Virus record (IMG/VR): IMGVR_UViG_3300032288_001861
Span: 1 to 22,078 of that record
DNA length: 22,078 bases
Direction: 5' to 3' (one strand)
DNA from: a virus
The notes under the pieces were generated by a model. It saw nothing but the letters and a program-made list of their open reading frames with translations, did not search any database and was not told where the DNA came from. How positions within the stretch are numbered: position 1 is the stretch's first letter; each line of letters begins with the position of its first letter. Below are positions 1-22,078 of the stretch, piece by piece. The translations under genes and the position numbers were made by a program.

Positions 1-116
1 AGGATCACGGTTTTGCCCCCACCGGTAGGCAGGCATAGCAGTGGCGCCCGCGCGCCCTGCTGCATTGCGGAGCGCAGATCGCTAATTGCTTGCTGTTGGT
101 AATCCCGCAGGTTCAT
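1..116 (-). CDS. SF2 DEAD/DEAH-type helicase, N-terminus only
   Basis: Only the first 38 codons are in the window; the gene runs off the left edge. The reading frame begins MNLRDYQQQAISDLR, which is the usual start of phage superfamily 2 helicases. It then has a Walker A (motif I) segment, LPTGGGKTV, at about residues 29-37. The ATG at 116 overlaps the upstream stop as ATGA and has GGAG eight bases ahead, so the start is well supported. Proteins of this type unwind DNA with ATP during phage replication, recombination or restriction-like processes. The helicase motifs beyond motif I cannot be seen. It is the last visible member of the minus-strand cassette with the IbrA/IbrB-like genes, which suggests co-expression. 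Confidence 0.85.
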   Translation of the reverse strand, partial: MNLRDYQQQAISDLRSAMQQGARAPLLCLPTGGGKTVI

Positions 117-361
117 AGCGGCAACTCCAGCTGTGTGCCATCTGCGGGGGCACCATGCATAGCGATCTGGGCCATGGTCAGAGCGCGGCGCTGTTGATCG
201 TATGCAGGTCGTGCATAACCAAGTTGGTAGAGGTGCAGATCGTTCTGCAGCAAAGCGATTGCAACGGCCCGCCACGATGGCGCACGCCCTGACGCGGCAA
301 CCTTGGCTGGCACTTCATCGGGGATCTCGTGCGAATAACAACGGGCTTTCCACGTTTGCAC
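113..361 (-). CDS. Stand-alone homologue of the IbrA (DUF3440) C-terminal module
   Basis: This small protein (82 aa from GTG 361) aligns by eye with the last ~60 residues of the IbrA-like protein encoded at 1647-2963. Both have a proline/acid segment (here IPDEVP), then P/T-SW-(K/R), AI..L..ND, a short spacer, LG, and a QQRR basic stretch. The PP-loop part of that family is absent, so this is a separate C-terminal module. The frame stays open to an ATG at 445 (110 aa), but that would overlap the neighbouring gene by 131 bases. GTG at 361 leaves a 47-base overlap and still keeps the whole conserved part. The stop overlaps the helicase start (ATGA). The function is unknown; working with or regulating the full IbrA-like protein is an inference. 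Confidence 0.6.
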   Translation of the reverse strand: MQTWKARCYSHEIPDEVPAKVAASGRAPSWRAVAIALLQNDLHLYQLGYARPAYDQQRRALTMAQIAMHGAPADGTQLELPL

Positions 362-740
362 GTATTCCGAGACTCTGGCGGTAGCGCACCTCCCAGGCGC
401 AAATGGCTCGATCCGCTTGTCGGTTCGCCAATGTCCGTTGCTCATCGGTCAAAAGTCCCCATGCTTGTCTGGTGATGTCTTCAGGGCATCGCAAGGCAAG
501 CGCGCAGGCTGCGTGGCCGATCCATGCCTTGCGGTTCAGGTTGTAGTCGGTTAGTGCATTGATGCAGCTGTTGGGCCACTCCACGGTGACCCGTTGCATG
601 TAGCGCCCGTAAAGGCGGTGATTGCCGGTGAAGATCTGTGCGCGATACAGGGCGATGCGTCGATTTGGCACATCGCCCCACATGTTGAAACCGATCTCTT
701 CCCAAGCATCAATGGGCAACCAGATCCTCTTGAGCTTCAC
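315..740 (-). CDS. Conserved phage protein of unknown function beside IbrA/IbrB genes
   Basis: The protein has 141 aa from GTG 740, or 150 aa from TTG 767. It is rich in Trp, Ala and Arg, with a start region RIWLPIDAWEEIGFNMWGD and a core around NALTDYNLNRKAWIGHAACALA. It has no signal peptide or membrane segment and looks like a compact helical, soluble protein. I have a memory-level impression that similar short proteins sit next to phage PAPS-reductase-like genes, but I cannot name a family. Its 5' end overlaps the cupin-ParB gene (by 32 bases from GTG 740, 59 from TTG 767) and its 3' end overlaps the next small gene, so it belongs to the same translationally linked cassette. The start codon is uncertain because neither candidate has a clear Shine-Dalgarno sequence. 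Confidence 0.7.
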   Translation of the reverse strand: MKLKRIWLPIDAWEEIGFNMWGDVPNRRIALYRAQIFTGNHRLYGRYMQRVTVEWPNSCINALTDYNLNRKAWIGHAACALALRCPEDITRQAWGLLTDEQRTLANRQADRAICAWEVRYRQSLGIRANVESPLLFARDPR

Positions 741-1650
741 GTTCGAGATCTTCTGTGATGTTGTCAATCTGGTCTACGTCCCATGCCTTGCTGAAATCTT
801 TGCCAAGGAACAGCGAGGCCAGTCCGGTGACTTGCTTAAGGCGCAGCAGCTCATCAGGGCTCATGCCGATGTGCTTGCAAATCCATGCGTCGCCTTTACC
901 CATTTCGATCAGCTCGGCAACGATCACGCTCATTAGTTCGATGTTGTGTGAACCACGAGCGCGGTTGTGACGGATGGTTGACGCCATGCGGTCATGGAGC
1001 TCTTTGCGGAGCACAACCACGGGCAATCGGCCGCCTTCGCGTTCGCGGATGCGCTGGCTGTTTTTAAGGGTCAGGAATCGGTGAAAACCGTCAACGACCA
1101 CATAAAGGTCACGCTCGGCATCATGCACGACAACGACAGGTTGCGTGTAACCATCTTCCCAGATAGATGTTTCGAGTAGTGCCATTTCAGGCGGCGCCAC
1201 AGAGTTGGGGTTGTAATCATTGGCGGTAACTTTCTCGATAGGAATACTGCGAACAGAGTAGACCGGGGATCGCCAAGGGTAAGAGTCGTTCTCATCGTGG
1301 AGCTCATCGCCTTTAAGGGGTGGGTTGAATACACAGATCAGCGTGGTGGGCTCTAGGGCCTCAAAGGTATGCGGATCATGTTTGTCCAGCACATAGGTCA
1401 CATCAGGCGCAATGGCGTGGATCTCTTGCGTTGTTTCGTTGATCAGCAGACCTTTGCCGCTGACGCAGTAGCAAGTTTCTAGGTGGTGTTGATAGTGCCA
1501 ACGGTGCGGCTTGCCAGGGTGCACGATGGTTTTAGTCATGCTGTAGCCCATGCCGTCGTCTTCAGTGAGCAAGCGATGGCTGGTAAAGCCGCCCTTTGGG
1601 CAGTTGACAATGCGATCAGCTGGAAGCTGTGAAACGTTGAGGATCTTCAT
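709..1650 (-). CDS. Fusion protein: ectoine-synthase-like cupin plus IbrB/ParB-like domain
   Basis: This is one continuous 313 aa frame with two recognisable parts. Residues 1-125 match the whole length of ectoine synthase EctC, including DDGMG, HYQHHLE, a YCV.G.G turn, YVLDKHDPH and CVFNPPL.G.E.H. By alignment from memory, the EctC iron ligands (Glu57, Tyr85, His93 in the Paenibacillus enzyme) correspond to E58, Y86 and H94. The substrate-side Arg, Tyr, His, Glu and His also appear as R26, Y53, H56, E116 and H118. Residues ~130-300 are an IbrB/ParB-like domain with NDYNPN (144-149), EDGYTQPVVV (165-174), VVDGFHR (185-191) and a STIRHNRARG segment (224-233). The start overlaps the stop of the IbrA-like gene (ATGA), so the pair is translationally coupled. 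EctC normally cyclises N-gamma-acetyl-diaminobutyrate to ectoine, but no other ectoine gene is present; a sensor or modifying role is only an inference. Confidence 0.88.
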   Translation of the reverse strand: MKILNVSQLPADRIVNCPKGGFTSHRLLTEDDGMGYSMTKTIVHPGKPHRWHYQHHLETCYCVSGKGLLINETTQEIHAIAPDVTYVLDKHDPHTFEALEPTTLICVFNPPLKGDELHDENDSYPWRSPVYSVRSIPIEKVTANDYNPNSVAPPEMALLETSIWEDGYTQPVVVVHDAERDLYVVVDGFHRFLTLKNSQRIREREGGRLPVVVLRKELHDRMASTIRHNRARGSHNIELMSVIVAELIEMGKGDAWICKHIGMSPDELLRLKQVTGLASLFLGKDFSKAWDVDQIDNITEDLEREAQEDLVAH

Positions 1651-2963
1651 TTGGCGGAGCGGTTAAGGACTTGGCTGTACTTGCGTTGAATCGATCTTTG
1701 GCGGCGCTGCTGCTCTTGCGTTGGCGCCAGTCCCAGGTATTTGCAGGTGTGATCGTTCTTCAGAACCGTGATAGCAAAGCGCTTCCACGATGTGACCATA
1801 CTGTTGTGACAAGGCAGATCATCGAGATGATCGGGTGGCACCTTGATCACAACACGGCGCAAATTGTTTCCGCCATGCCGTGTGGTGCCATTGATGTAGA
1901 AGCGAATGCCGATACGGCTGAGCGCGTCAATGATCGACTCAGGAAGACCGCGCCCCACCCTGCCCCAGTAGCGGATTGATTGGATGAAGCGCTGCTTAAA
2001 ATTTGCGCTGGACTGATCCGGCAAGGTAGCCAGCAGGAACTTCACAAAGGATTTCCAAGTGTGGCCAGGCGGCAGCCTGAAGGATTTGTAATCAAGCTGC
2101 TTGCCATAGGTGGCCATGAAGTTGGCACCGCCAACGCGGGCGCAAAGCCTGGCCCAGATCTGCGGGTCAATCACCCGGTACATAGCAAGGCTGGATTTGG
2201 ACTCTGACATAAACGGCGAGGCAACCCTCATCTTTTTGATGGGGATACCAGCCATGTAGAACACGTCATAGAGCTTGTTGTAATCCCACCCAAACTTGGC
2301 GTTAGCGGTCCAGATGTCCTCTGTGCGCCAGTCGTAGATCGGATAGCAGTTGTAGGTATGCGCCGTGTTCTTTTTTGTCCACATGCGGCCGAGCATGGTC
2401 TCCTTCTCCTGATTCAGGATTGCCCTGAACCGGTTCAGTGATTCAACGGTGCGGATCCCGATGAGGTTGGCGCAAGGCTCACCTTGGCTGTACCACTCCG
2501 CGAACATGTCCCAAAAGGTGGCGTAGTCCATGTTTTCAATGAACAGATCGCCAAAGGGATGGTTCTGCAGGTTCACAATGTAATCCTGCTGCGGCATGGG
2601 GCGAATCCAGCGATGGCGGTCAGCCTCGCCCCAGCACTGCCAATCAATCTCGTAAGAGCTGACGGTGCAGGGCAGCGTGATGGGGAGGCAGCACCAGTAG
2701 ATGTCGAGGATGTCCCGATTGGCTTCGAGGATGCGGTGCATGAACTCCTCGCTGTGGTTGTAATTGGCTTCGTTGTCCATGATCTGGACGCCAATCTTGA
2801 CCGGCAGCTGTCTGTCTCGTATGTAGTCGCAAACGAGATTCAAGAGAACGCCGCTGTCCTTGCCACCAGAGAAGGAGACGTAGACGCGGGTGAAGTGGGC
2901 AAAGATGAAATCCAGCCGTTCTATGGCGGCGTCGTAGACGGATTGCTCGAGGTACTGGCGCAT
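1647..2963 (-). CDS. IbrA-like PP-loop protein (PAPS reductase family, DUF3440)
   Basis: The 438 aa protein opens with RVYVSFSGGKDSG (PP-loop SGGKDSG at residues 32-38), the ATP-pyrophosphatase signature shared by PAPS reductases, tRNA thiolation enzymes and DndC. Further family features are the GIRT segment near residue 169, CYPIYDWRTEDIW near 206-218, and the C-terminal TSWKR...LKND module at ~391-404. Length and order fit IbrA/DUF3440 proteins, which usually pair with an IbrB ParB-like protein, as here. IbrA and IbrB were named as regulators of Eib surface proteins in E. coli; the biochemical reaction is not established. Nucleotide activation by ATP cleavage is likely from the PP-loop. Sulfur transfer to DNA or RNA is speculation. 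ATG 2963 gives the usual family N-terminus, and the 3' end overlaps the cupin-ParB start. Confidence 0.88.
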   Translation of the reverse strand: MRQYLEQSVYDAAIERLDFIFAHFTRVYVSFSGGKDSGVLLNLVCDYIRDRQLPVKIGVQIMDNEANYNHSEEFMHRILEANRDILDIYWCCLPITLPCTVSSYEIDWQCWGEADRHRWIRPMPQQDYIVNLQNHPFGDLFIENMDYATFWDMFAEWYSQGEPCANLIGIRTVESLNRFRAILNQEKETMLGRMWTKKNTAHTYNCYPIYDWRTEDIWTANAKFGWDYNKLYDVFYMAGIPIKKMRVASPFMSESKSSLAMYRVIDPQIWARLCARVGGANFMATYGKQLDYKSFRLPPGHTWKSFVKFLLATLPDQSSANFKQRFIQSIRYWGRVGRGLPESIIDALSRIGIRFYINGTTRHGGNNLRRVVIKVPPDHLDDLPCHNSMVTSWKRFAITVLKNDHTCKYLGLAPTQEQQRRQRSIQRKYSQVLNRSAK

Positions 2964-3040
2964 GGTGGATGCCGTGGCCAGCTGAACCTAGCAGCATCTG
3001 GCCGCAAGTGCTAGCATTTGGGGGCAACTCGCAATGACTC
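2964..3040. promoter_or_regulatory. Divergent control region between the IbrA cassette and the recombination operon
   Basis: These 77 bases separate two divergently transcribed gene sets and must hold the promoter(s) if both begin here. Two inverted repeats interleave: GGCCAG (2976-2981) with CTGGCC (2998-3003), and CTAGCA (2988-2993) with TGCTAG (3009-3014). The second arm of the latter lies in the 8-base palindrome TGCTAGCA (3009-3016). I could not find a convincing -35/-10 pair on either strand. The palindromes are reasonable candidates for repressor binding, but no phage repressor gene is visible nearby except the small HTH proteins. Confidence 0.45.
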
Positions 3041-3877
3041 ATGGAAAACGCCGACTATCACCGGCATTGGGCGGTGAGCAAGTCCGGCCTTGATCAGATC
3101 GCTAAGAGCCCCCTTCACTACTGGGCACGCTTTCTTGATCCTGATCGCGTCTGGACAGAGGCCACACCAGCCATGCGCCTCGGCACTGCGCTACATACGC
3201 ACGTGCTGGAGCTGAGCAAATGGGATGAGCAAATCGCCGTTGCTCCTATTGACATCAACCGCCGCACCAAGGAAGGGCGCGAGCAATGGGCAGCGTTTGA
3301 AGCTGCTGCCAAGCGCAAAACCGTGATCACCGCCGACGACGCCCAGCAAGTCATGGCCATGGGCCGTGCTGTGCTGCGTCACCCTGCTGCAGCAATGCTG
3401 CTAGGGCTGCCGGGCAAGGCTGAAACCACTCACATGTGGACTGATGCCAGCACCGGGCTCGAGTGCAAGTGTCGGCCGGATTGGCTGACCGATGACGGCA
3501 GCATCGTGGTGGATCTCAAGACCACCAAGGACGCCAGCCCGCGTGGCTTCAAGCAAAGCGTGGCCAATTTTGCCTGCCACAAGCAGGCTGCTTGGTATCT
3601 GCACGGACTTGAGCAGGCCACCGGTCGCCGGCCCGATCAGTTCATCTTCATCTGCGTGGAATCCACCGCGCCGTATGCCGTGGCGGTCTATGCCGCCGAT
3701 GCGGAGATGGTCGAGCGCGGGCACGATCAGGCCATGCGCGATTTGGCGAAATTGGCGATTTGCAAGGCCGCTGATCACTGGCCGAGCTACAGCGATCAGA
3801 TCGAAACCATCAGCCTGCCTGCTTGGATGACGGGCGCCACAGGCCAGCAGCAGACCACTGAGATCGAGACCTACTAA
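3041..3877 (+). CDS. RecB-family PD-(D/E)XK exonuclease, RecE/exonuclease VIII-like
   Basis: The 278 aa protein carries the RecB-nuclease motif series in order. LGTALH gives the conserved His (H52), RPD gives the first metal Asp (D147), VVDLK gives the D-x-K pair (D158, K160), and QAAWY gives the Q-x-x-x-Y motif (Q182-Y186). Its size and the opening Y.....SKS.L.....SP.HYWAR fit phage exonuclease VIII-like (DUF3799) proteins. Such enzymes resect one strand of duplex DNA to make single strands for the annealing protein. The next gene is exactly such an annealing protein, and the two overlap by one base (TAATG), so this is a RecE/RecT-type pair. ATG 3041 has only a G-rich run about 11-12 bases ahead as a possible ribosome site. 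Confidence 0.88.
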   Translation: MENADYHRHWAVSKSGLDQIAKSPLHYWARFLDPDRVWTEATPAMRLGTALHTHVLELSKWDEQIAVAPIDINRRTKEGREQWAAFEAAAKRKTVITADDAQQVMAMGRAVLRHPAAAMLLGLPGKAETTHMWTDASTGLECKCRPDWLTDDGSIVVDLKTTKDASPRGFKQSVANFACHKQAAWYLHGLEQATGRRPDQFIFICVESTAPYAVAVYAADAEMVERGHDQAMRDLAKLAICKAADHWPSYSDQIETISLPAWMTGATGQQQTTEIETY

Positions 3878-4557
3878 TGGATCCACAATCAGCCATCACA
3901 ACCCAGCCCACCGGCTCAGTGTTCTCTGGTATCCAAGCATTCGAGGATGCGCAACGGATCGCCAAGGCACTGGCCAGTAGCACGTTGATTCCGCCTCAGT
4001 TCCAAGGGCAGCAGGGTTTTGCTAACTGCCTGGTCGCGCTTGAGATTGCAGGCCGGATGGGCATCAGCCCATTCTTGGCGATGCAGCATCTGCACGTGAT
4101 CCACGGCCGCCCATCGTGGAGCAGCAGCTTCATCATTGCGATGGTGAACGGCTGCGGCCGGTTCAGCCCATTGCGGTTCGAGCTCAGCGGTGAAGGTGAC
4201 TCGCTTGCCTGCTATGCCGTGGCTACCGATCTCGCCAGCGACCAGGAGCTGAAGGGTCCATCCATCACGATGGCGATGGCCAAGAAGGAAGGATGGGCCA
4301 CCAAGAGCGGCAGCAAGTGGCTGACCATGCCAGAGCTGATGATCCGCTACCGCGCCGCTGCGTTCTGGGGTCGTCTGTACGCGAGTGACATGCTGCTGGG
4401 TATGCAAAGCCAGGAGGAGGTGCTCGACGTGCAGCCCGTCACGGTGACCGCAGCACCAGCGGCCAGCATTGCGGATCTGAACGATGCCATCGTGCAGCCG
4501 GTGCCAGCGGCACCCGTTGCAGCACCCGTTGAGGCGGATCAGGATGAACTCTTCTAG
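3877..4557 (+). CDS. recT: RecT-like single-strand DNA annealing protein
   Basis: The 226 aa protein has the typical phage RecT-like core. It contains a segment NCLVALEIAGRMGISPFLAMQ, then HGRPSWSSSFIIA, CGRFSPLRFE, a GPSITMAMAKKEGW block, and the final MPELMIRYRAAAFWGRLYA. RecT-family proteins anneal complementary single strands made by a partner 5'-3' exonuclease, which is the gene just upstream. The last ~40 residues form an Ala/Pro/Val-rich flexible linker ending in the acidic tip ADQDELF. This resembles the SSB C-terminal hook and may bind other replication proteins. The start overlaps the nuclease stop by one base. The 3' end overlaps the next HTH gene by 14 bases. Confidence 0.88.
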   Translation: MDPQSAITTQPTGSVFSGIQAFEDAQRIAKALASSTLIPPQFQGQQGFANCLVALEIAGRMGISPFLAMQHLHVIHGRPSWSSSFIIAMVNGCGRFSPLRFELSGEGDSLACYAVATDLASDQELKGPSITMAMAKKEGWATKSGSKWLTMPELMIRYRAAAFWGRLYASDMLLGMQSQEEVLDVQPVTVTAAPAASIADLNDAIVQPVPAAPVAAPVEADQDELF

Positions 4558-4735
4558 TTACCTCACCGCCACTCAGGTGGCGCAGCGTTGGGGGTTGCAC
4601 CCTGACACGTTGAAACGATGGCGTGATGCGGGCAAGGGTCCGCCGTATTTCCGCACTCCCGGTTTCGTGCTCTATCCCCTGGCCGAGGTGGAGCAATACG
4701 AACAGGCCAACACCATCAACCCCGAGAACAAATGA
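4544..4735 (+). CDS. Small MerR/excisionase-type helix-turn-helix protein
   Basis: The 63 aa protein reads YLTATQVAQRWGLHPDTLKRW, then a glycine turn, then FRTPGFVLYPLAEVEQY. This is the standard layout of single-domain winged HTH (HTH_17/excisionase-like) DNA-binding proteins: a recognition helix (HPDTLKRWR) followed by a beta-wing. ATG 4544 lies inside the end of recT; longer upstream starts in the frame add only low-complexity sequence and were ignored. The stop overlaps the next gene (ATGA). It could be an excisionase, a recombination directionality factor or a local repressor. No integrase is in the window to decide between these. Confidence 0.78.
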   Translation: MNSSSYLTATQVAQRWGLHPDTLKRWRDAGKGPPYFRTPGFVLYPLAEVEQYEQANTINPENK

Positions 4736-5064
4736 GCTTCAAGTTCAACCTAGGCATCTTCAAATCCACCAAACCCGAGAGCAAGGTGGATTTCAGCGGA
4801 ATGATGAACGTGAAGGTCGAGGAGCTCGACGCCTTCTGCGCGTTCGTGATGAGCCAGACGCCGGATCAGTACGGCTCGGTGCAGGTGCCCATCACCGGCT
4901 GGAAGAAGACGAGCCAGAAGGGTGTGGCGTATGTGAGCGCTGTGGCGCAGCCGCCGCGTGACTGGGTGCCACCTGCTGCTGCGCAGGCTGCTCAGGCCGC
5001 TGCCCAGAATCTGGCGACTGCCACCGATGGCGTGGTGCTCGATATCGAGCCGGATCTGTTCTAG
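4732..5064 (+). CDS. Small protein of the recombination operon with SSB-like acidic tail
   Basis: This 110 aa protein has no family that I can name. The N-terminal ~75 residues alternate polar and hydrophobic residues (VDFSGMMNVKVEEL..., VQVPITGWKKTSQKGVAYVSA), as in a small beta-rich fold. An Ala/Gln-rich linker (about residues 81-96) follows, then the acidic, hydrophobic tip LDIEPDLF. The layout of beta domain, flexible linker and acidic D-x-x-x-D-L-F tip is that of a single-strand DNA-binding protein. Position directly after the nuclease, recT and HTH genes supports a role in DNA recombination or replication. The function is an inference. The stop TAG shares the palindrome CTAG with the stop of the opposing gene. 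Confidence 0.72.
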   Translation: MSFKFNLGIFKSTKPESKVDFSGMMNVKVEELDAFCAFVMSQTPDQYGSVQVPITGWKKTSQKGVAYVSAVAQPPRDWVPPAAAQAAQAAAQNLATATDGVVLDIEPDLF

Positions 5065-5267
5065 GTCCGACCCATCAGCTCGCACTCAAGGCGAGCGATT
5101 TCATGAACGGCCTGCTGCAGCAGTTGTTGCTGATAGCAGGCTTGCTTCAAGAGTGCTGCGGTTATGGTGCCGGCATCTGGGCTATTGAGCAGGCTGCGGG
5201 CCTGCTTTTCTATTTCAAACTGCTGTTCGGCGGTCAGCTGAACTGCCATCCACTCACCGAAGTTCAT
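5061..5267 (-). CDS. Possible NblA-like (phycobilisome degradation) small protein
   Basis: The 68 aa protein lies alone on the minus strand within plus-strand genes. From the second in-frame ATG (residue 7) it reads VQLTAEQQFEIEK, resembling the N-terminal ELT.EQ.F of NblA, then a short turn (NSPDAGT) and a second helix LLKQACYQQQLLQQAV. Two helices of this size match NblA, which tags phycobilisomes for proteolysis and is carried by some freshwater cyanophages. The match is by eye and weak, and an unrelated helical-hairpin protein is possible. Start at 5249 (GGTGAG just ahead) may be better than 5267. Isolation on the opposite strand, with its own promoter needed in 5268-5308, fits a phage accessory (moron) gene. 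Its stop and that of the facing gene share CTAG at 5061-5064. Confidence 0.55.
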   Translation of the reverse strand: MNFGEWMAVQLTAEQQFEIEKQARSLLNSPDAGTITAALLKQACYQQQLLQQAVHEIARLECELMGRT

Positions 5268-5308
5268 GGTGCCATAGTGGTGGTGTACATGATCAGGCTA
5301 GCTGAACA

Positions 5309-5542
5309 GTGAATTGCCCCCGGTGCGGTTGCGGCGAGATCCGCGCAACGTATACCAATGGCAGGTTTGACGATCGGGTGATCAGGCAGCGGCGCTGCAC
5401 CGAGTGCCGCCATATCTGGTACACCGCGGAACTGCCGGTGAGCGTGGCGGTGGTGGGCTGGGAGCGCACGCAGGGCACAGGCAAAAGCGTGCCAATGCTG
5501 CGCGTCCCGGTGGAGCTGGCAGTGGGCACCGACGCAGTGTGA
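5309..5542 (+). CDS. Zinc-ribbon protein, NrdR-like N-terminal zinc finger
   Basis: The 77 aa protein starts at GTG 5309 as (M)NCPRCGCGEIRATY, continues to RQRRCTECRHIWYT, then a Val-rich beta segment. The two CxxC knuckles (CPRC and CTEC) about 28 residues apart, with basic RQRR just before the second, closely resemble the zinc ribbon that opens NrdR repressors. They also resemble phage transcription-factor-type zinc ribbons. There is no ATP-cone domain, so it is not a full NrdR. A role in DNA/RNA binding or as a transcription regulator is likely but not shown. The GTG lies 41 bases from the divergent minus-strand start, leaving only a very short intergenic region for two promoters. Confidence 0.75.
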   Translation: MNCPRCGCGEIRATYTNGRFDDRVIRQRRCTECRHIWYTAELPVSVAVVGWERTQGTGKSVPMLRVPVELAVGTDAV

Positions 5543-5563
5543 ATAGATGTTGCACGCATCCTG

Positions 5564-5590
5564 GCACGTGCACCGTCGACGGTGTATGAT
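5564..5590 (+). promoter_or_regulatory. Palindromic operator candidate abutting a -10-like box
   Basis: GCACGTGC (5564-5571) is a perfect 8-base palindrome. It runs into the perfect 14-base palindrome CACCGTCGACGGTG (5571-5584), which directly abuts TATGAT (5585-5590), a one-mismatch -10 hexamer. No good -35 box sits 16-18 bases upstream. The arrangement suggests a regulated promoter whose operator covers the spacer, but this is inferred from symmetry alone. Confidence 0.4.
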
Positions 5591-5597
5591 GGTGTCA

Positions 5598-5616
5598 CGA
5601 GGGAGAGGGCCCCTCG
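5598..5616 (+). other. Leader hairpin
   Basis: CGAGGG (5598-5603) pairs perfectly with CCCTCG (5611-5616) around a 7-base loop, just downstream of the putative -10 box. There is no U-tract, although an A-rich stretch follows (5618-5626). It could be a 5' stabilising or attenuating hairpin of the leader transcript. I could not match it to a known riboswitch class. Confidence 0.35.
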
Positions 5617-5793
5617 CAAAACAAAACCCTCCGCGGAACCGGGTACACGACGCGTCACCACGAGCCCAACACGCCCTAAGTAAGGCTGCATCGCCGGTTG
5701 GCCCGGCACTCCATTCAGGCCATAAGCCCGATAGCGCGCCCGGGATTCTCCGCTGTGGACAAGAGAACAGCCAGCCCTTACCGCCTCAGCGAG

Positions 5794-5815
5794 CTGCGAT
5801 CGCAGAGGTACCTCT
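5794..5815. promoter_or_regulatory. HIP1 site overlapping a second palindrome
   Basis: CTGCGATCGCAG (5794-5805) is a perfect 12-base palindrome holding the HIP1 octamer GCGATCGC, which is highly repeated in many cyanobacterial genomes. It shares AG with a second perfect 12-base palindrome, AGAGGTACCTCT (5804-5815). The pair ends 14 bases before the ATG at 5830. Either could be a protein-binding site; HIP1 also points to a cyanobacterial host. Confidence 0.5.
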
Positions 5816-5829
5816 TCACACACCGCCCC

Positions 5830-6024
5830 ATGCTCACCGCCACTCTCCTGGTGATCTGGAAGCTGTTCCTACCGCTGCTGCTTGTGGTCTCCGTGATCGA
5901 CTGGCTGACCGCCAGCGACAATCGCCGCGTCCGCATCCTGCGGCGCACTGGACTCACACAGCAACAGATCGCCACTCGTCTCAATCTCTCCGTCTATCGC
6001 GTTCGCAAAGCGCTTGCACAATGA
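5830..6024 (+). CDS. Single-pass membrane protein with C-terminal helix-turn-helix
   Basis: From ATG 5830 the 64 aa protein has one strongly hydrophobic helix near the N-terminus (LLVIWKLFLPLLLVVSVI). It is followed by a basic HTH, with RILRRTGLTQQQIATRLNLSV and a second helix YRVRKALAQ, as in sigma-70 region 4 or Trp-repressor-like folds. A membrane anchor plus a DNA-binding helix pair in so small a protein is uncommon. The HTH half resembles other mini HTH proteins of phages. There is no clear ribosome site, and the frame is open upstream to GTG 5755 and TTG 5698. It is the first gene of an 18-gene overlapping train; its stop overlaps the next start (ATGA). Confidence 0.68.
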   Translation: MLTATLLVIWKLFLPLLLVVSVIDWLTASDNRRVRILRRTGLTQQQIATRLNLSVYRVRKALAQ

Positions 6025-6152
6025 TCAACCACATCAACAACGCCATCTGCTGCCTGATCGCCGCGAGCGTGTTCGCCATGATCGGCGTCGAGTCCGGCGC
6101 GCATCACAGCCCCACCCACTCCGGCACGCAGCAGGTAGTGCGGCATGACTGA
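6021..6152 (+). CDS. Tiny membrane or secreted protein, unknown
   Basis: The 43 aa frame has one hydrophobic segment (AICCLIAASVFAMIGV) followed by a His/Ser/Thr-rich tail. It could be a single-pass membrane protein or a very short secreted peptide; no lipobox is convincing. The evidence that it is a gene is mainly positional. Its ATG overlaps the upstream stop by 4 bases and its stop overlaps the next start by 8 bases, exactly as in the rest of the gene train. Confidence 0.5.
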   Translation: MINHINNAICCLIAASVFAMIGVESGAHHSPTHSGTQQVVRHD

Positions 6153-6357
6153 CTTCCGTTTGTCTGTAGATCCAACAACGGATTCTGCCATCACCTTTCA
6201 CGAAAGCCCCTACTCAGCTGAAGTGATCCGCATCGATGCTCACGGATTTCACTACCGCGGCCAGTTCATCGAAGACGCGGGCGAGGCGCACCGCCTGTTG
6301 GTGGAATTCCTGCGCAAACACCAGCCCGACACCGACTGGAGGCACGCTGATGACTGA
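6145..6357 (+). CDS. Small phage protein, unknown
   Basis: The 70 aa protein starts at an ATGACTGA octamer. It contains the segment AEVIRIDAHGFHYRGQFIED followed by a helix AHRLLVEFLRKH. A short strand-rich part with a C-terminal helix resembles many uncharacterised phage early proteins. There is no signal peptide, membrane segment or catalytic motif. It overlaps both neighbours by 8 bases. Confidence 0.68.
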   Translation: MTDFRLSVDPTTDSAITFHESPYSAEVIRIDAHGFHYRGQFIEDAGEAHRLLVEFLRKHQPDTDWRHADD

Positions 6358-6526
6358 ACCACGCCGCTATTACTTCCGCATTCCAAGCGCCAATGTCTTT
6401 GAGTGCGTGACCGCCACCAGCCTCACGGAGGCAAAGCTCATCGCAGCTGATGACTGGCTCGAGTGGTGGTCAGAACTCGAATGGATCAACGTCGAAACCG
6501 TTACTGAAAGCATCAACTATGGCTGA
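6350..6526 (+). CDS. Small phage protein, unknown
   Basis: The 58 aa protein opens MTEPRRYYFRIPSANVFECV, has a central T.LTEAK.IAADDW helix and an acidic, Trp-rich end (DDWLEWWSELEWINVETV). The pattern of an aromatic strand, then a helix with a T/S-x-x-EAK motif, then an acidic strand is common in small phage proteins but carries no function I can name. The start is the second exact ATGACTGA junction of the train. Confidence 0.62.
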   Translation: MTEPRRYYFRIPSANVFECVTATSLTEAKLIAADDWLEWWSELEWINVETVTESINYG

Positions 6527-6755
6527 AATGAAAGGCGCACTCTTCCAGTGGCGCACTGATGCAGAACAGGTCGGCAACTATGGCGAAGGTGTCAGCCGAC
6601 CACGTCACAATGCCCGCGTGCGTGATTTCAAAGTCACCATCCGATTCCGGGATGCACGGCCAATCACGTGGTACACGCGCGCCGAATCAAAGCGCGCTGC
6701 TGAGAAGTACGCGCGCAACCGCTGGCCAAATGCCTACGCAGTGGAGGTCGAATGA
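6519..6755 (+). CDS. Small basic phage protein, unknown
   Basis: The 78 aa protein is basic, with a region VRDFKVTIRFRDARPITWYT followed by a helix RAESKRAAEKYARNRWP. The strand-turn-helix layout and abundance of Arg/Lys would suit nucleic-acid contact, but there is no recognised domain. The start ATGGCTGA is a variant of the octamer junction, overlapping the upstream stop by 8 bases. The stop overlaps the RlpA-like gene (ATGA). Confidence 0.65.
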   Translation: MAEMKGALFQWRTDAEQVGNYGEGVSRPRHNARVRDFKVTIRFRDARPITWYTRAESKRAAEKYARNRWPNAYAVEVE

Positions 6756-7075
6756 TCCGCGCTGCTTTGATCGCCGCGGCCCTGCTGCTGGCCAGCCCGG
6801 TGCAGTCGCGGCAGGTGACAGCAACCGTATATGCAACCGAGTTTCACGGCCGCACCACGTACTGCGGCGGCACCTACCAGCACTGGGGCATCAGCGCGGC
6901 GCATCCATGGCTGCCCTGCGGCACGCCGGTGCGAGTCAGCCACCGCGGCCGCACGCTGACGGTGCGCGTCACCGATCGGTGTGACTGCGGCTCGATCGAT
7001 CTCAGCGCCGGTGCTGCGCATCGCCTTGGTGTGCCGCTGGATGGCATCGCAACCGTTCACATTTCTCACCAATGA
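6752..7075 (+). CDS. Secreted RlpA-like double-psi beta-barrel protein
   Basis: The 107 aa protein has a clear signal peptide (residues 1-~19: MIRAALIAAALLLASPVQS). A compact double-psi beta-barrel of RlpA/expansin type follows. It begins at VTATVYATEFHGRTT, continues through TPVRVSHRGRTLTVRVTDRCDCG and closes with IDLSAGAAHRLGVPLDGIATV, where TDR and IDLS are the usual landmarks. Four cysteines (two around residues 38-56, two in DRCDCG) suggest disulfides in the periplasm. RlpA-like proteins bind or cleave peptidoglycan glycans. The SPOR domain of bacterial RlpA is absent. Its presence among early small genes, away from the lysis genes, suggests an envelope-modifying accessory role. Confidence 0.85.
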   Translation: MIRAALIAAALLLASPVQSRQVTATVYATEFHGRTTYCGGTYQHWGISAAHPWLPCGTPVRVSHRGRTLTVRVTDRCDCGSIDLSAGAAHRLGVPLDGIATVHISHQ

Positions 7076-7527
7076 CTGATTACAGAGCAACGCCCGAGCG
7101 ATGGCAGAACATTGAAAATGCCGTTGAGATAGCTAGCCGATCCATTCAATGGGTTGTCAGCGATGAAGCCGCCTGCCTCCTTGAACTCCGCGCCAGGGTC
7201 GAGGCACTGGAGGCCGCGCAGCAGCAGCCTGAGCCGATTGACGAGGAAGAAAACGATCGCCGGTTTCATGCGTGCATGGATCTGATCAAGAACGCCACGC
7301 CGGAGCAGATTGGTGCGGCGGCCGGGCTGCTCGAGCGCAGTTCGTTGGTGAAGCGAGTGGCCATTGCGATCAGCGGAATTGAAGACAGTTCGTGCTGGGA
7401 CGAGGAGGCCGTCAACTGGTCACCTGAAGCACGCGCCGCGATCCGCGAGGTGCTGGCCTACCTGTGCGAACACGAGCTGATCGGCAACTATGCCCGGCAG
7501 CAGCTTGAGCAGGAGGTGGGGGTTTGA
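7072..7527 (+). CDS. Phage protein with coiled-coil segment, unknown
   Basis: The 151 aa protein is mostly helical and acidic. Landmarks are an N-terminal MTDYRATPERW, a coiled-coil-like LELRARVEALEAAQQQ (about residues 37-52), a QIGAAAGLLERSSL segment, and a C-terminal helical pair ending ARQQLEQEVGV. Proteins with the MTDYRATPE start and an LRARVEALE coil are, from memory, frequent in cyanophage genomes, but no function is known to me. The ATGACTGA start overlaps the RlpA-like stop by 4 bases. The next gene starts as TTGA on its stop. Confidence 0.75.
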   Translation: MTDYRATPERWQNIENAVEIASRSIQWVVSDEAACLLELRARVEALEAAQQQPEPIDEEENDRRFHACMDLIKNATPEQIGAAAGLLERSSLVKRVAIAISGIEDSSCWDEEAVNWSPEARAAIREVLAYLCEHELIGNYARQQLEQEVGV

Positions 7528-7706
7528 CCGACTTCCACCCCGCACCATTCCAGGGCTTCTCCACCGAGCTGCGCGACCCGTGGCCTTGCATTAAGCGTTT
7601 GCGAATAGCACTGGTAGAGGCGCAGTATTACACACCAGGCTCAGAAAACACGACAGGTCTTGCCATTGACTCACTTCTTGAACTCTTGCCCAACGAAGAT
7701 GACTGA
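7524..7706 (+). CDS. Small phage protein, TTG start, unknown
   Basis: The 60 aa protein begins at TTG 7524, which overlaps the previous stop as TTGA. The context decides this unusual start: it encodes the (M)TD N-terminus shared by many neighbours, and no ATG is nearby in frame. It has a short helix (CIKRLRIALVEAQYY) and an acidic end. No domain is recognised. Confidence 0.6.
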   Translation: MTDFHPAPFQGFSTELRDPWPCIKRLRIALVEAQYYTPGSENTTGLAIDSLLELLPNEDD

Positions 7707-7881
7707 CTACAAGTTCGTTCCATTGAACACTCTTGAAGATCGCCTCGGCGACGCTCTTGGCCTTGCAATCAGCATGATCCGCAAGCCCGAGACCATTGAC
7801 AACAAGACCATGGCTCAGATCGAAGCACCATTCAAGGAGTGGTGCGATGCCCTTGTTGATGGGGGTCTGTTAAATGACTGA
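7699..7881 (+). CDS. Small phage protein, unknown
   Basis: The 60 aa protein starts at an ATGACTGA octamer that also contains the upstream stop. It is acidic and helical (EDRLGDALGLAISMIRKPE, then FKEWCDALVDGGLL). No family is recognised, and there is no membrane segment. Its base composition here (7600-7870) is somewhat richer in A/T than the rest of the train. Confidence 0.6.
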   Translation: MTDYKFVPLNTLEDRLGDALGLAISMIRKPETIDNKTMAQIEAPFKEWCDALVDGGLLND

Positions 7882-8122
7882 ACTTTCACCCGCTGCAAAT
7901 GCAATCCTGGATGCCGCCTACCGGCGCATGGATAACAACCCCCATAACGAGGTGGAGGCAACACTTGCTGCGGCCCTGCGAGCCGTTGCAGATCAGGTGG
8001 TGCCGACAGAAATGGATCTGCCTCCCATTGCGCCTGATCTTGGGCACTTTCGACAACACGAGCGACGGCTAACCCGCCAGCGTCTCCTTGCCATCGCCGA
8101 CGAGCTGGAGGCCGGCCAATGA
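7874..8122 (+). CDS. Small helical phage protein, unknown
   Basis: The 82 aa protein is Ala/Leu/Arg-rich. Its first helix is LSPAANAILDAAYRRM, a central region is TLAAALRAVADQVVP, and the final helix is RQRLLAIADELEAGQ. The wording ILDA......EVEATLAAALRA..D is typical of uncharacterised small cyanophage proteins. It starts at ATGACTGA with an 8-base overlap upstream and a 4-base overlap downstream. No catalytic motif is present. Confidence 0.66.
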   Translation: MTELSPAANAILDAAYRRMDNNPHNEVEATLAAALRAVADQVVPTEMDLPPIAPDLGHFRQHERRLTRQRLLAIADELEAGQ

Positions 8123-8316
8123 CCGACATGCGCGCGAGAATCAGCCAGCTGATCACCGACAGCGGGACCTACCGCCAGGGGCAGCAGGATGAGCGCCAGC
8201 GCATCCGCCAGCTGATTGACATCCGCATCGACCAGCTGTGCAGCACCGTTGGGATCCGCAACCGCCAGCAGCTCTGCGCTGAGCTGCTCCGCATCCGTCA
8301 ATACCTTGAACCATGA
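8119..8316 (+). CDS. Small basic coiled-coil-like phage protein, unknown
   Basis: The 65 aa protein is almost wholly helical and rich in Arg and Gln (TYRQGQQDERQRIRQLIDIR, then RNRQQLCAELLRIRQYL). Heptad-like spacing of Leu/Ile suggests a coiled coil or dimer. It overlaps both neighbours by four bases (ATGA). No function is known to me. Confidence 0.63.
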   Translation: MTDMRARISQLITDSGTYRQGQQDERQRIRQLIDIRIDQLCSTVGIRNRQQLCAELLRIRQYLEP

Positions 8317-8582
8317 ACGAAGCAGTCAAACTCGACCAGATGCGCGCCGACATGATGGAAGCGCTCTATGAACGCAGCGGCCGCACCTGCAGCACCTACA
8401 CCGGGCTGTGGGAGGAGTTCTGCCATGACCTGGCGGCCAACTTCCGCGACACGCCATACCCTGAGCTGCTTGCCCGCGTGGTGCGCGCTATGGATGCCAC
8501 TGAATCGGTGATGACGCAGAATCTGGCGCAGCAGGCGATCGAGATCTGCCGCCAGCAGTTGCTTGGTGATAAGTGGCGATGA
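8313..8582 (+). CDS. Small phage protein, unknown
   Basis: The 89 aa protein is helical. It has an N-terminal DQMRADMMEALYERSGR, a mid-region TGLWEEFCHDLAANFRDTPYP, and a C-terminal helix AQQAIEICRQQLLGDKW. It contains three Cys, but not in a zinc-binding pattern. It joins both neighbours by ATGA overlaps. I cannot assign a family. Confidence 0.66.
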   Translation: MNEAVKLDQMRADMMEALYERSGRTCSTYTGLWEEFCHDLAANFRDTPYPELLARVVRAMDATESVMTQNLAQQAIEICRQQLLGDKWR

Positions 8583-8764
8583 GCCGGCCGTTCAAGCGCG
8601 GTGAGGACAACGTTGCCGTGATCCTGAGCGAGGAGCTGGTGCGCGAGCTACGCCAGCTTCGTGCTGATGGGTTGAGCTATCAAAAACTTGCTGATCGCTA
8701 CGAGATCGACAAAAAACATGCATGGCGCATCTGTCAACGCATCGCATGGAGCTGGCTCGAATGA
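8579..8764 (+). CDS. Mini helix-turn-helix protein
   Basis: From ATG 8579 the 61 aa protein has a helix LSEELVRELRQLRADGLSYQ. A helix-turn-helix follows, KLADRYEIDKKHAWRICQ, matching the HTH part of resolvases and of HNH-associated or terminase small-subunit-like proteins. It consists of this DNA-binding part only. It likely acts as a small regulator or adaptor; the target is unknown. The ATGA overlap with the upstream stop supports this start over the longer frame from 8573. Confidence 0.7.
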   Translation: MSRPFKRGEDNVAVILSEELVRELRQLRADGLSYQKLADRYEIDKKHAWRICQRIAWSWLE

Positions 8765-8982
8765 CCGACCCAATCAACCCATCGCACTACCGCCGCGGCC
8801 CAGTCGAGGCGATCGACGTGATCGAGGCAGCCGTCACCGATGCGCCTCACATGGTGCCCGCATACCTGCAGGGCCAGGCGCTGAAATATCTGCTGCGCAT
8901 CTGGTGCAAGGGCAACGCGCTCGAGGATGCCCGTAAGTGCCAGTGGTATCTCGCCCGTCTTATCGCCAAACTGGAGGGATGA
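8761..8982 (+). CDS. DUF3310-like phage protein
   Basis: The 73 aa protein reads INPSHYRRGPVEAIDVIEAA, then AYLQGQALKYLLRIWCKGN, then EDARKCQWYLARLI. These are the conserved blocks of DUF3310 (P-SHY....EAIDVI, G.ALKYL.R...K...D..K...YL..L). The family is widespread in phages and sometimes fused to nucleotide-metabolism domains. Its reaction is not established, though a nucleotide-related role has been proposed from those fusions. The length equals a single complete domain. It is coupled by ATGA at both ends. Confidence 0.82.
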   Translation: MTDPINPSHYRRGPVEAIDVIEAAVTDAPHMVPAYLQGQALKYLLRIWCKGNALEDARKCQWYLARLIAKLEG

Positions 8983-9212
8983 TGACTCGCCTGCCCGGCT
9001 TGAATCTGATCGAGCGCCTTGCGCTGCGCATCCTCACGCGCAGTCGCAACACCGGATTGGTGGTCGTTAAGCCCTACGGCTATGGCTGCATCTTTGTGGC
9101 ATCAAACGCCGCAGACCCAGTGGCTGCCTATGTGACTGATGGGCCAGACGAGCCGCATTCCATGATCCTTGAACGCATCTATCACCAGCCTGCTGCTGGT
9201 GAACTGGAATGA
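8979..9212 (+). CDS. Small phage protein, unknown
   Basis: The 77 aa protein starts at the first of two tandem ATGs (8979 or 8982); 8979 makes the usual ATGA overlap. A helix IERLALRILTRSR is followed by beta strands (TGLVVVKPYGYGCIFVASN, AAYVTDG). No domain is recognised. The next gene overlaps its stop by four bases. Confidence 0.63.
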   Translation: MMTRLPGLNLIERLALRILTRSRNTGLVVVKPYGYGCIFVASNAADPVAAYVTDGPDEPHSMILERIYHQPAAGELE

Positions 9213-9550
9213 TCAGCCTGCACGGCGGCCGTTTACTGCTGCTGTGCAGCCGATCCGATAAGACATGGCACGCGCGCGTGGTGCTTGGCCCAAAGCCTGA
9301 GCATCAGATCGAGATGGATACCGGCACCGTGCAGCTGCAGGCCGCACTGATCAAAGCGCAACACATCTACCAAGCTGCGCGCGCCCGGTTGCGTCCTGCC
9401 GGTGAGCCGCTGATGTGTTGGGATTGCCAGCATTGGCAGATGCGCCATCAGCGCTGCGGGTTGGAGTTGCCAGAATCGAAGAGAAGCGGCGGCCGTTATG
9501 CGGCCAGGTGTGAGCTGTATGTTCGGCCCGGAAGTCATCAGCCGCACTGA
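9209..9550 (+). CDS. Phage protein with C-terminal four-cysteine zinc-finger-like segment
   Basis: The 113 aa protein has an N-terminal beta-rich half (LHGGRLLLLCSRSDKTWHARVVL) and a helix (LQAALIKAQHIYQAARARL). A cysteine cluster follows, MCWDCQHWQMRHQRCGLELP and later AARCELY, that is CxxC...C...C. The four Cys could bind zinc; the segment resembles the short Cys motif of several uncharacterised phage proteins that note GG-x-Y-A..C. The function is unknown. It overlaps the upstream gene by 4 bases and the next gene by 32. Confidence 0.63.
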   Translation: MISLHGGRLLLLCSRSDKTWHARVVLGPKPEHQIEMDTGTVQLQAALIKAQHIYQAARARLRPAGEPLMCWDCQHWQMRHQRCGLELPESKRSGGRYAARCELYVRPGSHQPH

Positions 9551-9689
9551 TCGAGATGGCGGCTACATCGAAACGCTCATACCCGTGCATGGTGAGGTGT
9601 ACTACCGCAGCTGCGTCGGTGGCACATGCCGCTACTCGAGCGACCTGTGGCAGGCCGAGCTCTACCTCGATCACCTGCTCGCTCACTGA
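9519..9689 (+). CDS. Small phage protein, unknown
   Basis: The 56 aa protein is beta-rich and acidic, with a possible Cys pair (SCVGGTC). ATG 9519 has AGGTG eight bases ahead and was preferred over ATG 9498, which would enlarge the overlap with the upstream gene to 53 bases. No family is recognised. The stop overlaps the next start by one base (TGATG). Confidence 0.55.
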   Translation: MFGPEVISRTDRDGGYIETLIPVHGEVYYRSCVGGTCRYSSDLWQAELYLDHLLAH

Positions 9690-9775
9690 TGCTGCGCGAC
9701 GTGCTGGTGCTGGTGATTGAGTATTGGGCGACGTGCCTGATCGCGCTGTGGGTGTGCAGCCGGATCCTGCCGTAG
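9689..9775 (+). CDS. 28-residue membrane peptide, possible gene
   Basis: This very short frame is MLRDVLVLVIEYWATCLIAL followed by WVCSRILP and a stop. It is hydrophobic throughout and would form one membrane helix. The start overlaps the preceding stop (TGATG), as in the rest of the train, and it is the last gene before the structured island. Single-helix micro-proteins are plausible in phages, but chance cannot be excluded at this length. Confidence 0.4.
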   Translation: MLRDVLVLVIEYWATCLIALWVCSRILP

Positions 9776-9793
9776 CGTGATCGTGTTCCCGCT

Positions 9794-9868
9794 CACCCAG
9801 TGCGAACCAATCGGACAGGGCGGTCACTGCGCTGCAGGACGATGCGGGTTCAAGTCCCGCCTGGGTGC
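9794..9868 (+). tRNA. tRNA-like element, non-canonical or degenerate
   Basis: A perfect 7-bp acceptor stem is formed by CACCCAG (9794-9800) and CTGGGTG (9861-9867). A perfect 5-bp T-stem GCGGG/CCCGC (9844-9848/9856-9860) encloses the consensus T-loop TTCAAGT. The D-loop-like AATCGGACA (9809-9817) also looks tRNA-like. However, no standard D-stem plus anticodon stem can be drawn at the same time. The best anticodon hairpin, GGGCG/CGCTG (9818-9822/9830-9834) with loop GTCACTG, has one mismatch and would read CAC (Val), but leaves a 9-base variable region and a 3-bp D-stem. It is either a decayed phage tRNA or a tRNA-like structure; no CCA is encoded. Confidence 0.5.
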
Positions 9869-9878
9869 TGAATAGGTT

Positions 9879-9928
9879 GGCCGGTGGCTGGTCCTCACGC
9901 GGTGCCAGCCTGGTGCCCGCAGCCGGCC
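9879..9928 (+). other. Nested stem structure after the tRNA-like element
   Basis: GGCCGG (9879-9884) pairs with CCGGCC (9923-9928). Inside it GGCTGG (9886-9891) pairs with CCAGCC (9905-9910). Both arms are perfect 6-bp stems, so the RNA could fold as a branched hairpin. GGTGCC is repeated at 9901-9906 and 9912-9917. It lies in the non-coding gap between converging operons and may be part of a structured transcript or a terminator-like region. Confidence 0.45.
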
Positions 9929-9939
9929 GCTACGGGATC

Positions 9940-9965
9940 GCCTAGATCCTCAGAGAGTTCTAGGC
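9940..9965. terminator. Stem-loop at the junction of converging operons, possible terminator
   Basis: GCCTAGA (9940-9946) and TCTAGGC (9959-9965) are perfect 7-base inverted repeats with a 12-base loop. They overlap the stop codon of the HNH gene. The position between converging transcripts suits a bidirectional terminator, but neither strand has a U-tract, so it is not a standard Rho-independent signal. Confidence 0.4.
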
Positions 9966-10277
9966 AGCCAAGTTAGCGCCATCCGCGATCCACCGCACGA
10001 TCGCCCACTCGCCCAGTGGTGACCAGAACGGCTGCGCGCGGTACCAGTCCACCCATGGCTTGTGCCCCTTGCTGGAATTGCATCCCAGACAACAGGCCAC
10101 CATGTTTTCGCGCACGGTCAGCCCGCCATGCACCTTGGGGATCACGTGATCAAGCGTTGGGCTGCGACCGAGATCAGCACCGCAGTAAGCGCATTGATAA
10201 CTCCATGCCAGCAGGATCTGATCACGCGCTGATCGCCGTGTGACCAGTCTCGTGCCATCAATGTGGTGTCGATCCAC
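9960..10277 (-). CDS. HNH endonuclease
   Basis: The 105 aa protein is a small zinc-supported HNH nuclease. CAYC (C29, C32) and CLGC (C63, C66) are the zinc knuckles. LDHVIPKVHGG holds the catalytic D43-H44, NMVACC gives N58, and NSSKG gives N67. The layout matches the phage McrA-like HNH family. Such proteins nick or cut DNA and in many phages assist packaging, though those lie beside terminase genes. Here the neighbours are small genes and dCTP deaminase, so a homing or host-DNA role is equally possible. The start is GTG 10277 with GAGG eight bases ahead, overlapping the upstream gene by 20 bases. Confidence 0.88.
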   Translation of the reverse strand: MDRHHIDGTRLVTRRSARDQILLAWSYQCAYCGADLGRSPTLDHVIPKVHGGLTVRENMVACCLGCNSSKGHKPWVDWYRAQPFWSPLGEWAIVRWIADGANLAA

Positions 10278-10491
10278 AGAGATCCTCAGGCACTGGCACG
10301 CAGTTCACTTCAATATCAATGATGTCTTCATCGGATCGGACATGCTCAGCGATTTGACTGTAGACATCACCAGATATGTCATCGGCTGGCGTGTCTGATC
10401 GGATGAAGATCTTGGCGGAAACCTCTAGGTAGTAACCGGGCATGGGCTGGCCGCCATTTGGCATACGGTAGCTGTCGCAACCGAGTCTCAC
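10258..10491 (-). CDS. Small acidic phage protein, unknown
   Basis: From GTG 10491 the frame gives 77 aa; in-frame ATGs at 10464 and 10443 are alternative starts and none has a clear ribosome site. The core YYLEVSAKIFIRSDTPADDI continues to DEDIIDIEVNCVPVPED, a beta-alpha-beta style acidic protein. No domain is recognised. Its 3' end overlaps the HNH gene by 20 bases, so the two probably share a transcript. Confidence 0.6.
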   Translation of the reverse strand: MRLGCDSYRMPNGGQPMPGYYLEVSAKIFIRSDTPADDISGDVYSQIAEHVRSDEDIIDIEVNCVPVPEDLCGSTPH

Positions 10492-10546
10492 GGGATTAAA
10501 GATTTGATCTGGGATTGCAGCGCATAATCCGCGCTACGGTCCCGCA
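10492..10546. promoter_or_regulatory. Short divergent intergenic region
   Basis: These 55 bases separate a minus-strand gene from the lone plus-strand gene at 10547. A -10-like CATAAT (10523-10528) lies 18 bases before ATG 10547, but no good -35 box is correctly spaced. Start sites are therefore only suggested. Confidence 0.3.
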
Positions 10547-10735
10547 ATGCAATACATCCTCCGAATCGGCCCGTGGCACGTCGGGCCGTTCTCCACTCAC
10601 CAAGGCGCGCAGCACTGGGCCGAGCGCCACGGCTGCGACGACTACACGATGATCCCGCTCGATGACCCGGATGAAGCGCCAGGTATCATCCATCGGCTGC
10701 GCATGGCGCCGCTTGCTACCCCTTGGAACCCGTGA
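10547..10735 (+). CDS. Lone plus-strand small protein, unknown
   Basis: The 62 aa protein reads QYILRIGPWHVGPFSTHQGAQ, then a helix HWAERHG, then an acidic DYTMIPLDDPDEAPG and a short basic end. The strand-helix-strand layout with G-P-F resembles small uncharacterised phage proteins in which a GPF turn precedes an A..WA helix. It is the only plus-strand gene among minus-strand genes from 9960 onward. Its last 20 bases overlap, tail to tail, the end of the dCTP deaminase gene. Confidence 0.62.
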   Translation: MQYILRIGPWHVGPFSTHQGAQHWAERHGCDDYTMIPLDDPDEAPGIIHRLRMAPLATPWNP

Positions 10736-11231
10736 CGCCCAGATTTGCGTTGTAGCGGCCCGTCTCCGCATAGCTGCGTTCCACGGTCCCGCTCACCAGC
10801 AGAAACTTCATCTGCCCAATCCGCAGCCCAGGCCAAATCGGCAGCGGATGCAGGCGCCGCTGATTGCGTAGTTCCATCGTGAGCCTGCTGCCGAACCACC
10901 CTGGATCCGCCCAGCCGGCTTCAGCATGATCCCATCCCTCGCGTGCGCGGCTCGACTTCAGGACAAACTGAGCGCCGACGTGATTTGGCAGGTTGAAGAT
11001 CTCCTGCGTCTCAGCCAGGAAGAATTCACCGGGCTGGATCCAGAACGGATCGTCCTTGCTGTGGCCATGCAGCTGCACCTTCTGTAGCTCTGGTGTGCTG
11101 GCCACCTCCATCATGATCTGACCGCCGAGCGTCACGTCATAACTGGCTGGATTGAGCTGCTCCTCGTTGTATGGCTGCAGCATTGAATGCTGCTTGCACA
11201 GCCGGCGGATCTCGTGGTCAGGTACCAGCAC
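10716..11231 (-). CDS. dcd: dCTP deaminase-like protein
   Basis: The 171 aa protein has the main dCTP deaminase/dUTPase-fold landmarks. LNPASYDVTLG lies near residues 26-36, LKSSRAREG at 91-99, AGWADPGWFG at 105-114, and LTMELRN at 117-123 with the catalytic Glu at E120. WPGLRIGQMKF (133-143) and a C-terminal SYAETGRY complete the pattern. Dcd converts dCTP to dUTP, or to dUMP in bifunctional forms, feeding dTTP synthesis during phage replication. The start is GTG 11231, six bases after the endolysin stop. Whether it is mono- or bifunctional cannot be told by eye. Confidence 0.85.
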   Translation of the reverse strand: MLVPDHEIRRLCKQHSMLQPYNEEQLNPASYDVTLGGQIMMEVASTPELQKVQLHGHSKDDPFWIQPGEFFLAETQEIFNLPNHVGAQFVLKSSRAREGWDHAEAGWADPGWFGSRLTMELRNQRRLHPLPIWPGLRIGQMKFLLVSGTVERSYAETGRYNANLGVTGSKG

Positions 11232-11237
11232 AGGCGT

Positions 11238-12317
11238 TCAATAATCCCAGCGCACCTTAGGGCGGCCAGAGCGGATGCCCAGATGCACAAATCCTTTATA
11301 TGCGCCATAGCCGAGCGAGAACGGCCAATGCTTATCGCACCAGTTCTGCACGACGTAAGTGTCCTCACCATCGATGTAGAAATCGACTGCGCCACATCCC
11401 GGCTGATACAGATGCTCGCTGTTGCTGGCACCACCAGCCTGCCGGTTGATCGCCTCAGGCCGATAGCCGGATGTGATCACGATTGGTCGCCCACCAAACT
11501 GCACGCGCACCCGTTCAAGGAATACTGCTAGTTCTGCAGCAATATCGAGCTGGCTCTGATTCTGAAAGCGCCTAGCCTCCTGATCAAGCGCAAATTCCCC
11601 CAGCCTGATGTGCGGCGTGATCCTGGCCGTGAATGGGCTGCCGGGCCGCAGCTTCGCGGTCTCTGGTTCGGCTATGGCTTGATGCTGCCCCCAGAGTTTG
11701 CCCTCAGCACGGCGCCGGCGCAGCAGGCCAGCCTCAACGTTGGTGCCGGGGTTGCGGTAAAGCTCAAGCGCTGCGGGCACTGCGGCCCAGTCACGGTCAC
11801 ACAGGCACTTGCTGATGGTTTCAAATCCAGCGGTGCCGTAGAAACCAGCGCCCAGGTTGTAGGCGAAGCTCACCAACGCCGAGCGCTGGTTGTCATCCAT
11901 CACATTCCAATGCGGCACGGTGGTGCGCAGCTTGTCGGTGATGCGGTCGATCTCAAGGCGCAGGAGCATGTCGGCCTCGATCACGTTGATCATGTCGCCG
12001 CGTTTTACGGGCGTGCCGTTGCTGTAGCGCGTGGTGCCATAGCCGATGGTCCACGGGTCGCCATTGCTGAGCGGATCGGGGTATGCGCTTAGGTGACAGC
12101 CCTCGAACTCTTTAATCAGCTTGATGGCGCCGGCCAGATCGGTTTGTTTGCCGTCTTGACTCCACGTCTGGAACCAGTCCCGATCGCGCCGCATCACTGC
12201 GTCGTATGTATTGGCGGCCAGCTCAGCCTCTAGCTGTTGAATCGCAGCAGTCTGATGCGGCAGTGCTTTGTAGTACTTGAACAGCTGTTGCAGCGTGATC
12301 GGTGCATCGTTCGCCAT
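11238..12317 (-). CDS. Two-domain endolysin: GH24 lysozyme plus M15 peptidase
   Basis: The 359 aa protein has a ~60 aa helical N-terminal part. A T4-type lysozyme domain (about 62-215) follows, with the catalytic Glu in EFEG (E72), the Asp of YPDP (D81) and the Thr of WTIGYG (T90), plus the later QRSALVSFAYNLG segment. The second enzyme is a C-terminal M15 peptidase (about 225-359): SGYRPEAINRQAGGASNSEH, CGAVDF and FVHLGI give the metal ligands H302, D312 and H345. It would cut both the glycan and the peptide part of peptidoglycan for lysis. There is no signal peptide, so it needs a holin; small membrane proteins lie just upstream. ATG 12317 sits 3 bases after the preceding stop. Confidence 0.9.
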   Translation of the reverse strand: MANDAPITLQQLFKYYKALPHQTAAIQQLEAELAANTYDAVMRRDRDWFQTWSQDGKQTDLAGAIKLIKEFEGCHLSAYPDPLSNGDPWTIGYGTTRYSNGTPVKRGDMINVIEADMLLRLEIDRITDKLRTTVPHWNVMDDNQRSALVSFAYNLGAGFYGTAGFETISKCLCDRDWAAVPAALELYRNPGTNVEAGLLRRRRAEGKLWGQHQAIAEPETAKLRPGSPFTARITPHIRLGEFALDQEARRFQNQSQLDIAAELAVFLERVRVQFGGRPIVITSGYRPEAINRQAGGASNSEHLYQPGCGAVDFYIDGEDTYVVQNWCDKHWPFSLGYGAYKGFVHLGIRSGRPKVRWDY

Positions 12318-12320
12318 GAC

Positions 12321-12467
12321 TCAGCGGCGCTGCTTAGGGAATGCCAGGCGCAGCACTTGGAATAGCAACTGCAGCCAGCTGTTGGATTTCAGCGGTGAGA
12401 CGGCGATCACCTCAGAACCTGCTGCTACAAGGATGGCGATCACCGCAATGATGCTTGCATGATCCAT
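12321..12467 (-). CDS. Small single-pass membrane protein, lysis cassette
   Basis: The 48 aa frame reads MDHASIIAVIAILVAAGSEV, then IAVSPLKSNSWLQLLFQVLR, and ends basic (PKQRR). It has one N-terminal membrane helix, a short PLK-SNS-LQ turn typical, from memory, of very small cyanophage proteins, and an amphipathic helix. It sits directly between the 83 aa coiled-coil membrane protein and the endolysin, with gaps of 2 and 3 bases. A holin or holin-accessory role is likely by position only. Confidence 0.62.
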   Translation of the reverse strand: MDHASIIAVIAILVAAGSEVIAVSPLKSNSWLQLLFQVLRLAFPKQRR

Positions 12468-12469
12468 GG

Positions 12470-12721
12470 CTAGCAGGATGGCGGACGTGCTTCCAACTTA
12501 GAGACGCGTTGTTCCACCGTCGATAAGCGGCCGAATGTTTCGCGGCGGTCTTCCTTAATGTCTTTATGGAGCACCTCGAGCTGCGTAGCAATGTGCTCTA
12601 CGGCTGAGGTGAGTCTGATCACGGCTTCGCGGGCCTCATCTGATTTGCGGCTAAAACCAGCAGCGCCCATGGCTGCGACTGATATTGAAGCGCCAGCGAT
12701 GGCAGCAATGACTTCGATCAT
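12470..12721 (-). CDS. Membrane-anchored coiled-coil protein, holin candidate
   Basis: The 83 aa protein has one hydrophobic N-terminal segment (IAAIAGASISVAAMGAAGF). A long charged helix follows, with heptad-like spacing through SAVEHIATQLEVLHKDIKED and LSTVEQRVSKLEA. This resembles phage holin-like or XhlA-like lysis proteins, although XhlA has its membrane helix at the C-terminus. It lies two genes upstream of the endolysin in the same transcription unit. Holin function is inferred from topology and context. Confidence 0.7.
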   Translation of the reverse strand: MIEVIAAIAGASISVAAMGAAGFSRKSDEAREAVIRLTSAVEHIATQLEVLHKDIKEDRRETFGRLSTVEQRVSKLEARPPSC

Positions 12722-12746
12722 GGCGCCATGGGGCTACCTGTCCAGC

Positions 12747-12884
12747 TTACCGACCCTGCCCGCGTAGGGGCTTCTTCCCACGGCGCCGTGGGCGGCTGCG
12801 TTGACCGAACCCTTGGCGCGTGGTCTTGGGCGGCCCTGGCTGGTGATCAATCCGCGCGGCGCCGGTCTTGGCTTTTACTGCCAT
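12747..12884 (-). CDS. Very basic 45-residue phage protein
   Basis: The 45 aa frame reads MAVKAKTGAARIDHQPGPPK, then TRQGFGQRSRPRRRGKK and ends LRGQGR. I recall short basic proteins of the type A.KA+TGAAR..H.PG.PK in cyanophages, always a few dozen residues, of unknown function. About a third of the residues are Arg or Lys, suggesting nucleic-acid or acidic-protein binding. ATG 12884 overlaps the upstream stop by 10 bases. Confidence 0.68.
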   Translation of the reverse strand: MAVKAKTGAARIDHQPGPPKTTRQGFGQRSRPRRRGKKPLRGQGR

Positions 12885-13189
12885 GGCACGCCTTGTGCGG
12901 TGGTTGGTGTGCGCTGTTGATCCAGTTGTGACTGAAGCGCAGCTTGGATTTCAGCGACCTTTTCATCACCGCCGAGCTTCTCCTTCACCCAGCTGATCAC
13001 CACTTCGGGCGTGAGGTCGGCATAGGGAATGACGTTGCCTTCGGGCTGTTCGAGTCCCACGCTGCCATAGGCGCCGGCACGATAAGGATCGCTGAATGCA
13101 TCAATGGTGTAGTGCACCGTGAATACAATTCCATCAGCGGTGTGGCGCTCCATCTGCGCCACGTTCCAAGTGAATACGGTGTCGGCCAT
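12875..13189 (-). CDS. Conserved cyanophage-type protein (DUF7936-like), unknown
   Basis: The 104 aa protein begins VFTWNVAQMERHTADGIVFT and continues VHYTIDAF.D.YRAGAYGSV. It ends with ISWVKEKLGGDEKVAEIQAAL and a Gln/Thr-rich tail closing in GVPWQ. It has a beta-rich first half, where the W-x-V-x-x-M/L-E-R pattern is conserved, and a helical second half. I believe this is a widespread cyanophage family found near structural genes, but I hold the DUF name loosely. The function is unknown; a tail- or virion-associated role is possible. A strong hairpin lies 73 bases upstream in the leader. Confidence 0.68.
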   Translation of the reverse strand: MADTVFTWNVAQMERHTADGIVFTVHYTIDAFSDPYRAGAYGSVGLEQPEGNVIPYADLTPEVVISWVKEKLGGDEKVAEIQAALQSQLDQQRTPTTAQGVPWQ

Positions 13190-13261
13190 GGTGGGGATGG
13201 TGGTGAGGGAAGTTTAGGGGAGACTGGTGACGTGGACTTGTAAGCCGGGCTGATGAGTTGG

Positions 13262-13288
13262 GAACTATCCGGGATTTCCAGATAGTTC
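13262..13288 (-). other. Strong hairpin between two small minus-strand genes
   Basis: In minus-strand RNA, GAACTATCUGG pairs with CCGGAUAGUUC as an 11-bp stem with one G-U pair around a 5-base loop AAAUC. The plus-strand RNA would have a C-A mismatch at that pair, which suggests the minus transcript is the functional one. No U-tract follows. It lies 24 bases after the stop of the 50 aa gene and 73 bases before the next start. It could be a terminator without U-tract, an mRNA processing site or a regulatory leader. Confidence 0.5.
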
Positions 13289-13312
13289 AGCCAGGGTCAC
13301 GAGTGAAGGTGA

Positions 13313-13465
13313 CTAGGAGGCTTTGCCGGTGAGTGCCATAGCCCTGTTTTCTTCGTCCTTGACTGCTTGCCTGATTTGGCAAAGCACATGCTCTTCGGCT
13401 TTGGCGTTGCCGGAATCAAGGGCAATTAGAAGTCGGATGCAAAGTGAGCGGAAATCAGGTGACAT
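13313..13465 (-). CDS. 50-residue phage protein, unknown
   Basis: The frame reads MSPDFRSLCIRLLIALDSGN, then AKAEEHVLCQIRQAVKDEEN and a short end. It is a pair of helices. The opening DFRSLC..L...LD is a pattern I associate with many short cyanophage proteins ("DFRALC.EL...LD"). It lies in a chain of similar small minus-strand genes, 15 bases after the preceding stop. The function is unknown, and there is no clear ribosome site. Confidence 0.6.
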   Translation of the reverse strand: MSPDFRSLCIRLLIALDSGNAKAEEHVLCQIRQAVKDEENRAMALTGKAS

Positions 13466-13479
13466 AGAAGTGGTAATGA

Positions 13480-13695
13480 CTACGAAAGCGGGTAAAGCTG
13501 ATTGATCGCATCACGAATGAGAAGAGCATCTTCCTTGCCAAGGCTTAGCTTTATTTCACCCACTTGATCGTTGTCGTCGTGATACTTGATGGTAAGGCCA
13601 GAGCCGGGCTCTACGGCGCACTCGGTAAAGCAGTCTTCAACTGTCCACCACCACTCGGGTTCAGATTGACAGCGTTTAATGGTTGTTACTGGCAT
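13480..13695 (-). CDS. Small phage protein, unknown
   Basis: The 71 aa protein from ATG 13695 has an EPEWWWTVEDCF segment and a C-terminal part GEIKLSLGKEDALLIRDAIN that reads as a strand followed by a helix. A longer start at 13725 (81 aa) would overlap the upstream gene by 23 bases, so the internal ATG, seven bases after that gene's stop, was preferred. No family is recognised. Confidence 0.6.
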   Translation of the reverse strand: MPVTTIKRCQSEPEWWWTVEDCFTECAVEPGSGLTIKYHDDNDQVGEIKLSLGKEDALLIRDAINQLYPLS

Positions 13696-13702
13696 GGTTT
13701 GA

Positions 13703-13975
13703 CTAGCCGATCTTGATTTCGCCATCAGACATTTGAATCACGGCATCGCCGGTCATCTTGATGCTGCCACCCTCTTTGGTGGTGATGGTGACGCCTTCAA
13801 CCAGTTCGGCGGCGTGCTTGACCAGCTCGGTCACGTCTTCGTCGTTGTCTTGGGCGCGGATCTCAAGCTTCGTGGCTGGAGTCCGAGTCTTCCATTCTTT
13901 GTTTCCGTCAACGCGGGCGTACTCTTCGCCGCCTGAACGGAAGACGAGATCGTTGTCGTAATCTGGTTTGGTCAT
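13703..13975 (-). CDS. Acidic phage protein, unknown
   Basis: From ATG 13975 the protein has 90 aa and reads TKPDYDNDLVFRSGGEEYAR, then TRTPATKLEIRAQDNDED, then a helix LVKHAAELVEGV and two strands ending DGEIKIG. It is strongly acidic. The ATG at 13975 has GGAG three bases ahead and was preferred over ATG 14038, whose extra 21 residues are low-complexity. It is the first gene after the terminator at 14044-14066, so a promoter should lie in 13976-14043, but I could not point to one. Confidence 0.62.
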   Translation of the reverse strand: MTKPDYDNDLVFRSGGEEYARVDGNKEWKTRTPATKLEIRAQDNDEDVTELVKHAAELVEGVTITTKEGGSIKMTGDAVIQMSDGEIKIG

Positions 13976-14043
13976 GGTCTCCAGGGGATCGTGGCCAGGG
14001 GCAGGAGGTGCAAACTCGCTGCCCAACCACATTACCACGCATT

Positions 14044-14066
14044 AAAAAGGGCGGTGTGTACCGCCC
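14044..14066 (-). terminator. Rho-independent terminator of the tail operon
   Basis: In minus-strand RNA, GGGCGGU (14066-14060) and ACCGCCC (14055-14049) form a perfect 7-bp GC-rich stem with a 4-base loop, directly followed by five U (14048-14044). It lies 30 bases after the tail-fibre stop codon, so it closes the tail gene transcript. This is the only textbook terminator I see in the window. Confidence 0.88.
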
Positions 14067-14096
14067 CAGACGTTTTAACGAGTAGGGTTACTGGCT

Positions 14097-16679
14097 CTAG
14101 CAAGCCATCAGCACGCAGGGTACGCAGTAGCTGCCATCGTCATAGGTGCAGGTGATGTGGTTGGAAGTCACCTTGGCAATAGTTTTACTGCGGACGATGT
14201 CATCGTCTTGGGGCTTGGCGGTGCCGTCCCCAGCAGACATCAGCAGTTGACCGCGATGCACCGGAATCCCTGCTGAGATGCGGATGATGAAGTCACCCGT
14301 CATTGCGCAGTAGAAGTCGTCGGTGTACGTGTCATCGTCATCGTCCCAGGCTTGAAAAACACCGGAAACGTTTGGATCACCTTCAACGTCGCTCACTTTC
14401 ATGCGGTTGAGTTGTTCATTATCTTCATTACCCCAAGCGCACATCTCGTCGATGTTGCTAAGAACGGTGCCACGGAGGATCTCGGTACGCTCTGCTCCAC
14501 CAGGGAGTTGAGACCAGCGGCTTAGGTGAGCACCGTTGTAGCTGACGGTAGTGCCGGAAACTGAGATTGAACCCTCTTGTGTGCCATCTTGAGCAAAAAG
14601 AACCAGATCGCCGTCACTTGACTTCCTGTTGACAAAAACACCAGCACTGCCGTCTGCATTCGCAAGAACACGCCCTGAACTTAATTGAACCCCAGTAAGA
14701 TCGGAATAAGAGAATGTCGGAGCGGTAACCCCCACGGCGACTAGACCAGCATTCGTAATCCTCATCCGTTCCGTCGGGCTGCTCGCTCCGTCGGCGGTAG
14801 TGGAGAACACTAATCTGCCGGGATAGTCATTCGTCCCAGCAGTTGCATCGGCTATACAGTCAATTCGAGCAAACTCACCATTGTTGTTTGCTGCAAATGC
14901 AATCTGACCAATCTCATTCCCGGCGACGATGCTCGTGGGCGCAGTGCCCACTCGAAGAGCAATAGAGCCAGGACCGGTGCCAGAAAAACTGTTGCCTTCA
15001 ATCTGCAAACGAGCGTATGGCGCAACCCCTGCCGTGCCAGACACAGAAGACGTGCCAACTAAAAAACGCGAACTGGCGTCAAAGCGTGCCGCTTCACTAC
15101 CGCCGACGATGAATTGGATACGATCACTTTCTGGCAAGTTAATGCCAGTATTCGTGTCTGCTCTGCAATGGAACGAAGGGATCGCCGCAGTTCCAGAAGT
15201 TGCTGCAATCCTTCCGTTTACGTCCAGTTCAGCAACAGGCGTCGTAGTGCCAATCCCTACACGCTGTGAGGTGTCAACAGTCAAGGCGACAGTACGGTTC
15301 GTTCCTAGCTGAAGCTTGTTTGAGCCTACCGTTTCCACAAGTACGTCAGACGACGTACCGCCTTGAACTCGGCCATAGTTGGCAATTTCAAAGATTTCGG
15401 TTCCGCCGTGCAGAAGTGCAAACTTAGGGCCGTAGTTAGAAGTAGTCGCACCGTTAATGTGGACATCGGTATAGACAGAGGCGGAACCTGCGCCAACGGT
15501 TAACAATGCGCTTGGACTCGAAGACCCTATCCCTACGAGCCCTGCCGATGTGATGCGCAGTTTCTCGCTGATTGATGCGCCTCCAGTCCAGAACTGAAGC
15601 TGCCCATCAGGAGTATTTGTAAGCATTGCCTGACGCTGTGCGCCTGACAAAAAACTAAGTATGCCGTTTCCACTGGATCCGCCCTGAATCTCTACAACGC
15701 CTGTATTTACTGAAGATGCAGTATTAGATACTGTTAAAACAGTTGCGCCACCAAAACCAGTTACGTTTGGAGTTGATGTTCCCACGCCCACGAGCCCTGC
15801 CGAGGTGATGCGGAGGCGTTCTTGAACAGCTCCAGATCCAGGGTAAGTCCAAAAACTTAAGTTAGATGGAGTACCATCATGAGAATACGCGCCAACTGTC
15901 GCAACATAATCACTATTGTCATATCCCAAAGAAATAGCAGTTCCAGAAGATTTCTGAAAGCGCCCTACTTCATAAAAATTGCCAGACCATATATTACCTC
16001 CAACAGCGTGGAGCTTTGTTCCTTGCGTGCCACCAGTGCCAACACCTACATCACCATTTGAATTGATGAACAACCTGCCAGACCCACCAGTGCTGATGGC
16101 TACTTGGTCTGCGCCGGGGGAGTAGATGCCGGTATTTGTGTCGCCGGTGAACGTGACGGTAGGAGCAGCAGCAGAACCAAGCGCGTGGCTGACGATGCCG
16201 GTGGTTTGAACGGTCTGGCTGCCGAAGTCAGGGCTGATCTTTGTGCCAGCGATAGCAGCCGCAGCATTTACATCCTCGTTGACGATGGTGCCATCAGCCA
16301 GCATTGTGCTGGTGATCGTGCCTGTATCCCCGGATGTGATCACGGTGCCGCTGCGATCAGGCAGCGTGATGGTGCGATCAGCAGTTGGATTGGTGACTGC
16401 AAGAGTTGTTTCAAACGCATCAGCAGTGCTGCCCTCAAAGGTCAGGCTGCCAGTGCTGCCGATTTCAAGGTTGCCAGTGATCGTCAGATTGCCGCTGCCA
16501 TCTGGTATCGGCAGATAGGCCAGGCTATTCCAGTTGGTGCTGCCGTTGCCGATCTTGAACTTCTTTGTATCCGTCTCGTAGCCGATCTCACCCGATAACA
16601 GGATCGGATTTGCAGATGTCCAATTTGCAGCGGTGTCTTTCCGCTGCGCCATCTGAACACGGATAGTTGTAGCAGTCAT
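14097..16679 (-). CDS. Tail fibre / receptor-binding protein with repeats
   Basis: The 860 aa protein begins with an Mtd-like fibre N-terminus: RVQMAQRKDTAANWTSANP, then SGEIGYETDTKKFKIGNGST and WNSLAYLP. The long middle is built of degenerate beta repeats. Units such as RITSAGLVGVGTSTP, KLRITSAGLVGIGSSSP, TVDTSQRVGIGTTTP and MRITNAGLVAVG alternate with DTNTGI..P..D units, as in trimeric phage fibres. The last ~150 residues form a distinct globular domain, with EILRGTVLSNIDEMCAWG, a run of Asp, and a Cys-rich end (YCVPCVLMAC). It may be a trimerisation, chaperone or binding tip. The middle (about 14.6-16.1 kb) is visibly richer in A/T than its flanks. It overlaps the upstream minor tail gene by 4 bases and ends 30 bases before a terminator. 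Confidence 0.87.
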   Translation of the reverse strand: MTATTIRVQMAQRKDTAANWTSANPILLSGEIGYETDTKKFKIGNGSTNWNSLAYLPIPDGSGNLTITGNLEIGSTGSLTFEGSTADAFETTLAVTNPTADRTITLPDRSGTVITSGDTGTITSTMLADGTIVNEDVNAAAAIAGTKISPDFGSQTVQTTGIVSHALGSAAAPTVTFTGDTNTGIYSPGADQVAISTGGSGRLFINSNGDVGVGTGGTQGTKLHAVGGNIWSGNFYEVGRFQKSSGTAISLGYDNSDYVATVGAYSHDGTPSNLSFWTYPGSGAVQERLRITSAGLVGVGTSTPNVTGFGGATVLTVSNTASSVNTGVVEIQGGSSGNGILSFLSGAQRQAMLTNTPDGQLQFWTGGASISEKLRITSAGLVGIGSSSPSALLTVGAGSASVYTDVHINGATTSNYGPKFALLHGGTEIFEIANYGRVQGGTSSDVLVETVGSNKLQLGTNRTVALTVDTSQRVGIGTTTPVAELDVNGRIAATSGTAAIPSFHCRADTNTGINLPESDRIQFIVGGSEAARFDASSRFLVGTSSVSGTAGVAPYARLQIEGNSFSGTGPGSIALRVGTAPTSIVAGNEIGQIAFAANNNGEFARIDCIADATAGTNDYPGRLVFSTTADGASSPTERMRITNAGLVAVGVTAPTFSYSDLTGVQLSSGRVLANADGSAGVFVNRKSSDGDLVLFAQDGTQEGSISVSGTTVSYNGAHLSRWSQLPGGAERTEILRGTVLSNIDEMCAWGNEDNEQLNRMKVSDVEGDPNVSGVFQAWDDDDDTYTDDFYCAMTGDFIIRISAGIPVHRGQLLMSAGDGTAKPQDDDIVRSKTIAKVTSNHITCTYDDGSYCVPCVLMAC
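15535..15812 (-). repeat. Direct repeat within the tail-fibre gene
   Basis: A 23-base segment at 15535-15557 recurs at 15790-15812 with a single mismatch (T/G at the fourteenth to fifteenth base of the unit). The spacing is 255 bases, exactly 85 codons, so the frame is kept. Both copies encode RITSAGLVG-type fibre repeat units. Less exact copies occur near 14740-14765. In-frame repeats at this spacing can recombine to change fibre length. Confidence 0.65.
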
Positions 16680-17197
16680 GATTCAGCACCACCAGCCTCG
16701 ATAATAAGTGTGGCCGCGATAGCTGGAGCAGCATCGTCAGCTTCAAGGATGAATGGTGCAGTGCCTGTCATCGCATAGGACGTGAACGATGCCTCAGCAC
16801 CAAGGGCGGCAGGCTCACCGGTGAGCGCATATAGCAGGAAGTTACCGATCAGAGCTGTGAGCTCTACGGTCACATCGGTGTAAACACCACGTTGCACCTC
16901 TTCTGGCTTTGCGGCGTAGCGATAAAGCGCATCAGTTGGCACCACCACAGCACTGCCCCAGAAGCTTGTCGGCAGCGTGAACGTCCGATGGCTGCCGTTC
17001 ATGTCTAAGTAGTGATTGCGAATCTGCGTTGCCTGCGACTGCACCAGATTCGTATAGGTCAGAATCAGCCGATAATTGCTTTGCCGCAACGAGTGCCTGA
17101 ACAGAACAGGAGCACCGATCAACGTCTCTTCTGTGCTGACATTCAGGCCACCGAGATCGTACTGAAAGCCTTCCGGGAGGATGGTTGGATAGCTCAT
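16676..17197 (-). CDS. Minor tail protein, paralogue B
   Basis: The 173 aa protein begins YPTILPEGFQYDLGGLNVST and has a core RHSLRQSNYRLILTYTNLV. HYLDMNGSHRTFTLP, YRYAAKPEEV and YTDVTVEL follow. The same sequence of features occurs in the neighbouring 122 aa protein, so the two are tandem paralogues. An extra Ala/Thr-rich C-terminal part (about 60 residues) is not shared. Position between the tail hub and the fibre suggests a tail-tip or fibre-attachment part. It overlaps the fibre gene (ATGA) and the upstream paralogue by 4 bases. Confidence 0.75.
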   Translation of the reverse strand: MSYPTILPEGFQYDLGGLNVSTEETLIGAPVLFRHSLRQSNYRLILTYTNLVQSQATQIRNHYLDMNGSHRTFTLPTSFWGSAVVVPTDALYRYAAKPEEVQRGVYTDVTVELTALIGNFLLYALTGEPAALGAEASFTSYAMTGTAPFILEADDAAPAIAATLIIEAGGAES

Positions 17198-17562
17198 ATC
17201 AGATACGGCGGCAGCAGCTGCAGCTCTACCGTAGCGTTGGTGATATCACAGGATTGATCGATCACTGGCGCCGACAGGTATCGCCAGAGATAGTCCGCTG
17301 GAAATGTCAGATTGGTGGCTGAGAGCGTGGTGGCGCTCAGATCGAAAGGCTGAAACGTGCCATGCAATGCGTAGTGGCCCACTAGGTTGAAACTCTCTGC
17401 TGATGACAATCGCGTAAATGTCATGCGCAGGATGTGACCCACTGAGGCGTTGCTGTGGCGCACGCTGCTTTCGTAGCCATCAAGCACTGCAAACTGAGTG
17501 CTAGCGATAGTGCCAGGCGTATAGGTCCGAGTGGATGGTGTCAGTGCTGGGAAGGTGGCCAT
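17194..17562 (-). CDS. Minor tail protein, paralogue A
   Basis: The 122 aa protein from ATG 17562 (four bases after the hub-protein stop) reads MATFPALTPSTRTYTPGTIA, with SSVRHSNASVGHILRMTFTR, HYALHGTFQPFDL, YLWRYLSAP and a final ATVELQLL. It matches the next gene's order of R-HS, L-x-(M/L)-T(F/Y)T, HY, F-x-L, (W/Y)RY and VEL. Proteins of this type sit next to the tail hub in several phages; their precise role is unknown. A longer start at 17592 was rejected because it overlaps the hub gene. Confidence 0.75.
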   Translation of the reverse strand: MATFPALTPSTRTYTPGTIASTQFAVLDGYESSVRHSNASVGHILRMTFTRLSSAESFNLVGHYALHGTFQPFDLSATTLSATNLTFPADYLWRYLSAPVIDQSCDITNATVELQLLPPYLI

Positions 17563-17566
17563 GATT

Positions 17567-19951
17567 TTATGCGCAGGGGACTTGCCATGCAACAGCGCCT
17601 GCGCCGCTCCAGGAAACGGTGTAGGTGTGATTCACATTTCTGAATCCATTCGTGGCACTCAGGGGAGTGACGGTCACGGTTGTATTGTTTGTGAAAGTCA
17701 ACGTCCAGTTGAAGCTATTAGGTCCGCACGAACCAGTGTCTTGGCTGAAGACAACTGTTTTCACGTCAGTGTAGGTGTACAACGTGCTAGCGCCGACTCC
17801 GATTGTTGTGAACGTGGTGCAGGGAGTCAATGGCGGGAATACGGTGTTATAGTTTTCAACCGTGCCAGCGCTTCGTTGCAATGTCCACGTGCCTCCAGCC
17901 GTGTTGCCAGCCGGTGGCGTGGTGCCGCTGATATTGCCACCATAGATTGCCGACGCAGGTTGGCATTGGGTTGCAGCAGTTGTACCGAGTGGGCGTGATT
18001 CGCCGTAACCTGTGGATGTTGATGGATCTAGACAACGGCCCACTGCTGTGATGAAGTGATCGATTTCACTTGTGGTGATTGAAAGCGTATATGCTCCATC
18101 GATGGCTTCGTTTTGACAGGAGATCTCCGTTTCGACGCCAGTGTCTTTATTGATCTTCGACCAGCACACTTGACCGTTACATCCAAGATTGGATTCAGAA
18201 ATGCTGAGCGTGTCGCCAGTGCGCGGCGCATCTCCAGTGCCGCTGCCGCCAGTGATGTAGTTAGGCGTGATTGTTGAGGAGTCAGCCTCCAATGGGTCGG
18301 CTGGATTGCCCCAATCACCAATGGGGGTTTGCCCACCACTGGGTTGCCCAGCTGGCTGACTGACGTTGGGGCCAATAGGTGAGCTACCACCGAGTGGCCA
18401 TTTTGATTCGGTTGGTGCAGCAAGGTCAACTGTAGTTTCAGCCTCAGTAGGTGGATCAAAGTTGCCGCCACTAGCTGGATAGTTGATACCACCGCCGCCT
18501 AGCCCGGTGTTGTCTGATGATGAGTTTTCATCACAGGCATAGTCGCTGCGGCCTGCCGAGATCGTGAATCCAGGCGCTGTTGCTGCCGCAACTTCAAGCG
18601 CTACCAAGCTGCGCCCTTGGCTATCGATTGGGAAGTGGGTCAAATCAAAAACGCAGGCGCCGCTAGCCGTCTTCTCAATCCGCTCCACTTCATAAAGAAA
18701 ATCGTGGTAGCCGAGTGCTGTTGTTGCAGTCTCACGGCGCAATCGGACGCGAACGATATCGCCCAGTTCAAGCGTGCTGTTGTAGCTGCTTGGCCTTACG
18801 TTTAGCCGCAGCGTATGCGTGATGTATTTGCGTCGCGCCAGCCGAAACGCGCCGACCTTCACGGCATGAGTTTCACTAGCGCAGAACTGGCTGAGATCGT
18901 ATTGCTCGAATGGGCCAGCCGTTGCCTCGCCGGTGTAGCGCACTTCAGTGGTGCGGGGGAAGCCGATATCAGAGTCTGGCTGCTGCCGCCACATCATCTG
19001 CAGGCAGATTGGCTGGCGGTCAGCCAAGGAGACATATTCGATCTCAAAACCATCCTGCAGCAGATGATCCTCTGTGAACGTGAAGTCCCATCCGATCGCT
19101 GTGGTCTTGATCGTGTGATCACCGTTCACAGGTAGCCGTGGCTTGAATCCGAACTTGCCGTTTGATTCGATCAGGCGCAGCAGGAAATCATTCCCAATCT
19201 GTTCAAGCCATTCGTCTAGGTTGCTGCTTTCCTTGAATACTCCGTTGTAGAGCAACCCATTGGTCTGGCAGAAGTTAGCCGCGGCCAGCATCTTGGTGCT
19301 ATCGATCAACGTGGAAGGGATCCGGCCTGATTGGTTCATCAGATACAGGGCCAGATCGATCACGTTATTGCTGGGGCCAAGCGTGCTGTCAATAATGCGC
19401 GTGACCTGCATCCCCTCGCGCACGAACACATGCACCTGTTGCTCCCATCGGTCGCTGCCATCCGGGAATGTGTTCACATAGCTGAGCGTCGTCATGTTGG
19501 CGTAGCGCCCTGACGTGCCGCAGTAGTAGGGGCATGACCACGGCGTTGTGTCTACGACTGTGGTGACGAAGTTGCCAGGGAACCACGTGCCTGCTCGGCG
19601 ATCATAGGTTTGATTCCATGTGCCTTGACGGCATGGCCCAGCAAAGACATCTTTGACCGGAATCGTTGGTAGCTGACCTTCGCTCAGCACAAGGTGCAAG
19701 CTGACCGTTAGCGCATTGGTCGTGCCATCGTTTTGGTATCTCGCCTCAGTTGCACCAGGGCTTACCAAGATGCCGCCAACATTGCTGACGCGACGGCAGA
19801 ACACGATCGGCACCGGATCGCCGATCTTGTATGCCACCTGTTGCGCCGTGAGATCATCTGCTGCCTCTGCTGCAGCTTCATTCAGAACAGGATCAGACAA
19901 TCCGCTCTGGTAAGCCAGCAGTGCCAATGGATCAGAGATGTTCAGCGTCAT
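17567..19951 (-). CDS. Tail tip / central tail hub protein (J-like)
   Basis: The 794 aa protein has a position and layout typical of host-specificity J-like tail hub proteins. The N-terminal region QVAYKIGDPVPIVFCRRVSN is followed by LHLVLSEGQLPTIPVKDVFA, a YDRRAGTW segment, then VFVREGMQVTRI and LALYLMNQSGRIP. The hub core LLYNGVFKESSNLDEWLEQI, FLLRLIESNGKFGFKP and later LELGDIVRVRLRRE are the hallmark blocks. After about residue 460 a Gly/Pro/Ser-rich linker leads to ~230 residues of beta-rich, Cys-containing sequence that probably makes the tip or binds the minor tail proteins. It follows the 154 aa tail protein with a 4-base overlap. Confidence 0.83.
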   Translation of the reverse strand: MTLNISDPLALLAYQSGLSDPVLNEAAAEAADDLTAQQVAYKIGDPVPIVFCRRVSNVGGILVSPGATEARYQNDGTTNALTVSLHLVLSEGQLPTIPVKDVFAGPCRQGTWNQTYDRRAGTWFPGNFVTTVVDTTPWSCPYYCGTSGRYANMTTLSYVNTFPDGSDRWEQQVHVFVREGMQVTRIIDSTLGPSNNVIDLALYLMNQSGRIPSTLIDSTKMLAAANFCQTNGLLYNGVFKESSNLDEWLEQIGNDFLLRLIESNGKFGFKPRLPVNGDHTIKTTAIGWDFTFTEDHLLQDGFEIEYVSLADRQPICLQMMWRQQPDSDIGFPRTTEVRYTGEATAGPFEQYDLSQFCASETHAVKVGAFRLARRKYITHTLRLNVRPSSYNSTLELGDIVRVRLRRETATTALGYHDFLYEVERIEKTASGACVFDLTHFPIDSQGRSLVALEVAAATAPGFTISAGRSDYACDENSSSDNTGLGGGGINYPASGGNFDPPTEAETTVDLAAPTESKWPLGGSSPIGPNVSQPAGQPSGGQTPIGDWGNPADPLEADSSTITPNYITGGSGTGDAPRTGDTLSISESNLGCNGQVCWSKINKDTGVETEISCQNEAIDGAYTLSITTSEIDHFITAVGRCLDPSTSTGYGESRPLGTTAATQCQPASAIYGGNISGTTPPAGNTAGGTWTLQRSAGTVENYNTVFPPLTPCTTFTTIGVGASTLYTYTDVKTVVFSQDTGSCGPNSFNWTLTFTNNTTVTVTPLSATNGFRNVNHTYTVSWSGAGAVAWQVPCA

Positions 19952-20412
19952 ATCCGAAGCGGCACACCGATCAGGTAGCTGGTGAACTTACGCGGCGGCA
20001 CTTGCGCGCCAACTGGTGACAGGCTACTGCCGAGCTCGATTTCAAGCCTGGTGAACGTGCCAGAAATGCCGACCACCTCAGCGGTGTAGCTGGCGATTAA
20101 CTGCTGGCTTGCTTGTGGTGCGGTCTGATCAAGGCGGCTATCGAACTCATAGACCTTTAGCTCGCAGAAGCGGCCGTAACTCAAGGCTAGGTTGAATGCT
20201 TCCACCACACTATTGGTGGCTGGCACAGTGACCGTAACAGACTTGCCACCGCTGGCACCAGATTCCACGATGCCATTCGCATTGAATGGCAGATAAGACC
20301 AGCTTGCGCTGTCGAGCGTGACGGTCTGATTCACGTAATAGGCCTGCCACCGCGCATAGGTGGTGGTGGCATCGAAGATGCGCAGGTATTGGCTCTGGGC
20401 TCTATTGCTCAT
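19948..20412 (-). CDS. Minor/distal tail protein (DUF1833-like)
   Basis: The 154 aa protein reads RIFDATTTYARWQAYYVNQT, then a beta-rich core with VEAFNLALSYGRFCELKVYE, a GTFTRLEIELGSSLSP segment and a C-terminal PPRKFTSYLIGVPLRI. Its place between the tape measure and the hub protein, its length and the final P-R-K-x-T motif match phage minor tail proteins of the DUF1833 kind, which link tape measure end and hub. The start overlaps the tape-measure stop by one base (TGATG); its stop overlaps the hub start by four. Confidence 0.72.
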   Translation of the reverse strand: MSNRAQSQYLRIFDATTTYARWQAYYVNQTVTLDSASWSYLPFNANGIVESGASGGKSVTVTVPATNSVVEAFNLALSYGRFCELKVYEFDSRLDQTAPQASQQLIASYTAEVVGISGTFTRLEIELGSSLSPVGAQVPPRKFTSYLIGVPLRI

Positions 20413-22078
20413 CAGTAAGCACCCTGATAGCGACGGCCGCCATAGGATCGGCTGTTCTTAAAGATCTGCGTGCCAAAATCAGACAGCGCACGTTCAAGAT
20501 CGCCGATCGTGACGTAGCGCTGGCCATCTTGTTGCAGCACCGGGCCAGTGGTGATCTGCACGGTGGTGTTCGCCGCACCGCCACCGCCCATTGGGCCAAC
20601 CACACCACCATCAGCGAAGGCAGGAATGACTGACCGGCCACGCATCCCGCCAAGGTAGTTGGCCGCGGCCGTTGCCATCTTGGATTCAGGCACGATGTAT
20701 TCGCGTTCGCCACCTTCGCCAACCATGGCTAAGGTCGGTCCACTGACCACACCACCAGCAGCAAAGGCTGGCACGCTCACCTGCGGGATTAGTGGGATGT
20801 CGGCGCTAGGCAGGCGGTTGTAGCCGGCAATCAAGGCGTTGATGGTGCGCGTAGTGTTATTGATGCCATTGGCGATGAACTGCAGCAATCCTCTAAAGAT
20901 TGACTTGATTGCGTTGACTGCTCCTGTGAAAGGCGCCTGGAGTGCTTTGCCTAGCTGAGCGAAGCTACCTGTCAGGCTAGTGACAAGCACTTTGCCGAAT
21001 TTAATTAATGGCTCCACATAAAGGCTATAAAAAGCCTTGCCCGCCATCTGCCATCCTGCAGCAATGGCTTTAAGGACTACTGCGATTTGATCACGGAAAG
21101 CATAGATCGCAATGCCAGCAGCAACTAGCAAAGCAATCCAGCCGACTGGGCCAGAAAGCACGCCAGCAACAATCGCAAGCAATCCTTTGAATGCAACGCC
21201 AACAGCAGCCAGGGCGGGTACCAATGCACCAAGGTATCCAGAGATGGTGGCAAAGATCGCGCCACCAGCGAAGACCGCAGTCAAAGCGCCCCACACTGTG
21301 GCAATCGCTTGAATGGCTGGGGCCAAGATGACAAATGCTGCAGCAAGCGCAGCAACACCAGCAATGAGCTGTTGCAATGGTTCAGGCAATGCAGCGAATC
21401 CCTCTGCTAATCCAGCAATGCCCTGAGCAACGCTTGTAATCAGTGGCAGCAATGCCGTAACCGCTTCATTGAAAGGCCCTGAAACTGCAATGGCTATCGC
21501 ATTAATTGAATCATTGAATTTATCGGCAGCCTGCGCCATCTCAGTGTCGATAGTTGCTGAGTATTGACCCAATGCAGCGCTGCCTTCATTCAGCATCGGG
21601 ATCAAGTTGGCGCCGGCTTTGCCGAATATCTCCATGGCTAGCGCAGTTTTCTGCGCGCCATCAGGCATCTTGGCAAATACATCAGACACGCTGAGCATGA
21701 TCTGATCCAGGCTGCGCACCTTGCCGTTGGCATCGGTGGCGCTGACGCCAATCGACTGCAGTGCCTTGCTGGTTTGCGATGCCGGATCAACAACACCACG
21801 GGCAAGCCGGCTCATTGCCTTGGCTACTTCATCCACTGATGTGCCGCTATCAGCAGCAGCAGCGCCAAACCTGCTGAGGCTTTCAACGCCAACACCAGTG
21901 CGCTTACTGAGATCGTTCAGATTGTCTGCAGCATCAATAGATCGCTTGGCTAGCGCGCCAAGGCCGGCAATGGTTGCCGCGGGGACCAGTGCGCCAAGGC
22001 CGCTGCCAATTGATTTACTGAGTGCGCCTAGCCTGCCGAACGCACCGGATGCTGCATTGGCCTGCGTTGTCGTACGAC
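20412..22078 (-). CDS. Tail tape-measure protein, 5' end outside the window
   Basis: At least 555 residues are visible, and the frame stays open through the right edge, so the true start lies beyond it; GTG 21836 is internal. The visible N-terminal part has the PhageMin_Tail pattern: AADNLNDLSKRTGVGVESLS, FGAAAADSGTSVDEVAKAM, LQSIGVSATDANGKVRSL and AMEIFGKAGANLIPMLNEG. Long hydrophobic segments follow (around LIAGVAALAAAFVILAPAI and GPVGWIALLVAAGIAIYAF), as expected of a protein that spans the tail tube and enters the membrane. The C-terminus is Gly-rich with PGG-like and ADGGVVGPMGGGG turns. It sets tail length; the short tape found so far cannot be sized. Confidence 0.9.
   Translation of the reverse strand, partial: RTTTQANAASGAFGRLGALSKSIGSGLGALVPAATIAGLGALAKRSIDAADNLNDLSKRTGVGVESLSRFGAAAADSGTSVDEVAKAMSRLARGVVDPASQTSKALQSIGVSATDANGKVRSLDQIMLSVSDVFAKMPDGAQKTALAMEIFGKAGANLIPMLNEGSAALGQYSATIDTEMAQAADKFNDSINAIAIAVSGPFNEAVTALLPLITSVAQGIAGLAEGFAALPEPLQQLIAGVAALAAAFVILAPAIQAIATVWGALTAVFAGGAIFATISGYLGALVPALAAVGVAFKGLLAIVAGVLSGPVGWIALLVAAGIAIYAFRDQIAVVLKAIAAGWQMAGKAFYSLYVEPLIKFGKVLVTSLTGSFAQLGKALQAPFTGAVNAIKSIFRGLLQFIANGINNTTRTINALIAGYNRLPSADIPLIPQVSVPAFAAGGVVSGPTLAMVGEGGEREYIVPESKMATAAANYLGGMRGRSVIPAFADGGVVGPMGGGGAANTTVQITTGPVLQQDGQRYVTIGDLERALSDFGTQIFKNSRSYGGRRYQGAY

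Follow-up and report, generated by a model that had tools for sequence, protein, structure and literature searches.

The first 2,963 positions of IMG/VR virus record IMGVR_UViG_3300032288_001861, whose hosts are probably picocyanobacteria, carry a series of overlapping genes for a PP-loop enzyme, a cupin joined to a ParB-like protein and two small proteins, which raises the question of whether these genes form a single unit and, if so, what that unit may do. An earlier note on this DNA had read the series as a five-gene overlapping cassette including a helicase, and had proposed a role in DNA or nucleotide modification, defence or anti-defence. We analysed the whole stretch of 22,078 nucleotides (the window), in which all five reading frames were found on the minus strand. 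The cassette and its surroundings comprise the following features:

1647..2963, minus strand: IbrA, a PP-loop (SGGKDS) ATP-pyrophosphatase-fold protein with DUF3440 (Pfam, phrog_2302 and AF2 model)
709..1650, minus strand: cupin-ParB fusion gene (frame call)
1273..1650, minus strand: cupin (ectoine-synthase-like) domain of the fusion (PRK13290, PDB 5bxx and residue surveys)
712..1260, minus strand: IbrB part of the fusion, a ParB/Srx-type domain and an HTH-like region (phrog_2159 and alignment)
315..740, minus strand: 141-aa all-helical protein (AF2 model, co-occurrence and fusions elsewhere)
113..445, minus strand: 110-aa copy of the IbrA C-terminal segment, the tail (alignment and bit scores)
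1..116, minus strand: start of an SF2 helicase, a flanking gene outside the cassette (ATG at 116; runs off the window)
2964..3040, no strand: divergent gap of 77 bases between IbrA and the exonuclease, the upstream edge of the slot
3041-3877, plus strand: RecE-like exonuclease, flanking, on the other side of the slot (phrog_412)
3877-4557, plus strand: RecT-like annealing protein, flanking, on the other side of the slot (phrog_561)

The successive genes overlap by 4, 32, 131 and 4 bases. The first, second and last of these values agree with those given previously (4, 32-59 and 4), whereas the earlier third value of 47 rests on an internal GTG. The tail protein read from ATG 445 has Met1, Trp6 and Gly18 invariant among 19 aligned sequences (window included), and the junction between the 141-aa gene and the tail is an overlap of 113-143 bases in 70 of 76 distinct loci; we therefore place the tail start at ATG 445 and the overlap at 131 bases. 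The 141-aa gene is read from a GTG start at 740, the longest frame opening at TTG 767, and of the 76 IbrA-anchored loci in which both the IbrA and the cupin gene were found, 73 have ATGA at the junction of the two. The gene order of the cassette recurs across IMG/VR, which indicates that the arrangement is more than chance, and its neighbours include recombination and replication genes. A promoter and terminator scan returned no promoter-like sites and terminators at background level, and a tRNA scan found none.

Small overlapping genes are common in phages, and a loose gene set might merely share the neighbourhood of a replication module. We find this explanation hardly credible, as it is contradicted by co-occurrence, by the existence of two gene orders, by fusions and by repeated gain and loss en bloc. 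A neighbourhood search with the 141-aa protein (150 aa in the earlier note) found IbrA and ParB in the locus for 150 of 150 distinct sequences, confirming that their co-occurrence far exceeds chance, and in 149 of these all three fall on a single strand inside 4 kb. The order is IbrA, ParB, 141-aa in 68 cases and ParB, 141-aa, IbrA in the other 82. ParB and the 141-aa protein are fused in 26 stop-to-stop frames (23 distinct), the 141-aa protein is fused to the tail in locus L348, and cupin and ParB share a single frame in 150 cases (repeat contig copies counted), being two neighbouring genes in L161, L164 and phage XCL1123. We consider the assembly of a four-part module to be well supported.

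In 63 of 80 helicase-anchored phage loci the helicase, a relative of which is of the ResIII type (Pfam), stands without the cassette; it was therefore rejected as a fifth member, so that four of the five proposed cassette genes stand and the helicase is resident. Among these 80 loci, the slot between exonuclease and helicase is empty in 40; it is filled by the cassette in 17, by a helicase-N6/N4-DNA-methyltransferase in 14 and by other cargo of unknown function in nine, the last of which counts against a modification role. Cassette and helicase-DNA methyltransferase were found together in none of the 80 (P of no overlap 0.025, uncorrected for relatedness; that a slot holds a single cargo is in part trivial), and the presence of the cassette changes at least 11 times on the helicase tree. 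The helicase-methyltransferase fusions (phrog_16/phrog_67) thus occupy the same slot in sister phages, but their proteins are unrelated to those of the cassette and each is a one-gene modification enzyme. In the cultured relative S-LBS1, a gene annotated as a DNA modification methylase adjoins an SF2 helicase. A C5 DNA methyltransferase occurs in 4/80 IbrA-anchored and 6/80 helicase-anchored loci, and the former indicate that the cassette is not always a methyltransferase stand-in. Overall, the slot shared with a DNA methyltransferase lends some support to the modification role proposed earlier.

The frequent gain and loss of this optional cargo, whose slot is also used by methyltransferases, would likewise suit a phage-borne system for defence or anti-defence, one that leaves its own DNA unmarked and acts by attacking or depleting either nucleotides or the DNA of competing phages; ParB/Srx domains may have NTPase or nuclease activity (PMC5512222). 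However, Pfam and PHROGs revealed no nuclease or toxin domain in any of the four proteins, and PADLOC returned only weak DndC (E = 3e-7) and BrxP matches, both to IbrA alone, leaving this explanation decidedly unlikely in our view.

The domain calls of the earlier note hold for IbrA, which matches Pfam DUF3440 (E = 7e-54, 182.7 bits, cut-off 25) and PAPS_reduct (E = 8e-9) as well as phrog_2302 (E = 2e-107). DUF3440 exceeded its cut-off in 1/198 genomes of the phylum of G002, namely the centre genome itself. The nearest solved folds to the AF2 model (pLDDT 85) are the PAPS domain of FAD synthase, CysD and CysH (Z 13-15), and the neighbours in fold, those from Foldseek included, are PP-loop enzymes that adenylate or thiolate. 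The PP-loop S[GA]GKDS is intact in 240/240 IbrA sequences and Cys407 is kept in 238 of them; Cys92 is absent from 20, so a mechanism with two cysteines does not hold throughout. PAPS/APS reductase (CysH) carries the C-terminal catalytic motif ECG[LIMV]H. Structure comparison of the model gives IbrA the PP-loop fold of these reductases, but the cysteine motif occurs in none of the 240 sequences, and we rejected the identification of IbrA as a PAPS reductase.

The earlier domain calls also hold for the fusion protein, with its Ectoine_synth domain and a sub-threshold ParB_N. The cupin scores above the cut-offs of NCBIfam PRK13290 (136.1 bits, cut-off 128) and Pfam Ectoine_synth (E = 5e-37, 127.5 bits, cut-off 27), and it matches PDB 5bxx (E = 2.6e-25) with ~40% identity over 110 residues (counted from the alignment). 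The iron ligands of ectoine synthase, given in part of PMC6344544 as Glu-57, Tyr-84 and His-92, are retained in the window (E58, Y86 and H94) and in 83/83 distinct phage cupin domains (27 groups at 80% identity), all of which also keep S23, R25, T40 and Y52. Trp-21, which contacts substrate in canonical EctC, is found in 0/83 phage domains (75 Phe, 1 Met and 7 gapped), position 38 is Thr in 76/83, and the window has F22 and T39 at these two sites. The domain also differs from EctC in its fusion to ParB. With Trp-21 changed, we did not adopt the identification of the cupin as ectoine synthase.

These changes could be taken as a phage-specific substrate shift, but bacterial controls weaken that argument. 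Our first control comprised the best-scoring 30 of 41 EctC matches, from 35/249 genomes of one phylum, and 29 of these 30 keep Trp-21. The second comprised eight of the remaining 11, from which two G240 fragments and a match below threshold had been excluded; in these lower-scoring or second-copy EctC-like proteins position 21 is Gly in five, Phe in one and Trp in two, and position 38 is Cys in five and His in three. Across both controls Trp-21 is present in 31/38 proteins, with a gap at that site in one of the other seven, and 37/38 retain the iron ligands, the exception being L477 with Gln at Glu-57. Position 38 is His in 5bxx and most controls, contrary to the Asn-38 given as conserved in the relevant part of PMC6344544. 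Since six of the eight further bacterial proteins lack Trp-21, its loss is not special to phages; the Trp-21/position-38 state of the phage cupins resembles that of part of the solitary EctC-like proteins, and the solitary EctC of P. syringae is reported, in part of PMC5924519, to make ectoine in an ectC mutant.

The cupin score above the ectoine-synthase cut-off, together with the listing of phrog_2302 in PHROGs among auxiliary metabolic genes, as PAPS reductase, would fit an auxiliary metabolic module that aids infected cells, with small molecules as the substrates of IbrA and the cupin (sulfur assimilation or an ectoine-like solute); a virome paper (PMC8879888, in part) treats phage PAPS reductases, as it names them, as metabolic genes. 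Against this stand the missing reductase motif and the missing Trp-21 noted above, while the ParB-like fusion and the place among recombination genes point to DNA, and we therefore judge a metabolic role very improbable.

The IbrB part of the fusion matches phrog_2159 (E = 3e-77) and aligns as a ParB/Srx-type domain with DGFHR and IRHNRARG blocks, followed by a helix-turn-helix-like region judged by eye. Pfam ParB_N reaches 22.3 bits on the fusion (cut-off 26.3), and the model for canonical partition ParB, TIGR00180, only 18.2 bits (cut-off 58.45). The AF2 model of the 141-aa protein is all-helical (pLDDT 92.8). Its family could be placed in neither Pfam nor PHROGs: among 52 members, Pfam gave only scattered matches (E = 0.016 or worse), and in PHROGs two unnamed families were each matched by a single member. 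Against PDB the model had a best E of 5.0 and a best Z of 3.8, a null search that is not proof of a new fold, and against a viral structure library it matched only A0A649V0K8 (57% identical, E = 1.8e-10). The tail scores 42 bits against the tail of an architecture-II IbrA and 22 bits against its own IbrA, and the conserved Cys407 is absent from all 69 tail copies.

IbrA and IbrB are known from E. coli ECOR-9 (YbdN/YbdM in K-12) as a DUF3440 PP-loop protein beside a ParB-like protein, and the window has both, with a 4-base overlap. All 80 bacterial IbrB-anchored loci that we kept have an IbrA profile match, but the cupin and 141-aa genes occur in only two of them (L161 and L164); an SNF2-type helicase (31/80) and a small GNAT-like gene (36/80) are found instead. 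Pfam GNAT was matched by one of three typed members of the latter, and the possibility that the 141-aa protein is a distant form of it was rejected (profile comparison probability 0.2%). Eight other neighbour families of bacterial IbrAB typed with Pfam included no recognised defence family, although one belongs to the PD-(D/E)XK superfamily. Mycobacterium phage Gaia (gp103-107) and Pseudoalteromonas phage XCL1123 have the same four parts in the same order, with IbrA 69% and 66% identical, respectively. They differ from the window in that Gaia has an extra gene, gp105, between IbrB and the 141-aa gene (its counterpart in Nebkiss is annotated as a GIY-YIG-like endonuclease), cupin and ParB are separate genes in XCL1123, and in neither phage is an SF2 helicase annotated directly after the tail. 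These genes have been published as annotation ('PAPS reductase; ectoine synthase/ParB multidomain protein'). The literature searched yielded neither a paper about the cupin-ParB fusion or four-gene module nor a biochemical function for IbrAB, and cupin, ectoine, PAPS and IbrB do not occur in the main text of a ParB-fold survey (PMC12704722).

Phosphorothioation offers a partial parallel, as DndC is a PP-loop enzyme of the PAPS-reductase superfamily and Dnd systems also hold the ParB-superfamily protein DndB (PMC12839542 and PMC10853773, each in part). The earlier description of the cassette as only loosely like Dnd was right: beside the weak PADLOC match, IbrA reaches 20.6 bits against TIGR03183 (cut-off 290.4), and no DndA/IscS, DndD, DndE or sulfur donor was recognised among the window proteins typed. 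We know of no Dnd counterpart of the cupin or the 141-aa protein.

Mainly on the grounds of slot exchange and assembly, our best reading, held tentatively as plausible but short of probable, is that the four genes are a self-contained, exchangeable phage module whose products would form one multi-subunit complex that chemically modifies DNA or a DNA precursor. The PP-loop of IbrA, with ATP, would activate a substrate oxygen, and the near-invariant Cys407 may join in transfer, as in PP-loop enzymes that transfer sulfur or amines. IbrB, through its ParB-like nucleotide-binding domain and HTH-like part, could keep the complex on DNA, with the 141-aa helical protein as its putative partner or domain, and the cysteine-less 110-aa tail might shape or dock the complex. 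The cupin, its iron site intact and its pocket unlike that of canonical EctC, may add a second, iron-dependent step.

The main rival is a nucleotide-switched DNA-binding regulator, in which cupin-IbrB would be a ParB-type clamp or switch whose cupin senses small molecules, and IbrA would supply or read the nucleotide ligand, controlling phage or host transcription. Published descriptions favour it: IbrA/B are called co-activators of prophage gene expression (PMC4490671) and are described as activating eib genes in E. coli (PMC6008420), the latter also counting against modification; ParB folds bind CTP, ATP or GTP (PMC12704722), and E. coli ybdNM is a CitR-repressed operon in which YbdM is a predicted transcription factor (PMC9068703). 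A pure regulator would not obviously need the conserved PP-loop, Cys407 and cupin iron site; exchange with a DNA methyltransferase also speaks against it, and we regard it as fairly unlikely.

A more specific form of the modification reading, which we consider improbable, is a new DNA mark: IbrA with ATP would activate a base or backbone oxygen and install a sulfur or nitrogen group, the cupin would close a ring to a cyclic amidine by iron-assisted water loss, and the ParB and 141-aa proteins would hold everything on DNA, while sister phages would use ordinary methylation in the same slot. To our knowledge, no known modification is built by a PP-loop enzyme plus a ring-closing cupin.

Taken together, these results show the phage version of IbrAB to be a fixed four-part module that has its own protein family and an unusual domain resembling ectoine synthase. 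The module is gained and lost en bloc in a slot used by a DNA methyltransferase, and the label of PAPS reductase given by PHROGs does not suit the IbrA family. A vague annotation thereby becomes directly testable, through nucleosides that would depend on the cassette in two cultured phages.

The minus-strand frames at the left end of the 22,078-base virus record overlap one another up to the start of the SF2 helicase, as follows:

2963-1647, minus strand, IbrA
1650-709, minus strand, cupin-ParB fusion (cupin-IbrB)
740-315, minus strand, unknown frame encoding a 141-aa protein, with a GTG start (longest start, TTG at 767)
445-113, minus strand, copy of the IbrA tail
116, minus strand, ATG start of the helicase

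From IbrA to the helicase, successive frames overlap by 4, 32, 131, and 4 bases. The earlier note had put these overlaps at 4, 32-59, 47, and 4; the values of 4, 32, and 4 bases hold, and that of 47 gives way to 131 because the tail begins at the ATG at 445, as indicated by Met1, Trp6, and Gly18, which are invariant in 19 aligned tail sequences (window counted). The 141-aa/tail junction has an overlap of 113-143 bases in 70 of 76 distinct loci, and ATGA occurs at the IbrA/cupin junction in 73 of 76 loci. This overlap anatomy suggests that translational coupling of the cassette frames is likely.

To collect further loci from IMG/VR, we used pattern scans from three anchors and examined the loci that were kept: the best 80 of 274 relatives for IbrA, the best 80 of 350 for the 141-aa protein (with 16 and 80 more from two distant queries), and the best 80 of 186 for the helicase. 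The 176 loci anchored on the 141-aa protein matched ParB in every case and IbrA in 175. They comprise 150 distinct 141-aa sequences, each scored in one locus having IbrA and ParB, and the co-occurrence with IbrA/IbrB that the earlier note had supposed was borne out by this neighbourhood search for 150/150, with all three genes on one strand within 4 kb for 149. Two architectures were recovered: IbrA, ParB, 141-aa gene (68 of 150, with a cupin match in 67) and ParB, 141-aa gene, IbrA (82 of 150, with a cupin match in 3). Six records of the phage collection, from five phages, carry the 141-aa gene, and all of them have IbrA. The cassette parts are also tied together by fusions: ParB and the 141-aa domain share a single stop-to-stop frame in 26 cases (23 distinct), cupin and ParB do so in 150 frames (repeat contig copies included), and the 141-aa domain is fused to the tail domain in one locus (L348). 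Cupin and ParB are separate adjoining frames in phage XCL1123 and in two loci from bacterial genomes (L161 and L164). The tail protein of the window is more similar to an IbrA tail from the second architecture (42 bits, locus L241) than to that of its own IbrA (22 bits). In Mycobacterium phage Gaia (L002), an extra gene, gp105 (9197-9571), lies within the cassette with IbrB on one side and the 141-aa gene on the other; its counterpart in phage Nebkiss is annotated as a GIY-YIG-like endonuclease.

The earlier note had counted the helicase as a fifth cassette member, which the slot between the helicase and the divergent RecE-like exonuclease (3041-3877) argues against. Of the 80 helicase-anchored loci, 40 have nothing in this slot (39-51 bp separating the profile matches), 17 have the cassette (2,882-2,916 bp), 14 a protein of ~790 aa (2,338-2,342 bp), and nine some other cargo, so that 63 of 80 lack the cassette there. 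In the window lineage, 40/51 loci have a helicase of these types no more than 400 bp from the cassette, vs 0/13 and 7/48 outside it. On this comparison of gene neighbourhoods, the helicase is a resident, flanking gene. A quickly built helicase tree requires at least 22 changes of slot content, 11 of cassette presence, and 5 of methyltransferase. The single member of the 790-aa cluster that was typed joins an SF2 helicase and an N6/N4 DNA methyltransferase in one fusion protein, and in the cultured relative S-LBS1 a gene annotated as DNA modification methylase adjoins an SF2 helicase. The cassette and the 790-aa protein occur together in 0/80 loci (chance of no overlap 0.025, with relatedness not corrected and in slots that tend to a single cargo anyway), and no 790-aa cluster matches were found among the 80 IbrA-anchored loci. 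That the cassette changes places with a DNA methyltransferase points towards DNA as its target, with the caution against over-reading that the nine other cargoes are mostly of unknown function and that a C5 methyltransferase is present in 4/80 IbrA-anchored loci. Among these other cargoes are proteins of phrog_4652, a family of unknown function (L433 and L425), and a 341-354-aa protein common to L466, L464, and L420, the L466 copy of which has no Pfam or PHROG match. The divergent gap at 2964-3040, like those of L390-L393 and L399, carries a (C)AGATGCTAGC / CCAGATGCTGCTAGG repeat, partly present in the methyltransferase-slot locus L398, that is possibly a phage promoter element.

Bacterial counterparts were gathered by a genome scan with an IbrB alignment, from which we took the best 80 of at least 578 relatives. 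All 80 loci have an IbrA match; the cupin and the 141-aa gene are each present in two, in both cases L161 (a Planctomycetota MAG) and L164 (a Saprospiraceae MAG). Phage-like genes seen by eye in L161 suggest that these two MAG loci may come from phage contigs that were mis-binned. An SNF2-type helicase is found in 31/80 loci (3/3 typed members match SNF2), indicating that a predicted helicase of another type likewise joins IbrAB in bacteria. A small protein is present in 36/80 (Pfam GNAT in 1/3 typed members), and helicase, IbrA, small GNAT-like protein, and IbrB are consecutive in L178:2878-5990 and L185:2889-6011. The ectoine-pathway enzyme EctA belongs to the GNAT proteins as well, which would make a pair of the bacterial GNAT-like protein and the EctC-like phage cupin. 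Of eight other neighbour families that were typed, most have metabolic or housekeeping roles (LpxK, MutL, a citrate transporter, and others), and one is a PD-(D/E)XK-superfamily protein.

The AlphaFold2 model of IbrA has a mean pLDDT of 85, and structure comparisons, Foldseek among them, place its PP-loop domain closest to the PAPS domain of FAD synthase (Z 15.2 over 170 residues, 3.4 Å), followed by CysD (Z 14.2), PAPS/APS reductases (Z ~14), and then TilS-type, NcsA, LarE, and TtuA enzymes. In a set of 240 distinct sequences, 162 from phages, 77 from bacteria, and that of the window, the PP-loop reads SGGKDS in 219 and SAGKDS in 21, Cys407 is present in 238 and Cys92 in 220, and the PAPS-reductase motif ECGxH in none. 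Of 71 distinct separate tails, 69 retain the motif around the Cys407 site, with Cys in 0/69 and Leu in 64; the tail therefore looks like a non-catalytic copy of the IbrA C-terminus. The 141-aa protein is modelled confidently as all-helical (pLDDT 92.8); it had no solved structural relative (best E 5.0, best Z 3.8) and one close match among viral structure models (57% identical), and searches of Pfam and PHROGs did not recover its family.

The cupin scores above the ectoine-synthase cut-off. The iron ligands Glu-57, Tyr-84, and His-92 (canonical EctC numbering) are retained by all 83 distinct phage domains. In the same 83, the Trp-21 site holds Phe in 75 and Met in one and is gapped in seven, and position 38 holds Thr in 76 and His in five. 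In a comparison set drawn from 249 genomes of a single phylum, 29 of the 30 best-scoring bacterial EctC keep Trp-21, and 29 carry either His or Asn at position 38; eight further proteins have Trp-21 in two, Gly in five, and Phe in one, with Cys at position 38 in five. Five lower-scoring bacterial proteins (L470-L474), with Gly at the Trp-21 site, Cys at 38, and an intact iron site, form a distinct EctC-like group as judged from these residues. By the same counts, the phage cupin resembles solitary EctC-like proteins, with the predicted iron site kept and the pocket different. Changing Trp-21 of EctC to Ala left 9.7% activity, according to PMC6344544. A review (PMC5924519) does not settle what solitary EctC does and reports ectoine production in an ectC mutant by a solitary EctC of P. 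syringae; a changed substrate of the phage cupin is therefore only a guess.

The large tail protein of the window is 75%, 68%, and 45% identical to proteins of Synechococcus phages S-CBS3, S-CBS1, and S-LBS1, respectively, over 82-83% of its length, and the host is thus probably a picocyanobacterium. Elsewhere, the window encodes an endolysin with phage lysozyme and peptidase M15 domains in one protein (11238-12317), a small lytic-transglycosylase-like double-psi beta-barrel (DPBB_1; 6752-7075) among plus-strand genes, and a small protein (8722-8982) that matches phage 'nucleotide kinase' PHROGs over ~80 residues only.

The IbrA-IbrB pair and the label 'ectoine synthase/ParB' are already in public records. 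In the open-licence literature searched, we did not find the unit of four genes, the family of the 141-aa protein with its ParB fusion, the cysteine-less tail copy, or the slot exchange between cassette and methyltransferase. A Thermus phage paper (PMC11437467) holds that homologues of PAPS reductase in phages merit more study, and a biogas virome paper (PMC8879888) classes phage proteins labelled as PAPS reductases among metabolic genes.

The cassette parts fit an ATP-driven modification machine, each chemical step of which we infer: the PP-loop enzyme IbrA would activate a substrate, its cysteine would serve transfer, a nucleotide-binding, DNA-targeting subunit would place the machine on its target, and the iron cupin would perform a second step. 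The chief rival is that the cassette is a regulator, in favour of which PMC6008420, citing Sandt 2002, describes IbrAB as an activator of eib genes, and ParB folds bind several nucleotides, according to PMC12704722. Modification by the cassette and a regulatory role would be reconciled if the modification alters transcription.

Follow-up and report, generated by a model that had tools for sequence, protein, structure and literature searches.

The closest described systems for the locus reported here are the IbrA/IbrB pair of prophages and plasmids, the Dnd and Dpd systems, and ectoine synthase (EctC). IbrA is a PAPS-reductase-like DUF3440 protein and IbrB a ParB-like protein. Annotations describe them as co-activators of prophage gene expression (PMC4490671), and the IbrA family phrog_2302 is filed under auxiliary metabolic genes. 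We found no functional account of IbrA/IbrB, YbdM/YbdN or DUF3440 in the literature. Proteins of the ParB fold act as NTP switches and often carry further domains; they bind CTP, ATP or GTP, with a specificity that is unpredictable from sequence (PMC12704722). Moreover, Dnd and Dpd use ParB-like proteins in DNA modification (PMC12839542).

In the window (the whole stretch of viral DNA analysed, 22,078 nucleotides), the frame at positions 709-1650, which comes next after IbrA, encodes an EctC-type cupin, intact and fused to an IbrB/ParB domain. The two Ibr proteins are those of prophages and plasmids, in the same order. The features of this region are:

3-275, minus strand: start of a ResIII/DEAD-type helicase gene, cut by the contig end (Pfam ResIII, E 1.8e-6; phrog_16 DNA helicase)
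113-445, minus strand: o4, 110 aa, stand-alone paralogue of the IbrA DUF3440 C-terminal domain; its family matches PF11922
315-740, minus strand: o3, about 141 aa, all-helical; the ORF is open from 767, and the GTG start at 740 is placed from relatives
709-1650, minus strand: EctC-IbrB fusion, whole ORF, 313 aa
751-1254, minus strand: IbrB/ParB-Srx-fold domain, fusion residues about 133-300, motif VVDGFHRF, with a short linker to the cupin
1273-1650, minus strand: EctC-type cupin domain, fusion residues 1-126, Fe ligands E58, Y86 and H94, F22 at the Trp21 equivalent
1647-2963, minus strand: IbrA-like ATP-pyrophosphatase, PAPS-reductase fold, DUF3440 C-terminal domain, 438 aa, intact SGGKDS PP-loop

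Dnd (ParB-like DndB, PAPS-reductase-like DndC) and Dpd (ParB-like ATPase DpdB) likewise pair a ParB/Srx-fold protein with a nucleic-acid modifying enzyme, which here is putative. Only the parts are alike, whereas the overall content is unrelated: no DndA, DndD, DndE or DpdA was recognised.

The EctC-IbrB fusion in the window and in other phages

The first-pass annotation, made from the letters alone, described an unbroken 313 aa frame joining a full-length EctC-like cupin to an IbrB-type ParB domain, and all of this held. The ORF runs from ATG to TGA on the minus strand with no internal stop. Residues 15-126 matched Pfam Ectoine_synth (PF06339; E 4.7e-37, 127.5 bits, cut-off 27), and the cupin scored 136.1 bits against the NCBIfam ectoine synthase model PRK13290 (cut-off 128). 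The PDB sequence relatives of the first half were ectoine synthases (5bxx, E 2.6e-25). Comparing the two halves separately by structure, as had been proposed, gave an EctC fold for the first, with the EctC ligands retained, and a ParB-type fold for the second. The AlphaFold2 model of the cupin, with pLDDT 94-98 across most of the domain, matched ectoine synthase 5bxx with a TM-score of 0.95 and an rmsd of 1.1 A (Foldseek).

For the second half, residues 74-307 matched the ParB-like family phrog_2159 (E 3e-77). The Pfam ParB_N match was weak and sub-threshold (22.3 bits, cut-off 26.3), and the PDB profile relatives (ParB, Noc and SbnI) were all weak. Foldseek returned ParB, Noc and KorB structures, with the nucleotide-binding core of the ParB fold present. 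An IRHNRARG block is invariant or nearly so among the aligned homologues, and the phage ParB half is about 59-72% identical to cupin-less relatives from bacterial genomes. The leading families among 95 neighbour proteins included no ParA partner. A P. mirabilis match starting at residue 70 was set aside, as the N-terminal extension there is of another kind and no remnant of a cupin.

We scanned IMG/VR with the window protein, retaining the best 80 of 227 relatives, and a second scan with the copy of phage Gaia as query added more divergent ones. The compared set holds 121 copies: 94 fused ORFs, and 27 loci where cupin and ParB are separate, nearly always adjacent, genes. The search for other fusions suggested by the first-pass annotation gave this set of at least 94 fused copies, with shared neighbour genes. 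Among cultured phages, the Mycobacterium smegmatis phages Gaia and Nebkiss carry the fusion, and Pseudoalteromonas phage XCL1123 has cupin and ParB as two separate ORFs. In one scan, bacterial genomes held almost only cupin-less IbrAB pairs. Fused and split states switch several times on the cupin tree, and since the two parts are separate neighbouring genes in 27 loci, the fusion itself is not essential.

An assembly or frameshift artefact between the two parts, a danger already named in the first-pass annotation, or a decaying fusion with no function, would fit with XCL1123 and the 26 further loci that have the two parts as separate ORFs. Either is extremely improbable. The 94 fused ORFs are intact and come from independent contigs, two cultured phages share the fusion, and the active site is invariant. 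Besides, omega in the cupin half is about 0.04-0.09 when close relatives are compared, as expected under purifying selection. A sequencing artefact was rejected on the 94 fused copies.

No described system was said to combine these parts. In the literature searched, we found no paper on a combined EctC-IbrB system, and the main text of a 2025 survey of ParB-fold fusions (PMC12704722) is without cupin, ectoine or IbrB. That statement has to be narrowed, since GenBank already names Gaia gp104 an "ectoine synthase/ParB multidomain protein" and Nebkiss has the same protein. Gaia, Nebkiss and XCL1123 carry a homologous cassette (PAPS reductase, EctC-ParB, o3 and o4) that is known from database annotation only. 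Beyond the Gaia annotation, what is new here is the cassette membership, the Trp-less phage EctC clade and the in-cassette EctD.

A conserved cassette around the cupin

The cupin is part of a conserved four-gene phage cassette, IbrA > EctC-IbrB > o3 > o4. The first-pass annotation was right that the fusion exists and that it has an IbrA partner (the gene at 1647-2963 adjoins it, and the IbrA stop overlaps the fusion start by 4 nt), but it took the fusion as the unit and overlooked the larger cassette with o3 and o4. IbrA was found in 119 of the 121 cupin loci, the remaining two being contig starts. Both o3 and o4 were present in 106 of 108 testable cupin-bearing loci (those with at least 900 nt past ParB); the exceptions are L085 and L125, the latter near a contig end. 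In the window, o3 and o4 each overlap the preceding gene. Gene order is permuted in L101 and L115, with the modules still together.

The window IbrA matched Pfam DUF3440 (E 7.4e-54) and PAPS_reduct (E 8e-9), and phrog_2302 with E 2e-107. Its match to the cysH model was weak (E 0.008), and PADLOC found it weakly DndC-like (E 3e-7), with no PADLOC match for the fusion, o3 or o4. A sequence search of the PDB gave no IbrA relatives. SGGKDS, C92, C407 and other residues are at least 95% conserved among 151 homologues, and the IbrA of cupin cassettes has additional conserved cysteines (C110 and C274) compared with cupin-less pairs. The SGGKDS ATP-pyrophosphatase loop is not a feature of true PAPS reductases. 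Because the full PP-loop is present in at least 95% of the 151 homologues and the cysH match is weak, IbrA does not qualify as a sulfonucleotide reductase (CysH), and its predicted type is an ATP-pyrophosphatase.

The other two genes encode small proteins. o3 had no PDB match by sequence or by fold (TM-score up to 0.25). Its AlphaFold2 model is all-helical (pLDDT 91.8), W13, E14, W55, N69, A72, G75 and A109 are invariant in a 46-member alignment, and o3 is a predicted new all-helical family. For o4, 34 of 35 members matched PF11922 (best E 4e-8); taken alone, the window copy gave a weak DUF3440 match (E 0.079).

Cupin-less IbrA/IbrB pairs of bacterial genomes lack the cupin, o3 and a stand-alone o4. 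Among 25 cupin-less loci with room for them, o3/o4 occurred only in L119 (cut at its start) and L120. We dropped the idea that o3 is exclusive to cupin cassettes: phages Amjad_SA and Mwe-JY13 carry it in IbrAB cassettes that have no cupin, so o3 is a wider feature of IbrAB systems. The ParB-domain tree of cupin-bearing and cupin-less loci is poorly resolved, and the cupin-bearing members do not form one clade.

Some loci have particular arrangements. L120 has o3 and o4 fused in a single ORF (1460-2191, minus strand), with the ParB gene on the other strand. In L077 (4074-5333), o4 is seemingly fused to about 300 additional residues. L114 encodes a 354-aa protein between IbrA and the cupin (4937-5998), with its own ParB/DndB-like motif (VVDGFHRFLGAKGAG) and no Pfam match. 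L064 has a second, partial IbrA soon after o4 at the contig end (539-1858 and 3924-4256), which suggests a tandem cassette or a terminal repeat. Both Gaiaviruses differ from the window in an additional GIY-YIG-like endonuclease gene between EctC-IbrB and o3 (L082 6890-7264, Gaia gp105; Nebkiss gp105), and XCL1123 differs in its two separate ORFs.

The neighbours of the cassette are helicases, primases, Holliday-junction resolvases, RecT/Erf and NinB/NinG proteins. The helicase at 3-275 is a possible further cassette partner. An SNF2-like helicase lies directly upstream of IbrA in all six cupin-less bacterial IbrAB loci tested (L127, L133, L134, L140, L147 and L152), and an SNF2-type helicase is likely the third member of the core IbrAB system.

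Elsewhere in the window, a RecE-type nuclease (DUF3799) and a RecT-like annealing protein are encoded at 3041-4557 on the plus strand, divergent from the cassette. The minus strand carries a nucleotide-pool gene of the dCTP deaminase family at 10716-11231 (phrog_1663) and a 359-aa endolysin that combines phage lysozyme and M15 peptidase domains at 11238-12317. A tail gene shares 75% identity with Synechococcus phage S-CBS3, and the sequence suggests a picocyanobacterial, Synechococcus-type host.

The cupin active site and ectoine-pathway genes

The phage cupin shares with ectoine synthase (5bxx, 5onm, 5onn and 5ono) the fold, the equivalents of the iron ligands Glu57, Tyr85 and His93, those of Ser23, Arg25, Thr40 and Tyr52, and the Glu and His of the C-terminal lid. 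The first-pass annotation placed the iron ligands E58, Y86 and H94 correctly. They are invariant in the 121 phage cupins together with S24, R26, T41, Y53, E116 and H118, and H56 is kept in 120. In P. lautus EctC, the equivalents of these positions contact iron, substrate or product (PMC6344544); E116 and H118, in the C-terminal lid stretch, are outside this set of contacts.

The claim that several substrate-side residues are kept holds only in part, as Trp21, the piston that presses on ADABA, is lost. In EctC, W21A keeps 9.7% activity; all of 437 ect-cluster EctCs have Trp21, and 145 orphans have it in place or shifted (PMC6344544). A Trp within eight residues before the Ser23 equivalent was present in 43/43 cellular copies and 0/121 phage copies, where the position is mostly Phe or deleted. 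One added cellular orphan-type EctC (L215) is also without it. Phe96 is a second phage mark, where cells have Leu, Val or Ile. At position 38, cells have His or Asn and most fused phage copies Thr; as a universal phage mark, Asn38 to Thr was dropped because 12 split copies keep His. We also dropped V to C60, which is common to orphan-type cellular EctCs.

In the tree, one branch separates the phage cupins from cellular EctCs (support 100/99), also with orphan-type EctCs added. By these sequences, the phage EctCs are a clade or subfamily of their own without the catalytic Trp. The orphan-type cellular EctCs L210-L214 and L217 have a shifted Trp (VDWGNG) and ACYC/SVFNPP motifs like those of split phage cupins; they are a possible source lineage of the phage clade. 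Given the invariant iron/substrate set and the lost Trp21, iron-amide chemistry has probably been kept and the substrate changed. With Trp21 absent from 121/121 copies, plain ADABA cyclisation is doubtful.

EctD homologues lie in or beside four cassettes:

L097, 4202-5047 and 5014-6552: EctD homologue, and a methyltransferase-like domain within a 512-aa fusion ORF
L206, 5998-7394: EctD homologue, with a methyltransferase-like protein alongside
L207, about 5998-6876: EctD homologue
L125, 2263-3111: EctD homologue

Three scans of IMG/VR with different queries, one of them a signature pattern, found EctD-bearing viral contigs only in L097, L206 and L207, all with EctD inside the cassette. L125 is an acidobacterial MAG contig with EctD directly after the fusion. 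The four homologues share with ectoine hydroxylase (TIGR02408; 3emr and 4mhr) the Fe-binding HxD...H and the WHSDFETWH signature, and all keep the C-terminal Arg. In L097, the dioxygenase gene with this signature is between IbrA and the fusion. Unlike ect-cluster EctD, they belong to an IbrAB operon, the window contig has none, and three of four are below the curated cut-off of the NCBIfam ectoine-hydroxylase model (336.5 bits; L125 371, L207 285, L206 188 and L097 173). L206 has a methyltransferase-like gene beside EctD, and in L097 a methyltransferase-like domain is placed between cupin and ParB; a sequence pattern and a weak RrmJ match suggest this assignment.

With L206 and L207 set apart, one search found EctD in 0/47 cassette records. 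EctA and class-III aminotransferases (EctB superfamily) were found in none of 25 phage records, of which two are complete genomes. Thus, the complete ectoine pathway is lacking, and ring-modifying chemistry is selectively recruited to the cassette. The EctD in the cassette is the strongest new evidence for the cupin as an enzyme.

The same gene could point to an auxiliary metabolic role, in which a solitary ectoine synthase acts on host-derived N-gamma-ADABA, EctD makes hydroxyectoine that protects the infected cell, and the fusion to IbrB is incidental. The intact EctC fold and iron site agree with it, as do the four EctDs (one above the ectoine-hydroxylase cut-off) and the existence of solitary bacterial EctCs, one of which made ectoine from a plant-supplied precursor (PMC5924519). 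We nevertheless consider it hardly probable: the 25 records lack EctA and class-III aminotransferases, the Trp that positions ADABA is gone from all phage copies, and the constant coupling to IbrA, IbrB, o3 and o4 would go unexplained. Moreover, the host is likely of Synechococcus type, and the Synechococcus elongatus control genome gave no EctC or EctA match.

For the role of the cupin, the first-pass annotation had offered sensing or modification of a small metabolite, or recruitment into the IbrA/IbrB system to modify nucleotides or amino acids. We retain the second; the invariant iron/substrate residues and the in-cassette EctD genes favour an enzyme over a sensor. As a ligand-sensing regulator, the cupin would bind a metabolite, control DNA binding or NTPase activity of the ParB half and co-activate prophage or host genes. 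This agrees with the co-activator annotation of IbrA/IbrB (PMC4490671), with ParB-fold proteins as often fused NTP switches (PMC12704722) and with a pocket altered from that of EctC. It is improbable, though, as the three metal ligands and the amide-activating residues are more than sensing requires, operons that also encode EctD point to chemistry, and the cupin is a separate gene in 27 loci.

Proposed function of the cassette

We favour, with a probability of about 0.5, the reading that the cupin is an enzyme that closes a ring by EctC-type chemistry on something other than free ADABA, within an IbrAB-dependent modification pathway that plausibly acts on nucleic acid. We rate a role as a sensor, or in making free ectoine, as less likely. 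The domains, the retained active-site residues, the selection, the cassette membership and the EctDs in or beside four cassettes are read from sequence; catalysis, ring product, substrate, nucleic-acid target and biological benefit are what we infer.

Under the favoured reading, the fusion would supply the cyclase and the NTPase of an IbrA/IbrB-type modification cassette in phages. IbrA, as an ATP-pyrophosphatase, would activate the target, and the ParB/Srx-fold half, as an NTP-binding module, would load or gate it together with IbrA. In the Fe(II) cupin, iron would polarise an amide, an adjacent amine would attack and water would be lost, giving an ectoine-like ring. o3 and o4 would be dedicated accessory proteins, and o4, as a copy of the IbrA C-terminal domain, may aid substrate binding. 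In some phages, an EctD-type enzyme would hydroxylate the ring, perhaps with methylation. The substrate is probably not free ADABA and plausibly attached to nucleic acid, given the position of the cassette among replication and recombination genes and the ParB-plus-PAPS-reductase pairs of known DNA-modifying systems.

Several points weigh on the other side. EctD is an occasional addition to the cassette, which counts against the favoured reading. No phage copy has the piston Trp21, so the cupins may no longer be catalytic or may catalyse something else. Cupin-less IbrAB pairs are common, so the cupin would be an add-on to an IbrAB core activity. A replication-region location is common for phage accessory genes, and nucleic acid as the target, taken alone, is tentative and below even odds. 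Also below even odds is a specific nucleic-acid hypermodification, in which IbrA/IbrB would add an amide side chain to a base (of phage DNA or host RNA), the cupin would close an ectoine-like ring, and hydroxylation by EctD and methylation would be optional. If this holds, the modified nucleotide would be of a new class, and IbrAB would gain its first biochemical role.

IbrA/IbrB are widespread in phages, prophages and plasmids, and often labelled as PAPS reductases or ParB partition proteins. The genes of this cassette should not be read as sulfur-assimilation or osmoprotection genes. The cassette offers a concrete chemical hypothesis, an iron-dependent ring closure followed by hydroxylation, and has cultured carriers in Gaia, Nebkiss and XCL1123.
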